Source: Acinetobacter pittii
GTDB lineage: Bacteria; Pseudomonadota; Gammaproteobacteria; Pseudomonadales; Moraxellaceae
Assembly (NCBI RefSeq): GCF_034067285.1
Contig: NZ_CP139286.1
Coordinates: 3,624,741 to 3,688,740 of the forward strand
Length of the DNA: 64,000 nt
Reading direction: 5' to 3'
Position numbers and translations under genes: made by a program. This document shows positions 1 through 64,000 of this stretch, one piece after another. Positions within the stretch are counted from its first letter, which is position 1. Each line of letters starts with the position of its first letter. The notes beneath the pieces are model-generated. The model ran no database searches. It had not been told where the DNA came from and saw nothing but the letters and a program-made list of their open reading frames with translations.

Positions 1-905
1 CCTTGTGCAATATCAGCTTTAAAAGTTCCTAAAAAACCACCGTCTGGCATGGTATTCGCAATACCTTTATAAAGTGGTTGAGTCGCATCGATTTTTTCAT
101 CGTATGCAGGACATGTCGGCGTGTCGTTACTGACAGGCTGACCCGATTGTTCATTTGCACGGCGATATTGTTTAAAGCCCGCAAGCGGGTTATCTGTAAA
201 GTTATCTGGCATATTTTGATAAACTTTCCATGTCACGCCAGCCTGCTGTAAGCGTTCAGGATAAGTCGTCCATTCATAACCTTCTGTTGATGGTCCAATC
301 CCATCAAATTCATTTACCACACTGGCCACACCTGCGCCTGTCGGGCCATTAGTACCCGTCCAGATAAATTTACGGTTCGGGTTAGTTCCCGCATGCATGG
401 CACAGTGATAAGCATCACAAATCGTAAAAGCATTGGCTAAAGCAAACTGATATTCGACTTCCTGTTTTTTGTAGTAGCCCATCGACTGCGGTTTTTTATA
501 AGCCACCCAGTCGCTCATGCGACCATTGTCCCAAGCTGCTTGGCCATCAGACCATGAGTGAGGAGTTCCTGAAACACGCTGAGCATTTCCTAAACGACTA
601 TCGAGATGGTACGGCAATACTTTATTTTTCTTGGCATCATATTGCTCCCAAACCTTTCGGCCTTCCGTCATTGGAATAGTAAAGCGGTCACCGAACCCAC
701 GCACGCCTTTTAGTGTTCCGAAATAATTATCGAATGAGCGGTTTTCCTGAGTCAAAATCACGATGTGCTTAACATCTTGAATAGTTCCACTTTCAACTTT
801 GGCATCAATAGCTAAAGCTTTTTGAATACTCAGCGGGAAACTCGCTAAAGCAGCTGTCCCAAACATAGTTTTTGTAGAATTTAAGAGAAATTCGCGACGA
901 TTCAT
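1..905 (-). CDS. plc: Phospholipase C, phosphocholine-type, partial (C-terminus outside window)
   Basis: About 301 N-terminal residues are present and the gene runs off the left edge. The product starts MNRREFLL, a twin-arginine signal followed by a hydrophobic stretch ending near SIQKALA, so it should be exported folded by Tat. The mature start carries TQENRSFDNYFG, the metal-binding N-terminal motif of the bacterial phosphoesterase family that holds non-haemolytic/haemolytic PLC and acid phosphatase AcpA. Such enzymes split phosphatidylcholine or sphingomyelin into phosphocholine and a diglyceride or ceramide outside the inner membrane. The start at 905 is fixed by the Tat motif. The C-terminal PLC domains that would separate PlcN from PlcH are not in view, so the exact subtype is inferred. 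A small lipoprotein gene lies 21 bp upstream on the same strand. Confidence 0.9.
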   Translation of the reverse strand, partial: MNRREFLLNSTKTMFGTAALASFPLSIQKALAIDAKVESGTIQDVKHIVILTQENRSFDNYFGTLKGVRGFGDRFTIPMTEGRKVWEQYDAKKNKVLPYHLDSRLGNAQRVSGTPHSWSDGQAAWDNGRMSDWVAYKKPQSMGYYKKQEVEYQFALANAFTICDAYHCAMHAGTNPNRKFIWTGTNGPTGAGVASVVNEFDGIGPSTEGYEWTTYPERLQQAGVTWKVYQNMPDNFTDNPLAGFKQYRRANEQSGQPVSNDTPTCPAYDEKIDATQPLYKGIANTMPDGGFLGTFKADIAQ

Positions 906-926
906 TAGTTCTATCCTAAGTTCTTA

Positions 927-1061
927 TTATGGTGCACAGTGCATTTTGCAATTACTGGTGGGCGGTGTTGTTGGCGATGAATTATCTGAGTCGTTATCAT
1001 CGTTACAAGCACTGAGCATGAGTGCTAAAGATGTAATTAATAAAAGTGAAAGTTTTCGCAT
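927..1061 (-). CDS. Small putative lipoprotein (44 aa) upstream of phospholipase C
   Basis: Starting at the ATG at 1061, the product is 44 residues: a short positive N-terminus (MRK), a hydrophobic core, a lipobox LSAC with the lipidated Cys at residue 19, then a hydrophilic D/N/S/T/P-rich tail that ends with two more cysteines (CKMHC). A GGA-containing ribosome binding site lies about 8 bases upstream. An upstream in-frame ATG at 1163 would bury the signal peptide, so I reject it. The gene is only 21 bp upstream of the phospholipase start and probably cotranscribed. Function unknown; a small anchor or partner for the secreted enzyme is only a guess. Confidence 0.6.
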   Translation of the reverse strand: MRKLSLLLITSLALMLSACNDDNDSDNSSPTTPPTSNCKMHCAP

Positions 1062-1151
1062 TAGTTTTTCCAAACGTTTTAAATGCGAACTACTAATAAA
1101 GCGTAAAAGTGACAGGCAAGTGATGTTTTTATGTCGATTTGATGAAGGCAT

Positions 1152-1180
1152 AAAAAAACGCATCCGAAGATGCGTTTTTT
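1152..1180. terminator. Intrinsic terminator after rph
   Basis: The hairpin AACGCATC-CGAA-GATGCGTT is flanked by A- and T-runs. It lies just past the rph stop codon. Its minus-strand reading would end rph before the small lipoprotein/phospholipase pair. Confidence 0.8.
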
Positions 1181-1193
1181 AGAAAGCGTAAAA

Positions 1194-1910
1194 TTACCAG
1201 CCTAAAGCTTCTTGTTGCTTTTTAATGAGCTCGGCAATTCCTTTTTCAGCCATTTCTAACATGGCATTGCTTTGTGCACGAGTAAACGGTTTGTCTTCGG
1301 CTGTACCTTGAATTTCAATAAACTCGCCAGCTTGTGTCATTACGACGTTTAAGTCAGTTTGACAGTTCGAGTCTTCTTCATAACAAAGATCAAGCAGTAC
1401 TTCGTCTTGATACATACCTACAGAAATTGCAGCAACTAATCCTTTAAGCGGATCATGCTTAATTTTCTTTTGCGATAACAAAACATTCATTGCATCAACT
1501 AATGCTACAGCCGCACCAGTGATCGAAGCAGTACGTGTACCACCATCAGCCTGAATTACATCGCAATCGATCGTAATCGTGTTTTCACCAAGCTTTTTCA
1601 AATCAACCATAGCACGTAAGCTACGACCAATGAGGCGCTGGATTTCCTGAGTACGACCAGTCTGTTTACCACGAGCCGCTTCACGATCACAACGTGAATG
1701 TGTTGAGCGCGGTAACATGCCATATTCTGCCGTTACCCAGCCTTGACCTTGGCCTTTTAAAAAGCGTGGCACTGAGTTATCAATGCTTGCAGTACAAAGG
1801 ACTTTGGTGTGACCAAATTCGACCAGCACAGAACCTTCAGCATAACGGGTGTAGTTTCGTGTAATTTTCACTTCACGTAATTGGTCTAATGCACGTTGGT
1901 CAATACGCAT
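1194..1910 (-). CDS. rph: Ribonuclease PH
   Basis: The 238-residue product is full length for RNase PH, a phosphorolytic 3'-to-5' exoribonuclease that trims tRNA 3' ends and works on structured RNA. It opens [12 protein letters not shown] and holds the family core with [19 protein letters not shown] and an Arg-rich stretch [16 protein letters not shown] around residues 85-100 that binds phosphate and RNA. The start has a strong ribosome binding site (AGGAAGGATT). It stands alone between the desaturase gene and the phospholipase and ends at its own terminator. Start and end agree with the family, so confidence is high. Confidence 0.96.
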
Positions 1911-2028
1911 AATCCTTCCTAACTTCTCTTAAATACAAACTTGGGCATAGTATAGCAAAGGATTTTGACAGGTTGAGTTTATTCCCTACTTTCAAATGTA
2001 AGTCTGCAATTTTCATGACTTGAAAAAT

Positions 2029-2057
2029 AAAAATAGCCCCTAAAAAGGAGCTATTTT
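2029..2057. terminator. Intrinsic terminator after the desaturase gene
   Basis: The hairpin AAAATAGC(C)CC...GGAGCTATTTT sits directly 3' of the desaturase stop codon on the minus strand and closes the desaturase-reductase operon. Confidence 0.7.
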
Positions 2058-2070
2058 GAAATAACTTAGA

Positions 2071-3219
2071 TTACGCAAATTTGAATTTTGCTTTTAACTT
2101 TTCCAATGTCTGCATAACTTTTCCAGTGGTATGGTTTGGCAGTGAACATTTCGCCAAACGTACCCATACACTCCAGAACTGGCGCATAAAGTTCGCTTCG
2201 TTGTAGTTAATGCCATATTCTGCGCAAAGTGCCTTAATTTTCGGTGCTACTTCTTTATAGCGGTTAGCTGGCATATCTGGAAATAAATGGTGTTCAATTT
2301 GATGACTTAAGTTACCACTCATAAAGTGCATCCATTCTGTACCACTAAAATTACTTGAACCACGAATTTGACGTAAATACCACTCTGCCTTGGTTTCAGT
2401 GTCGGTATTATCAGGCTCAAACGTTTCTGCATCTTCTGTAAAGTGACCGTTAAAAATCACGGCAGATGACCACAAGTTACGAATAATATTAGCAACTACA
2501 TTTCCTGCAAAAACCGGTAAAAACATAGGACCAGAGATCACAGGGAAAAACACATAGTCTTTTAAAACTTGACGAGTGGCTTTTTTACGTACTTTAGATG
2601 AATCTTTCCAAACTTGTTTCCAGCTCTTGGTTTTATAAACTAATGCATCTTCAAGATGTAAGTTTTGTACACCCACATACCATTCAAAGAAAAACATTAA
2701 CTGTAGACCAAGTGGAATATTAAATAGGTGACGAGGTTCCCACTTCTGTTGATCACTTACTCGCAAAATACCATAACCGACATCATGGTCTTTACCAACA
2801 ATATTGGTATAAGTGTGGTGCACATAGTTATGTGTTTCACGCCAGTCATCGCCCGATGCAATGGTATCCCAATCGTAAGTATTACCGTTCAGACTTGGTT
2901 CATTTAACCAGTCAAACTGACCGTGCATAACGTTATGGCCAAGTTCCATGTTTTCTACAATTTTAGAAATACCTAATAAGCCTGTGCCTAGTAGCCAAAC
3001 AGGCGGAATCCAACCACCAAACATCAACATGCCACGTGAGGCGATTTCGGTGTAGCGAACAAAATTACGCACTTTGTAGATATATTTCGCGTCTTGTTCA
3101 CCAAGACTTTGCATAACATCTTGACGAATCTGCTCAACACGGCGACCAAACTCTTCTGTCTGTTCTGGAGTTAAATGAGCAGATTTAGAAACGGTAGAAA
3201 ATTCTAATGCCATATTCAT
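2071..3219 (-). CDS. Membrane fatty acid desaturase (acyl-CoA/acyl-lipid type)
   Basis: The 382-residue membrane di-iron enzyme introduces a double bond into fatty acyl chains. The three histidine boxes that bind the two irons are visible: HNVMH at residues 95-99, HNYVHH at 130-135 and HQIEHH at 306-311, with hydrophobic membrane segments between (about 62-85, 170-185, 222-250). The HQIEHH box is typical of the front-end/linoleoyl-CoA-like group in the FA_desaturase family and of Pseudomonas DesB-like proteins. The gene lies 24 bp downstream of a ferredoxin-reductase gene that should supply electrons. The pair is transcribed away from a FabR/DesT-type repressor with palindromic operators between them, so its expression is probably controlled by the unsaturated/saturated acyl-CoA balance. 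Which position is desaturated cannot be read from sequence. Confidence 0.93.
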   Translation of the reverse strand: MNMALEFSTVSKSAHLTPEQTEEFGRRVEQIRQDVMQSLGEQDAKYIYKVRNFVRYTEIASRGMLMFGGWIPPVWLLGTGLLGISKIVENMELGHNVMHGQFDWLNEPSLNGNTYDWDTIASGDDWRETHNYVHHTYTNIVGKDHDVGYGILRVSDQQKWEPRHLFNIPLGLQLMFFFEWYVGVQNLHLEDALVYKTKSWKQVWKDSSKVRKKATRQVLKDYVFFPVISGPMFLPVFAGNVVANIIRNLWSSAVIFNGHFTEDAETFEPDNTDTETKAEWYLRQIRGSSNFSGTEWMHFMSGNLSHQIEHHLFPDMPANRYKEVAPKIKALCAEYGINYNEANFMRQFWSVWVRLAKCSLPNHTTGKVMQTLEKLKAKFKFA

Positions 3220-3243
3220 AAGGTTAATCCTCTTTAATTCTTT

Positions 3244-4269
3244 TTATAGATCAATCGTGACTGGGCTTAATGCCTGGCTCACGCATAGTTTAATTGGACG
3301 GTTGGGTTGGTCTTCAATTTCACCAGTTAACAGGTTTTGAGTGACGCCGCTGACTTTGGTGCAGCTACATTTATTGCAAACACCCATACGGCAACCATGT
3401 TGCGGACGTAAACCTGCTTGCTCTGCACTGCTCAGTAAATTTGTTTCAGCTAAAAACTCATGCTGGGCACGGCGGAAAATAATACGCTGTGCTGCATGTG
3501 TACCAGTCACTTGAAGTGGCTGAAAATATTCTTGATAAAGTTGCGACTGAGCACCCTTTTGGGCATAAATTTCATTTGCCTGGTGCATCATGCCGTGATG
3601 ACCACACACATACGTTGCAGTCTGCGCGTAATCAGGAACCAACTTTTGCAGTAATTTTTCAGTTAAATGCTGCTTTTGCTCGGATGTATTAAAAAAATGA
3701 TAGTGAAGCTCGGGATGCTTTTCTGCCAAAGCTTTTAATTCAGCATGAAAAATTTCTGCACGATTAAAATAAATGACATGAATTTGTTCAAGCTGCTGTT
3801 TCAACGCTTGCTGCAAAAGTGAATAAATTGCAGTTATACCGCTTCCTGACGCAATTAAAATCGCAGGATGCTGGCCTTGGTGCAAAGTAAAATCACCTTG
3901 TGGCTGTGAAATCTCAATGCACTCTCCAACATGCAATCGTTGGGCGGCACTCGACACCAAGCCTTGTACTTTAATACCTAAAGCGATTTCACCCTGAGTA
4001 GTCACTTCAATAATTGAATAACTACGCTGTTGGTAAACGCCATCGATGAGCAAAGTCAGCAGAATACTTTGACCTGCTCGGACCTGATCGAAATTAAAAT
4101 TACGATTCGGTTTGAGTTTGATCAGCACCATATCGGTATGAAGTGGCTGAACAGTAGTAACTTCTGCAAGTACCCTTTTCCAAGCCCAAGTCGCGTTAAT
4201 TTTCTGTAAAACAAAATCAACAAAATCTTCTCGAACCCAATGTGGCTGATAGCTAAGTGTTGCGTTCAT
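3244..4269 (-). CDS. Ferredoxin-type oxidoreductase, electron donor to the desaturase
   Basis: A 341-residue flavin reductase with a C-terminal plant-type [2Fe-2S] domain. The N-terminal half is an FAD-binding barrel (QRSYSI around residue 86) followed by the NAD(P)-binding fold (LIASGSGITAIYSLL, then a CGHHGMM motif). The iron-sulfur ligands are Cys293, Cys298, Cys301 and Cys329 in a C-x4-C-x2-C...C pattern. Enzymes of this layout (Pseudomonas DesC and similar) pass electrons from NAD(P)H to membrane desaturases or hydroxylases. It is the first gene of the two-gene operon with the desaturase, and its promoter region holds the repressor operators. Family assignment is clear; the partner assignment rests on gene order. 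Confidence 0.9.
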   Translation of the reverse strand: MNATLSYQPHWVREDFVDFVLQKINATWAWKRVLAEVTTVQPLHTDMVLIKLKPNRNFNFDQVRAGQSILLTLLIDGVYQQRSYSIIEVTTQGEIALGIKVQGLVSSAAQRLHVGECIEISQPQGDFTLHQGQHPAILIASGSGITAIYSLLQQALKQQLEQIHVIYFNRAEIFHAELKALAEKHPELHYHFFNTSEQKQHLTEKLLQKLVPDYAQTATYVCGHHGMMHQANEIYAQKGAQSQLYQEYFQPLQVTGTHAAQRIIFRRAQHEFLAETNLLSSAEQAGLRPQHGCRMGVCNKCSCTKVSGVTQNLLTGEIEDQPNRPIKLCVSQALSPVTIDL

Positions 4270-4301
4270 ACGTTCCTCTTTTGTTTCTGGCTATTTATTT
4301 G

Positions 4302-4376
4302 AGTGAACACATGTTCGTATAGTGAACATATGTACACTATATTTATAACTGTTCACTCAGTCAACACTTGTTCACT
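4302..4376. promoter_or_regulatory. Palindromic operators for the FabR/DesT-type repressor
   Basis: The divergent region holds three related inverted repeats: AGTGAACACATGTTCGT (4302-4318), TAGTGAACATATGTACACTA (4320-4339) and AGTCAACACTTGTTCACT (4359-4376), plus a half site GTTCACT at 4351. All share the GTGAACA...TGTTCAC core known for Pseudomonas DesT and E. coli FabR sites. They cover the likely promoters of both the desaturase operon and the regulator gene. That the neighbouring TetR protein binds them is an inference from arrangement and similarity. Confidence 0.75.
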
Positions 4377-4442
4377 ATTTTTTTTATGAAAATTTGCTCT
4401 TTTTTGTTAGACTTTGGCTCACGGTTTAAATAGGTTCTTTTA

Positions 4443-5081
4443 ATGTCGATACGGGATGAACGAAAACAGCAAAGTCGTCAGGCACTCCTTGATGCAGCCT
4501 TGCATCTGAGCACGTCTGGGCGTTCGTTCAGTAGTATCAGTTTGCGTGAAGTTGCACGTGAAGTAGGTTTGGTACCAACAGCGTTCTACCGTCATTTTCA
4601 AGACATGGATGAACTCGGCAAGGAACTGGTCGATCAAGTTGCCTTACATTTAAAAAGTGTCTTACATCAGTTAGGACAAAGTTATTTACAACATAAATCT
4701 GCTAAGACCCAAACCAGTATTGAGCTATTTGTACAGGCAGTAAATCATAGCCCTAAACAGTGGCAATTTATGATTTCGGAGCGTTGGGGAGGCTCAGAAA
4801 CAGTTCGTGCAGCTATTGCACGAGAAATCGAATTTTTGATCGAAGATCTCACAACTGATCTTACTAAACTCGAAAATTTTAAACATATTCAAGAGCCTCA
4901 AGACTTAAATGTCTTATCTACCATTTTGACCAATATGTCATTTACATGGGCAATGACGTGGCTCAACCTAACAAAACAATATCAAGGTGAACAGCTCAAG
5001 CTGCAACAAACTGCCTTTATTGAAAATGCTTCTACACAAGTTCGCCTACTCTTTAGAGGGATTGCAAACTGGGAACGGTAA
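4443..5081 (+). CDS. fabR: TetR-family repressor of unsaturated fatty acid genes (FabR/DesT-like)
   Basis: The 212-residue TetR protein has a DNA-binding helix-turn-helix at about residues 12-60, where ISLREVAREVGLVPTAFYRHFQDMDELG closely follows FabR and DesT. The C-terminal half is the usual helical ligand pocket. FabR/DesT proteins sense the ratio of unsaturated to saturated acyl thioesters and repress desaturase or fabA/fabB genes. The gene is divergent from the ferredoxin reductase-desaturase pair across three palindromic operators, so it probably controls them and itself. The start at 4443 has an AGG ribosome binding site and fits the family N-terminus (MSIRDERKQQSRQALLDAA). Symbol given by similarity; desT would be an equal choice. 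Confidence 0.85.
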   Translation: MSIRDERKQQSRQALLDAALHLSTSGRSFSSISLREVAREVGLVPTAFYRHFQDMDELGKELVDQVALHLKSVLHQLGQSYLQHKSAKTQTSIELFVQAVNHSPKQWQFMISERWGGSETVRAAIAREIEFLIEDLTTDLTKLENFKHIQEPQDLNVLSTILTNMSFTWAMTWLNLTKQYQGEQLKLQQTAFIENASTQVRLLFRGIANWER

Positions 5082-5129
5082 AAGCGGCAAATGACAAAAA
5101 ATAGGTTATGTGGTAATACGTAAAGAGAG

Positions 5130-5170
5130 AAAGAAAAAGGCTAAAAATTTCGAGAAAAGTCTTTTTCTTT
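5130..5170. terminator. AT-rich inverted repeat after fabR, possible terminator
   Basis: AAAGAAAAAG at 5130-5139 pairs with CTTTTTCTTT at 5161-5170, with T-rich DNA after it. The stem is almost all A-T, so it is a weak candidate terminator between the two tetR-type genes. Confidence 0.35.
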
Positions 5171-5218
5171 TTACAGGAAGTAAATTATTAGTTAGGCCAA
5201 ACTGGTGTGGGAATACCT

Positions 5219-5866
5219 ATGAATCTTGATCGTCATACACAGTTTTTGATGCGTAAAGAAAAAATTCTGAGCGTGGCAGAAAAGTTGTTACTAGAAAACA
5301 ATCAGGAAATTACTCTAGATGAGTTAGTGGCCGAGCTAGATATTGCTAAAGGCACACTTTATAAGCATTTTAGAAGCAAAAATGAGCTTCTACTTGAGCT
5401 TATTATTCAAAATGAAAAGCAAATTTTAGAAATTTCTAAAAAATATAATACAGATTTCAAAGAGTATGCCCCTCATTACATGCTTCACCATTTGCTTACG
5501 CCAGGCAAAACCATTTTATTGCATCAACTTGAAGAAAATCTGACAATGACAGAATCTAAGTTGAAGCATCTTTTCGAAGAGCTTTATGAAATCCGCCAAC
5601 AACGTATTTTAGCAATTAAAGATATTACCGAAAGTTATTTAAAATCATTGAACTATGATATGTCGATTCGTGACTATTTGTCTTATATCTGGTCACTGAC
5701 TTACGGCGCATCCCTACTTTTAAACTCTACGTATTACCAACGTTCGATTGGTTCTCGTCAGAAATTAATTAATTTATATATTAATCAGGCATTATCACTA
5801 CCGACTCAAACAGCTAATTTTGATGTTTTAAATTTTCAAATTGAAGATGAAAATCAGCAAAATTAA
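5219..5866 (+). CDS. TetR-family transcriptional regulator
   Basis: From the ATG at 5219 the product is 215 residues; a GTG four codons upstream at 5207 is also possible, but the GTGGGA before the ATG looks like the ribosome binding site. The N-terminal helix-turn-helix is clear (EITLDELVAELDIAKGTLYKHFRSKNELL, about residues 28-56). The C-terminal ligand domain shows no recognisable specificity. It stands alone between fabR and a bidirectional terminator shared with dsbA, so no target is suggested by context. Its DNA-binding helix differs from that of the neighbouring FabR-like protein, so it is not a recent duplicate. Confidence 0.85.
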   Translation: MNLDRHTQFLMRKEKILSVAEKLLLENNQEITLDELVAELDIAKGTLYKHFRSKNELLLELIIQNEKQILEISKKYNTDFKEYAPHYMLHHLLTPGKTILLHQLEENLTMTESKLKHLFEELYEIRQQRILAIKDITESYLKSLNYDMSIRDYLSYIWSLTYGASLLLNSTYYQRSIGSRQKLINLYINQALSLPTQTANFDVLNFQIEDENQQN

Positions 5867-5904
5867 TTGAAATATTTCGTGATAATTAACGATAAATTAA
5901 ATAT

Positions 5905-5935
5905 AAAAATGGGCTTCATATGAAGCCCATTTTTG
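5905..5935. terminator. Bidirectional terminator between tetR and dsbA
   Basis: The perfect hairpin ATGGGCTTCATATGAAGCCCAT is flanked by A-run and T-run and lies between two convergent genes, so it can stop transcription from both sides. Confidence 0.9.
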
Positions 5936-5953
5936 AAGTAAAGCCTAAACAAC

Positions 5954-6571
5954 TTATTTTGCTTTACGTTCTTTCTCAATTAAATAATTAAGCACTTGAG
6001 TAACTTTACCATCTTCACCCTGCACCACGTATTTACCATTAACGACAACTGCAGGAACACCTGTTAATTGGTACTGTTGAGCAAGTTTATTTGACTCGGC
6101 AACTTTTGCAGTCACAGCAAACGAGTTGTAAGTACTATTAAACTTCTGTTCAGGCACGCCATAACGAGTAAAGAACTTCGCAGCAGAAGCTTGATCAAAA
6201 ATTTGTTGACCGTTCACTTGAATCGCATGGAATAGTGGTAAATGCGTGCGTTTACGTACACCTAATGCCTCAGATGTATAATATGTACGCGCCCCTTGTT
6301 CCCACATTTTATTCATTGCAGCTGGTGTACGCACAAAACGTACATCTTTAGGAATCTGCTTTAACCACGTTTGCATATGCGGTTCAAGTTTAAAACAGTG
6401 TGGACATCCATACCAAAAGAACTCTCGAACTTCGATTTTCCCCGGAACTTCCACTTTGCTTGGATTGGCAATCACGGTGTAGTCTTTACCAGCAACAAAA
6501 TCTGCTGCCATTGCACTACCCGATACGGCCATAATTGCTGCACTCAAACCACCCAAAACCAATTTTTTCAT
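5954..6571 (-). CDS. dsbA: Periplasmic thiol:disulfide oxidoreductase DsbA
   Basis: The 205-residue protein has a Sec signal peptide (cleavage after GSAMA near residue 22) and a thioredoxin fold with the active site C56-P-H-C59, the motif of DsbA. A cis-proline loop (TGVPAVVVNGKYVV) follows near residue 170. DsbA donates disulfide bonds to exported proteins in the periplasm. It is transcribed alone, divergent from ubiG. The isomerase DsbC is also in this window (57.1-57.8 kb), although the two are far apart. Length and motifs agree with the family. Confidence 0.96.
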   Translation of the reverse strand: MKKLVLGGLSAAIMAVSGSAMAADFVAGKDYTVIANPSKVEVPGKIEVREFFWYGCPHCFKLEPHMQTWLKQIPKDVRFVRTPAAMNKMWEQGARTYYTSEALGVRKRTHLPLFHAIQVNGQQIFDQASAAKFFTRYGVPEQKFNSTYNSFAVTAKVAESNKLAQQYQLTGVPAVVVNGKYVVQGEDGKVTQVLNYLIEKERKAK

Positions 6572-6751
6572 TGTTACAGCTTTTCCTCTAAGTTGTTATG
6601 CATTAGCTTATGCTCTAAATATAAAACAAATATGCTAAATTCGTTTTGCTTCTGTGAAGTTTTTTATTGGGTTTATCGCTTTTTTCCCAATAATCGCTAC
6701 ACTAACGGCGAACTACATCCAAAAAGATAACTCAAGTTTAGAGGTAGCACC

Positions 6752-7465
6752 ATGTCGCAATTGAATGTTGATTTACAAGAAATCGCAAAGTTTGAAGCAC
6801 TTGCTGCCAAATGGTGGGATCAACATTCTGAATTTCGCCCACTCCATCAAATTAATCCACTACGTCTAAACTGGATTGATGAACGTGCAGGCGGTCTAGC
6901 TGGTAAAAAAGTACTTGATGTCGGCTGTGGCGGCGGTATTTTAGCCGAAAGCATGGCACGTCGTGGTGCAGATGTACTAGGCATCGATATGGGTGAAGCA
7001 CCTCTAGCCGTTGGCCGTTTGCATGCTCAACAAGAGAATGTTCAAAATATTGAATACCGCCAAATTCCTGTAGAAGAATTAGCACAAGAACAAGCAGGCC
7101 AATACGACGTGGTGACTTGCATGGAAATGATGGAACATGTTCCAGATCCGGCATCTATTGTAAAAGCTTGTCAGGCTTTAGTTAAACCAGGCGGCCATGT
7201 GTTCTTCTCGACCATTAACCGTAACCCAAAATCTTATTTATTTGCCATTATTGGTGCAGAGTACGTACTACGTATGTTGCCAAAAGGCACGCATGATTAT
7301 CATAAATTTATTCGACCATCTGAAATGGCACATGATATTCGTAATGCCGGCCTTACCTTAAAAGAAATGACTGGACTGCATTACAACCCTCTGACCAAGC
7401 ATTATTGGTTAGCGCCGAATGTCGACGTTAACTATATGGTTCATACGATTAATACAGGTGCATGA
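6752..7465 (+). CDS. ubiG: Ubiquinone biosynthesis O-methyltransferase
   Basis: The 237-residue SAM-dependent methyltransferase makes both O-methylations in ubiquinone synthesis (polyprenyl-dihydroxyphenyl and demethylubiquinol steps). The SAM-binding motif [12 protein letters not shown] is at about residues 55-66, and the N-terminal [10 protein letters not shown] is a family signature of UbiG. A ribosome binding site (GAGGTAGC) precedes the start. Its stop overlaps the start of the next gene (ATGATGA), so ubiG and mupP are translationally coupled. The same order ubiG-mupP-yciK is known from Pseudomonas. Confidence 0.96.
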
Positions 7466-8163
7466 TGAAAGCTGTTTTATTTGATTTAGACGGTACGCTT
7501 ATCGATACAGCTGCGGATTTCATTCGTATTATTCAGCAAATGTGCCGTAATGAAAGACGTCCTGTGGTTGATGCAGACCTAATTCGCACTCAAGTTTCTG
7601 AAGGTGCGCGTGCGATGGTGAAATTGGTCTATCCAGAGCTAGATATTGCCAATCCAATTTTCTTGGCCCATCGTCAAAACTTTTTAGATATTTACGGCAA
7701 TAATATTGTGGTTGATACAGATCTGTTTGAAGGTATGTATCCGCTTCTAGAAGAGTTAGAAGCTGCGCAAATCCCGTGGGGTATTGTGACCAATAAACCA
7801 CGCGGTTTAAGTGAATCTCTTTTAGAAAAGTTAAATCTGACAGAACGCTGTGCGGTTTTGGTATGTCCTGAAGATGTCAGTAAAACAAAACCAGACCCTG
7901 AACCCATGTATTTAGCTGCTAAACAGTTAAATATCCCAGCAGATGAAATTATTTATGTAGGTGACCACCCACGTGATATTGATGCTGGTCGCAATGCCAA
8001 TATGTACACGATTTTAGCTGCATACGGCTATCTACCTATTGAGCACCGTGATGATCTCGCTGCTTGGCAGGCTGATTCGATTGTAAATACGGTGACAGAA
8101 TTACACGATATGTTACGTCAAAAGCTTCCTGCTCTACAGGAAAATCAGCGTATGATAAGTTAA
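7462..8163 (+). CDS. mupP: HAD phosphatase, probable N-acetylmuramic acid 6-phosphate phosphatase
   Basis: The 233-residue HAD-superfamily protein has the nucleophile motif DLDGT at residues 8-12, a Thr motif (VTNKP) near 111 and the metal motif GDHPRDID near 170. Automated annotation often calls such proteins phosphoglycolate phosphatase (Gph). In Pseudomonas putida, the homologue between ubiG and yciK is MupP, which dephosphorylates MurNAc-6-phosphate in the AnmK-MupP-AmgK-MurU peptidoglycan recycling route. Here the same order and overlap are seen, so MupP is the better call. The gene starts inside the ubiG stop region; two adjacent ATG codons (7462, 7465) are both possible starts. Confidence 0.8.
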
Positions 8164-8231
8164 CATCAGAGTTTTATAGACTTTTTTAACGGTTACTTGT
8201 TTTATCAATATAAAAAGAAGGAGGTTTACCA

Positions 8232-8978
8232 ATGAAATATTCAGAATATCAACCTCGTCCGGATCTACTCAAAGATCGTGTTATTTTAATCACCGGTGCT
8301 GGTGATGGAATTGGGCGAGCTGCGGCTCTAAGTTATGCCCTACATGGTGCAACCGTTGTCCTGCATGGTAGAACCTTAAATAAACTTGAAGTGATTTATG
8401 ATGAAATTGAAAGTCTCGGTGCACCGCAACCCGCGATTTTACCGCTACAACTTTCAAGTGCCTCTGACCGTGATTACGACTTTTTAGTCGATACTCTCGA
8501 AAAGCAGTTTGGACGTTTAGACGGTATTTTGCATAATGCGGGTATTTTAGGTGAGCGTGTAGAGCTGGCACATTATCCTACAGAAGTATGGGATGACGTG
8601 ATGGCAGTTAACTTACGTGCTCCGTTTGCCCTCACTCAAGCCTTATTACCACTTTTGCAAAAATCAGAAAACGCCTCTGTCGTATTTACCAGTTCTGGTG
8701 TAGGCCGTGAAGCGCGTGCTTTATGGGGCGCCTATTCCGTCTCCAAAATTGCAATTGAAGCAGTGAGTAAAATTTTTGCAGCGGAGAATACTTATCCAAA
8801 TATCCGCTTTAACTGTATTAATCCAGGCGCAACACGTACTGCAATGCGTGCTAAAGCCTACCCACAAGAAGATCCGAAGACATTACCTACACCTGAGTCA
8901 ATCTTGCCTGCCTACCTCTATTTAATGGGTGAAGACAGCTTGGCGCTCAATGGTCAAAGTATTGATGCACAGGATTAA
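8232..8978 (+). CDS. yciK: YciK-type short-chain dehydrogenase/reductase
   Basis: The 248-residue SDR protein has the nucleotide-binding motif TGAGDGIG at residues 21-28 and the catalytic pair Tyr168-x3-Lys172 (AYSVSKIA), with the structural HNAG at 101-104. YciK is an SDR oxidoreductase with unsettled physiological substrate. A strong ribosome binding site (AAGAAGGAGG) lies before the start. It follows mupP after 68 bp and probably belongs to the ubiG-mupP-yciK transcription unit, an order shared with Pseudomonas. No terminator is obvious after it. Confidence 0.88.
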   Translation: MKYSEYQPRPDLLKDRVILITGAGDGIGRAAALSYALHGATVVLHGRTLNKLEVIYDEIESLGAPQPAILPLQLSSASDRDYDFLVDTLEKQFGRLDGILHNAGILGERVELAHYPTEVWDDVMAVNLRAPFALTQALLPLLQKSENASVVFTSSGVGREARALWGAYSVSKIAIEAVSKIFAAENTYPNIRFNCINPGATRTAMRAKAYPQEDPKTLPTPESILPAYLYLMGEDSLALNGQSIDAQD

Positions 8979-9190
8979 AAAGTTAAAGATGAAAAGCTAA
9001 ATTACGGCCAATCATCAAATCTGGCTTGCCTATACCTGAAAAGATATATACAAGCCTTTTTTACGATTGATAAAAACTCTTGATCTATCCGTAATTTTAA
9101 TTGAACCATTAAATGATCTTCACAGTTTCTCTGCATTTTGCGCGTAGAGTATTCAACATGAGAGACATCAGATGTAAACGAGGATGCATC

Positions 9191-9604
9191 ATGAAAAAGT
9201 TGTTCACCATCTTAGCCCTATGCATAACCGTACTGACCACCAGTATGACAAGCTTTGCTGATCCCCCTTTTGACCGAGGCCATGGCCCTAAAGGTCCTAA
9301 AGGCGGAGGACCACGCGGTGAGTGGAATGATCGTGGGCCAGGATTTGGACGTGATCATGATGAAGATCGTATCCGTGACGAACGCCGTATGCGCGAAGAA
9401 CGTGGCTTTGAACGGTTGAAACAGCATCGCTGGCAGCCGGGTTATGTTATGCCACAGCACTATCGTGGCAATGGTTATAAAGTCGACTATAAAGACAGCA
9501 ACCTACCTAAACCGGGCCGTAATCAGCAATGGTACAAAATCAATAATGACTATATTTTAGTCGATACAGATTCTAATAGTATTGTCAGTATTCGTGGTTT
9601 TTAA
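9191..9604 (+). CDS. RcnB-family periplasmic protein
   Basis: The start at 9191 (ribosome binding site GAGG) gives a 137-residue protein. It has a Sec signal peptide ending near TSFA-D (residue 23), a glycine-, arginine- and aspartate-rich linker (residues 26-72) and a C-terminal RcnB-like domain with W-x-PGYVMPQHYR...YKVDYKD and PGRNQQWYKINNDYILVD. In E. coli RcnB is a periplasmic protein needed for nickel/cobalt homeostasis, but many Acinetobacter members of this fold have no tested role. A longer reading from 9113 would hide the signal peptide. A second, shorter paralogue follows 238 bp downstream. Confidence 0.8.
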   Translation: MKKLFTILALCITVLTTSMTSFADPPFDRGHGPKGPKGGGPRGEWNDRGPGFGRDHDEDRIRDERRMREERGFERLKQHRWQPGYVMPQHYRGNGYKVDYKDSNLPKPGRNQQWYKINNDYILVDTDSNSIVSIRGF

Positions 9605-9668
9605 AGCGATAGAGCCTCGCTATCGCTGAATAAAAAGGATAAAGCCTTCGGGTTTTATCCTTTTTTAT
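9605..9668 (+). terminator. Hairpin plus intrinsic terminator after the first RcnB-like gene
   Basis: Two hairpins follow the stop: GCGATAGAG-CC-TCGCTATCGC at about 9605-9627, and AAAAAGGATAAAGCC-TTCG-GGTTTTATCC with a T-run at 9632-9668. The second is a strong Rho-independent terminator. Confidence 0.8.
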
Positions 9669-9842
9669 GCCTTATCTAGTTTAAAAATAAAAACTTTTCA
9701 TATTTTCATATTAAGTATTTTCTTAATTTCTTCTTATTTCATATTGGGTTTTCACATTTATTCTTCTTGGTCTCCACGATTTATCTGCAATTGTTCACTA
9801 ATCTTTAGTTATTGAAATTTAGCTCATGATTCGAGGTTCATA

Positions 9843-10172
9843 ATGAAAAAATTAACAACAGCAATTGTTCTTTCACTTACTGGTTTAGTTGCAACAACAG
9901 CAATGGCAGCGCCTAACGATCATAATCACCATGGCAACTATCAAAACCATGAAGTAAAAACAGTTAAAGTGATTAAAAAAGATGACCATCGTAATGCTTG
10001 GCGAGTGGGTCAAGTTGTACCTCATGAATACCAACACTCACGTTACGTGATTGACTATCGCCAACATCAAAAATTAACTAAACCGGGTCGCTACCAAAAA
10101 TGGTACAAAGTGAACGGAAATTATGTACTGGTGAATGAACAGAGCCATAAAATCATTAGAGTTGTTCACTAA
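9843..10172 (+). CDS. Small RcnB-family periplasmic protein
   Basis: The 109-residue protein has a signal peptide (cleavage after AMA near residue 22), a His/Asn-rich mature N-terminus (NDHNHHGNYQNHE) and the same C-terminal RcnB-like block as its neighbour (VPHEYQ...YVIDYRQH, PGRYQKWYKVNGNYVLVNE). It lacks the long charged linker of the upstream paralogue. The His-rich start could bind metal, but this is inference. Its own terminator follows. The pair probably arose by tandem duplication. Confidence 0.8.
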   Translation: MKKLTTAIVLSLTGLVATTAMAAPNDHNHHGNYQNHEVKTVKVIKKDDHRNAWRVGQVVPHEYQHSRYVIDYRQHQKLTKPGRYQKWYKVNGNYVLVNEQSHKIIRVVH

Positions 10173-10186
10173 TTTAAAACTTTTTA

Positions 10187-10218
10187 AACACCCAAACTTA
10201 GATTTGGGTGTTTTTTTA
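10187..10218 (+). terminator. Intrinsic terminator after the second RcnB-like gene
   Basis: AACACCCAAA-CTTAGA-TTTGGGTGTT with a T-run, directly 3' of the small RcnB-like gene. Confidence 0.85.
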
Positions 10219-10292
10219 TCTAAAACATGCGGCTTTAATCTTTTTTGTTTAGAATCATCTTTATATCTTTTTGCTGTTGATTCGAGATCGGT

Positions 10293-11648
10293 ATGTCAAG
10301 TAAGCCTGTAAGTAAGTCGCATAATAACACCCAGCATTATGTACACTGGTTTCGACACTCAGCACCCTACATTAATGCGCATCGCGATAAAACGTTTGTC
10401 TTGATGTTCGGTGGCGAAGCAGTTCGCCATCCTAATTTCGAACATATTATTCATGATATTGCACTATTACATTCTCTTGGTATCCGATTAATTCTCGTAC
10501 ACGGCGCACGTCCGCAAATTAATCACAACCTTAAAGAAAAAGGAATAGAAACTCCTTTTTATGACAATAGCCGAATTACCACACGTGAATCTTTAGGTTG
10601 TGTCATGAATGCTGTAGGCTCTATTCGCCTAGAAATTGAAGCATTACTTTCTATGGGTTTAGCGAACTCACCCATGTATGGCGCTCGAATAGATGTCGTA
10701 TCAGGTAATTTTGTGACTGCGAAGCCTTATGGTATTCGTGATGGGATGGATTTCCAGCTCACAGGTGAAGTTCGTTCTATTGATACCGATGCGATTGATC
10801 GACACCTCGATAATCATAATATTGTGCTATTGGGGCCAACAGGTTATTCCACTACAGGCGAAGTATTTAACTTACGAGCAGAAGAAGTTGCGACCAAAAC
10901 TGCAACTTACCTAAAAGCAGATAAACTCATTTTTCTAGGTGAACAACAAGGATTGCTAAATGAAGATGAGCAAATATTACGTGAGTTAAGCCCACATCAA
11001 CTGGACTACTACATTCAACAATACCAAACCATCAGTCCAACACTCACTTTGCATTTACAACAAGCAAAAAAAGCGTCTTTATCAGGCGTACACCGTGTTC
11101 ATCTCATTTCTTATGCTTATGATGGTGCCCTCCTCGAAGAGTTATTTACTCGAGATGGCATAGGGACCATGATTACCGATGCGCATTATGAAGAAGTTCG
11201 CACAGCTCACATTCAAGATGTGGGTGGTTTAATGAATTTATTACGTCCGCTAGAAGAAGAAGGTATCTTGGTTTATCGTTCACGTGAACGTTTAGAGCAA
11301 GAAATTAGCCAGTTCGCTGTCATTGAACGTGATGGTACAATTCTAGCATGTGCCGCCCTTTATCCAATTCCGACCGAATTTAACGAGACTCGTTCCGCAG
11401 AAATTGCCTGTGTTGCAGTACATCCAAGTTATCGTAAATCAAATCGCGGTAGTCAAATTCTGCAATTCCTTGAAGAAAAGGCAAAAGAACAAGGTATTCG
11501 TCAATTATTTGTTTTAACAACGCGTACTGCTCATTGGTTTTTAGAACATGGTTTTCATCAGGTGAGTGTTGATGACTTACCAAATGCTCGTCAGGCGCTT
11601 TATAACTACCAAAGGAATTCTTTAGTCTTTAAGAAACTGCTTCCCTAG
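10293..11648 (+). CDS. argA: N-acetylglutamate synthase (amino-acid N-acetyltransferase)
   Basis: The 451-residue protein has the classical ArgA layout. An N-terminal amino-acid-kinase-like domain (FVLMFGGEAVRHPNF near 35-50, LVHGARPQI near 72) is followed by a C-terminal GNAT acetyltransferase domain (about 300-451, with ACVAVHPSYRKSNRGSQILQFLE as the acetyl-CoA site). It acetylates glutamate in the first step of arginine synthesis and is normally feedback inhibited by arginine through the kinase-like domain. It is a single gene, not in an arg operon, ending before a strong terminator. Confidence 0.95.
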   Translation: MSSKPVSKSHNNTQHYVHWFRHSAPYINAHRDKTFVLMFGGEAVRHPNFEHIIHDIALLHSLGIRLILVHGARPQINHNLKEKGIETPFYDNSRITTRESLGCVMNAVGSIRLEIEALLSMGLANSPMYGARIDVVSGNFVTAKPYGIRDGMDFQLTGEVRSIDTDAIDRHLDNHNIVLLGPTGYSTTGEVFNLRAEEVATKTATYLKADKLIFLGEQQGLLNEDEQILRELSPHQLDYYIQQYQTISPTLTLHLQQAKKASLSGVHRVHLISYAYDGALLEELFTRDGIGTMITDAHYEEVRTAHIQDVGGLMNLLRPLEEEGILVYRSRERLEQEISQFAVIERDGTILACAALYPIPTEFNETRSAEIACVAVHPSYRKSNRGSQILQFLEEKAKEQGIRQLFVLTTRTAHWFLEHGFHQVSVDDLPNARQALYNYQRNSLVFKKLLP

Positions 11649-11984
11649 CCTTTGCTTTTTTTAAGATATTCTTATTTCAGATAAGCTTAGTTAAAAAAGT
11701 ACGACCGTAAAGTCGTTTAATTTATGGTTGTACTTTTTTTTAAATCTTTAAATTTCATTATTCTAATAATTTTTATTTTATTTACATAACCTTAAATAAC
11801 TTTTTATAAAGATCATCTTATTTAATAAATCATTTTTTTGCATAAGTTTATCGCCGAAAGTTTTTAGCTTTTTTTTACATAAATAAAGTCCGAATACTTA
11901 TTTTTTCTGAAATAAAAATCCCTTTAGGGTATCTGCTCATCCAATTATTTTTTTCTTTTTCTCTTTCGGGGAGCACGAAATCTC
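11649..11984. other. Intergenic region between argA and the sulfonate operon
   Basis: No gene is seen. The left end holds the argA terminator (11693-11741). The rest is very AT-rich and must contain the promoter of the ssu operon; a ribosome binding site (CGGGGAGCACG) lies just before the first ssu gene. I could not identify a convincing CysB or Cbl site by eye. Confidence 0.6.
11693..11741 (+). terminator. Intrinsic terminator after argA
   Basis: AAAAAAGTACGACC pairs with GGTTGTACTTTTTT around a 19-base loop that holds its own small CGAC/GTCG stem; a T-run follows. Confidence 0.75.
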
Positions 11985-12953
11985 ATGGCACTTTTCAACA
12001 CCACTTCATGGGCAAAATATTCAGTCATCGCGGCCAGCCTTGCAGGAGCGATGATGTTAAGTGGTTGTGCCAAAAAAGAGGAACAGGCCACCACAACTTT
12101 AAATATTGGTTATCAAAAATATGGCATCCTTCCTATTTTAAAGGCTCGTGGTGACTTAGAAAAAGCACTAAAAGAACAAGGTGTACAAGTAAAATGGGTT
12201 GAGTTTCCTGCTGGACCTCAATTACTTGAAGGTTTAAACGTAGGAAGTGTCTCACTCGGTGAAGCAGGCGAAGCTCCTCCAATCTTTGCGCAAGCTGCCA
12301 ATCCAAATTTAGTTTATGTCGCAAACCAACCTGCTGCGCCAAAAGCCGAAGCACTATTGGTACAAAAAGATTCTCCTATTCACTCTATTCAAGATTTAAA
12401 AGGCAAACGTGTTGCTCTTAATAAAGGTTCGAATGTTCACTACCTTTTATTAAAAGTCTTAGAAGCCAACAACTTAAGCTTAAGTGATATTCAACCTGTT
12501 TATTTACCGCCGTCAGACGCTCGTGCTGCATTTGAAAAAGGTGCAGTAGATGCATGGGTGATTTGGGACCCGTTCTTTGCAGCAGCTGAACATCAAATTC
12601 AGGCACGAGTTTTAGCAACAGGTGAAAATTTAGTAAGCAATCATCAGTTCTATCTAGCTGACCGTAAATTTGCAGAAAATAATCCGAAAGTACTCAATAC
12701 AGTTGTGCAAACCCTTAACCAGACAACCCAATGGGTGAGCTCACATCAGGATGAAGCAGCCAAGCTACTCGAAAAACCTACAGCACTTGAGTTTGATGTA
12801 CTCAAAACTTCTATTTCACGTATGGGTTTTGGAGTTCAGCTAATATCTGACAAGGTGGCACAAGAACAACAACAAGTAGCGGATGCCTTTTATACGCAAA
12901 AGCTCATTCCAAACAAACTCACCATTCAAGACGCCATTTTAAAACTGAAATAA
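11985..12953 (+). CDS. ssuA: Sulfonate ABC transporter substrate-binding lipoprotein (first copy)
   Basis: The 322-residue protein has a lipoprotein signal with lipobox LSGC (Cys28), then the SsuA/NMT1-like binding fold: LNIGYQKYGILPILKARGDLE at the mature N-terminus, WVEFPAGPQLLEGLNVGSVS, and the DARAAFEKGAVDAWVIWDPF block near 175-195. It should capture aliphatic sulfonates and deliver them to SsuC/SsuB. It is the first gene of the operon, 70 bp upstream of a second, non-lipidated SsuA. The two are clearly paralogous in every motif. Whether their ligands differ is not visible. Confidence 0.9.
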   Translation: MALFNTTSWAKYSVIAASLAGAMMLSGCAKKEEQATTTLNIGYQKYGILPILKARGDLEKALKEQGVQVKWVEFPAGPQLLEGLNVGSVSLGEAGEAPPIFAQAANPNLVYVANQPAAPKAEALLVQKDSPIHSIQDLKGKRVALNKGSNVHYLLLKVLEANNLSLSDIQPVYLPPSDARAAFEKGAVDAWVIWDPFFAAAEHQIQARVLATGENLVSNHQFYLADRKFAENNPKVLNTVVQTLNQTTQWVSSHQDEAAKLLEKPTALEFDVLKTSISRMGFGVQLISDKVAQEQQQVADAFYTQKLIPNKLTIQDAILKLK

Positions 12954-13023
12954 ACCCAGCTTAGGCACGGCAAATAACCATATAAATGCTGTGCCTTACC
13001 TTAAGGGGAACAAGGATATCAAT

Positions 13024-14007
13024 ATGCAACATCAGTCATTATTTAATAAGAGTCAGTGGGCACAATTAGCTAAACGCATCAGTGCAGTCACTGTATTAGG
13101 TTTAACAATTGCCGCACCCGCTTGGGCGATTGACCCAACTGTAAAAGAACTTCGTATTGGTTTTCAAAAAAGTTCGATCAACTTTGCGATTGCCAAACAG
13201 CAAAAATTATTTGAACAAGAATTTCCTAATGCCAAAGTTACTTGGAATGAGTTCCCTGCTGGCCCACAAATTTTAGAAGCTTTAGCTGTCGGTTCACTTG
13301 ATGTAGGTGTTACTGGAGATACACCTCCTGTCTACGCACAAGCGGCTGGCAAGCCTTTGTATTACATTGCCTATGAAGCAGCTAAACCACTAGCATCGGC
13401 AATCTTGGTTCCTAAAAACTCGCAGCTCAAACAGCTGAAAGACCTTAAAGGCAAACGAATTGCTCTGCAAAAAGGTTCTAGCTCACATTACTTACTTGTA
13501 CAAGCCGTACGCAAAGCAGGCCTAAACTGGAGTGACATTACGCCAATCTGGCTTACTCCAGCCGATGCTCGCGCAGCATTTCAAAAAGGTGCCGTAGATG
13601 CATGGGCAATTTGGGACCCTTACTTCGCTTCAGCACAACTAGAAGATCAAGCTCGTGTTCTTGCGTCTGGTAATGGTTTAAGCCCGAACTATACCTTTTA
13701 TTTAGCAGCTCCAAATTTTGTTAAACAACACCCGAAAGCTGTTTCAGGGCTCATCAAACAAATCAATCAAGCCGATAAATGGGTTCAAAGTCACCAAGCA
13801 GAAACGGCAGGTGCGATTGGGCAAAGTACAGGTCTTAAACCTGCGACCAGTGATTTATTTATTAAACGCCGTCCGCGCCCTTCATCGGCAGCTCCTCTTA
13901 ACAGCAAAGTGATTGCTGAGCAGCAACAACTCGCAGACATCTTTACTCAACAAGGCATCATTCCAAAACCAATCAGCATCAAACAAGCTGTTTGGATCGC
14001 CAAGTAA
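13024..14007 (+). CDS. ssuA: Sulfonate ABC transporter substrate-binding protein (second copy)
   Basis: The ATG at 13024 (ribosome binding site AAGGAT) gives 327 residues with a cleavable Sec signal (ending APAWA near residue 34) instead of a lipobox. The mature part parallels the upstream protein: LRIGFQKSSINFAIAKQQ, WNEFPAGPQILEALAVGSLDVG, DARAAFQKGAVDAWAIWDPYF. This copy would be a free periplasmic binding protein. A short basic stretch (KRRPRPSS) near residue 287 is absent from the first copy. It is followed closely by ssuD, so both binding proteins share one operon and probably one permease. Confidence 0.92.
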   Translation: MQHQSLFNKSQWAQLAKRISAVTVLGLTIAAPAWAIDPTVKELRIGFQKSSINFAIAKQQKLFEQEFPNAKVTWNEFPAGPQILEALAVGSLDVGVTGDTPPVYAQAAGKPLYYIAYEAAKPLASAILVPKNSQLKQLKDLKGKRIALQKGSSSHYLLVQAVRKAGLNWSDITPIWLTPADARAAFQKGAVDAWAIWDPYFASAQLEDQARVLASGNGLSPNYTFYLAAPNFVKQHPKAVSGLIKQINQADKWVQSHQAETAGAIGQSTGLKPATSDLFIKRRPRPSSAAPLNSKVIAEQQQLADIFTQQGIIPKPISIKQAVWIAK

Positions 14008-14033
14008 TTTCAATAGACATATAGGTAATGCAC

Positions 14034-15209
14034 ATGAAAATTTTCTGGTTTATTCCTACTCACGGTGATAGTCGCTATTTAGGTACAAGTAAAGGCGCTC
14101 GTCAGGTTGACCATGCCTATATGAAGCAAATTGCTGTGGCAGTAGATAATTTAGGTTATGAAGGTGTACTTATTCCAACGGGCCGTTCATGTGAAGATCC
14201 ATGGATTACGGCGGCTAGCCTGATTGATGCAACTCAGCACCTTAAGTTTTTAGTTGCATTACGTCCTGGTGTAACAACACCAGCTTTGGCTGCTCGTATG
14301 GCTGCAACATTTGACCGTTTATCGAATGGTCGCGTGTTACTCAACTTAGTGACTGGTGGTGATGAAGCTGAACTACGCGGTGATGGTTTATATGAAGACC
14401 ATGAAACCCGTTATCAAACAGCCAATGAATACGTAAAAATCTGGCGTGAAATTTTGACGCGCTCACATACGGGTGAAGCCTTTACCTTTCACGGTGAACG
14501 CTTACAGGTGGATGATGCAAAACTGCTTTACCCACCTGTTCAAAAGCCTTACCCACCACTTTGGTTTGGTGGTTCTTCAGACGTCGCTGTCGACCTCGCG
14601 GCTGAACAAGTGGATACCTATCTCACTTGGGGCGAACCGCCAGCAGCAGTCAAACAAAAGATCGAACATGTTCGCGCCAAAGCTGAGGCTAAAGGCCGTA
14701 AATTAACTTATGGTATTCGCTTGCATGTCATTGTTCGTGAAACTAACGAACAAGCTTGGGCAGCGGCAAATGAGCTGATTCAATATCTAGATGATGCGAC
14801 TATTGCTGCTGCACAGAAGAAATTTGCACAAATGGACTCGGTAGGCCAACAACGTATGGCTGCTCTCCACGGCGGTAACCGAGACAAGCTTGAAGTCTCT
14901 CCAAACCTTTGGGCAGGTATTGGTTTAGTCCGTGGTGGCGCTGGTACAGCACTTGTAGGTGACCCAGAAACAGTTGCCGCTCGTATTCAGGAATATGCTG
15001 ATTTAGGTATTGATACATTTATTTTCTCAGGCTATCCGCATCTTGAAGAATCAATCCGTTTTGCAGAGTTAGTATTCCCGTTATTACCAATTGAGACCCG
15101 AGCTAAACTTGCTCAGCCAAATTTGACCGGTCCATTCGGTGAAATTATTGCTAACAACTATGTTCCAGACGAGAAGAAGCAAAATAGATCCGTCAAGGAG
15201 CCTGCATGA
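14034..15209 (+). CDS. ssuD: FMNH2-dependent alkanesulfonate monooxygenase
   Basis: A 391-residue luciferase-like flavin monooxygenase that cleaves alkanesulfonates to aldehyde and sulfite. It opens [17 protein letters not shown], a recognised SsuD start, and carries the conserved [23 protein letters not shown] and [16 protein letters not shown] regions that shape the flavin/substrate site. The second ATG (14034) is chosen over 14028 because the AGGT ribosome binding site lies 8 bases before it. Its stop overlaps the ssuC start (ATGA). The FMN reductase partner SsuE is not in this operon; an FMN reductase gene lies at 24.8 kb, but no link is shown. Confidence 0.96.
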
Positions 15210-16003
15210 GCAAAGCTGAAAGTATTGTTTCACGTGGAACCAAGCAAATCGGGCAGCGTTTGCTGCCTTGGATTTTCCCAATTGTTCTATTGGTAGTTTG
15301 GCAAATTGCCTCAAGTTCGGGACTTTTAGAAAGCCGTATTTTGCCTGCTCCCACTGCCGTGGTTTCCGCTTTTTGGCATCTACTCATTAGCGGTGAGCTT
15401 TGGCAACATGTCAAAGTCAGTGCCGGGCGTGCTTTGCTTGGCCTTTTAGTGGGTGGTGGTTTAGGTTTGTTATTGGGTTTGCTCAATGGGTCTTCGCGTT
15501 TCGCCTCTACTCTGCTCGATACGACCCTGCAAATGATACGGAACATCCCAGCATTAGCACTTATTCCACTCGTCATCTTGTGGTTCGGTATTGATGAAAC
15601 AGCGAAATTATTTTTGGTCGCAGTAGGTGTTTTCTTCCCTATTTATATCAACACTTATCACGGTATTCGATCAGTTGACCCTCAATTGATTGAAATGGGC
15701 AAAAGTTATGGACTTTCACGTTGGCAGCTCTACAAAGAAATTATCCTTCCGGGTGCGATGCCTTCTATTTTAGTCGGTTTACGTTTTGCTTTAGGTTTAG
15801 TTTGGGTATTACTCATTGTTGCTGAAACCATTTCAGCTCAAGCAGGTATTGGTTATATGACTATGAATGCACGTGAGTTCTTACAAACTGATGTAGTTCT
15901 GGTTGGTATTCTTCTGTACGCCTTACTAGGCAAACTGGCAGATGTTTTAGCACAGCTTTTGGAACGCTATTTACTACGTTGGCACTCTGGATATCAGAAA
16001 TAA
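15206..16003 (+). CDS. ssuC: Sulfonate ABC transporter permease
   Basis: The 265-residue inner membrane permease has about six hydrophobic segments and the BPD_transp_1 coupling motif ([31 protein letters not shown], around residues 160-190) that contacts SsuB. It starts within the ssuD stop codon and is followed by ssuB after 13 bp, so the three are translationally linked. Length is normal for SsuC. Confidence 0.94.
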
Positions 16004-16016
16004 GGGAGCTTAGAAC

Positions 16017-16817
16017 ATGACAAATCTGAATTTAAATATTAATCAGAATGAAGTGCAGCTCATTCCGGAAGAACCAACAGAATCTCAAGAACCTGTATTA
16101 GGGGCAGAGATTCTGATTGAGCAACTTTATAAATTCTATGGCGAGGTAAAGGTCCTCGAAGATCTTGATCTACACATCCAACCAGGTGAGTTTTTAGCTA
16201 TTGTTGGTCGAAGCGGTTGTGGCAAAAGTACATTACTACGTTTAATTGCCCAACTTGAAAAAGCCAGTTTTGGGGAAATCAAATTCAAATCTGCTCGACA
16301 TTTTCGTGAAGGTATTACTAACGATGATATTCGTGTCATGTTTCAAGACCCACGCCTACTCCCTTGGAGGAATATTCTTCAAAATGTGCAACTGGGTTTA
16401 CCTAAAGCGCAACATGCTTTAGCAGAAGAATTACTGGAAAAAGTTGGTTTAAAAGAAAAATCAGAACAATGGCCTTCACAGCTTTCAGGTGGTCAACGTC
16501 AACGTACTGCCTTAGCCCGTGCGTTATCTCATACTCCGCGTATTTTGCTGTTAGATGAGCCATTAGGGGCATTAGATGCGTTAACTCGTCTTGAGATGCA
16601 AAGCTTGATTGAGCGCTTGTGGAAAGAGCAAGGCTTCACTGCAATTTTAGTCACCCACGATGTAAGTGAAGCAGTGCAATTGGCTGACCGTATTATATTA
16701 TTAGATAAGGGCCAGATTGCTCAAAGCTTCCAAGTTAATTTGCCGCGTCCCCGTAAAAAGAGTATTTCTTTTGCTCAGCTTGAACAGCAAGTACTCGATG
16801 CGGTTTTAGCAACCTAA
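16017..16817 (+). CDS. ssuB: Sulfonate ABC transporter ATP-binding protein
   Basis: The 266-residue ABC ATPase has Walker [10 protein letters not shown] (64-72), the Q-loop [10 protein letters not shown] near 108, the signature LSGGQ (156-160), Walker B LLLDEP (177-182) and the switch His in VTHDVSEA. The PRLLPW sequence is typical of the nitrate/sulfonate/taurine subfamily. It powers SsuC and closes the ssu operon. The N-terminal ~30 residues are polar and longer than in E. coli SsuB. A strong terminator follows. Confidence 0.95.
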
Positions 16818-16866
16818 GGTTGCGATGAGTAAAGAGAATCGCTCAGCCGAAAAATGCACAATTTAT

Positions 16867-16900
16867 GAGCAATAAAATTGCTGTTTTATTGCTCTTTTTT
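16867..16900 (+). terminator. Intrinsic terminator of the ssu operon
   Basis: GAGCAATAAAA-TTGC-TGTTTTATTGCTC followed by six T, 50 bp after ssuB. Confidence 0.85.
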
Positions 16901-17076
16901 AGGGCGAAATTTAAAAAATATTTTTAAGAATAACAATAAACTAGTGAATCTCTCTATTTTTTGCACAATAGTATATCTATTACGCAAATAACTAGCCGTT
17001 TTTTGATTAAAAAAGCAAGACACCTGTGCACAAATCAAACAATTTCCCTTACAATGGGAATATTATTTTTTTAATT

Positions 17077-17697
17077 ATGCAGCAGATGGAACAAAAAAAG
17101 AGTACCCAAAAGCGCAATCAGCTCCTTGCTGCCGCCCTTGACGTATTTTCAGTCTATGGGTTCAGTGGTGCAAGTCTGGATGAAATTGCCCAACTCGCCG
17201 ACATGCATAAGTCGAATATTTTCTATTACTATGAAAATAAAGAGTCTTTATATGTAGAAGTGCTCACAACTGTTTTACAAAAATGGTTGGCTCCCTTACA
17301 AACTTTAGAAGCTGAATTAGAACCAGCCGAAGCCTTATCGCACTATTTAATTCAAAAAATCGAACTTTCTCGTAGCCAACCGAAAGCCTCTAGATTGTTT
17401 GCATTAGAAATCATTCAAGGTGCTCCGCATATTTTGCCTATACTGAAAGGGCCTTTGAAAAAGTTATTCAAGCGCAAAGCTAAAGTCATTCAGACGTGGC
17501 AAGAAGAAGGGAAAATTTCCCCAGATATCGACCCGGAATTATTAATCTTAAATATTTGGGGCCTTACGCAAAACTATGCAGATTTTGCAACCCAAATGGA
17601 AATGGTAACTGGAAAAACTCTGCGTAACCGCAGTATGTTCCAGCGTTCAATTGAGCATACAGTCCACCTAATGCTCTACGGTGTATTGCCTCGTTAA
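17077..17697 (+). CDS. RutR-like TetR-family regulator
   Basis: A 206-residue TetR protein from the ATG at 17077; a second ATG at 17086 is equally possible and an upstream GTG (17026) is less likely because it would add a non-homologous leader. The helix-turn-helix (ASLDEIAQLADMHKSNIFYYYENKESLYVEV) and the C-terminal YcdC-type domain resemble E. coli RutR, which senses pyrimidines and controls pyrimidine and purine degradation. No rut genes are adjacent: it stands between the ssu operon and a nucleosidase gene. Its targets are therefore unknown. The RutR link is by sequence resemblance only. Confidence 0.8.
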   Translation: MQQMEQKKSTQKRNQLLAAALDVFSVYGFSGASLDEIAQLADMHKSNIFYYYENKESLYVEVLTTVLQKWLAPLQTLEAELEPAEALSHYLIQKIELSRSQPKASRLFALEIIQGAPHILPILKGPLKKLFKRKAKVIQTWQEEGKISPDIDPELLILNIWGLTQNYADFATQMEMVTGKTLRNRSMFQRSIEHTVHLMLYGVLPR

Positions 17698-17700
17698 AAC

Positions 17701-17735
17701 AAAAAAAAGATCGGCAAATTTGCCGATCTTTTTTT
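17701..17735. terminator. Bidirectional terminator between the RutR-like gene and the nucleosidase gene
   Basis: AAAAGATCGGCAAATTTGCC with its complement GATCTTTTTTT forms a perfect stem flanked by A- and T-runs between convergent genes. Confidence 0.9.
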
Positions 17736-18300
17736 AGAAATGATTTTGATAAAGTGCTAAAAGCTTTTGTGCACCTAATAACAAGTTTTCTTCCCAATCT
17801 AGATGAGCTGTGTTATCTGCCCCATCAGTAATATACTTTACCGAAATCAGACGTACGCCTAATTTATGGCAGACTTTGGCTAAAGCATACCCTTCCATAT
17901 CCACCACATCACAAGCTACTTTTGGCTGACCCGTTTCAAATGAATCACCAGTACCACATATTGCTTTTGGTAAATCAACAAAATGCGGTTGAAGGTGAAT
18001 CTCGGCAGCTAAATGATTATCTAACGGCGTTACACCGACTTCAAACCCTAACGGTGAAACGTCCATATCACGTTGTACAAACGTTTTTATTTCAACTAAA
18101 TCGTGCCGATTAAATGCAGAGCTTCCAGCTGTACCCAGGTTAATTAAAGTTTTGCATCCTGTTTTTTGAATAACCTCAAACGCTTTAAAGGCAGCATTAA
18201 TCTTGCCAATGCCACTGTAATGGACTTCAATGCCTGCTTGTTCAAATAAACCTTTAGATTCATTAGGAAGCGCCATAATTAAAGCAATATCAGAGTTCAT
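17734..18300 (-). CDS. MTA/SAH-nucleosidase-like phosphorylase-family protein
   Basis: The 188-residue protein belongs to the PNP/UDP phosphorylase fold. It starts with IALIMALPNESKGLFEQ, has GIGKINAA (residues 31-38), a GTAGSS phosphate-loop-like motif near 56, and VVDMEGYALAKVCHKLG near 132-148, matching the Met-Glu substrate-binding pair of 5'-methylthioadenosine/S-adenosylhomocysteine nucleosidase. A conserved acidic residue is present near the end (KYITDGADNTAH). It is about 40 residues shorter than E. coli MtnN, so it may be a divergent nucleosidase. It hydrolyses a nucleoside by inference; the substrate is uncertain. Confidence 0.75.
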   Translation of the reverse strand: MNSDIALIMALPNESKGLFEQAGIEVHYSGIGKINAAFKAFEVIQKTGCKTLINLGTAGSSAFNRHDLVEIKTFVQRDMDVSPLGFEVGVTPLDNHLAAEIHLQPHFVDLPKAICGTGDSFETGQPKVACDVVDMEGYALAKVCHKLGVRLISVKYITDGADNTAHLDWEENLLLGAQKLLALYQNHF

Positions 18301-18350
18301 TCAGAAGGCTCAAATCAAAATTAAATAAATTAGAAAATAAGTATAAATCA

Positions 18351-18375
18351 GGTGCAAAAACTTTTTGCACCTTTT
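18351..18375 (-). terminator. Hairpin after the TDT transporter gene
   Basis: GGTGCAAAAA-C-TTTTTGCACC lies 6 bp past the transporter stop (minus strand). The T-tract on the minus strand is weak, so termination is likely but not certain. Confidence 0.5.
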
Positions 18376-18380
18376 CATTA

Positions 18381-19514
18381 CTACTGCATTTTTTGTTGTA
18401 AGGCGATTAAACACGGAGAGAAGAACAGTTTGCCGCTATATGCGCCTGCTAGCGTTTTTTTCATTACCACACTCCACATTGCCAACAATAAAAGGCTCAA
18501 TGCCACTGCAACGTATTGTATAAATACAATTTCAACCTGATGGCCTAAATTAAACAGTGCCAGAATAAATACGCCTAATGGAAAAGTTAAACCCCACCAG
18601 CCTAAATTAAATGGAATACCTGTTTTTGCATGGCGAAGCGTTGTTAAAATCGCAAGACCGAGCCACCATAAACCGAACCCCACAAGAACCAGACTTCCTA
18701 CAACTCCTAAAGCTGGAAATACATTAGCAAATTGATGAAATCCTACATGTGGAGCCACTCTTTGCGCTTGCTCACCTAGCAACAATAATCCTAAAGCACC
18801 AGTCCCGATAGGACCTAAAGAAAGCCAGCTAGAAATTGCAACTTCTTTTTCCGGTAACTGATGCAAAGCCATACGCAACATTAAAATTGTCAAAATACCA
18901 AATGCGGGTAAAACAGAAATTCCCCACAGCACGTAGCCTGCTAGCAATAAATGAAAGCTATGTAAATCAGCTGGTAAATGCGCTACTAGCACTCCCGCAG
19001 AACTTGCTGCGACTTCACAGGCAACCACTGGTAATAGCCAGATTGCAGTCATGGTATGTAGCTGATGGTTCTGACGGCTAAACATACAAAAAGGTACGAT
19101 CCATGCAATGGCTAGTGCTAAAAAGACATCGATATACCATAAGGTTTGAGCAATATGTATGGCAACTTCACCGTAAAGCCCCACACCAAAGCTTAAGAAA
19201 CCATTTAATATGGTAGCGAGCCCCATCGGGATAGCCCCTAAAAATAAGCTCATATTTGGATGGTTAAATATTTGCTTCGCTTCATGAGGGAAAAGAAACC
19301 ACCGTAATAAATAGAGAGCTGAAAAAACACTGAATAAAACAATATTAAATTGCCATAACAAAGTTGCTAGCGTGAATAAAAATGATTGAGCAAATGGCAG
19401 CTGAATCAAAATCATACTTACCACACCAGTACCCATAGTCGCTGTAAACCAATTTGGGGTAAAATGCCGTATAACATCTTTGCTTTGATTTAATTGGTAA
19501 AAGGGTTTTTTCAT
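18381..19514 (-). CDS. TDT-family transporter (TehA/SLAC1-like)
   Basis: The 377-residue integral membrane protein has about ten hydrophobic segments and the TDT-family N-terminus HFTPNWFTATMGTGVVSMIL (residues 17-36). Relatives are E. coli TehA (tellurite), plant SLAC1 anion channels, yeast Ssu1 sulfite exporter and Mae1 dicarboxylate permease. The N-terminal motif and overall length are nearer the Ssu1/sulfite branch to my reading, which would fit a genome that releases sulfite from sulfonates, but the ssu genes are 1.5 kb away on the other strand. Substrate unproven. Confidence 0.8.
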   Translation of the reverse strand: MKKPFYQLNQSKDVIRHFTPNWFTATMGTGVVSMILIQLPFAQSFLFTLATLLWQFNIVLFSVFSALYLLRWFLFPHEAKQIFNHPNMSLFLGAIPMGLATILNGFLSFGVGLYGEVAIHIAQTLWYIDVFLALAIAWIVPFCMFSRQNHQLHTMTAIWLLPVVACEVAASSAGVLVAHLPADLHSFHLLLAGYVLWGISVLPAFGILTILMLRMALHQLPEKEVAISSWLSLGPIGTGALGLLLLGEQAQRVAPHVGFHQFANVFPALGVVGSLVLVGFGLWWLGLAILTTLRHAKTGIPFNLGWWGLTFPLGVFILALFNLGHQVEIVFIQYVAVALSLLLLAMWSVVMKKTLAGAYSGKLFFSPCLIALQQKMQ

Positions 19515-19721
19515 CTTAGTTCTCTAATCAAAGAGTGGATAAAGATATAGTAGAGCAAAACACTAATAAGAAAAATTGATTTATTTTTATTTAATTCATC
19601 AATATTTTAGATATAAAGATATTCATATTGAAAAATAACTGAGTAAAAACACAACAACAAGACGAATCTGTGAGATTATGGCAATATATAGCCCTTGCAA
19701 AAATAGCCATATTTTAAGTTC

Positions 19722-20723
19722 ATGAAACTGCTTCGTCTTAATGCGTTATCACCCAATTTTCAGTTACCTCAAACAGCGGTAACTATTGGTAATTTTGATG
19801 GTGTCCATTTAGGTCACCAAGCGATGATTGCGCAACTCAAAAAAATTGCTGCAGCACAAGGCTTAAAAACATTGGTTATGATTTTTGAGCCACAACCTCT
19901 TGAGTTCTTTAAAGGTTACGATGCTCCTCCTCGTATTAACTCGTTACGAGAAAAGGTCGAATATCTAACTGAGCTTGGCGTTGACTATATTGCGGTTGCT
20001 AAATTTGATCAGCATTTCCGTAGCATGAGTGCGTCTGAGTTTGCAGATTTATTAAAAGATAAACTAAATGCGCAGACTTTGGTTCTAGGGGATGACTTTC
20101 ATTTCGGCAAAGACCGTCAAGGTAACAGTGAATTTCTAAAGAATTACGGCTTTCAAGTCACAAATTTACATACCATTGAACTTGAAGGTGAACGCGTCAG
20201 TTCAACTCGTATTCGCCAAGTGCTTCAAGTGGGTAATCTCGCTTTAGCAGCTAAATTATTAGGTCGTCCGTACAGTATTACCGGACGTGTCCAATATGGC
20301 GACCAAATTGGACAAACTTTAGATTTTCCAACGATTAATGTTCGCCTCAACCGCCACAAACCTTGTTTAAATGGTATTTATGGGGTTGAAGTCATTTGCG
20401 AAACCACTTCGCTCACTGAAAAAGTGCGCCAAGACACACCTGAAAAACCAGGAATTGCCGGATACCATGAAAACAGTCTCTATGGCGCAGGCCATGTTGG
20501 TACACGTCCAGCTATTCAGCAAGAACATCCAGAATGGAGATTAGAAGTACATTTCCCTGATGTTTCTGCTAATCTGTATGGCTTATTTATGCGGGTGACT
20601 TTTCTTCACTATCTTCATGGTGAATTGAACTACCCTTCGCTTGAGGCACTTAAGGCAGGAATTGATAATGACGTGCAACAGTTACGACAATATCGTAACG
20701 ACACGACACAATTTCCTTTTTAA
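19722..20723 (+). CDS. ribF: Bifunctional riboflavin kinase/FMN adenylyltransferase
   Basis: The 333-residue RibF makes FMN and then FAD from riboflavin. The nucleotidyltransferase motif GNFDGVHLGHQ is at residues 23-33 and VSSTRIRQVL near 167. The C-terminal riboflavin kinase domain begins with GRPYSITGRVQYGDQIGQTLDFPTIN near 180. A roughly 35-residue extra loop (about 228-262) sits inside the kinase domain and makes the protein slightly longer than E. coli RibF (313). It starts the ribF-ileS-lspA-fkpB cluster, an order common in gammaproteobacteria. Confidence 0.95.
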   Translation: MKLLRLNALSPNFQLPQTAVTIGNFDGVHLGHQAMIAQLKKIAAAQGLKTLVMIFEPQPLEFFKGYDAPPRINSLREKVEYLTELGVDYIAVAKFDQHFRSMSASEFADLLKDKLNAQTLVLGDDFHFGKDRQGNSEFLKNYGFQVTNLHTIELEGERVSSTRIRQVLQVGNLALAAKLLGRPYSITGRVQYGDQIGQTLDFPTINVRLNRHKPCLNGIYGVEVICETTSLTEKVRQDTPEKPGIAGYHENSLYGAGHVGTRPAIQQEHPEWRLEVHFPDVSANLYGLFMRVTFLHYLHGELNYPSLEALKAGIDNDVQQLRQYRNDTTQFPF

Positions 20724-20785
20724 TTCGAATTTTGATTGTAAAACATGTCAGCTCCCAAGCTGATTAAAACTGGAAGAAAACTTGC

Positions 20786-23623
20786 ATGAGCGATAAGCAA
20801 ACTCCTGAGAATGCAGTGGACTACAAAGCCACGCTAAACCTGCCGGATACTCAATTTGCAATGAAAGCAAATTTGGCAGTACGTGAAGTGAAATGGTTAG
20901 AAGAGTGGTATACCGACAACATTTATCAGCAGATTCGTGCATCGCGTATTGGCAAGAAAAAATATATTTTGCATGATGGCCCTCCATATGCAAACGGTAC
21001 AATTCACTTAGGCCATGCGGTCAATAAAGTACTCAAAGACGTTATTGTAAAAAGTCGTACTTTGTCAGGTTTCGATGCACCTTATGTTCCGGGTTGGGAC
21101 TGTCACGGTTTACCAATCGAACTAAAAGTCGAAGAAAAAGTGGGTAAAGTAGGCGAAAAAGTTGACGCAGCTACTTTCCGTAAGCTCTGCCGTGAATACG
21201 CGCTAAAACAAATTGATTTACAGCGTACTGACTTTAAACGTCTGGGTATTTTAGGTGACTGGGATAATCCTTATCTCACCATGAATTACAAACAAGAAGC
21301 TGATATTGTTCGTGCTTTAGGTTTGATTCAGAAAAATGGTCATATTCAGCCGGGCTTAAAGCCAGTGAACTGGTGTATGGACTGTGGTTCTGCACTTGCT
21401 GAAGCTGAAGTTGAATATGAAGATAAAAAATCTGACGCAATCGACGTTGGTTTTGGCGTTGTTGATCTTAAAGATTTAAGTGCCCGTTTAAACGTAGAAG
21501 TTCAAGATCCAACTGATATCGTGATCTGGACGACTACACCGTGGACATTGCCTGCAAACCAAGCGGTTGCGTTGCATGCCGAAATTGAATATCAATTGGT
21601 ACAAGTGACGACTGAGCGCGGTAAGCAAAACTTCATTCTTGCTAAAGACTTAGTTGCTTCAGCAATTGAACGCTATAAACTTGAAAACCCAGTTGTTTTA
21701 GCAGATTTTACCGGTTCAGCTCTTGAAAAGCTTACTTTACAGCACCCTTTACTTACTGATCGCCAAGTTCCGGTTATTTTGGGTGAACACGTTATCGCAA
21801 CAAGTGGTACAGGTGCCGTACATACAGCGCCTGGCCACGGTGCAGACGACTATAAAGTAGGTCTTCAATATAACCTTAAAGTAGATAATCCAGTCGGTGG
21901 TAACGGAGTTTATCTCCCAACTGCTCCAATCTATGCTGGTGAACACATCTATAAAGCTAATCCAAAGATTATCGAAGCTTTGGGCGCTGTAGGTCGCTTA
22001 TGGGCTCATCAGCCAATTAAACATAGCTACCCACACTGCTGGCGTCACAAGACCCCAATTATTTTCCGTGCTACACCACAATGGTTCATTAGCATGGATC
22101 AAAAAGGTTTACGTGATGGCGCGCTGAATGCCATTGAAAATGATATCGAGTTTGTCCCGAACTGGGGTAAAAACCGTATTGAATCAATGATCGAAGGTCG
22201 TCCGGACTGGTGTATTTCACGTCAACGCACGTGGGGTGTTCCAATTCCTTTCTTCGTTCATAAAGACACGAACGAATTACACCCACGTACACCTGAGCTC
22301 ATCGAAGAAGTCGCTCAACTGATCGAACAAGAAGGTATCGAAGCATGGTTCAAACGTGAAGCAAAAGACTTCATTGGTGAAGATGCTGAACAATACAACG
22401 CCGTTCGCGATACACTCGATGTATGGTTCGACTCTGGTACAACACATTATGCTGTACTTGAGCAACGTGAAGAATTAGAAAGCCCTGCTGACTTATATTT
22501 AGAAGGTTCAGACCAACACCGTGGCTGGTTCCAATCTTCTTTATTAACGTCTATGGCAATTCACAATCGTGCACCATATAAAGCCCTGTTAACACATGGT
22601 TTTACGGTAGATGAAAATGGTCGTAAGTTATCAAAATCATTAGGTAACTACATTCCGCTTGAAGAAATCATCAAACAACTTGGTGCTGATGGTTTACGCC
22701 TATATGTAGCTTCTAGCGACTATCGCTATGAAATTGCGGCGTCTAAAGAAATCTTTAACCGTGTAAGTGATAGCTACCGCCGTATTCGTAATACCCTGCG
22801 CTTCTTACTTGCTAACCTCAATGGTTTCAAACCAAGTACTGATGCTTTAGCAGTAGATGACCTTATCGCTCTTGATCAATATATTTTGCAGCGTGCGAAT
22901 GAAGTACAACAAACCATTATCACTGCTTATGAAGAAATGAACTTCCATGTGGTGTGTAGTGCGTTAACAAGCTTCTGTATTAATGACTTAGGTGGTTTCT
23001 ACCTAGACATTATCAAAGACCGCCAATATACAACGAAGGCTGACTCACAAGCACGCCGTTCTGCACAAACAGCGCTTTACCATATTGTCCAAGTATTTAT
23101 CCGTTGGATGAGCCCAATCTTAAGCTTTACCGCTCAAGAAGCTTGGCCACTGATTCCAGAACAAACTGAAAAGTATGTATTTACGTCAGAATGGTATGAC
23201 TTGCCTGTTTCATCAAAAGCAAACTTGCTTTCTGAGGAAGATTGGCAAACATTGATTAGCGTAAAATCTGCAGTAAATAAACAGATTGAAGCAGCACGTA
23301 ACGCTAAAATTGTCGGCAGTAATCTTTCAGCCAAAGTTGAACTTTGGGCAAATGAATCATTACAAACAGTTTTAAACCAACTGGCTGATGAACTCCGTTT
23401 TGTTCTTATTACTTCGCAAGTAGTAGTACATCCATTTGCTGAGCAAGGTGAAGCAACTGAAATGGAAGGCTTACGTGTACAAATATCTGCAGCTGAAGGT
23501 GAAAAATGTGCACGTTGCTGGCACGTCCTTCCAGATGTAAATACACATGCCGATCATCCTGGTTTATGTGGTCGTTGTATTGTGAACGTCACTGGTCGTG
23601 GCGAAGTGAGAAAATATGCCTAA
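20786..23623 (+). CDS. ileS: Isoleucyl-tRNA synthetase
   Basis: The 945-residue class I synthetase has HLGH (74-77) as its HIGH motif, KLSKS near residue 613 ([15 protein letters not shown]), the editing domain threonine-rich motif [10 protein letters not shown] near 251 and the C-terminal zinc site C-x2-C...C-x2-C ([17 protein letters not shown]). It charges tRNA-Ile and edits valine. Its stop overlaps the lspA start by 8 bp, so the two are coupled. tRNA-Ile(GAU) is encoded in the nearby rRNA operon. Confidence 0.98.
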
Positions 23624-24146
23624 TTCACAAGCTAAAAAAGGCTTATTCCAGTTTTATCCACACAACCTGATTTGGCTTGGACTTTCTGTCCTTGCCATTG
23701 TATTGGATCAATGGACAAAATGGATTGCAAGTACACATCTCAACTATGCAGATCCTGTACCCGTACTTCCATTTTTAAACTGGACACTATTACATAACTA
23801 TGGTGCAGCTTTTAGCTTTTTATCTGATGCAGGAGGATGGCAGCGCTATTTCTTCACATCTTTGGCGGGCTTAGTTTCAGTACTTTTTGTATTTTGGTTA
23901 ATGCGTATGCCTAAAAAAATGGTGGTACTACCTGTAGCCATCGCTTTAATTTTAGGTGGAGCTTTAGGCAATTTAATTGACCGTATTACCCTAGGTTATG
24001 TGGTCGATTTCATTCATGTTTATTACCAAAATCATCACTTTCCAGCTTTTAATATTGCGGACAGTGCCATCACTCTAGGTACGATTTTGCTACTCATTGA
24101 TACATTCTTCCTTGAAAAGCAACGTAACCAAAATTCGGATGCATAA
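23616..24146 (+). CDS. lspA: Lipoprotein signal peptidase (signal peptidase II)
   Basis: The 176-residue inner membrane aspartyl protease has four hydrophobic segments. The catalytic aspartates lie in GNLIDRI (near residue 113) and FNIADSAI (near 147); the conserved NYGAAFS is near 62. It cleaves the signal peptides of diacylated prolipoproteins, several of which are encoded in this window. It overlaps the end of ileS and is followed one base later by the start of fkpB. Confidence 0.97.
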
Positions 24147-24147
24147 T

Positions 24148-24630
24148 ATGACCGAAATTATTCAACCTAACGAAGAAATTCGTATCCAAGAAGGTTCTAA
24201 AGTCGACCTACACTTTTCTGTATCTATCGAAAATGGTGTAGAAATTGACAATACACGTAGCCGTGAAGAGCCAGTTAGTCTGACTATTGGTGACGGGAAC
24301 CTTTTACCAGGTTTCGAAAAAGCATTATTCGGTTTACGTGCAGGTGACCGCCGTACAGTACACCTTCCACCAGAAGATGCTTTTGGTCCGTGGAACCCAG
24401 AAAATGTTCAAACTTTCGATACAGTTAAGTTTGAGCAACGCCCTATTCCTGGTCACATGATCGAATTTGAAGATAAGGCAAAAACTACTTTATTCGGTGT
24501 AGTTAAATCAGTTAATGATGACATTACAGAAATTGATTTTAATCACCCGTTAGCTGGGAAAAATATTACCTTTGAAGTAGAAATATTCAAGGTAACACCC
24601 GAAGGCCAACAAGGCATTAAGCTAATGTAA
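24148..24630 (+). CDS. fkpB: FKBP-type peptidyl-prolyl isomerase, SlpA-like
   Basis: From the ATG at 24148, one base after the lspA stop, the product is 160 residues. It shows the short FKBP domain with the IF (insert-in-flap) layout of FkpB/SlyD: SKVDLHFSVSIENGVEID, GDGNLLPGFEKALFGLRAGDRR, LPPEDAFGPWNPENVQ. These act as cytoplasmic proline isomerases/chaperones. No C-terminal metal-binding tail of SlyD is present, which supports FkpB. It ends the ribF-ileS-lspA-fkpB cluster at a strong terminator. Confidence 0.93.
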   Translation: MTEIIQPNEEIRIQEGSKVDLHFSVSIENGVEIDNTRSREEPVSLTIGDGNLLPGFEKALFGLRAGDRRTVHLPPEDAFGPWNPENVQTFDTVKFEQRPIPGHMIEFEDKAKTTLFGVVKSVNDDITEIDFNHPLAGKNITFEVEIFKVTPEGQQGIKLM

Positions 24631-24631
24631 A

Positions 24632-24662
24632 TAAAAAAGCCCTCTCAATGAGGGCTTTTTTA
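24632..24662 (+). terminator. Intrinsic terminator after fkpB
   Basis: AAAAAAGCCCTC-TCAAT-GAGGGCTTTTTT directly after fkpB. Confidence 0.9.
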
Positions 24663-24767
24663 TGATTCAATTTTTATTAGTGACATAAGAATCCTTACAA
24701 ATTCTATATTCTCTCCTACCTATATAATGAATTAAGTTATAGAGATAAAAATTCTTAGGACAAATAC

Positions 24768-25310
24768 ATGCTGGTCTATATTATCGTAGGAAGTGTTCGT
24801 GAAGGACGTACAGCAATTAAAATCGCCAATTGGCTACAATCAACAATTCCCTCATTTAATTTAAAAGATTTTCAAACAGAAGTAATTGATTTAAAAGAAT
24901 GGAATTTACCTTTATTTTCAGGTTCTCACCCACCGGCTACCGGGATTTATGATCAGCCTCAACAGCAAGAATGGGCGGACAAAATCGCACAAGCAGATGC
25001 ATTTATCTTTATTAGCCCAGAATACAATCATGGTTATAGTCCAGCTTTAAAGAATGCACTCGACTATGTAGGTAAAGAATGGAGTGGCAAACCTGCTGCA
25101 TTTATTGGCTATGGTTCAACGAATGGTTCTCGTTCTATTAGCCAAATACGTCAAGTCACCTCAAGTTTAAGTATCATTGATCCCAACGCTGTCATAGAGA
25201 TTCGGGATATTTTTAAACGCAATAAAGATGAAAAATTCGAAGCTAATGAGTTTGAAGTAAAAGGACTTCAATCAATTATTGAGAAACTACAGAAATATCA
25301 TTTGTCTTAA
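24768..25310 (+). CDS. NADPH-dependent FMN reductase family protein
   Basis: The 180-residue flavodoxin-fold protein has GSVREGR (residues 7-13) that holds the flavin phosphate and the SPEYNHGYSPALKNALDY motif (near 83-100) of the FMN_red family. Members reduce FMN, quinones, azo dyes or chromate with NAD(P)H. It has its own upstream region and shares a bidirectional terminator with the next gene. Whether it feeds reduced FMN to SsuD at 14 kb is not supported by context. Confidence 0.88.
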   Translation: MLVYIIVGSVREGRTAIKIANWLQSTIPSFNLKDFQTEVIDLKEWNLPLFSGSHPPATGIYDQPQQQEWADKIAQADAFIFISPEYNHGYSPALKNALDYVGKEWSGKPAAFIGYGSTNGSRSISQIRQVTSSLSIIDPNAVIEIRDIFKRNKDEKFEANEFEVKGLQSIIEKLQKYHLS

Positions 25311-25317
25311 ATTGAAC

Positions 25318-25353
25318 AAAAAGCCTCTTTTTCAAATAAAAGGGGCTTTTTAA
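25318..25353. terminator. Bidirectional terminator between the FMN reductase and ankyrin genes
   Basis: AAAAAGCCTCTTTT pairs with AAAAGGGGCTTTTT (G-T pairs allowed); it lies between two convergent genes. Confidence 0.75.
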
Positions 25354-25355
25354 TA

Positions 25356-25667
25356 CTATAAACTTCTTAAATAATTTACTATCTCAATATTACCTGCCAT
25401 TTCTGCTAGCTCTAGTGCCGTGTATTCGCTTTTGTAAGCGACATGAGCACCTTTTTCAACTAAGAGTTGAACTACCTCTAAATGATCATTTTCAGCAGCT
25501 GCTTGCAGAGCACTATAACCTTCATCATCTGTCTGGTTAGGATCTTTTCCATCTATTAGTAATTCTTTTACGTGATCGATATCACCTAAAGATGCCCAAT
25601 AAATCAATGCAGGAAGAGAGAGTTCGTTATCATCTTCAGGTATAGGAGAGAAAGAATTAATTTTCAT
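25356..25667 (-). CDS. Small ankyrin-repeat protein
   Basis: The 103-residue protein from the ATG at 25667 (the in-frame TTG at 25679 is less likely) holds three ankyrin-like units: about residues 19-48 (LPALIYWASLGDIDHVKELLIDGKD), 49-80 (EGYSALQAAAENDHLEVVQLLVEKGA) and a partial third unit (YTALELAEMAGNIEIVNYL). No signal peptide is present, so it should be cytoplasmic and act by protein binding. Partner unknown. It is a single gene beside the rRNA operon. Confidence 0.8.
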   Translation of the reverse strand: MKINSFSPIPEDDNELSLPALIYWASLGDIDHVKELLIDGKDPNQTDDEGYSALQAAAENDHLEVVQLLVEKGAHVAYKSEYTALELAEMAGNIEIVNYLRSL

Positions 25668-25788
25668 AGAGGTGACCAAAAATAAGAAATTCCATCATTA
25701 TATTCATAGAATACAGCCAATATACAAATCTGAAATTGAGCTTAGATTTTATTAAAAATCAAATTCTCTTATATTTCCTACGCATAAA

Positions 25789-25822
25789 AAAACACCCCTG
25801 ACCATTGAGTCGGGGGTGTTTA
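25789..25822 (-). terminator. rRNA operon terminator
   Basis: AAACACCCC(TG)AC...GTCGGGGGTGTTT hairpin about 10 bp past the 5S rRNA 3' end; read on the minus strand it ends in a T-run. Confidence 0.85.
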
Positions 25823-25830
25823 GAATAATG

Positions 25831-25946
25831 AGCTGGCGATGACTTACTCTCACATGGGTAACCCCACACTACCATCAGCGCTAAGAGGTTTCACTTCTGA
25901 GTTCGGGAAGGGATCAGGTGGTTCACTCTTGCTATGGTCGCCAGCA
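25831..25946 (-). rRNA. rrf: 5S ribosomal RNA
   Basis: About 115 nt. The ends pair (GCTGGCGAC at the 5' side with GTCATCGCCAGC at the 3' side), and the internal CCACCTGATCCCTTCCCGAA is the conserved 5S loop sequence. It is the last gene of the operon. End positions are accurate to a few bases. Confidence 0.95.
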
Positions 25947-26116
25947 CAACTGGTATGGATACTTGCTTCGTTTTATTCACATGGTGATACGTTGCGTTTT
26001 CCAAATCTTTACAGACGGGCTGATTGAATCTGACTTTATCTGTTCATTTTAGCTAAGCGTTTAACTAAATCAAGTTGCTTTGCATGTTTATGAATCGATT
26101 GATGCTTCATATACAA

Positions 26117-26131
26117 CTGCTTGGGTGTTGT

Positions 26132-26140
<9 letters not shown>
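26117..26140 (-). other. 23S processing stem, 3' side
   Basis: This stretch (CTTGACTATACAACACCCAA on the minus strand) is complementary to 29016-29038 on the other side of the 23S gene. Together they form the long duplex that RNase III cuts to release pre-23S rRNA. Seen in the sequence; the cleavage is known from other bacteria. Confidence 0.7.
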
Positions 26141-29015
<2,875 letters not shown>

Positions 29016-29023
<8 letters not shown>

Positions 29024-29038
29024 TACAACCCCAAACAG
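29016..29038 (-). other. 23S processing stem, 5' side
   Basis: CTGTTTGGGGTTGTATAG on the minus strand, with the first bases of 23S, is complementary to the 3' flank at 26117-26140 (see that entry). Confidence 0.7.
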
Positions 29039-29376
29039 TCGTCAACACCTACAAGTGAGTGTTGTCCGTGCGATTCTTCATCGCTACTATCTGTTGTCTG
29101 TGTACTTAAACACTGTACAGCTTCAATCTAAATTCATATACCAAAACGCTTGATTCAGTTAATTTGCTAGTTCTCAATTCATTCAGATTAATTGCTTAAT
29201 CTAAACTCTTGAGTGAACAATTTATTTCAGACTCAATTTTGCCAATCTGTTAATGAATAAACATGCCTTCGTCAGGTCATGCTTAATACCGTGATATTTA
29301 AATCACAGAAGTTAATAAACCAAGATCATATAATCTCTATTTACTAATTTCTGTAATCCGAACTTCTCTTAAGTTC
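29024..29376 (-). other. tRNA-Ala to 23S internal spacer
   Basis: This 353-bp transcribed spacer holds no gene. It contains the 5' side of the 23S processing stem at its left end; the rest is AT-rich. I did not see a convincing boxA antitermination signal. Confidence 0.7.
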
Positions 29377-29452
29377 TGGTGGAGACTAGGAGAGTCGAAC
29401 TCCTGACCTCCTGCGTGCAAAGCAGGCGCTCTACCAACTAAGCTAAGTCCCC
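29377..29452 (-). tRNA. alaT: tRNA-Ala (anticodon UGC)
   Basis: 76 nt on the minus strand, from GGGGACTTAGCTTAG to the encoded CCA. The anticodon loop CTTTGCACG gives TGC; the T arm is GGAGTTCGACTCTCC. It lies in the 16S-23S spacer. Confidence 0.97.
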
Positions 29453-29507
29453 AGCTTACATCATCAGTCATGTATCTTTTATCTATAACTTTAACCAGTC
29501 AAAGTCA

Positions 29508-29584
<77 letters not shown>

Positions 29585-29598
29585 TCAGATACATCTAT

Positions 29599-29637
29599 GA
29601 AGAACAACTTGTTGTGGATTCTTACCAATCGTCAATC
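29599..29637 (-). other. 16S processing stem, 3' side
   Basis: The minus-strand sequence GATTGACGATTGGTAAGAAT and following CCACAACAAGTTGTTCTTC is largely complementary to the leader at 31302-31340. The two ends flank 16S rRNA and should form the RNase III stem. Confidence 0.7.
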
Positions 29638-29644
29638 TTTCGTT

Positions 29645-31182
<1,538 letters not shown>

Positions 31183-31301
31183 AATCATTTTGTACCTTAT
31201 TTAAAGACAAGGTACCAATTCTGGCTCATCAATTACTGACTTAAATTTCGCTCAAATAAACTTCGAGTAATTTAAACCAATCAATCAATGAAAATTATTT
31301 C

Positions 31302-31340
31302 GATTAATCAACCAGTAAAAATCCACACAAGTTGTTCTTC
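31302..31340 (-). other. 16S processing stem, 5' side
   Basis: GAAGAACAACTTGTGTGGAT and the bases after it (minus strand) pair with the 16S 3' flank at 29599-29637; the outer ten bases GAAGAACAAC match perfectly. Confidence 0.7.
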
Positions 31341-31455
31341 AATTCTCTTAATGATTTTTCTGCTCTTCGTCAGAGACAGAATTCAACGCAATACTAAGCT
31401 TTCATCTTAACCCTGTAAGCTAAGATATTCTCGTGTATCGCGTCGGGATGAGTGC

Positions 31456-31483
31456 ATTATAGGGAAAAAAAACTGGTACGCAA
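31456..31483 (-). promoter_or_regulatory. rRNA operon promoter
   Basis: On the minus strand, TTGCGT (31478-31483) and a perfect TATAAT (31456-31461) are 16 bp apart, followed by a GC-containing discriminator (GCACTCATCCCGACGCG). The strong -10 and GC discriminator fit a growth-rate- and ppGpp-controlled rrn promoter. Confidence 0.8.
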
Positions 31484-31572
31484 GCACTTTTATAAATATG
31501 CTCGTTCGACCGGTTCTTTTTCAGCCAAATAAAATCTCAAAAATACACAACTTGCTGATTTATATAGTTAAT

Positions 31573-32130
31573 TTATTTTTGCAGAGTTTTGATCTTTATA
31601 TCTACTATCTTTATAGGCTGTTTTGGTACGTTTTGATGCACACCATAGTTTGATGTAGGGACCTGAACAATACGGTCAACCACATCCATTCCTTTAATTA
31701 CTTTTCCAAAAACTGCATAACCAGGATTACCCGCAGAACGATTTAAAAAATTATTATCTGCAACGTTTATAAAAAACTGACTAGTAGCTGAGTCAGGGTT
31801 TGCTGTACGGGCCATTGCCAAAGTTCCTCGTGTGTTAGCAATTCCATTTCCAGCTTCATTTTTGATAGGTGCTCGCGTAGTCTTTTCCTGCATATTTGCA
31901 GTAAGCCCACCGCCTTGCACCATGAAACCAGGAATTATACGATGAAATATCGTATCTTTATAAAAGCCTGACTTTATATAGTCTTTAAAATTCTTCACAC
32001 TGTTTGGTGCTTTATCATCATAAAGTTGTATTTCAACGTTGCCTAAGTTCGTTTGCATTTCAACTAAAGTGTCAGCCCATACTGAATGATTGCTTATACC
32101 CAAACAACATAACATTAATAATTTTTTCAT
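31573..32130 (-). CDS. ppiA: Periplasmic cyclophilin-type peptidyl-prolyl isomerase
   Basis: The ATG at 32130 (ribosome binding site GGGAAG) gives 185 residues with a Sec signal peptide (cleavage near SVWA-D, residue 20) and a complete cyclophilin domain: [40 protein letters not shown] (catalytic Arg in FHRII), [12 protein letters not shown]. It should isomerise proline bonds in periplasmic or outer membrane proteins. The longer reading from 32154 would put charged residues before the signal, so it is rejected. Confidence 0.92.
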
Positions 32131-32257
32131 ATCTTCCCTACAACAAAATGCCAAACTTAATGAAGGGTAAATTTAATCATCTATATAAAAGAATTCTAGT
32201 GAGTATTTATTATCTTTTATTTAGTGCTTTTATATTTTGGATTAAAGTATTAGTCCA

Positions 32258-32273
32258 CGTTCCACGTGAAACA
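32258..32273. promoter_or_regulatory. parS-like centromere site (15 of 16 bases)
   Basis: CGTTCCACGTGAAACA differs from the bacterial consensus TGTTCCACGTGAAACA only at the first base. It is framed by perfect 8-bp inverted repeats, TTAGTCCA (32250-32257) and TGGACTAA (32274-32281). It sits in the gap between ppiA and the esterase gene. ParB binding is inferred from sequence. Confidence 0.75.
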
Positions 32274-32289
32274 TGGACTAAGCTTTTAT

Positions 32290-33360
32290 TTAACTATTTT
32301 TATCCCAGAACTTTCTGAAGTTTTTACTGATCTCGATGGTATAGCGTTTTGCCTTTTTCGAAATAGGTGTCAAGTTTATAAAACCATGGGTTTGATCTGG
32401 ATATTCTTCATAATGCATTTTGACACCATTTTGTCTTAGCTTATAGCTATAAATTTTTGCTTCGTCATGCAGTACGTCATGACCAGCCGTAATCACAAAA
32501 GCTGGTGGATTCTTTTTCAAATTACCATAGGTTGGAGAAATAATTGGATCATCTAATTCTACATTATGCTGAGTTGCATAATATTGAGTGACATAATTAA
32601 TATCGCTATCCGTCAAAACTAATCCTTCGTTATAAGCATAAAAAGAAGGATGTCGACTTTTAAAATCAACTGTAGGATAAATGAGAAGCTGTGCTTGTGG
32701 AGCATAAGGTTTGTTTACTGATCGTTGAGCGACAACCGTACTGATATTTCCGCCTGCACTATCCCCTGCTACAGCAATACGATTTTTTAATATTTTTAGC
32801 TGTCTACGATTTTGATAGACCCAAGCCAATGCATCTTCGCATGATTGAATTAAATGTTGAGGTGAGACTTCTGGGGCAAGAGGATAATCAATGCTGAGTA
32901 CTTGTACTTTTGCGTATTTCGCCAATATGCGGCACACCTCATCATGAGTATCTAATCCACCCACGACAAAACCTCCTCCGTGATAGAAAACCAGTAGAGG
33001 TAATTTTTTATTAGGTGCCGGGTGATAGTGTCTTGCGAAGATAGTTCCGCTTTGAAGAGGTAAGCGAATATCTTCTACAGAATCAACTTCTGTTGATTTC
33101 TGACGGATAGCCAACATTTGTGTATCGAATTGGCGTCTAGAATCAATAGGATCTGAACCAATAAAACCGATACGTCCCTGTTTAATTTGTACGGCCATCA
33201 TACATTTAGTAAATGAGTCGAGATCTGGGTATTGGTAGGAATATCCAAGAATTTTGGCAAGTGATTCTTGAGCCAATCGAGGTAACTTATCAAGAGCTCG
33301 AGCAGCAGGCCCTTGGCCCTTATCTAGCAATGTTTGAATTTTTTGATTAAATGCTGTCAT
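32290..33360 (-). CDS. Alpha/beta hydrolase, hormone-sensitive-lipase-like esterase
   Basis: From the ATG at 33360 (ribosome binding site GGAG) the product is 356 residues; an ATG at 33372 with AAGGA upstream is also possible. The oxyanion motif HGGGFVVGG and nucleophile motif GDSAGGNIS mark the HSL (family IV) esterases; the Asp (GHDVLHDEAK) and His (DQTHGFINL) of the triad are present near the end. No signal peptide is seen. It hydrolyses short-chain esters by family; the natural substrate is unknown. No close operon partner. Confidence 0.9.
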   Translation of the reverse strand: MTAFNQKIQTLLDKGQGPAARALDKLPRLAQESLAKILGYSYQYPDLDSFTKCMMAVQIKQGRIGFIGSDPIDSRRQFDTQMLAIRQKSTEVDSVEDIRLPLQSGTIFARHYHPAPNKKLPLLVFYHGGGFVVGGLDTHDEVCRILAKYAKVQVLSIDYPLAPEVSPQHLIQSCEDALAWVYQNRRQLKILKNRIAVAGDSAGGNISTVVAQRSVNKPYAPQAQLLIYPTVDFKSRHPSFYAYNEGLVLTDSDINYVTQYYATQHNVELDDPIISPTYGNLKKNPPAFVITAGHDVLHDEAKIYSYKLRQNGVKMHYEEYPDQTHGFINLTPISKKAKRYTIEISKNFRKFWDKNS

Positions 33361-33569
33361 GCCTATCTCCATGAATTCCTTTTATCCTTCATATTTTCTA
33401 CAGAATTCTTTGTTGTTTGACTATATTCGCATACAACTCATGTAATCAAGATACAAAGGTAAAAACCAATCTACGCTAATCTGATTTATAGCAAATGTCA
33501 TTAACAAATCTGTCGTTTAAAACAGGACTTTTTTGCCAATTATTGTTAACAGACAAAGGAGATTGTGCT

Positions 33570-33896
33570 ATGTCAGCAAAACTAGTTGTTACTTTGTTAG
33601 CAACCAGTCTTTTAACTGCAGGCTGTGTTGCTTATACAGATGACCCTTATTATCGCGGTGGTTATGATTACCATGATCATGATGATGATCGTTATGACCG
33701 TAACGATGGACGTCGATATAGTGATTGGGAGCGAAAACGTTGGGAAGAGCGTAAAAGAATATACGAACAACAACGTAAAGATGCTCGCGAACAGGACAAA
33801 AATCGTCGGGATTGGGAAAAAAGACATCGTGAATGGGAAAAAAAACGCTTAGAAGATAGAGATCATGACCATCGAGATTATCGTCATGATGACTAA
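33570..33896 (+). CDS. Highly charged small lipoprotein
   Basis: The ATG at 33570 follows AAAGGAG and gives 108 residues. The N-terminus has a lipobox LTAGC with Cys near residue 19, then a Tyr/Asp/His/Gly-rich stretch and a long Arg/Lys/Glu-rich helix (WERKRWEERKRIYEQQRKD..., about residues 50-100) ending in DHDHRDYRHDD. The charged helix may be extended or coiled and the His/Asp ends could bind cations. No family is recognised; function unknown. It is monocistronic with its own terminator. Confidence 0.7.
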   Translation: MSAKLVVTLLATSLLTAGCVAYTDDPYYRGGYDYHDHDDDRYDRNDGRRYSDWERKRWEERKRIYEQQRKDAREQDKNRRDWEKRHREWEKKRLEDRDHDHRDYRHDD

Positions 33897-33910
33897 TCTC
33901 ATTACTATAT

Positions 33911-33948
33911 AAAAAGCCCCAAAGAGATAAGTCTTTTGGGGCTTTTTT
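33911..33948. terminator. Intrinsic terminator after the charged lipoprotein gene
   Basis: AAAAAGCCCCAAAGA...TCTTTTGGGGCTTTTTT hairpin with a T-run. Confidence 0.85.
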
Positions 33949-34062
33949 GAGAATTCTAAATTCTCTTAATTATAGAGTAATGAGTAGCAGCTCACTTCAT
34001 ACATAAATCGGCATCTTAAATATATGACTCTATAATTTTTTAACTGTTCTTATCGCTAAGAA

Positions 34063-34293
34063 TTACTGAGCTGTCGCAGAACCTGAAACAGAACCAGAAG
34101 CACCAGCATCAACTTGACCTGGTTGTGCTTGACCAGAAACACCAGCATCTACACCTACACCAGCTTGTACGCCAGATGGGCTAGCGCTAGTTTGAGCAGA
34201 ACCTGATGCGTTTAAACCAGCTTCAGATGCACAACCAACAGCTGTAAAAGCAACACCAGCAAGTACTACAGAGATAAGACCTAATTTTTTCAT
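34063..34293 (-). CDS. Small Gly/Ala/Ser-rich lipoprotein
   Basis: The ATG at 34293 follows AAGGAAAG and gives 76 residues. A lipobox VGC places the lipidated Cys at residue 21. The rest is low-complexity (Ala, Gly, Ser, Val, Gln) with repeats such as GVQAGVGVDAGVSGQ, probably unstructured. No family recognised. Such abundant short lipoproteins are common in Acinetobacter outer membranes, but this is inference. Confidence 0.65.
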   Translation of the reverse strand: MKKLGLISVVLAGVAFTAVGCASEAGLNASGSAQTSASPSGVQAGVGVDAGVSGQAQPGQVDAGASGSVSGSATAQ

Positions 34294-34332
34294 AATCGCT
34301 TTCCTTTCATTACGACAAACATTTAAATGCAA

Positions 34333-34684
34333 AGTTCATCTTCGCGCTGCCTATAATTCACAATTTTTTTTTCTGGCGTGCGTATCATTGGTTGTCTTTT
34401 GTAGTAATAGAAGTACAAATTGTGCAATTTTTTATTAAAATCTCTTCCTTAGCCTCACCTCTACCTTTTATATGGAAGCAACAACTTAAGCTTTTGTTTA
34501 ATTTTATCAATTTCTAATTTTTATCTTAGCCTTTTACTCTAGTCAAAAATTTTCTCTTTATAGAAACGCTATATAAGGTGCGTAGAATGTTACAGAGACT
34601 TTTTACTTAAAAATGTCTTATCCCATCGAAAAAAGCCGGGTATAGACCACGGCTTTTTTGAATTTTTTAGCGCGTCACCTTAAA
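34333..34684. other. Gap between the small lipoprotein and metallo-beta-lactamase-fold genes
   Basis: A 352-bp AT-rich stretch with no credible gene. It holds the terminator of the metallo-beta-lactamase-fold gene (34629-34661) and must contain the lipoprotein promoter. Confidence 0.6.
34629..34661. terminator. Intrinsic terminator after the metallo-beta-lactamase-fold gene
   Basis: AAAAAAGCCG...CGGCTTTTTT hairpin 24 bp past the stop codon on the minus strand. Confidence 0.8.
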
Positions 34685-35551
34685 TTATGGCCATTGCATC
34701 TCGCCTTTTACAACTTTTGCGCCTAGCTCAAGGCTATCCACACTCTTTAATGTTGGATATTGTTTCTGCATGAGCTGACTTAGCTCACCCGCATTTTTAC
34801 TTACTTTAACCGCTTTCTCATAGCTCTTGAGATAGTCGATAGAAAAGTTAACTGCATCTAAACCTTGTGGAGCTCCCTCAACCATATGGGCTGGAACAAC
34901 TGTTTGAGGCTGCAATGCTTTGATATTTTCTAAAGTTTGAATCACTTCATTGCGGTCTTTAACTTTTGGTGTATCCGCCATCCATAAATGAATGCCTGAA
35001 GAGACAGGAATACCCCCTACTACTGCTTTAGAAGAAGGAATCCATAAATAAGTAAGTTCTTTCTTACCTTTAATTTCGATTGACTCATTTTCTAACTTTA
35101 AAGTTTTAGCAGTATAAGCTTGAGGCACAATAATTTGGCTAGGCGCATTTGCACCCATTTGTGGACCCCAATATTTCACCTTAAGCGCTTGAGTATCTTG
35201 GATATGTTTAACAGTTTCCGGCGTTGCGATAATTTGTACATTTGGGAAGTATTGTTTAAATACATCTAAACCAAAGTAATAGTCCGGATCGCCATAACTT
35301 ACGAAAATTGTCTTTAATGTTTTACCGCTATCCAAAATATCCGCAGCAATACGTAACGCTTCAGATTTTGAGAATTGCGCATTCACCAACAGAACTTCTT
35401 TATCGCCTTCAATTAAAGTAGAAGTCACACCGAAATGTTCGGGTTTAGCCAAGAAACTTTGGATTTTCAAATCTTGTGCAAAAGCTGAGGAAGTTACTGT
35501 TAAAGCAGTCGCAGTTGCTAGGGCTGAAGCAGTTAATTTAAAAAATTTCAT
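34685..35551 (-). CDS. Exported metallo-beta-lactamase-fold protein with altered metal site
   Basis: The 288-residue protein has a Sec signal peptide (ending SSAFA near residue 25) and a metallo-beta-lactamase-like fold. At the place of the HxHxDH zinc motif it reads SYGDPDY (residues 85-91): the histidines are replaced and only the Asp remains. The later Asp ligand region reads VVGGIPVSSGIHLWMAD, also without the usual TGD. One His is kept in VVPAHM. It may be a binding protein or use a different chemistry. It is divergent from a LysR-type regulator, which may control it. Confidence 0.8.
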   Translation of the reverse strand: MKFFKLTASALATATALTVTSSAFAQDLKIQSFLAKPEHFGVTSTLIEGDKEVLLVNAQFSKSEALRIAADILDSGKTLKTIFVSYGDPDYYFGLDVFKQYFPNVQIIATPETVKHIQDTQALKVKYWGPQMGANAPSQIIVPQAYTAKTLKLENESIEIKGKKELTYLWIPSSKAVVGGIPVSSGIHLWMADTPKVKDRNEVIQTLENIKALQPQTVVPAHMVEGAPQGLDAVNFSIDYLKSYEKAVKVSKNAGELSQLMQKQYPTLKSVDSLELGAKVVKGEMQWP

Positions 35552-35658
35552 TATGTATTCTCCAATTTCATGAGAAATACTTTAAATTGCAATTCCTGTA
35601 AGGTAAATGCACTAAATTAAGATAAACTGTTGCATACATTGTAATAATGATAAAGCAT
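35552..35658. promoter_or_regulatory. Divergent promoter region with an imperfect LysR-type inverted repeat
   Basis: Between the metallo-beta-lactamase-fold gene and the lysR-type gene lies ATGCAC (about 35608) facing GTTGCAT (about 35630), an interrupted dyad of the T-N11-A kind bound by LysR regulators. Weak support, by eye only. Confidence 0.35.
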
Positions 35659-36552
35659 ATGGACACATTAAAAGCCATACAAGTCTTTGTTTCTATTGCT
35701 CAGCATGGCAATTTGACCAAAGCCGCAGAACACCTAAATTATTCACGTGCGATGGTTTCTCGTTATCTTGAGCACCTAGAATACACATTCTCAACTCGAC
35801 TATTTCAGAGAAATACTCGAAAAATATCTCTCACCCCAGCAGGTGAAAAAGCCCTGCTCTACTGCGAGAATATTTTACAACAACAGCAACTTTTACAAGA
35901 GCTAGCCGCACCTGAACAACATAATGGTACGATTCGTTTTACCTGTGGTTTATTTTTATTTCAATTAGGGGTTGGGGAATGTATTCGCCAATTTAAACAG
36001 CAACATCCACATATTCAATTTGATGTATATCTGACTGAAAATACAATGGACTTAATTGATGCTCAGGTCGATTTAGCCTTACGTATAACGCAAAAAGTTG
36101 CAGATGGATTAATTGCGAGACCAGTTTGTCAAATTGAGTCTGTTTTCTGTGCTCATCCTGATTATTTAAAACAGCACAGTCCCCTCTCCCATCCAAGACA
36201 ACTAATTCAACATGACTGTTTAGCTCACCATAGCCAACATCAATTTTGGACTCTTTTTGATAATGAACAGCAGCCTCAAAACTATCCTTTGAACGTTACC
36301 TTTAAAAGTAATGATGTAAATGCTGTTTATGACATGTGTGTACATGCTCAAGGTGTGGCGATGCTACCTACTTTATTAGTTAAAAAAGATTTAAAAGAAA
36401 AGCGATTAGTTCCTTTATTTAAAAACTTTTCAGCTCCCGAGTTAAGTTTGTCGGTGGTATATGCTTCGAGGCAACATTTACCCAAAATCACGCAAGAATT
36501 TATTGCTTTTATGATCGAAAATTTAAATTTTTACTTAAAACCGCAAAATTAA
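35659..36552 (+). CDS. LysR-family transcriptional regulator
   Basis: The ATG at 35659 gives 297 residues starting MDTLKAIQVFVSIAQHGNLT; an ATG four codons upstream (35647) is possible. The winged helix-turn-helix (residues 1-60, KAAEHLNYSRAMVSRYLEHLE) is followed by a LysR substrate-binding domain (about 90-295). It is nearest the CrgA/AaeR-like LysR branch by its N-terminal pattern. It is divergent from the altered metallo-beta-lactamase-fold gene, which is its likely target. Effector unknown. Confidence 0.9.
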   Translation: MDTLKAIQVFVSIAQHGNLTKAAEHLNYSRAMVSRYLEHLEYTFSTRLFQRNTRKISLTPAGEKALLYCENILQQQQLLQELAAPEQHNGTIRFTCGLFLFQLGVGECIRQFKQQHPHIQFDVYLTENTMDLIDAQVDLALRITQKVADGLIARPVCQIESVFCAHPDYLKQHSPLSHPRQLIQHDCLAHHSQHQFWTLFDNEQQPQNYPLNVTFKSNDVNAVYDMCVHAQGVAMLPTLLVKKDLKEKRLVPLFKNFSAPELSLSVVYASRQHLPKITQEFIAFMIENLNFYLKPQN

Positions 36553-36574
36553 AAGTTTTAAATTGCCGTGTACG

Positions 36575-36600
36575 CTTGAATTTTTAGGCAATGCCCATAC
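36575..36600 (+). promoter_or_regulatory. Sigma-32-like heat-shock promoter of grpE
   Basis: CTTGAA (36575-36580), 13 bases, then CCCATAC (36594-36600), close to the heat-shock consensus CTTGAA-N11-16-CCCCAT. It is 115 bp upstream of grpE. Confidence 0.65.
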
Positions 36601-36714
36601 TTCATCCCTATTAATGAATTACAGCATATGCATGGCAGTTCAGGTTTAACCCAGTAAATGCTGATGCCAAAAGGACTGTACATGTTTAAAAACCCATTTA
36701 AACGGAGATCATCA

Positions 36715-37269
36715 ATGGCTAATGAGCAAAATGAGCAAGCTCAAGACATTCAACACGAGCAAGCAGAGCAATCTAATGAGCAAACTCAGGCTGAAGGTGT
36801 AGAGCAAGCAAACGACGTTACCGTTGAATCTTTACAAGCGCAAATCACCAAATTAGAAGAAAGCCTAAAACTTGAAAAAGCACGTACTGCGAATGCAGTT
36901 TACGAAGCACAAAAAAGTGTAGAGCGTATTCAACGTGAATCTGACAAGCATAAAGAGACTGTGCTTGAAAAATTTGCAAAAGAATTACTAGATTCTGTTG
37001 ATAATTTAGAGCGTGCAATTCAAGCAGCTGGTGATGAAGAAACACCAGTACTTGAAGGTATTAAGCTAACCCTGAAGTCGCTGTTAACCACACTTGAAAA
37101 ATTTGGTGTTGTAGAAGCTGATACAAAAAATGGCTTCAATGCAGATTTACATCAAGCTGTAGGTATTGACCCAAATGCTAAAGCGAATGAAATCGGTAGC
37201 GTTTTACAAAAGGGCTATACATTAAACGGTCGCTTATTGCGCCCTGCTATGGTTATGGTTGGTCAATAA
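36715..37269 (+). CDS. grpE: Nucleotide exchange factor GrpE
   Basis: The ATG at 36715 follows CGGAG and gives 184 residues. The N-terminal 40 residues are Gln/Glu-rich and disordered; then a long helix (residues ~40-95) and the conserved C-terminal beta domain with [20 protein letters not shown] and [16 protein letters not shown]. GrpE releases ADP from DnaK. It is 118 bp upstream of dnaK. An upstream frame starting at 36658 has no support. dnaJ is not adjacent. Confidence 0.96.
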
Positions 37270-37310
37270 ATAATTTTTTGAGAGTTTTTAGATTTTTTTT
37301 CGCTAAAACG

Positions 37311-37338
37311 CTTGAAAAAAATAGATTCACTCTCATAT
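37311..37338 (+). promoter_or_regulatory. Sigma-32-like heat-shock promoter of dnaK
   Basis: CTTGAAA (37311-37317), 14 bases, then CTCATAT (37332-37338), in the grpE-dnaK gap. It would allow dnaK to be induced separately from grpE. Confidence 0.6.
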
Positions 37339-37387
37339 CGGATAACAAGCAAAAACATTGCAAAAGAATTTTTGAGGAAAACGTCAC

Positions 37388-39328
37388 ATGGCAAAAATTA
37401 TTGGTATTGACTTAGGTACTACCAACTCATGCGTTGCTGTACTTGAAGGCGATAAAGTAAAAGTAATCGAAAACGCTGAAGGCGCACGTACAACTCCATC
37501 GATCATTGCTTATAAAGATGGCGAGATCTTAGTTGGTCAAAGCGCTAAGCGTCAGGCAGTAACTAACCCGAAAAATACATTATTCGCTATCAAGCGTTTA
37601 ATTGGTCGTCGTTATGAAGATCAAGCGGTACAAAAAGATATCGGTCTTGTACCTTATAAAATCATCAAAGCAGACAATGGCGATGCTTGGGTTGAAGTAA
37701 ACGATAAAAAATTAGCGCCTCAACAGGTTTCTGCTGAAATCTTGAAAAAGATGAAGAAAACTGCAGAAGACTATTTAGGTGAAACAGTTACTGAAGCAGT
37801 TATTACTGTTCCTGCTTACTTTAACGATGCTCAACGTCAAGCAACTAAAGATGCGGGTAAAATCGCTGGCTTAGACGTTAAACGTATCATTAACGAACCA
37901 ACTGCTGCTGCACTTGCGTTCGGTATGGACAAAAAAGAAGGCGACCGTAAAGTTGCAGTTTACGACTTAGGTGGTGGTACTTTCGACGTATCAATCATTG
38001 AAATCGCAGATCTTGATGGCGACCAACAAATTGAAGTGTTATCAACAAATGGTGATACTTTCCTTGGTGGTGAAGACTTTGATAACGCGTTAATTGAATT
38101 CTTGGTTGAAGAATTTAAGAAAGAACAAAGTGTGAACTTGAAAAATGATCCACTTGCGTTACAACGTTTAAAAGAAGCTGCTGAAAAAGCAAAAATCGAG
38201 CTTTCTTCATCTAATGCAACTGAAATCAACCTTCCATACATCACTGCTGATGCAACTGGTCCTAAACACTTAGTGATCAATGTAACACGTGCGAAACTTG
38301 AAGGTTTAGTTGCTGATTTGGTTACTCGTACAATTGAGCCTTGTAAAATTGCTCTTAAAGATGCTGGTCTTTCGACTTCTGACATCTCTGACGTAATCTT
38401 GGTTGGTGGTCAGTCTCGTATGCCACTTGTACAACAAAAAGTACAAGAATTCTTTGGTAAAGAGCCACGTAAAGACGTAAACCCTGACGAAGCAGTTGCA
38501 ATCGGTGCTGCGATTCAAGGTGCAGTATTGTCTGGCGACAAAACTGACGTTCTTTTATTAGACGTAACACCGTTAACTTTAGGTATTGAAACAATGGGTG
38601 GTGTATTAACACCAATCATTGAGAAAAACACGACGATTCCTGCGAAGAAATCACAAGTGTTCTCTACTGCTGCTGACAACCAGCCTGCTGTAGACATTTC
38701 TGTTTACCAAGGTGAACGTAAAATGGCTCAACAAAACAAATTGTTGGGTAACTTCCAATTAGGCGACATCCCACCTGCTCCACGTGGTGTGCCACAAATT
38801 GAAGTATCTTTCGACATCAATGCTGATGGTATCTTGAAAGTTTCTGCTAAAGATAAGAGCACTGGTAAAGAGCAATCGATCCAGATTAAAGCAAACTCAG
38901 GTTTGTCTGATGCTGAAATCGAAGCAATGATTAAAGATGCTGAAGCGAATGCTGAAGAAGATCGTAAATTTGAAGAACTTGCAAAAGCTCGTAACGAAGC
39001 TGATGCATTAATTTCAAGCTCGAACAAAGCAGTTAAAGATCTTGGTGATAAAGTTACTGAAGATGAAAAAACTGCTGTGAGCACTGCAGTTTCTGAACTT
39101 GAAGCAGCAACTAAAGAAAACGATGTTGAAGATATCAAAGCGAAAACTGAAGCTTTACAAAACATCTTGATGCCTATCACTCAACGTGCTTATGAACAAG
39201 CACAACAAGCTGGTGGCGCTGAAGGCTTTGATCCAAATGCATTCCAAGGTGGCGATGCGGGTCAACAAAAAGCAGATGATGGCGTTGTAGATGCTGAATT
39301 TACTGAAGTTAAAGATGACAAAAAATAA
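37388..39328 (+). CDS. dnaK: Molecular chaperone DnaK (Hsp70)
   Basis: The 646-residue Hsp70 begins [18 protein letters not shown] and has the ATPase signatures [13 protein letters not shown] (near 195) and [11 protein letters not shown] (near 338), the linker [13 protein letters not shown] (near 390), the substrate-binding beta domain and a helical lid. The C-terminus ends in a variable acidic tail ([16 protein letters not shown]) as in gammaproteobacterial DnaK. It works with GrpE (upstream) and DnaJ. A GAGGAAAA ribosome binding site precedes the start. Confidence 0.98.
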
Positions 39329-39342
39329 TTTGTTTCTTTAAT

Positions 39343-39373
39343 AAAAAAACCGCGCTTAGGCGCGGTTTTTTTA
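39343..39373 (+). terminator. Intrinsic terminator after dnaK
   Basis: AAAACCGCGC-TTAG-GCGCGGTTTT with flanking A- and T-runs, directly after dnaK. Confidence 0.9.
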
Positions 39374-39658
39374 TTAGTTACAAAAAATAACAATATATTT
39401 TTCAGTATATTTTTAAATTATTTAATGTCAAAAAGATCAATCATAAAAATTAAGTTATTAATTTTAATTAAGATTTTTTTATTAAAAAACCACTGTTATT
39501 TATTACATTAATTATTCCATTATTGCCAAATCTAAAAACTTCTTTTGTAATTTTTTTATCAAGATCACACACCCTACTAATCTATTGAAGTTTTTATCAT
39601 TTTGACGAATTAAATTAACTAGCTAAAAATAAGATTTATTTATATTTTTTATTTTGCC

Positions 39659-40564
39659 ATGAAAAAATTTCTATGGTGGGGATTGAGCTTATGCTTATGC
39701 ATGGGCTTACAAACAATGCTGTTTGCTCAAAGCAACCTTTCAATCAGCTCATCTCAACAACCTTTAAAATATCGAATTGCCTTTATTGACCCGCGGTTTC
39801 AAATCACCAAAGAACAATTTATTGAGGTAAGCCAACAAGCGGCTGAAATCTGGCAAAAAGAGACTGGGAAAACTTATTTTGTTTACGATTCACAGGCTCA
39901 ACTGTCAATTAACTTAATTTATGATGAGCATCAAATGATTAAAGATGAGCAGCAAAACAGTTTGAATACTCTTTTGCAAAAGCAGGAAATATGGCGTCTT
40001 AAAAATGAGGAAATTGTCTTAAATAAACAAGAGGTTGCACAACTATCAACTGATTTGAATAAGAAAAAGATAAGTCTAAGAGCTGAGTTTGAACAATATC
40101 AACAAGACGTAATACGCTTTAATCAAGGAGAATATCAGCACTATCGGGCCGATAATTTAAAAGAATGGCAAAAGCAACTAGAGCAAAAATCAGAAAATAT
40201 AAAAAATGAATCAAACGATTTAAATTATAAAATTCAAACACTTAATATAAAAATCAAGGAATTAAATCAAGAGCAAAGTGATTTAGCTGCTTTAAAAACA
40301 CAATTTAAACTAGAGCAAAAAACCAATATTCAACCCTTCCATAAAGGCTTATTCAGCCAAAACCAAATCCAGATTTATGGTTACGCCTCATTAAATGATT
40401 TACGTTTGACCCTTGCTCACGAACTTGGCCATGCTTTAGGCCTAAAACATACTACTGATCCTAAATCTTTAATGTACCCCTATTTAAAAGAGCAAGACAT
40501 TCATAATTTTAAATTAACAGATTCAGATTTAGATTTATTAGGGTCAATTTATAGGACTAATTAA
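39659..40564 (+). CDS. Matrixin-like metalloprotease with coiled-coil insertion (first copy)
   Basis: The 301-residue exported protein has a signal peptide (cleavage near LFAQ, residue 24). An N-terminal matrixin-like part (residues 37-92) is followed by a long coiled coil (about 95-218, rich in Glu/Gln/Lys/Leu), then the zinc helix H254-E-L-G-H-x5-H264 and the Met-turn SLMYPY at 270-275. Thus the metzincin catalytic parts are split by the coiled coil. The fold predicts a zinc endopeptidase outside the cytoplasm. A paralogue of the same length follows. Lower GC than neighbours. Substrate unknown. Confidence 0.82.
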   Translation: MKKFLWWGLSLCLCMGLQTMLFAQSNLSISSSQQPLKYRIAFIDPRFQITKEQFIEVSQQAAEIWQKETGKTYFVYDSQAQLSINLIYDEHQMIKDEQQNSLNTLLQKQEIWRLKNEEIVLNKQEVAQLSTDLNKKKISLRAEFEQYQQDVIRFNQGEYQHYRADNLKEWQKQLEQKSENIKNESNDLNYKIQTLNIKIKELNQEQSDLAALKTQFKLEQKTNIQPFHKGLFSQNQIQIYGYASLNDLRLTLAHELGHALGLKHTTDPKSLMYPYLKEQDIHNFKLTDSDLDLLGSIYRTN

Positions 40565-40761
40565 GGAAAATCATTAAAGTTAAATGATTAAAAAAACTAA
40601 ACAAAACTAGATATATTAAATTTTTTCTAAAAAACAATTTGGCATTTGGTAAAAAATAGTGAGACTAAAGTCTCATTTATTTGCCTGGATTGTACGTTTT
40701 TTGATTGATTTTTCATTTTATATTCTTATAATACGTTTTTTTCAAATCTCCCCCTTCGATT

Positions 40762-41667
40762 ATGCGTTTAACATCTTTGTTATTAGGCGTAGCCTTCGCT
40801 TTTTCTAATTTTCAGGCTAATGCTAATCTTGCTACCCCAGCTCATACTCAAATCCAGCAACAAGCAGGTCAACATTTGACTTATAAAATTGCTGAAGTTG
40901 ATCCACGTTTTGGTTTAAGCCAAGACCAATTAATTCAGATTAGTCAACAAGCTGCGGACATTTGGAAGCAAGGGACTGGTCAGGATTATTTTACTTATGA
41001 TCCAAATGCAAAGTTAGAAATTCGTTTAGTTTACGATAATAGCCAAAGTCGTTCTGAACAGCGTCAAAAAATCGCTGCACAGTTCCAACAAGAACAGCAA
41101 CGTGTAATTGATGAACAGCAACAAATTAAGCAATTGAAGCAATATTTAAGTCAAACCCAGTCTGACCTTGAAAATAAAAAGCAGATTTTAAATGGCAAAT
41201 TGAAAAATCTTGACCAGCAAATGATGCAACTTAATCAAGGTAAATTAGCACCTGAATATAGTGCTAAATCTCTGGCTAAAACCCAAAAAGACTTGCAAAA
41301 ACAAACTGTAGCTTTGAAAAAAGAAATTGCTGCATATAACCAGCAAGCTAAAGATTTAAATGTCAAAGTGACTCATTTTAATCAAATTAATAATGAGTTT
41401 AATAATTCATTGAACCAATTTAAGCAAAATGCTCAAGCGGATGTCTTTAAAAAAGGTATCTATAACGGCAAACAAATTGTGATTTATGAGTTTAAATCTA
41501 TTGATGATTTACGTTTAACGATTGCTCATGAGTTAGGTCATGCGCTTGGCTTAAAACACAGTGATCAACCAAATGCATTGATGTACTCAGTACGTAAAGA
41601 TGGTGACAAAAAAATCACTGGACTTACGGATGCTGACCGTGATCTATTAAGTGCTTTACCTCAATAA
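40762..41667 (+). CDS. Matrixin-like metalloprotease with coiled-coil insertion (second copy)
   Basis: A second 301-residue protein with the same layout: signal peptide (ending ANA near residue 22), YKIAEVDPRFGLSQDQL (41-57), coiled coil (about 96-222), zinc motif H256-E-L-G-H-x5-H266 and Met-turn NALMYS (271-276). The N- and C-terminal parts are clearly similar to the first copy, while the coiled coil has drifted. The 197-bp gap between the genes suggests separate promoters after a tandem duplication. Confidence 0.82.
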   Translation: MRLTSLLLGVAFAFSNFQANANLATPAHTQIQQQAGQHLTYKIAEVDPRFGLSQDQLIQISQQAADIWKQGTGQDYFTYDPNAKLEIRLVYDNSQSRSEQRQKIAAQFQQEQQRVIDEQQQIKQLKQYLSQTQSDLENKKQILNGKLKNLDQQMMQLNQGKLAPEYSAKSLAKTQKDLQKQTVALKKEIAAYNQQAKDLNVKVTHFNQINNEFNNSLNQFKQNAQADVFKKGIYNGKQIVIYEFKSIDDLRLTIAHELGHALGLKHSDQPNALMYSVRKDGDKKITGLTDADRDLLSALPQ

Positions 41668-41780
41668 TTAAAAGCTTGATATAAAATGATGTATCTATTT
41701 CTGGATAGATACATCGAAATTGGTATCAAAGTCATGTTATTGTGGTTATAAGAGCTAACGAAAATAGAATGGAGATCAAG

Positions 41781-42143
41781 ATGAGTTATTATCATATCCT
41801 GATTGAAGTAAATGATCATATCAGCACAATTGAACAGACAAGAGATATTGAACTGTTTGATATTATTGAAATTAAACCATACCTCCATTCTATTCTAATT
41901 CCTTTTTTCAATGAGCATGAAATCGAGCTTGAAGATGAAAATATCGAATATAAAGATATTCTGCATCTTGAAGTAAAACAAACTCTGTTACCGATCGAAC
42001 ATTTAATTGAAGAAGAACAAAAGCAGTTACCAAGTGATACTGATGTCACCATTACTGCCTATGAAATCTTTAATGACCGTGACTTAAGCCAAGATGTTAC
42101 TTCGGTTATTTTTGATATTTTGGAAGCGGTTAAATTAGAGTAG
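41781..42143 (+). CDS. Conserved-looking acidic hypothetical protein
   Basis: The ATG at 41781 follows GGAGATCAAG and gives 120 residues; an ATG at 41769 overlaps this ribosome binding site and is less likely. The protein is acidic and soluble (no signal or membrane segment), with alternating strands and helices such as YYHILIEVNDHIS and TDVTITAYEIFND. I do not recognise a family. It has its own terminator and stands between the matrixin-like genes and mltB. Confidence 0.7.
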   Translation: MSYYHILIEVNDHISTIEQTRDIELFDIIEIKPYLHSILIPFFNEHEIELEDENIEYKDILHLEVKQTLLPIEHLIEEEQKQLPSDTDVTITAYEIFNDRDLSQDVTSVIFDILEAVKLE

Positions 42144-42162
42144 TAAGCTTACATAATTGCCT

Positions 42163-42198
42163 ATAAAAAAGGTCTGCATAAACAGACCTTTTTTTATT
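42163..42198. terminator. Bidirectional terminator between the hypothetical gene and mltB
   Basis: AAAAAAGGTCTG-CATAAA-CAGACCTTTTTTT between two convergent genes. Confidence 0.9.
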
Positions 42199-42207
42199 AT
42201 TTTCAAT

Positions 42208-43500
42208 TTATTGCATCATTTTTTGCGCTTGTTCTTGACGGAATGCGCGTAAAATTTGTTGCCCTGCTCGTCCGGTTGGATTTAAACCTAAACGAGTTTG
42301 TTCCTGACGAATAGCCACACGGGTTTTATCACCAATAAGGCCATCAACTGCACCAATATCATAGCCACGATTAATCAAAAACTGTTGGATTTCACGACGC
42401 TCGGCACGTGAAGTTCCTGGATCATCAGTTGGCCAAGATGAAACAAATGGACCAGCACCTTTTAAACGATCAGATAAATGGGCAATCGCAAGTCCATAAC
42501 TTTCCGCAGCGTTATAGCTGTAAATAGCATCAAAATTCTTAAATACTAAAAATACTGGACCATTTACTCCTGCAGGTGCCATTAAACCCGCTGAAGTACT
42601 GCTAGATAAAGCCCCTTGAACAAGTGGAGAACCATCAATTCGAGTAACGCCTCGTGCACTCCAGCTACTTAAAGATTTCTTTGAACGTCGCCCTTCTCCA
42701 TCAATTGACATACCTTGAGGCACTTTTACTTCAAAACCCCATGGCATTCCGGTTTGCCAACCTGCTTTATTTAAGAAATTAGCCGTTGAAGCCAGCGCAT
42801 CAGCTGTACTAGAAACTAAATCTCGACGACCATCTCCATCAAAATCAACCGCTAAACGTTCATAAGTAGACGGCATAAATTGGGTATGACCAAATGCCCC
42901 AGCCCATGAACCCTTTAATTGATCTTCGGTTAAGTCGCCACGTTGTAAAATACGCATAGTGGCAAAGAATTCAGTACGGAAATAACTTTGTCGACGACCT
43001 TCGCAACTTAAAGTTCCGAGTGCTTGTAATAAAGGATATTTTCCAGAAATATCACCAAAATTACTTTCCACGCCCCATACTGCTACAATTGTTTCCGGTG
43101 GCACACCGTAGACTTGAGAAGCGCGGTTTAAAACATCTCGATGTTGTGCCAGTTTTTGTTTTCCAAGCTCAACACGCTCTTCATCAACTAGACCAGAAAG
43201 ATAATCCCAAATAGGCGTCGAAAATTCTGGTTGATAATTTAATTTATCAATAACGGAATAATCTGGAGTTAAATTTTGGGTATAACGATCATAAGTCGTA
43301 CCAGACACACCAGCAGCAATGGCTTGAGAACGTAAATTTGCCAAACAGCTTTGGAAATTATTATTAGGCGTATAATCTTCGCTCGTCACTACAGGAACAG
43401 TAGCACTACTAGATATTGTAGAACCATTAATTACGAGCTCTGCTTGAGCCTGAGTCATCGCCAGAAATACAGAGCCAACAATACAAGAAAAACGTCGCAT
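42208..43500 (-). CDS. mltB: Membrane-bound-type lytic murein transglycosylase B
   Basis: The 430-residue MltB-family enzyme (SLT_2) has a Sec signal peptide (ending AQA, residue 20). The catalytic Glu145 lies in VWGVESNFGD; GAFGHTQFMPSTY and DGDGRRDL follow. The C-terminal ~60 residues (RREIQQFLINRGYDIGAVDGLIGDKTRVAIRQ...) form a peptidoglycan-binding domain. It cuts glycan strands to 1,6-anhydroMurNAc products, which feed the recycling route that includes MupP (7.5 kb) and Mpl (46.7 kb). Its 5' side opens onto the repeat-rich region at 43.5-44.1 kb. Confidence 0.94.
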   Translation of the reverse strand: MRRFSCIVGSVFLAMTQAQAELVINGSTISSSATVPVVTSEDYTPNNNFQSCLANLRSQAIAAGVSGTTYDRYTQNLTPDYSVIDKLNYQPEFSTPIWDYLSGLVDEERVELGKQKLAQHRDVLNRASQVYGVPPETIVAVWGVESNFGDISGKYPLLQALGTLSCEGRRQSYFRTEFFATMRILQRGDLTEDQLKGSWAGAFGHTQFMPSTYERLAVDFDGDGRRDLVSSTADALASTANFLNKAGWQTGMPWGFEVKVPQGMSIDGEGRRSKKSLSSWSARGVTRIDGSPLVQGALSSSTSAGLMAPAGVNGPVFLVFKNFDAIYSYNAAESYGLAIAHLSDRLKGAGPFVSSWPTDDPGTSRAERREIQQFLINRGYDIGAVDGLIGDKTRVAIRQEQTRLGLNPTGRAGQQILRAFRQEQAQKMMQ

Positions 43501-44135
43501 ATTATCCTAGTTCAATTTTTAAATTTAAATTTGTAAGTACCATACCATTATGAGTCCAAAATTTCAGAGAGAAAACGTAAATTTGAATTCATAATCTCTA
43601 CTTTAAATTCATTCCCCATGTTTTAAATTCAAATTTTCTACTTTATTTTTAAATTTAAAAATTTCTTAATCCAAATTATAAGTTTTGAATTCAAAAAATA
43701 GCCTCAAGTTTAAATTCAAAATCACTTCTTTAAATTTAAACCATAAACAATTCTTTTTTGTGGATAACTTTATCCACAATACAGCAAAAAACCTCTATTT
43801 CTTAATGCTATTCCATATTCTCTTATTATTTATTAAATATTAAGGCTCAACCCCATCACCGCAATCCACACTTTTAAATTTAAAATCGGCCCAAAATTTT
43901 AAATTCAAAATACCATATCAATAGACAACTAATTTTGAATTTAAAACCCACCCAACTTTCTCATTTAAATTTAAAAAACACTTTTGTGGATAACTAATTT
44001 TAAATTCAAAAAAACCATGGGCAGCTATTTTAGGTTTTAAATTCAAATTATAGTAGCTTTTTTAAATTCAAAAGTTCCAATTAAAGTTATCCCCAGCACC
44101 AAAATATGTAAGTTATCTTATTTTTAAATTTAAAA
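43501..44135. repeat. AT-rich cluster of 12-bp palindromes with DnaA boxes
   Basis: No gene is found in this 635 bp. I count 14 full matches to the palindromic motif TTTRAATTYAAA, starting at 43518, 43622, 43648, 43684, 43709, 43729, 43873, 43898, 43934, 43964, 43999, 44036, 44061 and 44123, plus partial copies at 43582 and 43602. Many neighbours start 25-26 or 35-37 bp apart. Perfect DnaA boxes occur at 43759-43767 and 43770-43778 as the dyad TGTGGATAACTTTATCCACA, and at 43985-43993; TTATCCCCA at 44087 is a near match. The same 12-bp motif recurs in the oriC region. It lies between mltB (whose promoter must be here) and purK. Confidence 0.85.
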
Positions 44136-44139
44136 GACA

Positions 44140-44168
44140 AAAAAAGCGATCCGAAGATCGCTTTTTTG
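44140..44168. terminator. Intrinsic terminator after purK
   Basis: AAAAAGCGATC-CGAA-GATCGCTTTTTT just past the purK stop codon on the minus strand. Confidence 0.9.
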
Positions 44169-44181
44169 AGTTAAAAATATT

Positions 44182-45303
44182 TTAGAGGTTCATATCTGCT
44201 GTTAAAGCGAGTGGTTCTGGCAAAATTTTTGCCAATTGGCGGCATAAAGTCGTCAATTCATTACTATCCACAGGCATTAAAGTGATATGACCTAATTTTC
44301 GGCCAGCACGTTCTGACTTATCATAAAGATGGAGATGAGCACCATTTAAGGCAAGCACATCTTCAGTTTTAGGATGTTGACCAATAATATTGATCATAAC
44401 CGTTGGTCGAATAACTTCTGTTGAGCCTAGTGGTAAACCTGCAACAGCTCGAATATGGTTTTCAAACTGTGAACAAACAGCGCCTTCAATTGACCAGTGG
44501 CCTGAGTTATGCACACGTGGTGCCATCTCATTTGCACATAAACCTTGTTCAGTCACAAACAATTCTAGAGTTAGCACGCCTACATAGTTGAGATGATTCA
44601 ACAAACGAGTAATGTAGTCTTGAGCTACAGGCTGTAAAGCTTCACTGTTCGGCGCAGGTACAATTGAGTGCGATAAAATACCGTTGTGATGATGGTTTTC
44701 AGCCAATGGCCAAGTTTTTACTTCACCATTTTGACCGCGCACTGCAATAATTGAAACTTCGCGAGAGAATTTAACAAAGCTTTCAGCAACCAGACTTTTT
44801 GCAGGACCAAGTTCAGCCCAAGCAGTATCAATCTGGTCTTCTGAACGAAGTACAAACTGGCCTTTGCCATCATATCCGCCAGTTGCAGTCTTAAGTACAA
44901 TCGGCAAACCAAGCTCAGCAACAGCCTTTTTCAAGCTTTCTAGACTATCTACTGCACGATACGGCGCAACAGGAATAGCAAGCTCATCAAATAATGCTTT
45001 TTCTGACAAACGATTTTGCGCAGTTGCTAAAGCAACACGCGGAGGGTGCAATGCTTTGGTTTGTGTCAAAACATCAACGTCTTCAACTGGTGTATTTTCA
45101 AATTCAAGACTGAAAACATCCGCACTTTCAATAAACTGCTTTAAGCCTTGCTCATCTTGGCTAGAAAAAACTTGGCCTAAAACACCTGCTGGACAATCTG
45201 TATTTGCTTCAAAAAAAGTACATTGAATATTTAATGGTAACGCTGCTTGAGCCATCATCCGGCCCAGTTGCCCACCACCAAAAATACCGATAGTTTTATC
45301 CAT
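44182..45303 (-). CDS. purK: N5-carboxyaminoimidazole ribonucleotide synthase
   Basis: The 373-residue ATP-grasp enzyme adds CO2 to aminoimidazole ribonucleotide in purine synthesis. It begins KTIGIFGGGQLGRMMAQAA, the PurK signature, and carries the ATP-grasp motifs (PIVLKTATGGYDGKGQ near 143; LFVTEQGLCANEMAPRVHNSGHW near 254-276). It lies 9 bp downstream of purE on the same strand, and its product is the substrate of PurE. Confidence 0.97.
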   Translation of the reverse strand: MDKTIGIFGGGQLGRMMAQAALPLNIQCTFFEANTDCPAGVLGQVFSSQDEQGLKQFIESADVFSLEFENTPVEDVDVLTQTKALHPPRVALATAQNRLSEKALFDELAIPVAPYRAVDSLESLKKAVAELGLPIVLKTATGGYDGKGQFVLRSEDQIDTAWAELGPAKSLVAESFVKFSREVSIIAVRGQNGEVKTWPLAENHHHNGILSHSIVPAPNSEALQPVAQDYITRLLNHLNYVGVLTLELFVTEQGLCANEMAPRVHNSGHWSIEGAVCSQFENHIRAVAGLPLGSTEVIRPTVMINIIGQHPKTEDVLALNGAHLHLYDKSERAGRKLGHITLMPVDSNELTTLCRQLAKILPEPLALTADMNL

Positions 45304-45312
45304 CTCAGCCTC

Positions 45313-45828
45313 TTACACCTGACCCGGAATATTTTTGCTTGCAACTTTATCAGTTTGCGCAGCACGGAAATCAGCAACATTTTTTGCGATTTCAGGACGT
45401 GTTAAACCTAAAATTTGTGCAGCCATAATTGCTGCATTCGTCGCACCAGCCGGACCAATCGCCAAAGTACCCACTGCAATACCTGCTGGCATTTGTACGA
45501 TTGAAAGCAAAGAGTCTACGCCATTTAAAATTGATGATTTAACTGGTACACCTAAAACAGGTAAATCAGTTTTTGCGGCACACATTCCAGGTAAATGCGC
45601 TGCACCACCTGCACCGGCGATAATCACTTGAATACCGCGATCACGTGCTGTTTCTGCATATTCAAATAAACGATCTGGAGTACGATGAGCAGATACCACT
45701 TCCGCTTCAAATGGGACACCAAGCTGTTTAAGCATATTGGCTGTGTTTTCGAGAGTTGCCCAATCAGATTGAGAACCCATAATAATTCCAACGAGAGGTT
45801 GAGCGTCTTGTGCTGCGGCCGCATTCAT
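45313..45828 (-). CDS. purE: N5-carboxyaminoimidazole ribonucleotide mutase
   Basis: The 171-residue PurE has [18 protein letters not shown] (near 12-30), [16 protein letters not shown] (near 46) and [25 protein letters not shown] (near 72-96), the conserved substrate-binding stretches. It rearranges N5-CAIR to CAIR. It is the first gene of the purEK operon. The upstream 280 bp may hold a regulatory site, but none was identified with confidence. Confidence 0.97.
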
Positions 45829-46061
45829 TGCTAATGTTCCAGAGACAAAAGTAAAAGAAGATAAATCTCGACGAGAGCCAAGTTTTAAATGGTTCGGAAG
45901 CCCGTTATTATAGACTGATTTTTCATCTCACGAAAATTTAACTGACCAGCTCTGCGAATATTTTTATTCTCATAAAAAATTGTCATGGTTTAACGGTGAC
46001 ACTTTCTCAAATTTTATTAATATTATTTAAACATCCTGCAAGATCATCAGATATTTAGAAG

Positions 46062-46106
46062 AGTAAGAGCTTGTATTGAATAATTGATTCTCTACAAGCT
46101 CTTACT
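46062..46106. repeat. Perfect 14-bp inverted repeat
   Basis: AGTAAGAGCTTGTA (46062-46075) and TACAAGCTCTTACT (46093-46106) are exact complements around a 17-base loop. The repeat ends 3 bp from the stop of the DMT protein gene. No T-run follows on either strand, so it is not a classic terminator; it may still stop transcription or protect the mRNA end. Confidence 0.75.
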
Positions 46107-46108
46107 GC

Positions 46109-46474
46109 TTATTGGCTTCTAAATACAAAATAAACACAACCAAATAGACATAACATCGCCCATAAGTAATCGAGTTTAAATGGCTGTTTAAATAAGAAAA
46201 TCATAAATGGTACAAACACAACCAGCGTGACCACTTCCTGAGTGATCTTCATTTCACCGAGTAACCAACCTTGCGCACTCAATATACGAGTAGCGGGAAT
46301 CATAAAACTGTATTCAAGTAAGGCAATAATCCAACCGAATAGGATTGCTTGCCAAATGGGAGCATGGTGTAAAAATTTGAGATGCCCGTACCATGCGAGC
46401 GTCATAAAGCAATTAGAGATAATTAAGAAAGCAAAAGCTAAAACCGTTGGGCTCAAAGGCACATCCTTCATCAT
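46109..46474 (-). CDS. DMT-superfamily small membrane protein (DUF486)
   Basis: About 121 residues with four predicted membrane helices. The sequence ISNCFMTLAWYGHLKF near the start and the overall size match the DUF486 family of the drug/metabolite transporter superfamily. The exact start is uncertain: ATGs at 46474 and 46471 are adjacent, and no clear ribosome binding site is visible. Role unknown. It is a single gene between purE and mpl. Confidence 0.8.
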   Translation of the reverse strand: MMKDVPLSPTVLAFAFLIISNCFMTLAWYGHLKFLHHAPIWQAILFGWIIALLEYSFMIPATRILSAQGWLLGEMKITQEVVTLVVFVPFMIFLFKQPFKLDYLWAMLCLFGCVYFVFRSQ

Positions 46475-46712
46475 CACGATGATTTAAGAATTAATATGGA
46501 TCAAAAATATTATAAAAGATAAAACTGTAATTCAGCTTAAATCCAAAAAATAAAGCTGTAGTTTTATTAGGGCCTCAAACACATATAACAACAACGATTT
46601 TTGACTATCTTTTCGAGTTTAGCCTTGCTATCGTTGCTGGCAAATTTATCAATAATGCACACCCAGCAATTCATATTAATGGTGTGTACAAAAGCAGTGG
46701 AGAAGGCGAGCA

Positions 46713-48086
46713 ATGCATCTGCATATCTTGGGTATTTGTGGCACTTTTATGGGCTCTTTAGCACTTTTAGCTCGTGATTTAGGACATAAGGTAACTGGTT
46801 CCGATTTAAATGTTTACCCACCAATGTCTACCCAGTTAGAAAACGCAGGCATTACACTCATGCAAGGCTACGACCGTAGTCATTTACAGCCTCATCCGGA
46901 CTTGGTTATTGTTGGAAATGCCATGAAACGTGGTATTGATGCCGTTGAATATATGCTGAACGAAGGCTTGCCTTATATTTCCGGTCCACAATTTCTTGCT
47001 GATCATGTTTTACAAGGTAAACACGTGCTTGGTGTAGCGGGTACTCACGGCAAAACAACCACAACGACTATGTTGGCTTGGGTACTTGATCAGGCGGGAT
47101 TAAATCCAGGCTTTTTAATTGGTGGTGTTCCACTTGGCTTTAGTGAAAGTGCTCGTTTAGGTGGCGGCAAATACTTCTGTGTTGAAGCCGATGAATATGA
47201 CTCTGCTTTCTTTGATAAACGTTCTAAGTTTGTTCATTATCATCCGAAAACGGCGATTTTAAACAATCTTGAATTTGACCATGCTGATATTTTTGATGAC
47301 CTAGCAGCAATTCAAAAGCAGTTCCATCATCTTGTGCGTACCATTCCAAGTGAAGGCCGTATTATTGCGCCAATTACTGAAACTCATATTGATGAAGTAC
47401 TTGAAATGGGCTGCTGGACACCCGTGATTCGTACCAGTTTAGAAGCAAATGAAAAAGCTGCTTTATCGGCTGAATTAATCTCAATTGATGGTAGCCATTT
47501 TAAAGTACTTGAAAATGGCAATGTGGTTGGCGAAGTAAAGTGGAGCATGACAGGGCAACATAGCGTAGCGAATGCTTTGGCAACTATTGCAGCTGCTCAG
47601 CATGTAGGTGTTGCGCTTGAACAAGCTTGTGAAGCTTTATCTAACTTTGGTGGTGTAAAACGTCGTATGGAGTTACTCGGCACAGTCAACGGCATTGAGG
47701 TTTATGATGACTTTGCTCACCACCCAACAGCAATTGACACCACTTTAGATGGTGCGCGTAAGCGCTTAGGTGAACGCCGTTTATGGGCCATTATTGAACC
47801 ACGTTCAAATACTATGCGTATGGGCAGTCATAAAGATGGCTTAGCACATTCAGCGCGTTTAGCAGATGACGTTATCTGGTATCAGCCAGAAGGTTTAGAT
47901 TGGGATTTACAACCTGTAATTGAAGCTGCTTCTAACCGTGCTCAAGTCAGTCGTTCACTTGATGAAATTATTGAACGTATTGTCAATGAAGCAGGTGAGG
48001 GCGATGCTGTTGTGATTATGTCTAACGGTGGCTTTGGTGGCTTACATCAAAAATTAATGAGCGCATTAAAAGCGAAAGCTGCTTAA
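46713..48086 (+). CDS. mpl: UDP-MurNAc:L-alanyl-gamma-D-glutamyl-meso-diaminopimelate ligase
   Basis: The 457-residue Mur-ligase family enzyme joins recycled tripeptide to UDP-MurNAc. It begins MHLHILGICGTFMGSLALLARD, an Mpl-type start, and has the ATP loop GTHGKTT at 110-116, FCVEADEYDSAFFDKR near 155-170 and DDFAHHPTAI near 332. It belongs to the same wall recycling economy as MltB and MupP in this window. It stands alone and shares a terminator with ltrA. Confidence 0.96.
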   Translation: MHLHILGICGTFMGSLALLARDLGHKVTGSDLNVYPPMSTQLENAGITLMQGYDRSHLQPHPDLVIVGNAMKRGIDAVEYMLNEGLPYISGPQFLADHVLQGKHVLGVAGTHGKTTTTTMLAWVLDQAGLNPGFLIGGVPLGFSESARLGGGKYFCVEADEYDSAFFDKRSKFVHYHPKTAILNNLEFDHADIFDDLAAIQKQFHHLVRTIPSEGRIIAPITETHIDEVLEMGCWTPVIRTSLEANEKAALSAELISIDGSHFKVLENGNVVGEVKWSMTGQHSVANALATIAAAQHVGVALEQACEALSNFGGVKRRMELLGTVNGIEVYDDFAHHPTAIDTTLDGARKRLGERRLWAIIEPRSNTMRMGSHKDGLAHSARLADDVIWYQPEGLDWDLQPVIEAASNRAQVSRSLDEIIERIVNEAGEGDAVVIMSNGGFGGLHQKLMSALKAKAA

Positions 48087-48108
48087 CTTCCGCTTTAGAT
48101 GATTCAAT

Positions 48109-48142
48109 AAAAAACGGGTTTCAAATTGAAACCCGTTTTTTA
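48109..48142. terminator. Bidirectional terminator between mpl and ltrA
   Basis: AAAAAACGGGTTTCAA / TTGAAACCCGTTTTTT, a perfect stem between convergent genes. Confidence 0.9.
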
Positions 48143-48153
48143 TTTTTCTGTTT

Positions 48154-49338
48154 TTAAACCTTTTCTGGTTCTATATTATCCAAAAATTTATTAGAAACGA
48201 TTAAACGTAAACTATAGACAATACCCATCGCAAAAACGCTATATCCCACGTTATTACAAATAAACGGAATACATAAAATAATCAGTGCTGTGATCGGGTA
48301 AAACCATTTCGTGATTCCAGATAAGCATTGGAACTCGTAAAGTATCCAAATACAGGTGGTATAGAGCACCACACTAAACGCAACGACTATTCCCATATAT
48401 AAATCAGAAATATGCGCATGATGGGTTGTGACATCCACAGCAGCAGCAAGCGCCGCACCTACCGCAGCAATACTGACAAAAACAAAATAATGGCCGTATC
48501 CCCAAACAAAAGGGCGTACACCTTTAACATGATGGTGTTGTTCGCTACGGTCAAAATAAGCCCACCACATGGCAAACATCAGCATTAATCCACCAATCAT
48601 CAAGAATACAGCAGGGATATTCATGGACTGAGCTGCTAAGGCATCACGTATTGCATTAAAACTACCGACAATCGACTCACCCAACACAATAATTGTGAGT
48701 AGGGCATAGCGCTCTACAATATGATGAGGGTGCCACGGCGTTGGAGAATATTTCTCTGCATAGATGGGAATAAATAGCTCCATCACTACTAAAAATAAAA
48801 AAACGGGGATAGAAAGTATGTGCGCGAAATTAGCAACTAACCAACCTACCTGAACTAATACAATGCCTATCGCATAGCGATAAGCCGTAATTCGTCGTTC
48901 AGGGTCATGTTTTGCGGCTCTCAACCACTGGGTAACCAAAGCTAAGCGCATAATCACATAGCCTACAATAATGATGTCAAAATCCTGACTGTGAAACACA
49001 TCAGGAATACCCGCAGCCATGACCAATGAACCTACAATCTGCACAAAGGTAAGGCAGCGATACAAAGCATCATCATTGTCATATGCTGAGGCAAACCATG
49101 AAAAATTCATCCATGCCCACCACAGCGCAAAAAATACCATCAGGTAGCTTGGCAGTGCATGCCAGAGGTGATTTTCAATAATCGCGTGGTGTAACTGCTG
49201 ACCAGCTGTTGCAATTGCGACCACAAAAATTAAATCGAACAATAATTCGAGGGGAGTCGCTGCTCTATGTGGTTGTTTTGGATCTCTTGGAGATAGGGGC
49301 CTTAAACTTAATTTTTTCTGTTTTTCTTGAGTAGTCAT
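48154..49338 (-). CDS. ltrA: Low temperature requirement A (LtrA) family membrane protein
   Basis: From the ATG at 49338 the product is 394 residues with about ten membrane segments. The N-terminal ATPLELLFDLIFVVAIA is the LtrA hallmark, and the central HPHHIVERYALLTIIVLGESIVG contains the family's conserved RY-x5-LGE core. A longer frame begins at 49404, but the extra 22 residues are not like the family. LtrA was linked to cold growth in Listeria; its molecular role is unknown. Confidence 0.85.
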   Translation of the reverse strand: MTTQEKQKKLSLRPLSPRDPKQPHRAATPLELLFDLIFVVAIATAGQQLHHAIIENHLWHALPSYLMVFFALWWAWMNFSWFASAYDNDDALYRCLTFVQIVGSLVMAAGIPDVFHSQDFDIIIVGYVIMRLALVTQWLRAAKHDPERRITAYRYAIGIVLVQVGWLVANFAHILSIPVFLFLVVMELFIPIYAEKYSPTPWHPHHIVERYALLTIIVLGESIVGSFNAIRDALAAQSMNIPAVFLMIGGLMLMFAMWWAYFDRSEQHHHVKGVRPFVWGYGHYFVFVSIAAVGAALAAAVDVTTHHAHISDLYMGIVVAFSVVLYTTCIWILYEFQCLSGITKWFYPITALIILCIPFICNNVGYSVFAMGIVYSLRLIVSNKFLDNIEPEKV

Positions 49339-49539
49339 GAAATAACGTTCTCGTATAAAGTGCCGACACGTTAACACTTTAATCTCAACGCCCAGATCAC
49401 GCATTAAAAATTATCTAGACCTGTTGTTTAAACTTTACCCATCAACGAACTATATTTCACTTTTGTGACAATTCTTTATCAAGACCTTAAGCTTAATTCT
49501 TTATCATAGCTCACGTTTTTGTTCTTGTTTGGAATATGA

Positions 49540-50136
49540 ATGTCTTTAGAAACACTCAACCTTAGCTTATTCCATGTAATTAATGGGGCTCAGGATGCGA
49601 GTCAATTTATCATTCGTCTTGCTATCTTTTTTGCTAATGATCTCCTCTATATTCTTTTATTCATCCTTACATTCTTATGGTTTTATGGCGATCAAGATTT
49701 AAAAAATAGGGTCATTAAATCTGTCTTTTTAACCTGCGTATCGCTTTTAGTGGGCTACGTTATTTCGCTGTTTTACCACCACCCAAGGCCATTTGTGATG
49801 GGGGTGGGTACAACTTTTATTGAACATGCGCCAACAGCATCTTTTCCAAGTAATCATATGCTGATTTTTAGCACCATCGCCCTGTCTTATTTGTTTGCTC
49901 AGCGCAAAATGATTGGAATTATTCTGCTATTTTTGTCATTTGTAGTGGCGTGGTCACGTGTTTATTTAGGTGTGCATTTCCCTTTAGACATGTTGGGTGC
50001 TTTTATTGTCGCACTACTGGTCAATGTAGCAGGTTATTACTTCTGGAATATTTATGGTACGCCTTTAACGGCATTCTTTATTCACCTATACCAAATTATA
50101 TGTAAACCGCTTTTAGACCGTGGTTTGATTAAATAA
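49540..50136 (+). CDS. PAP2-family phosphatase, possible undecaprenyl-diphosphatase
   Basis: The 198-residue integral membrane protein has about six helices and the three PAP2 motifs: HHPRPF near 84, PSNH near 103-106, and SRVYLGVHFPLD near 138-150. Its size and topology resemble BcrC/YbjG, which remove a phosphate from undecaprenyl diphosphate to recycle the wall lipid carrier. The substrate assignment is inference; other lipid phosphates are possible. Confidence 0.85.
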   Translation: MSLETLNLSLFHVINGAQDASQFIIRLAIFFANDLLYILLFILTFLWFYGDQDLKNRVIKSVFLTCVSLLVGYVISLFYHHPRPFVMGVGTTFIEHAPTASFPSNHMLIFSTIALSYLFAQRKMIGIILLFLSFVVAWSRVYLGVHFPLDMLGAFIVALLVNVAGYYFWNIYGTPLTAFFIHLYQIICKPLLDRGLIK

Positions 50137-50179
50137 CCTAGAGATTTTTTTTGCATTAAAACCACGACATTAAGTTCAG

Positions 50180-50208
50180 TTGCGTAATACAAAAAAATCT
50201 GCCATTCT
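50180..50208 (+). promoter_or_regulatory. Candidate promoter of the riboswitch-terC transcript
   Basis: TTGCGT (50180-50185), 17 bases, then CATTCT (50203-50208), about 45 bp before the riboswitch core. The spacing is ideal but the -10 is poor, so support is weak. Confidence 0.35.
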
Positions 50209-50249
50209 ATGTGAACTTGGATATGTTTTATCCAATACAGAATTTAGTT

Positions 50250-50452
50250 TGACAAGGGGAGTAGCCTCCTCCAAACATAACAGCAATGTTATGTGTCAGA
50301 TATCGTCAATACACTTTTATTAAAAAGTCGGTATCTGAGCATCGTGAAATTCATGATGTAGGCAAGACCTTGATCATGTTGATACAGATGTTTAATTCAT
50401 CTGGCAACTGGTCGAGGTTTTTTTATGCCCAATTGCCGGATGTATGGAGGAT
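50250..50452 (+). promoter_or_regulatory. yybP-ykoY manganese riboswitch
   Basis: The 5' part reads GACAAGGGGAGTAGCCTCCT, with the GGGGAGTAG core of the yybP-ykoY class. The 3' part reads ATGTAGGCAAGACCTTGATC and then GCCGGATGTATGGAGG, where the final GGAGG is also the ribosome binding site of terC. The gene behind it belongs to TerC, the family most often found with this riboswitch. A Mn2+-driven switch of ribosome access is inferred from characterised members such as E. coli alx and mntP. This fills most of the 318-bp gap after the PAP2 gene. Confidence 0.85.
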
Positions 50453-50454
50453 TT

Positions 50455-51411
50455 ATGGAAACAATCGGCAATTTATGGCTGTACGTAGCATTCTTTGGCA
50501 TCGTCATTGTGATGCTCTTAATTGACTTTTTAGGCTTTAAGCAAAAGCAAGGACAGGATGTCTCAATTAAGCAAGCTGCTTACTGGAGTGTGGCGTGGGT
50601 AAGCATCGCGGCTTTATTTGGTGGTGGTTTATGGCTTTACCTACAACAAACGGTTGGGGTGACCTTAGCAAACCAAAAAACCATGGAATACTTTGCAGGT
50701 TACCTACTTGAAAAGTCCCTCGCAATTGACAACGTTTTCGTCTGGTTAATGATTTTTGCAGCTTTTGCTATACCAGCTGCGCTGCAACGTAAAATTTTGC
50801 TCTACGGCGTATTAGGCGCAATTGTACTGCGTACCCTCTTTATTTTTATTGGTGCATGGTTCGTTCAAGAGTTCTCATGGGTCCTTTATATTTTCGGTGC
50901 GTTCTTGGTATATACAGGTTTCAAGTTCTTAAAAGGTCAAGAAGAAGAAACCAATATCGAAGACATCAAAATTTTAAAATGGTTACGTAACCATATGCGT
51001 ATTACCCCACAGCTTGAAGGCGACAAATTCTTTGTACGTCAAAACGGTTTATTGTGGGCAACGCCGTTATTTTTAGTATTGATTTTGGTTGAAGCTTCAG
51101 ATGTGATTTTCGCAGTAGACTCTATCCCTGCTATTTTCGCGGTAACGAGCGATCCATTTATTGTTTTAACAGCAAACCTAATGGCAATTTTAGGTTTACG
51201 TGCAATGTTCTTCTTACTTGCTGGCGCTGCGACTAAATTGCATTATTTGCCATATGGCTTAGGCATCATCTTATTGTTCATTGGTGCAAAAATGTTGTTG
51301 CTTGATGTATTCCACATGCCAATCTGGATCTCATTAAGCTTTATCGTAATAGTGTTAGCAATTACGGCTTACCTCTCTTTACGACACAACAAAAAGCAAT
51401 TGCAGTCTTAA
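50455..51411 (+). CDS. TerC/Alx-family integral membrane protein
   Basis: The ATG at 50455 follows GGAGGATTT and gives 318 residues with about nine membrane helices. The conserved acidic helix motifs are visible: SLAIDNVFVWLMIF (near 75) and ILVEASDVIFAVDSIPAIFAVTSDPFIV (near 213-241), which place Asp/Glu inside the membrane as in TerC proteins. Members are thought to export manganese or supply it to secreted enzymes. The upstream yybP-ykoY riboswitch supports manganese control. A frame starting at 50425 would overlap the riboswitch and is rejected. Confidence 0.9.
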   Translation: METIGNLWLYVAFFGIVIVMLLIDFLGFKQKQGQDVSIKQAAYWSVAWVSIAALFGGGLWLYLQQTVGVTLANQKTMEYFAGYLLEKSLAIDNVFVWLMIFAAFAIPAALQRKILLYGVLGAIVLRTLFIFIGAWFVQEFSWVLYIFGAFLVYTGFKFLKGQEEETNIEDIKILKWLRNHMRITPQLEGDKFFVRQNGLLWATPLFLVLILVEASDVIFAVDSIPAIFAVTSDPFIVLTANLMAILGLRAMFFLLAGAATKLHYLPYGLGIILLFIGAKMLLLDVFHMPIWISLSFIVIVLAITAYLSLRHNKKQLQS

Positions 51412-51420
51412 TTCATCACA

Positions 51421-51451
51421 ACAAGGCATCTACAAGAGAGATGCCTTGTTA
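51421..51451 (+). terminator. Hairpin after terC
   Basis: ACAAGGCATCT-ACAAGAG-AGATGCCTTGT lies 10 bp after the terC stop. The stem is strong, the T-tract weak. Confidence 0.65.
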
Positions 51452-51599
51452 TCTAAATCTTCAAAAGAGACTGTACTTTAAAAAAACAGATTAATATCAT
51501 ATGCCAACCTAAAATTTATCTTTCCTAATCAGAAACATAATAGATAACAGCTATTCGGTATTTTATGCCGAACATACTTATTAAAATGTGTGGAGTCTC

Positions 51600-51965
51600 A
51601 TGCGTTCTAAAAAAATTAATCTCGTCGTTGTACCTCTATTACTCACGGCATGTAGCCATAATGATGGACCTTTAGTACAAGACGTATATAACAACCAATA
51701 TGACTGTGCTCGCGATTGGAACACCCAAACTTGTAAAGAAGAAAATAGCTCAAGTGGACATGGTTCTAGTTATGCCGGTAGCCGCTATTTAGGGCCTGCG
51801 TATTATCAAAATAATCGGGAAGTTTCTTATCATGGCAATACATTACACCCTTATAGCAATTTGAGTGTAGGTCGCCCCATTATTTCAAGTACGGCGAAAA
51901 GCGCTTCTTCTTCATCCCCAATTCGTGGTGGTTTTGGCCGTAGCGGTTTTTCTTTTGGCGGCTAA
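51600..51965 (+). CDS. ygiB: YgiB-like lipoprotein
   Basis: The ATG at 51600 follows GGAG and gives 121 residues. A lipobox LTAC puts the lipidated Cys near residue 18. The mature part has paired cysteines (YDCARDWNTQTCKE) and a Ser/Gly-rich C-terminus ending RGGFGRSGFSFGG, which resembles the RGGFG tail of E. coli YgiB (DUF1190). The next gene encodes a YgiC-like protein 21 bp downstream, the same order as ygiBC. The symbol rests on this context more than on overall similarity. Confidence 0.75.
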   Translation: MRSKKINLVVVPLLLTACSHNDGPLVQDVYNNQYDCARDWNTQTCKEENSSSGHGSSYAGSRYLGPAYYQNNREVSYHGNTLHPYSNLSVGRPIISSTAKSASSSSPIRGGFGRSGFSFGG

Positions 51966-51986
51966 GTCTTTAGGCACTCACTTAAT

Positions 51987-53147
51987 ATGAAAAGAAAAAT
52001 ATTTACTCCGCGCCCAGACTGGCAAGTGGAGCATCAAAATATTGGTTTCGATTATTTTAATTTACCTTCTCTTGATGGCTCAATTTACTGGTCAGAAGGG
52101 GTTGCGTATGAGTTTACCCTTAAACAGATTGAACAACTGGAAGATGCGGCAAATGAACTACATCAGATGTGTTTATCGGTAGTAGGAGATCTCATTCAAA
52201 GCGGGGACTATCCAGCTTATTTTCAAATTCCAGAAACAGCCATAAGCCACATTGAACATTCGTGGAAACAAAATGCACCCATGCTCTATGGTCGCTTTGA
52301 TTTCGCTTACGATGGGCGAAATATCAAAATGCTGGAATATAACGCAGACACACCGACTGGCTTACTCGAAGCTTCTGTCGCGCAGTGGCTGTGGATAGAA
52401 CAGGTCTCAGGCATTGCTAACCGAGATCAATTCAATAGCATTCATGAAGATCTGATTAAACGCTGGAAGACAATTTTACCGCGTGGTAGCCATGTACATT
52501 TTGCTGCCTGTCAGGAAGCCGGAAGGGAGGACTGGGGTAATTTAGAGTACTTGATAGATACGGCTTATCAAGCTCATCTACAAGTTTCCGAGCTTTCTAT
52601 GGAAAACATAGGCTGGAACGGGCAAGATTTTGTCGATCTGCATAATCGCCCCATTCAAAACATATTTAAGCTCTATCCATGGGAATGGATTTGGGAGGAA
52701 GCCTTTTCTCAATATATTCACCCACAAACACAGTGGATTGAACCTTGCTGGAAAATGTTACTTTCAAATAAAGCGATTTTGGTTGAGCTTTGGAAGCGTT
52801 ATCCAAACCATCCATTGTTGGTCGAAACCCATACCTATGACCCGCAACAAGTTTTGTCTGGCAAATGGGTGAAAAAGCCGATTTTGGCAAGGGAAGGGGC
52901 CAATATTCGAATTTTACAAGATGGTCACGACCAAGGCTCAGCTTCTGGTAGCTTTTATTTTGATGACTATGACAAATACGGATATGTTGTACAAAAATGG
53001 GTAGATACCCCATTATTTTCAGGACAACTACCTACACTCGGTTTATGGATGGTTGGACATCAATGTGCAGGCATGTCTATCCGTGAAGATTGTTATGACA
53101 TTATCGGTAATGATGCCCACTTTGCAGCACATTATTTTGTCGAGTAA
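51987..53147 (+). CDS. ygiC: YgiC-like ATP-grasp protein (glutathionylspermidine synthase family)
   Basis: The 386-residue protein matches the GSP-synthase ATP-grasp family: it begins with RPDWQVEHQNIGFDYF, has YGRFDFAYDGRNIKMLEYNADTPTG (near 100-125), EPCWKMLLSNKAILVELWKRYPNHP (near 250) and KKPILAREGANIRIL (near 295). YgiC is a C-N ligase with unknown substrate; it lacks the amidase half of E. coli Gss, so it is not a complete glutathionylspermidine synthetase/amidase. It follows ygiB in a two-gene operon. Confidence 0.9.
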   Translation: MKRKIFTPRPDWQVEHQNIGFDYFNLPSLDGSIYWSEGVAYEFTLKQIEQLEDAANELHQMCLSVVGDLIQSGDYPAYFQIPETAISHIEHSWKQNAPMLYGRFDFAYDGRNIKMLEYNADTPTGLLEASVAQWLWIEQVSGIANRDQFNSIHEDLIKRWKTILPRGSHVHFAACQEAGREDWGNLEYLIDTAYQAHLQVSELSMENIGWNGQDFVDLHNRPIQNIFKLYPWEWIWEEAFSQYIHPQTQWIEPCWKMLLSNKAILVELWKRYPNHPLLVETHTYDPQQVLSGKWVKKPILAREGANIRILQDGHDQGSASGSFYFDDYDKYGYVVQKWVDTPLFSGQLPTLGLWMVGHQCAGMSIREDCYDIIGNDAHFAAHYFVE

Positions 53148-53163
53148 AACCGTATAGAAATTT

Positions 53164-53193
53164 ATAAAAAAGCACTTATAAAGTGCTTTTTTA
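53164..53193 (+). terminator. Intrinsic terminator after ygiC
   Basis: AAAAAAGCACTT-ATA-AAGTGCTTTTTT, 18 bp past the ygiC stop. Confidence 0.85.
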
Positions 53194-53352
53194 TTATGCT
53201 TGGTTCGCAATCAAATAGTGCATTTTAGATATATAACAAATAATGAATATTTATTTTTAAAGCTAAATTAGAACAAAAATTCAAAAATATAATAATTTAA
53301 TCTTATGAATTTTAAAAACATTATTCTCATTTTCAAAATTAAAAAGTGATAT

Positions 53353-53368
53353 TGGCAAGCTCTTTGCA
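53353..53368 (+). promoter_or_regulatory. Sigma-54-type promoter of the Rieske-guaD operon
   Basis: TGGCAAGCTCTTTGCA fits the RpoN consensus TGGCACR-N4-TTGCW with one mismatch (A for C at position 6); the GG (-24) and GC (-12) pairs have exact spacing. Transcription would begin near 53380, about 60 bases before the Rieske gene. The link to nitrogen control is inferred. Confidence 0.65.
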
Positions 53369-53398
53369 TCTCCTAAAAAGAAAAAAGCCTAGATTTTA

Positions 53399-53425
53399 AG
53401 GGCTCGCGAGAGCCCTGATTTTTTT
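53399..53425 (+). terminator. Terminator-like hairpin in the Rieske gene leader
   Basis: AGGGCTC-GCGA-GAGCCCT followed by GATTTTTTT lies directly before the ribosome binding site (AAGGAG) of the Rieske gene and after the sigma-54-type promoter. In this place it would act as an attenuator needing antitermination, not as an end signal for ygiC, which has its own terminator at 53164. Confidence 0.7.
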
Positions 53426-53438
53426 AAGGAGTGATGCT

Positions 53439-54494
53439 ATGAATGCTATTCCAACTTTAACGCCACTTGCCATGCCATGTAACAGCAGTTTTGATGCAAA
53501 AGATTGGGAAATTTTATCAAGTCATTGGTATCCAGTTGCCCGTATTCAAGATGTCTCTACCGCGCCTCAACGCGTCACGCTACTAGACGTCAACATGGCA
53601 CTCTATAAAACAGAAAGTGGTGAAATTCATCTGGTCCGAGACATTTGTCCTCATCGCGGTGTTCCTTTAACCAAAGGTTGGGTCGATGGTGATGACATTG
53701 TGTGTCCTTATCATGGTCTACGCTATAACACCGAAGGCAAATGTATTCAAATACCAGCTCAACCCGAGTTAACCAAAATTTCTGATCGTTTTTCTCTGAC
53801 CAAATTTCCGGTTGTGCAAAGATACGGCCTCATTTGGACCAGTATTCATGGTCGTGATATTACTCAAGCCAATATTCCTGTATTAGATACTTGGGACCAT
53901 GCAGAGCATCAAGCGATTTTGCCACCTTTTGTGGATATTGGCGGTTCTAGTGGACGTCAACTTGAAGGGTTTATTGATGTCGCTCATTTTGCTTGGGTAC
54001 ATCACAATGCCTTTGCGAGTCGTGATAATCCCGTCGTCCCTAAATATCACACTGAACGTACTGAATATGGCTTAAAAACGGTCTATATCAGCAATGTCAG
54101 TAACTATCCGCATGAGCTAAAGCATCTCGAACCAGAAGGCTTTTTATGGAAGCGCACCTTTGAAGTCTATCCACCTTTTTCAGCCGTGCTTACAGTCGAT
54201 TTTCCAGAAGGTGGGGTCTTAAAAATCTTGAATGCGTGCTGTCCTATTTCGAGCAATAAAACCCGTTTATTTGTTCCACTCACCCGTAACTTTGATCAGA
54301 CAGGTGATTTAGAAAAGGTATACGCATTTAATGCTCAAATTTTTGCCGAAGATCAAGACATGGTCGAATCACAAAAGCCAGAAGAACTACCGCTTGATTT
54401 AATGATGGAAGCACATTTTGAAGCAGACCGTTCATCAACGACTTATCGACGGATTTTGGCTGACTGGGGACTAAGTAAACGTTATACCGTTTAA
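53439..54494 (+). CDS. Rieske non-haem iron oxygenase
   Basis: The 351-residue oxygenase alpha subunit has the Rieske ligands C70-P-H72 and C89-P-Y-H92, and the mononuclear iron motif D-V-A-H-x4-H near 180-188 (FIDVAHFAWVHH), with a later EDQDMVESQ. The layout (QRYGLIW, FAEDQ...ESQ) resembles the N-demethylase branch that includes NdmA, which acts on methylxanthines. It is followed 56 bp later by guanine deaminase, so a purine-related substrate is plausible. No reductase gene is adjacent. The start at 53439 has a strong AAGGAG. Confidence 0.88.
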   Translation: MNAIPTLTPLAMPCNSSFDAKDWEILSSHWYPVARIQDVSTAPQRVTLLDVNMALYKTESGEIHLVRDICPHRGVPLTKGWVDGDDIVCPYHGLRYNTEGKCIQIPAQPELTKISDRFSLTKFPVVQRYGLIWTSIHGRDITQANIPVLDTWDHAEHQAILPPFVDIGGSSGRQLEGFIDVAHFAWVHHNAFASRDNPVVPKYHTERTEYGLKTVYISNVSNYPHELKHLEPEGFLWKRTFEVYPPFSAVLTVDFPEGGVLKILNACCPISSNKTRLFVPLTRNFDQTGDLEKVYAFNAQIFAEDQDMVESQKPEELPLDLMMEAHFEADRSSTTYRRILADWGLSKRYTV

Positions 54495-54550
54495 ATCTTG
54501 GCTAACTGGGGTACAATCAACCGAAAAAAGTGAAAATATATAGGCTTTCC

Positions 54551-55876
54551 ATGTCATCGATTGCAAATACCACCGTTGTGCGTGGTCGTTTTTTAGATAT
54601 TCAACAAACTGTCTCTGAGCCAACTGATATTCCAAATCAAGTACGTTATTTGGAAGATGGTGTATTGATTAGTGAACATGGAAAAATCAAATGGTTTGGA
54701 GCATGGGAAGACGCTCAACAGCATCTTCCTACTGGAGTTGAAGTTCAACATTACCCAGAGCAATTGATTGTACCTGGCTTTATTGATACCCATATCCACT
54801 TTCCACAAACCGAAATGGTAGGAGCTTACGGCGAACAACTTTTAAGCTGGCTCAATACTTATACATTCCCAACTGAAATCCAGTTTCATGACAAAGCATA
54901 CGCAAGTGAAATTGCCCAGTTCTTTGTTCAGGAACTGTTAAAACACGGTACAACTACAGCCCTCGTTTTCTGTACAGTTCATCCCGAGTCTGTTGATGCT
55001 TTATTTGAAGCCGCAGAGCGCGTTCAGATGCGTTTAATTGCAGGGAAGGTACTCATGGACCGTAATGCTCCTGAAGCGCTTTGTGACACGCCAGAAACAG
55101 CTTACAACGACACCAAGGCACTCATTGAAAAATGGCATGGTAAAGGCCGTGCTCTATATGCGATTACACCACGTTTCGCACCGACGTCTACACCTGAACA
55201 ATTAGAAAGAGCAGGGCAGTTAAAACAAGAATTTCCGGATGTTTACGTACATACGCATTTAAGTGAAAACAAAGATGAAATTGCTTGGGTAAAATCTTTA
55301 TTTCCTGAACAAGCAGGCTATTTAGATGTTTATCAACATTATGGCCTGACTGGTAAGCGTTCTGTATTTGCGCATTGCGTTCACTTAGAAGATGAAGAAT
55401 GGCAATGCATGCATGATACGCAGTCTGCTATCGCATTTTGCCCAACTTCAAACTTGTTCTTAGGCAGTGGTTTATTCCCATTGAAAAAAACATGGGAAAA
55501 ACAAGTAAAAGTGGGCTTGGGTACAGATATCGGTGCTGGTACATCGTTTAGTTTACTGCAAACCGTTAACGAGGCTTATAAGGTACAGCAGTTACAAGGC
55601 GATAAACTTTCAGCTTATGAAGCGCTCTATCATGCAACTTTAGGTGGAGCAAAAGCGCTTGATTTACAAGATCAGTTAGGCAATTTCAATGTCGGTAAAG
55701 AAGCAGATTTTGTTGTATTGAATCTTAAGCCGACCGCATTACAGCAACTGCGCCAGTCTAAATCTAAATCTGTTGAAGATTCGCTGTTTGCTTTATTCAC
55801 TTTAGGTGATGACCGTAATATTGAGGCGACTTATATTTATGGAAAACGTGCTTATCAAAAAGAAACAGCCCAATAA
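54551..55876 (+). CDS. guaD: Guanine deaminase
   Basis: The 441-residue amidohydrolase starts at the ATG at 54551; an upstream ATG at 54530 adds seven unrelated residues. The metal motif H81-I-H83 lies in PGFIDTHIHFPQTEM; VHTHLSENKDE (near 236) and FAHCVHLEDEEW follow, and GLGTDIGAGTSFSLLQ near 325 holds the catalytic Asp. These are guanine deaminase signatures. It converts guanine to xanthine and ammonia. It is probably cotranscribed with the Rieske oxygenase from the sigma-54-type promoter, as expected for nitrogen scavenging. Confidence 0.93.
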   Translation: MSSIANTTVVRGRFLDIQQTVSEPTDIPNQVRYLEDGVLISEHGKIKWFGAWEDAQQHLPTGVEVQHYPEQLIVPGFIDTHIHFPQTEMVGAYGEQLLSWLNTYTFPTEIQFHDKAYASEIAQFFVQELLKHGTTTALVFCTVHPESVDALFEAAERVQMRLIAGKVLMDRNAPEALCDTPETAYNDTKALIEKWHGKGRALYAITPRFAPTSTPEQLERAGQLKQEFPDVYVHTHLSENKDEIAWVKSLFPEQAGYLDVYQHYGLTGKRSVFAHCVHLEDEEWQCMHDTQSAIAFCPTSNLFLGSGLFPLKKTWEKQVKVGLGTDIGAGTSFSLLQTVNEAYKVQQLQGDKLSAYEALYHATLGGAKALDLQDQLGNFNVGKEADFVVLNLKPTALQQLRQSKSKSVEDSLFALFTLGDDRNIEATYIYGKRAYQKETAQ

Positions 55877-55988
55877 AAATCGGGTGGTTAAGTTTTTGTT
55901 ATTATTTGGAATATGTGCTGTTTTGTTAAAACGTGATCGCCATAATTCGCAAAATGATAAAATTTCAAAGTCATCAAAGGGTGCATGA
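55839..55988 (+). CDS. Possible small membrane peptide overlapping the end of guaD
   Basis: An ATG at 55839 with GAGGCG about 9 bases upstream opens a 49-residue frame that overlaps the last 38 bases of guaD in another frame. The product has basic ends and one hydrophobic segment (FLLLFGICAVLL). It may be a real small membrane peptide or chance. Nothing homologous is recognised. Confidence 0.3.
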   Translation: MENVLIKKKQPNKNRVVKFLLLFGICAVLLKRDRHNSQNDKISKSSKGA

Positions 55989-56090
55989 AACGTCATTTTG
56001 CTTTAAAATTTTACCATTAACTCAGATTTTCGAGGTGTTGCAGGTCAACACCTTTTTTATTTTTTCTTTTATATCTTGTAGGAATCTGCC

Positions 56091-56618
56091 ATGACTGTTG
56101 CAATGAGCATCATGATTTCAACCGAAGAAATTCAAGCAAAAGTCAAAGAGCTCGGCGAGCAAATTAACGCTCACTATGCAAATAGTGATAAAGAATTAGT
56201 CCTTATTGGATTACTTCGTGGTTCTGTTATTTTCATGGCAGACTTGTGCCGTACCATTACCAAACCGCATGAACTCGACTTCATGACAGTGTCTAGCTAC
56301 GGCGGTGGTACGACTTCAAGTCGAGATGTTAAAATCTTAAAAGATCTTGACGGTGAAATACGCGGTAAGGATGTACTGGTTGTCGAAGATATTATCGACT
56401 CTGGCAATACCTTAAGCAAAGTAGTTGAAATGTTGCAAACTCGTGAGCCAAATTCGATTCAACTTTGCACATTAGTGAGTAAACCATCTCGCCGTGAAAT
56501 TGATCTCGAAGTTAAATTTTTAGGTTTTGAAGTAGAAGACAGATTCATTGTAGGCTACGGCTTAGACTACGATCAAAAATATCGCCACTTACCTTTTATC
56601 GGTGAAATTGGTTTATAA
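56091..56618 (+). CDS. hpt: Hypoxanthine-guanine phosphoribosyltransferase
   Basis: The 175-residue purine salvage enzyme has the PRPP-binding motif VLVVEDIIDSGNTLS (near 101-115), LIGLLRGSVIFMADLCR (near 42-58) and VSSYGGGT near 77. It converts hypoxanthine or guanine to IMP or GMP. It begins about 100 bp after the small frame behind guaD and has an AGGAATC ribosome binding site. Purine breakdown (guaD) and salvage (hpt) thus lie side by side. Confidence 0.94.
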   Translation: MTVAMSIMISTEEIQAKVKELGEQINAHYANSDKELVLIGLLRGSVIFMADLCRTITKPHELDFMTVSSYGGGTTSSRDVKILKDLDGEIRGKDVLVVEDIIDSGNTLSKVVEMLQTREPNSIQLCTLVSKPSRREIDLEVKFLGFEVEDRFIVGYGLDYDQKYRHLPFIGEIGL

Positions 56619-56632
56619 ATTTCATAAAAATT

Positions 56633-56657
56633 GCACCGCAAGGTGCTATTTTTTTAT
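56633..56657 (+). terminator. Intrinsic terminator after hpt
   Basis: GCACC-GCAA-GGTGC followed by a T-run, 15 bp after hpt. Confidence 0.75.
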
Positions 56658-56790
56658 ATAAAACCTTAGCTTTGAACAAAAAAGACACAAAAAGTCGCAA
56701 TCTGCTACAGACAAAATAGACAGCTCTACCGCACGATACAATATGAAGCAAAATCATTAACTTCATCAAAAAAACAACTGGAGAACAAAT

Positions 56791-57042
56791 ATGTGGTCAC
56801 TTATTGTCGCTATTGTAGTTGGTTTCTTTGCTGGCTTAATCGCTCGCGCTTTGCATCCAGGGGATGATAAAGCAGGTTTCATCGTAACTACCTTGATTGG
56901 TATTGCAGGTTCACTTTTAGCCACTTATGGTGGTCGTTTACTTGGACTATATGGCGAAAACTCAGCTGCGGGCTTCATCGCATCCGTGATTGGTGCCATC
57001 GTTATTTTGTTTATCTACAATTTGATTGCACGAAAAAGCTAA
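56791..57042 (+). CDS. GlsB/YeaQ/YmgE-family small membrane protein
   Basis: The 83-residue protein has three hydrophobic helices and Gly-rich packing (VVGFFAGLIARALHPGDDKAGF...TLIGIAGSLLATYGG), which is the Transglycosylase-associated/GlsB-YeaQ-YmgE family (PF04226). Members are stress-associated inner membrane proteins without known activity. The start has CTGGAGAAC as ribosome binding site. It is monocistronic. Confidence 0.9.
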   Translation: MWSLIVAIVVGFFAGLIARALHPGDDKAGFIVTTLIGIAGSLLATYGGRLLGLYGENSAAGFIASVIGAIVILFIYNLIARKS

Positions 57043-57058
57043 ACTTTAATTCATTTAT

Positions 57059-57088
57059 AAAAAAAGCACCTTGGGGTGCTTTTTTTAA
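57059..57088. terminator. Bidirectional terminator between the GlsB-type gene and dsbC
   Basis: AAAAAAAGCACC-TTG-GGGTGCTTTTTTT between convergent genes. Confidence 0.9.
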
Positions 57089-57094
57089 TTTATT

Positions 57095-57793
57095 TTAAAG
57101 GCCTAACTCTTTCCAAACTGCCTGAATTTCTTCAGCAGAGCGTGCGCCCACCAGCTTAAAACCATTTGCAAAAATTAAGGTAGGAGTGCCATTAAAACCT
57201 AGTTTTTTTCCTAATTCCAAATTACGGTCAATTGGGTTTACACAGCTCGCAGCTATTGGTTTAACCCCTTGCTGAATCAGTTTTTTCCATGAGTAAGATT
57301 GATTCGGTGCACACCAAACCTGTCTAGAAACCACAATAGACTGAGGCTTTAAAGGATAGATAAAGGTGTAAATAGTTACGTCTTTAAGCTTATCGAGTTC
57401 AGGTTCAAGCTGCTTGCAATAAGGACAGTTTGGATCAGAAAAAACGGCTAAAACATGCTGTCCATTACCTTTGACTGTTTTAATGGCATCTTTTAAAGGC
57501 AGCTGTTTCCAATCAATTGAGTTTTGTCCTAACACCAAATCTTTGGTTAAGTTCTTCTGGTCTTTTAATCTAATCATAGAACCTACAAACATATGCTGCC
57601 CATCTTCACCCACATAGATGATTTGCTGATCGAGATTAGCGCTATATAGCCCAGACATTTCGGTTTTCTGAATATTACTAATTTTCAAATTAGGATATTG
57701 TTTTTTAATATTTTCCCTAACAGTATCTACATTAGCGAAACTCATAGTTGCAGTTAAGCTAAATAACGCCAATATTCCTAATTTTTTAAGCAT
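57095..57793 (-). CDS. dsbC: Thiol:disulfide isomerase DsbC
   Basis: The 232-residue protein has a signal peptide (ending SFA, residue 20), an N-terminal dimerisation domain (residues 21-75) and a thioredoxin domain with the active site C123-P-Y-C126. A second Cys pair (VWCAPNQ and AASCVNP) matches the structural disulfide of E. coli DsbC. It repairs wrong disulfides in the periplasm and complements DsbA at 6 kb. Single gene. Confidence 0.93.
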   Translation of the reverse strand: MLKKLGILALFSLTATMSFANVDTVRENIKKQYPNLKISNIQKTEMSGLYSANLDQQIIYVGEDGQHMFVGSMIRLKDQKNLTKDLVLGQNSIDWKQLPLKDAIKTVKGNGQHVLAVFSDPNCPYCKQLEPELDKLKDVTIYTFIYPLKPQSIVVSRQVWCAPNQSYSWKKLIQQGVKPIAASCVNPIDRNLELGKKLGFNGTPTLIFANGFKLVGARSAEEIQAVWKELGL

Positions 57794-57887
57794 AAAACCG
57801 ACTCTAGGTAGGAGAGGAGATTATTTTAATCAGTTCTGTTTTCAAAAGCTGAATTGATTACCGAGTTATAACCAAACTGCCACTCAT

Positions 57888-58850
57888 TTATGCCAATGTT
57901 TCACGTGGAACATAAGTAGGTTTTAGAATATTAATTTCTACTGATATATGCACAATTTCCTCATGAATCGATAAAGCATGACGAATCAGGTCTGCATTTA
58001 AAGAAATATCATCAGTCTCTAGGGCCAAAATACAAGAAAACTTACCTTTGGCGACTTTCCAAACATGAAGATCCGTAATTTCAAGGTTCTTAGGAAATTC
58101 AGCAATCACTTCACGAATTTCTTCTACCACTGGATGATCCATTTCTGCATCTAGAAGTGTTTTCCCTGTCTCTTTCATTAAGCCAAGAGACCATTTTGCA
58201 ACCAAAATAGCACCTAAAATCCCTAAAAGTGCATCTAAAAAATCCCATCCGAAATATTTACCTGCGAAAAGCGCAACAATTGCAAAAACAGAAGTGACTG
58301 CATCTGCAACCACATGTAAAAAAGCAGCTTTTTGATTTAAATCATGGTGATGATGCCCATGGTCATGATGGTGATGGTGATGGTGATGGTGATGGTGCCC
58401 ATCATCGTGAAGTAACCATGCACAAATCAAGTTAATGACCAGACCTAAAATTGCAATAGGAATCGCTTCATTATAAAAAATCTCAACTGGATTAAATAAA
58501 CGTTGTATCGACTGAAGTGCCATAAAAATAGCGACAACCATCAGCAAAATTGCACTGCTATAGCCCGCTAAAATCTCGATTTTCCATGTTCCGAAACTAA
58601 ACCGACGATCTTTGGAGTAATGACGAGCCGCACGATAAGCAAAATAGGCTAAACCGAGTGCCAACATATGTGAGCTCATATGCCAACCATCAGCCAGAAG
58701 CGCCATTGAATTAAAAAACCATCCACCGAATATTTCTAACACCATCATGGATGCCGTTAAAATTGTTGCAATCAAAATACGTTTTTGTGCAAGTGGATTT
58801 CCTTCATCAAACTGATGTTGATGATGACGTGATACACTATGTTCCTGCAT
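57888..58850 (-). CDS. dmeF: Cation diffusion facilitator, DmeF-type cobalt/nickel exporter
   Basis: The 320-residue CDF protein starts at the ATG at 58850 (a TTG at 58865 is possible). It has six membrane segments, a cytosolic loop with 11 consecutive His (residues 152-162) plus a second His cluster, and a C-terminal CDF domain. The first transport-site motif reads ADGWHMSSH with His61 in place of the usual Asp, as in DmeF, while the second is H179-x3-D183. It is divergent from an RcnR-type regulator, so cobalt or nickel export is likelier than zinc. The last codons contain a perfect parS site. Confidence 0.85.
   Translation of the reverse strand: MQEHSVSRHHQHQFDEGNPLAQKRILIATILTASMMVLEIFGGWFFNSMALLADGWHMSSHMLALGLAYFAYRAARHYSKDRRFSFGTWKIEILAGYSSAILLMVVAIFMALQSIQRLFNPVEIFYNEAIPIAILGLVINLICAWLLHDDGHHHHHHHHHHHDHGHHHHDLNQKAAFLHVVADAVTSVFAIVALFAGKYFGWDFLDALLGILGAILVAKWSLGLMKETGKTLLDAEMDHPVVEEIREVIAEFPKNLEITDLHVWKVAKGKFSCILALETDDISLNADLIRHALSIHEEIVHISVEINILKPTYVPRETLA
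57897..57912. promoter_or_regulatory. Perfect parS centromere site inside dmeF
   Basis: TGTTTCACGTGGAACA, the exact reverse complement of the consensus TGTTCCACGTGAAACA, covers the C-terminal codons of dmeF (VPRET on the minus strand). It lies about 6 kb from oriC, the usual place for ParB loading sites. Confidence 0.85.
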
Positions 58851-58865
58851 AAAATTTAAACCCAA

Positions 58866-58884
58866 TATACTCCCTACCAGTATA
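58866..58884. promoter_or_regulatory. Operator for the RcnR/DmeR-type regulator
   Basis: TATACTCCCTACCAGTATA lies between the divergent dmeF and dmeR genes. It matches the TACT-(G/C tract)-AGTA pattern bound by RcnR/FrmR-family proteins. Binding is inferred. Confidence 0.7.
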
Positions 58885-58907
58885 TTAAATTATACAAGAG
58901 AACACAG

Positions 58908-59171
58908 ATGAGTCACGTCGGTCAGGATAAAAAAATAGTTAATCGTGTAAAACGACTAAAAGGGCAAATTAATAGTATTGAGCATGCTGTTGAGCAACCA
59001 GATATTTCATGCATAGAAATACTTCAACAAGTTGCTGCAATTAAAGGGGCAATAAATGGCCTGATGAGTGAATTGATGGAACAGCACTTACACCACCACG
59101 TGCTCAAAGAAGCAAAAGTCGATCAGAATGAATTAGATGAGTTTTTAAAAGTTTTTAAAAGATACGGTTAA
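58908..59171 (+). CDS. dmeR: RcnR/DmeR-type metal-responsive repressor
   Basis: The 87-residue all-helical CsoR/RcnR-family (DUF156) repressor keeps the RcnR ligand set: His3, Cys35, His60 and His64. That set binds Co(II)/Ni(II) in E. coli RcnR. Cobalt or nickel should release it from the TACT...AGTA operator and turn on the divergent exporter gene. The arrangement equals the dmeRF pairs of alphaproteobacteria except that here the genes are divergent. A terminator follows. Confidence 0.88.
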   Translation: MSHVGQDKKIVNRVKRLKGQINSIEHAVEQPDISCIEILQQVAAIKGAINGLMSELMEQHLHHHVLKEAKVDQNELDEFLKVFKRYG

Positions 59172-59179
59172 CAAAATGA

Positions 59180-59217
59180 CTGAATGACACAGCTAAGTGC
59201 ATCATTCAGAGTTTTTT
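59180..59217 (+). terminator. Intrinsic terminator after dmeR
   Basis: CTGAATGA-CAC...GTG-CATCATTCAG hairpin followed by a T-run at 59212-59217. Confidence 0.75.
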
Positions 59218-59219
59218 AA

Positions 59220-60575
59220 TTATTTTCCAATACAAAATGAACCAAAGATTTTGCCTAAAAGGTCATCGGCACTAAAGTCGCCGGTAATTTCACCTAAAGC
59301 ATTTTGAGCAAGACGTAGTGATTCAGCAACCAGTTCACCTGCGTTAAACACAACGAGTTGCTCGCGTGCTTCTGAAAGATAGAGCTGTGTGCGCTTCATT
59401 GCGTCTAAATGACGTGTTCTTGCAATAAAGGTGTCTTCCTCAGGATGAAAGCCTGCATGCGCTGTAATCGCCTCTACGAGGCCTTGTACGCCCATCTCTT
59501 GTTTCGCTGAAACTGTAATATGACGGAACCCTTGATAATCGCCTATTTCAGCTAATTGACCAGTTAAATCGCATTTATTACCAATTAACATTAAACGACG
59601 TGGTTCAATGTGTTCAGCAAAATATTCTTGAGCAAGTTTTAATGGATCATCACCTTGATTTAAATCATAAACCAGTAATAACAAATCAGCCTGTTCAATT
59701 TCTTTGATTGCTCTACGAATCCCTTCTTTTTCAACGATATCTCCTGTTTCACGAAGGCCCGCAGTATCTGTTAAGGTGATTGGTAGGCCATTTAAGCTAA
59801 TTTTTTCATGTAAAACATCACGAGTTGTACCGGCAATATCAGTCACAATTGCACGCTCAACACCAGCAAGTGCATTCAATAAGCTCGATTTACCCGCATT
59901 TGGTTTACCCGCAATAACAACTTGTAAACCTTCACGTAATAATTGCCCTTGTCGTGCAGAGGTTTGAACAGCATGTACCGACTGCTGAACATCTTCAAGT
60001 AGAGCTAAAATTTTGCCATCTGCCAAGAAATCGATTTCTTCTTCAGGAAAATCAATTGCGGCTTCAACATGTAAGCGTAAATGAATCAGTTTTTCTAAAA
60101 CTGTATTAATTTTTGTTGAAAAAGCGCCTTGTAAAGAACGAACTGCAGAGCGTGCCGCAGCTTGCGAAGTCGCATCAATCAAATCAGCAATAGCTTCCGC
60201 TTGTACCAAGTCCATCTTGCCATTTTCAAAAGCACGCATGGAAAATTCGCCAGCTTTTGCAGCGATTGCGCCCAGCTCAAATAGACGTCCCAGCAAGGCA
60301 TTTTGAATGACTGGACCACCATGACCTTGTAGTTCTACAACATCTTCACCTGTAAACGAGTGAGGATTGGGAAAGCATAGAACAATCCCTTCATCCATAA
60401 TGCTGCCATCAGCATCATAAAATTTACGGAAACCCGCCATACGCGCTTCTGGCAAGTTCTTTTGTGTCAGTTTTTGAGCAATTTCATAAGCCTTAGGTCC
60501 AGATAGGCGAATCACGCCCACACCACCACGCCCTGGTGGCGTTGCAATTGCGGCAATCGTGGTTTGACTTTGCAT
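59220..60575 (-). CDS. mnmE: tRNA modification GTPase MnmE
   Basis: From the ATG at 60575 (AGGTGA upstream) the product is 451 residues. The N-terminal tetrahydrofolate-binding domain has IAAIATPPGRGGVGVIRLSG. The G domain has GKPNAGKSSLLN near 224, TDTAGLRET near 272 and NKCDL near 333, and the C-terminus ends FCIGK with the catalytic Cys. With MnmG it makes the 5-carboxymethylaminomethyl group at wobble U34. It lies downstream of yidC but behind a terminator. Confidence 0.97.
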   Translation of the reverse strand: MQSQTTIAAIATPPGRGGVGVIRLSGPKAYEIAQKLTQKNLPEARMAGFRKFYDADGSIMDEGIVLCFPNPHSFTGEDVVELQGHGGPVIQNALLGRLFELGAIAAKAGEFSMRAFENGKMDLVQAEAIADLIDATSQAAARSAVRSLQGAFSTKINTVLEKLIHLRLHVEAAIDFPEEEIDFLADGKILALLEDVQQSVHAVQTSARQGQLLREGLQVVIAGKPNAGKSSLLNALAGVERAIVTDIAGTTRDVLHEKISLNGLPITLTDTAGLRETGDIVEKEGIRRAIKEIEQADLLLLVYDLNQGDDPLKLAQEYFAEHIEPRRLMLIGNKCDLTGQLAEIGDYQGFRHITVSAKQEMGVQGLVEAITAHAGFHPEEDTFIARTRHLDAMKRTQLYLSEAREQLVVFNAGELVAESLRLAQNALGEITGDFSADDLLGKIFGSFCIGK

Positions 60576-60609
60576 ATTATTCACCTAAAAACCTAAAATC
60601 CAGCCAAAG

Positions 60610-60645
60610 AAAAATCCGCCTAAGATTACCATCTTAAGCGGATTT
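60610..60645 (-). terminator. Intrinsic terminator after yidC
   Basis: AAATCCGCTTAAGAT-GGTA-ATCTTAGGCGGATTT on the minus strand, followed by T's, between yidC and mnmE. Confidence 0.8.
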
Positions 60646-60665
60646 ATTCAGCAAAAGTTCAACGA

Positions 60666-62426
60666 TTAAGAAGCTGATTCAGTCTTATTGATACGACCTT
60701 TTTCAACGCTCTTATTAATAAACGACTGCTGTAAAATAGTAATACTGTTGTTCACGATCCAGTACAGCACGAGACCTGCAGGGAAGAACAACATAAATAC
60801 CGTGAACATAATCGGCATAATGCGGAACACTTTTGCCTGCATTGGATCAGCGGGTTGTGGGTTCAACATTTGCTGCGCAAACATGGTAGCACCCATGATT
60901 AACGGCAAGATGAACCAAGGATCCATTGCTGACAAGTCTTGAATCCAGCCTAACCATGGTGCATGACGTAATTCCACACTTTCCATGAGTACCCAGTACA
61001 AAGCAAGGAAAATTGGCATTTGTAGCAATAATGGTAAACAACCTGAAAGTGGATTTACTTGTTCACGCTTGTATAAAGCCATCATTTCTTGCGAGAAGCG
61101 CATACGGTCTTCACCGAACTCTTCTTTCATGCGTTGCATTTCTGGTGCAATCACACGCATTTTCGCCATAGAACGATAACTTTTTGAAGATAAAGGCCAC
61201 AAGATCATCTTCACCATAATGGTAAGCAAGATGATTGACCATCCCCAGTTACCCACAATGCTATGGAAGAATTGCAGACCTAAGAACAAGAGTTTAGCAA
61301 TTGGCCATAACCAACCATAATCAACAGTCTGATTTAAACCTACAGCTAAATCTTTTAATTCTGATTGTACTTTTGGACCTGAATAAAGTTTTGCATCCAC
61401 TTCCATTGAAGTGCCTGCCGGAACATTAATCACTGGTGAGGTAAAACCAATGATATTCATGTGATCAGCAGATTGACGAGATTCAAGCTTAGCTACATAA
61501 GGCTGACCATTGGCTTGAGTCAACTTAAGATTTCCAGGAATCCAAGCACTTACAAAGTAATGCTGAACAATTGCTACCCATCCACCCTTCGCTTCAGTAT
61601 TTACTTTTTCTTCTGAGAAATTAGCAAATTTAAGCTTATTGTAATGTGCATCAGGTGTTCCCCAAGCTCCCCCTAAGAAAGTTCCTAGAGTGAAAATACC
61701 TTGAGAAGACTTACCAGGATCTTCAGAATTATCGCGCTTTAATTGTCCAAACATCTGACCTTGCCAGCTTTGTTGGCTACGGTTAATGACTTGATGTTTT
61801 ACAACAATTGGATATTGACCTTGAGTAAAGGTAAAAGTCTTAATAATTTCAACGCCTTCAGGTGTTTTAAATACCATTGGAACGTTTAAAACTTTTTCAG
61901 ATTGACCCTTTTGGTCCTGTACACCCTTAGCATCAGCCAAAGTATATGATGTCTTTTCAACAGCATATAATGGACGACCACCACGACTACTATCTGGTCC
62001 ATTCAAACCAATTAAGCCAGATTGAGCAACATATGTACGCTTGGCATCATTTTCAAGCATAACAAAAGGTTGATCGCTGTCTTTGCTTTTGTCGTGTGAG
62101 AGTAATTCAATACGAACAATATCACCACCCTTTGGATTGATCCAAATATGGTAAAGGTCAGTTTGTACTGAAATAAGCTGTTGATTCACAGGTGCAGTTG
62201 CATCTGTGGTTTGTGACTGCGCAATATTTGCTTGTGGCACATCGGAAGCCACTGTTGCATTTTTAGCATTTGGCAAATCAGCAGATACTTCATGCGAGCT
62301 TACAGCCGCCGCTTGTTGTTGCGGTGCAGTTGCAGCATTTCCATAATCTTTTTGCCAAGCCAAAATGAGCAAATATGCGGTGACAAACATGGCCCCGAGA
62401 ATTGCAAACCTGGCCCATTGTTGCAT
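60666..62426 (-). CDS. yidC: Membrane protein insertase YidC
   Basis: The 586-residue YidC/Oxa1 protein has an N-terminal membrane anchor, a long periplasmic beta domain (about 80-350) and the conserved five-helix insertase core (about 355-565), including the hydrophilic-groove Arg in WPLSSKSYRSMAKMR and NPLSGCLPLLLQMPIFLALYWVL. It inserts and folds inner membrane proteins with or without SecYEG. It is the last gene of the rpmH-rnpA-yidD-yidC set before the terminator. Confidence 0.98.
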   Translation of the reverse strand: MQQWARFAILGAMFVTAYLLILAWQKDYGNAATAPQQQAAAVSSHEVSADLPNAKNATVASDVPQANIAQSQTTDATAPVNQQLISVQTDLYHIWINPKGGDIVRIELLSHDKSKDSDQPFVMLENDAKRTYVAQSGLIGLNGPDSSRGGRPLYAVEKTSYTLADAKGVQDQKGQSEKVLNVPMVFKTPEGVEIIKTFTFTQGQYPIVVKHQVINRSQQSWQGQMFGQLKRDNSEDPGKSSQGIFTLGTFLGGAWGTPDAHYNKLKFANFSEEKVNTEAKGGWVAIVQHYFVSAWIPGNLKLTQANGQPYVAKLESRQSADHMNIIGFTSPVINVPAGTSMEVDAKLYSGPKVQSELKDLAVGLNQTVDYGWLWPIAKLLFLGLQFFHSIVGNWGWSIILLTIMVKMILWPLSSKSYRSMAKMRVIAPEMQRMKEEFGEDRMRFSQEMMALYKREQVNPLSGCLPLLLQMPIFLALYWVLMESVELRHAPWLGWIQDLSAMDPWFILPLIMGATMFAQQMLNPQPADPMQAKVFRIMPIMFTVFMLFFPAGLVLYWIVNNSITILQQSFINKSVEKGRINKTESAS

Positions 62427-62431
62427 ATCTA

Positions 62432-62752
62432 TTACCCCAAATGGTTAGAGAGATTTTGCTTCAGTAAACGATCACGAAAGGGTACAGCAACATGATGCGT
62501 TTGAGAATCTATTTGATGAAACGAAATAAAACGAATTGCTTTTGGCGGTACCGGATCATATCCAGATCCTCCCCACGGATGACAACGACAAATCCGTTTA
62601 GAAGATAACCAAACGCCTTTTATCGCACCATGAGTGTGCAATGCTTCTATCGCATATTGGGAACAAGTCGGGATATAACGACAACGGGGTCCAAGAAGCG
62701 GACTAATCGCAATTTGATACAGTCGAATCAACCAACGTAGAAAACGGACCAT
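62432..62752 (-). CDS. yidD: Membrane protein insertion efficiency factor YidD
   Basis: The 106-residue protein has the YidD core: [31 protein letters not shown] near residues 8-38, with the conserved cysteines and the [15 protein letters not shown] motif. It helps YidC-dependent insertion at the inner face of the membrane. The last ~25 residues are variable. It starts 10 bp after rnpA and ends 5 bp before yidC. Confidence 0.95.
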
Positions 62753-62762
62753 TGGCTATCTC

Positions 62763-63155
62763 TTAATTCTGCGAGGTTGTGCCAACTTTAGAATGTTTTT
62801 TTGCTAAGCGCTGTAATTTTTGCCAAGCAAAATCTAATTGTTGATATAGCTCAGCATTCGTAATCGTTTCTATACCAACTTTCGGCATCACTACAACATC
62901 TATGTCTGATCCAAAATTCGGCTGATGTAGACGAAAGCTCTCACGAGCAAGACGTTTTATTCGATTTCTTTCATGCGCTCGGCGCACTTTTTTCTTAGCA
63001 ACAACAATACCCAAACGGCTTTTAGGCTGTTCGGTTAATTTTGCAAGAAATAAAAAATGGGGTTGATGCACTTTAAAAAGCGCACCATCAAATACACTTT
63101 TATAATCTGCAGCACAGCGTATTCGCACGTCTGTGCTAAAACTGTAAAGTGTCAT
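62763..63155 (-). CDS. rnpA: Ribonuclease P protein component
   Basis: The 130-residue basic protein starts at the ATG at 63155 (a GTG at 63158 is also possible). The RNR motif region [18 protein letters not shown] near 77-94 is the RNase P protein signature, and the N-terminal [19 protein letters not shown] fits the family. With the M1 RNA it cuts tRNA 5' leaders. It follows rpmH closely, the usual arrangement beside the origin. Confidence 0.95.
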
Positions 63156-63184
63156 CACACCCAAGTCTGGTCAGCGTAACAGTA

Positions 63185-63319
63185 TTAAACAGTTAAGCTA
63201 TGACGACCTTTTGCACGACGACGAGCTAATACTTGACGACCAGCTTTAGTTGCCATACGAGCACGGAAACCATGAACGCGTTTACGCTTTAATTCAGATG
63301 GTTGGAAAGTACGTTTCAT
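63185..63319 (-). CDS. rpmH: 50S ribosomal protein L34
   Basis: The 44-residue, very basic protein [20 protein letters not shown]... is a standard L34. The ATG at 63319 follows GGGAG. It is the first gene of the minus-strand operon and faces oriC, as in most gammaproteobacteria where rpmH and dnaA diverge. Confidence 0.98.
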
Positions 63320-64000
63320 ATTGAAACTCCCAAAAATGATCTTTCTATAAAGGTCCGCGATTTTATTGTGCAATGTTTACGCTGTCAATGAAAAACTAAG
63401 AAAGTTTTGTATTTAACCCAAATTTTTAATCTTTTTACTTCTTTTTATTCTTTCCATAATTTAGGGCAATATATAGCTTTAAAAGTTATACACAAAGTAA
63501 TTGTCTATTTTTATTAGAACTTTTAATATATACACACCTTATATACATATTTATCAACAAAACAAGATATCATCTTGGTTTTGATTTACAGCATTTGAAT
63601 TTAAATTCATATTTTGCAGTTATCCACAAAAGATCATCCTCCTATTAAATAAATTCAAATTTAGAAATTTAAATTTATTCTTATTAGAGGTGACTTTTTC
63701 TGTGGATTTCGCACTTTTAAAGTTAAAAAACATGTATTTGGGTTGTTGATAACTCTGTTTTTATTATATTTATGGATTGTGGATAAGTTTATGTGTTAAT
63801 TTATCCACAGGTTGTGCAAAAAGTTATACACAAGCCGATTTGAATTTAAATTTATTCACAAGAGATTTCTTTTTAGACAAAATCAAACGAAATCGTCATG
63901 ACAGATGTGGATAACTTGGTTAGAATGGCGACCCCTTCTCATCAGGAAGGGTTAATCTTTAGATTATTTGAATTTAAAAACGCAGAAATAGGGGATACAC
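63320..64000. other. oriC: Chromosomal replication origin region (oriC)
   Basis: This gene-free AT-rich region between rpmH and the window end holds nine DnaA-box-like 9-mers: 63486 (TTATACACA), 63551 (TTATCAACA), 63620 (TTATCCACA), 63744 (TGTTGATAA), 63779 (TGTGGATAA), 63801 (TTATCCACA), 63824 (TTATACACA), 63852 (TTATTCACA) and 63906 (TGTGGATAA). Four are perfect. Three copies of TTTGAATTTAAA (63594, 63839, 63967) recall the repeat cluster at 43.5-44.1 kb. The last bases, AGGGGATACAC, look like a ribosome binding site, so dnaA should start just past the window. Confidence 0.9.
63898..63926 (+). promoter_or_regulatory. Candidate dnaA promoter overlapping a DnaA box
   Basis: ATGACA (63898-63903), 17 bases, then TAGAAT (63921-63926). 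A perfect DnaA box (63906-63914, reverse) lies in the spacer, as expected for self-repression by DnaA. A small hairpin CCCTTC-TCATCA-GGAAGGG follows in the leader (about 63932-63951). Confidence 0.65.

Follow-up and report, generated by a model that had tools for sequence, protein, structure and literature searches.

A conserved array of AamA-type methylation sites and DnaA boxes between purK and mltB in Acinetobacter, with a tie to oriC and a possible role in replication initiation

The Dam/SeqA system of E. coli is built on an orphan adenine methylase whose GATC sites are clustered at oriC. Chromosome 2 of Vibrio cholerae, a secondary chromosome, has its own initiator, RctB, along with Dam GATC sites and a role for methylation. 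The RctB 12-mers and 39-mers of that chromosome offer a further likeness, being initiator sites of two types through which replication is promoted and inhibited. Clusters of DnaA boxes also lie outside oriC. In E. coli these are datA, DARS1 and DARS2, which alter the nucleotide state of DnaA; the activity of datA requires an IHF site in addition to its boxes. In the DARS layout given in the extract of PMC5742627 used here, box I is opposite in direction to boxes II and III, with the same spacing at both DARS. Joint removal of the oriC-proximal DnaA-box clusters (DBCs) of B. subtilis leads to early initiation, the effect being strong only when all six are removed (extract of PMC5295017).

Closest to the present locus is the AamA system of A. 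baumannii ATCC 17978, for which we draw on extracts of the AamA paper (PMC10483419). The orphan methylase AamA places N6-methyladenine (6mA) in vivo at TTTRAATTYAAA, such sites bear it on both strands, and it is lost without AamA: of the 60 adenines that exact motifs contain, run 1 found 55 methylated and run 2 found 39, and an aamA deletion had none. The genome has 281 sites of a relaxed motif, and methylation was scored at 59 of them in the first run and at 41 in the second. A shorter motif, WTRAATTYA, has been reported for Acinetobacter sp. NCu2D-2, and AamA activity is thus not confined to exact sites. A second study calls related motifs "partially methylated", in every strain that it tested, with AamA merely a possible cause (extract of PMC10287943), and TTTRAATTYAAA is named among the motifs of further A. 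baumannii strains in a figure legend of PMC13227989. Methylated sites in ATCC 17978 are densest in region 1 (29 and 28) and in region 2 (9 and 9), which lies beside rnpA/dnaA; both regions have a modification signal above the mean of regions 3–12, the last of which adjoins smtA. A sequence called motif II occurs once in that genome, in region 1. The aamA deletion is viable and grows more slowly, with dnaA up 1.5–2.4-fold, a change that complementation did not restore. In these extracts the effects reported for aamA are on growth, morphology, expression and phenotype, and none is on initiation; the sites are treated as gene switches, and DnaA boxes, conservation across the genus and a copy in a sister genus are not described there (PMC10483419). 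The terms "oriC" and "mltB" have zero occurrences in the main text of that paper.

We analyzed a stretch of 64,000 bp (the window) that forms the end of the single-contig chromosome of A. pittii (NZ_CP139286.1; 3,688,740 bp), in which dnaA begins at the chromosome's first base. Exact TTTRAATTYAAA occurs 17 times in the window, 14 times in the gap between purK and mltB and three times at oriC (63594, 63839 and 63967), with no further exact copy in the 64 kb; 100 dinucleotide shuffles of the window gave a mean of 0.22 matches and at most 2. The 14 gap copies span 617 bp, from 43518 to 44134. These scans bear out the first-pass annotation, which had reported 14 full copies in about 620 bp and three at oriC, and all of the DnaA boxes that it had placed in the gap are present: a head-to-head perfect pair at 43759–43778, a third perfect box at 43985–43993 and a near box, TTATCCCCA, at 44087–44095. 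It had overlooked a fifteenth, one-off copy, TTTGAATTCATA at 43582–43593, which the A. baumannii methylome paper names motif II. The gap (43501–44181) is 75.9% A+T, compared with 60.4% for the window. Sites and boxes are interleaved in it, as they are at oriC 20 kb away, where the three exact sites lie among nine DnaA boxes with at most one mismatch, and when 700-bp stretches of the window are ranked by DnaA-box density, the top eight all begin in oriC or in the array. A hidden RNA at the array was considered and rejected, as an Rfam scan gave only matches under their gathering scores (best E 0.22). The features, in window coordinates and with a strand where one is assigned, are as follows.

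42208..43500, minus strand: mltB-family lytic transglycosylase (SLT_2; MltB_2 subfamily), flank of the array
43501..44181: purK-mltB gap with the array of methylation sites and DnaA boxes
43518..43529: AamA-type site 1, TTTAAATTTAAA, 18–29 bp upstream of the mltB start, an mltB-proximal position kept in many species
43582..43593: one-off AamA-type site TTTGAATTCATA (motif II)
43622..43633: AamA-type site 2
43648..43659: AamA-type site 3
43684..43695: AamA-type site 4, TTTGAATTCAAA
43709..43720: AamA-type site 5
43729..43740: AamA-type site 6
43759..43767, minus strand: perfect DnaA box TTATCCACA, inverted pair with the box at 43770
43770..43778, plus strand: perfect DnaA box TTATCCACA, inverted pair with the box at 43759
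43873..43884: AamA-type site 7
43898..43909: AamA-type site 8
43934..43945: AamA-type site 9
43964..43975: AamA-type site 10
43985..43993, minus strand: perfect DnaA box, 5 bp from site 11
43999..44010: AamA-type site 11
44036..44047: AamA-type site 12
44061..44072: AamA-type site 13
44087..44095, plus strand: near DnaA box TTATCCCCA, one mismatch
44123..44134: AamA-type site 14
44140..44167, minus strand: intrinsic-terminator-like hairpin 3' of purK, boundary of the array
44182..45303, minus strand: purK, flank of the array
63486..63914: oriC DnaA boxes, four perfect and five with one mismatch
63594..63605: oriC AamA-type site, −407 from the dnaA ATG, 14 bp from the box at 63620
63839..63850: oriC AamA-type site, −162 from the dnaA ATG
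63967..63978: oriC AamA-type site, −34 from the dnaA ATG

The likeness to the A. baumannii system extends from the motif, including the rare motif II, to the dense regions as far as counts allow and to the nrdR and holC genes beside the methylase. The array of A. baumannii NZ_CP064203.1 has 14 exact sites and one motif II, or 30 adenines, and that of NZ_CP077849.1 has 12 exact sites and one motif II; motif II is also found in the purK-mltB gap of the window and of five relatives (L046–L050). From the matching site counts and the position of motif II, we infer that the purK-mltB gap corresponds to region 1 of the AamA paper. The gap is almost certainly an AamA methylation array, and the standing of the motif as a methylation target is well supported; the published AamA data on it come from A. 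baumannii, and the sites are presumably methylated in cells of the window's strain too. An earlier suggestion that the repeats form the binding array of an unknown origin-associated protein thus needs changing, as a known enzyme, AamA, methylates such sites (extracts of PMC10483419). A literature search for TTTGAATTCAAA gave matches that are unrelated by title.

The window's genome has one strong D12-class match, a 430-aa protein at 3452247–3453536, and another at 151 kb that is weak and lies in a frame of ~700 aa. The gene of the 430-aa protein has a GC content of 43.1% and stands in the order nrdR-ribD-aamA-ribE. Its A. baumannii counterpart is 99.1% identical and is found between ribD and riboflavin synthase, with nrdR and the polymerase III chi gene (holC) near. 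In the extracts of the AamA paper, aamA has 43% GC, and nrdR and holC are among the neighbors of the methylase genes (PMC10483419). The identification of the 430-aa D12 methylase as AamA (A1S_0222) rests on neighbors, GC content and class; a search of the PDB by sequence returned no solved relative. The AamA gene is present in all 99 genomes of a first Acinetobacter sample, at 77%–100% identity. A second sample, of 149 Moraxellaceae, has an orthologue of at least 83% identity in 49/49 Acinetobacter and in 4/4 genomes of one sister genus; nine of the other 96 have relatives of 29%–54% identity, and 87 have none.

The array follows a similar distribution. In the second sample, pairs of sites 20–50 bp apart occur in 46/49 Acinetobacter, 4/4 sister-genus genomes and 0/96 other Moraxellaceae, with no match to the control pattern, and the 96 genomes without pairs are also those without a close AamA; the co-occurrence of AamA and array is that of one clade and thus, in statistical terms, perhaps one event. 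Among the three Acinetobacter genomes lacking such a pair, one (G049) has two at 0–30 bp. With a 0–30 bp spacer, pairs were found in 94/99 genomes of the earlier sample, and the control matched in one genome. Of the five exceptions, G001 and G096 have a looser purK-mltB array, G020 and G031 have none, and the fifth is G030. Two sister-genus genomes have two oriC sites each, and in the stretch from purK to mltB they carry six or eight sites along with two boxes. The connection to oriC and DnaA that had been proposed for the cluster is therefore upheld, being conserved across most of Acinetobacter and one sister genus. A loss of the array from relatives that keep their oriC copies had been named in advance as counting against it, and this is the situation in G020, G031 and G123, which retain AamA and the oriC sites and lack the array, while most of the genus keeps it. 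Since some species do without the array and still have the oriC sites, the array is accessory to those sites and not their prerequisite.

We fetched 80 mltB loci, of which 74 (L046–L119) carry 4–15 exact sites upstream of mltB and six (L120–L125) show neither site nor box in the stretch examined. After exclusion of these six and of three loci (L052, L098 and L107) in which sites are present and the purK end was not located, 71 gaps could be measured. They hold 708 sites and 149 DnaA boxes, against 1.97 and 3.47 expected from dinucleotide shuffles of each gap (kinship ignored), which argues that the array is selected. At least one DnaA box is present in 70/71 gaps and at least two in 58/71, and the flanks of the same loci, 462,229 bases in all, hold one site and 57 boxes. 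In four clade alignments covering 23 of the 71 gaps, identity is 95%–98% in site columns, 86%–100% in box columns and 70%–77% in spacers, again ignoring kinship. Box number, order and orientation drift between clades, and the arrays of G001 and L118 have no perfect DnaA box. That the repeats arose in A+T-rich DNA by chance or mutation and have no function would fit the base composition of the gap and the variable copy number within A. baumannii (14 exact sites in L296, 12 in L297). The shuffles of window and gaps, the restriction of site pairs to one clade and the survival of sites beyond that of their spacers refute chance, and we give this reading practically no weight.

We also considered and rejected a mobile or phage-borne array: a three-copy pattern with its first copy limited to TTTAAATTYAAA matched one viral contig (14.6 kb examined, 72.5% A+T), which has no match to mltB or purK. 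Four Acinetobacter records labeled as plasmids carry the array; all are from A. baumannii, all have dnaA, and three are 3.7–4.1 Mb in size. Those of chromosome size (NZ_CP064203.1, NZ_CP077849.1 and NZ_CP104448.1) are probably chromosomes filed as plasmids.

The association with the origin is seen both in the position of the array and in oriC itself. In 23 genomes the array lies 14.1–25.6 kb from dnaA, as taken from one site or pair per array, and is flanked by mltB and purK in all 23. For oriC we fetched 30 dnaA loci and examined 24, the other six having dnaA at or near a contig end; one of the 24 has just 208 bp upstream, and the 23 usable loci have at least 450 bp. These contain 2–6 AamA-type sites upstream of dnaA, with at least two in 23/23 and at least three in 21/23 (kinship ignored), mostly clustered near −407, −285, −162 and −34 of the dnaA start. 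Across the gaps, DnaA boxes are nearer to AamA-type sites than random placement would put them (median 14 versus 25 bp; kinship ignored); the distances peak at 5 bp and at 14 bp, and the oriC site at 63594 is likewise 14 bp from a box.

Because array and oriC share both AamA sites and DnaA boxes, a titration site tied to replication through methylation is the simplest account. We lean toward a main job in replication initiation, a role suggested by the arrangement of the sequences, and we put the probability of the mechanism as stated, a methylation-coupled DnaA titration site that is paired with oriC and helps to prevent early re-initiation, at roughly 0.45. The array would be copied soon after oriC fires, whereupon its ~30 target adenines and those of oriC would become hemimethylated. 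The doubled DnaA boxes of the array would then take up DnaA at the expense of the two new origins, and this titration would last until AamA had restored full methylation. Two routes can be envisaged: a reader protein might bind hemimethylated sites in the manner of SeqA in E. coli, or methylation might act directly on DnaA binding. SeqA (PF03925) was found in 0/21 Acinetobacter genomes, with a positive E. coli control, and any reader of hemimethylated sites would thus be another protein. Neither an initiation phenotype nor binding of DnaA nor a reader protein is known to us. A broader and more tentative proposal, which we hold less probable than the mechanism by itself, is that Acinetobacter and its sister genus have independently evolved an epigenetic system of origin control. 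In it a core orphan methylase, AamA, which is neither Dam nor CcrM, would mark oriC and a dedicated DnaA-box island 20 kb away, and the hemimethylated interval and doubled DnaA boxes of the island would time a block to re-initiation without SeqA and by way of some other reader.

Over the whole genome there are 30 exact copies of TTTRAATTYAAA, against 14 of the reversed pattern used as a control: 14 in the array, three at oriC, four at 232 kb in coding sequence and nine singles. That close to half of the exact sites belong to one array, along with the raised modification signal of regions 1 and 2 in A. baumannii (extracts of PMC10483419), would suit an array that mainly holds or feeds AamA, with the timing of oriC remethylation being tuned in this way and the DnaA boxes secondary. 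Such a sink or loading site gives no reason for the presence of DnaA boxes in 70 of the 71 gaps, and we consider it improbable. Slightly less improbable is a site that organizes the origin region, in which a reader of methylated palindromes would gather that region for tethering, segregation or condensin loading and the DnaA boxes would merely help. Two of the three site clusters in the genome are near oriC, a single parS-like 16-mer is found at window position 57897, ~6 kb from dnaA, and the spacing of neighboring sites in the gaps of L046–L119 favors multiples of ~5.6 bp, half a helical turn, as for cooperative binding. The spacing statistic (resultant 0.32, null maximum 0.145) is descriptive, however, and takes no account of kinship among the 71 loci; the third cluster lies at a distance of 232 kb, and no reader is known.

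This third cluster comprises four exact sites within 294 bp (genome 232238–232531; L005:7239–7532), inside a methyltransferase-like coding sequence that we take by inference to be the smtA of the AamA paper. A match to the gene was found in 59 genomes, of which 30 loci were fetched; these 30 orthologues, three of them without a site, hold 73 sites, against 10.7 expected from synonymous shuffling (maximum 21 in 500 shuffles; the orthologues are related and do not make 30 independent cases). The excess over the synonymous expectation shows the DNA motif itself to be under selection, even within the coding sequence of this smtA-like gene. A DnaA-linked cluster in smtA was rejected, since the locus has no perfect DnaA box in the window's genome.

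The plain alternative to a part in replication is an epigenetic promoter switch, in which methylation of the array sets mltB expression, the DnaA boxes add control by DnaA, and replication is not the target. The array stands upstream of mltB in 74 of the 80 loci fetched with that gene, and one site lies 18–29 bp before the mltB start codon. According to the extracts of the AamA paper, the aamA mutant showed a 1.6-fold change in "mltA", one of the genes close to methylated sites, and complementation undid this change (PMC10483419); we take this "mltA" to be the mltB gene here. Other genes have nevertheless come between mltB and all or part of the array in three loci: an integrase-core transposase gene separates 10 of 11 sites from mltB in L062, a DDE transposase gene splits the array in L079, and in L287, from the sister genus, the gene between the two is of the RlaP family. 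On the other side, a desaturase-family gene stands between purK and the array in L093. One site (L062) or half of the array (L079) does remain beside mltB where a transposase gene is inserted within or beside an array that is otherwise kept. Since the array persists though its neighbor genes change, and since the motif is selected at synonymous sites in smtA and is borne by oriC as well, a role in mltB expression alone is disfavored, and a pure promoter switch seems to us unlikely. A side effect of the array on mltB is likely, since many species, L062 among them, keep a site near the start of that gene and since "mltA" responded to the loss of aamA.

Set beside the E. coli systems, the array is of mixed character. 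Hemimethylation would follow replication as it does with Dam and SeqA, but the target here is a 12-bp motif with ~30 exact sites per genome in place of GATC, and there is an extra array 20 kb from oriC; the resemblance would be one of working principle only. Like datA, DARS1 and DARS2, the array is a non-coding DnaA-box cluster outside oriC. Unlike them, it lacks a conserved three-box core and, in a simple scan, a conserved IHF consensus, and its methylation sites outnumber its boxes by about 5:1 (708 to 149). The perfect boxes of the window run minus, plus, minus, and number, order and spacing vary between clades, so the DARS core, compared with the published layout, is not kept (extract of PMC5742627). 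The first-pass label of a DARS-like locus finds no support in this comparison. The datA label holds as no more than an analogy. Boxes are there; the IHF consensus is absent from the window gap and present in 16/71 gaps, in a weak scan that found none in the window's oriC either and may overlook sites. That a box cluster lies in a non-coding gap near oriC would be expected of a true orthologue of datA or DARS as in E. coli, which on the points above is very improbable. The B. subtilis DBCs share with the array several perfect-consensus boxes outside oriC and near the origin. To our knowledge, those clusters have no methylation sites.

As far as we know, the way in which initiation is limited in bacteria without SeqA is an open question outside a few models, and Acinetobacter includes a major hospital pathogen. 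A literature search on Acinetobacter initiation control returned no dedicated paper among the matches listed, and one on Acinetobacter with oriC, DnaA boxes, datA or hemimethylation returned no such locus, judged by title and start of abstract among the matches listed, apart from the AamA paper. On this evidence AamA, so far seen as a broad gene switch, becomes a likely enzyme of origin control. If the reading is true, it adds another gammaproteobacterial case of origin methylation to set beside Dam/SeqA. The array also makes a compact, deletable target in A. baylyi, a laboratory species, where that of DSM 14961 (L063) has 10 sites, two perfect DnaA boxes and one TTATTCACA.

Two further kinds of DnaA-box arrangement were noted. 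Inverted pairs of perfect boxes with 8 bp between them, outside long reading frames, are found in the window's genome at 3225437–3225462, 3380355–3380380 and 572337–572376, one of them with a third box. No AamA-type site occurs within the 3 kb fetched at any of these places, and the three pairs may be nearer to DARS cores, or to hairpins, than the array is. A further small cluster, which the window's genome lacks in the 12 kb that follow dnaA, lies ~7 kb downstream of the dnaA start in four others, with 2–4 AamA-type sites and one or two perfect DnaA boxes: L290:9285–9451 (G096), L303:6958–7031 (G042), L304:7103–7379 (G093) and L305:6868–7009 (G153).
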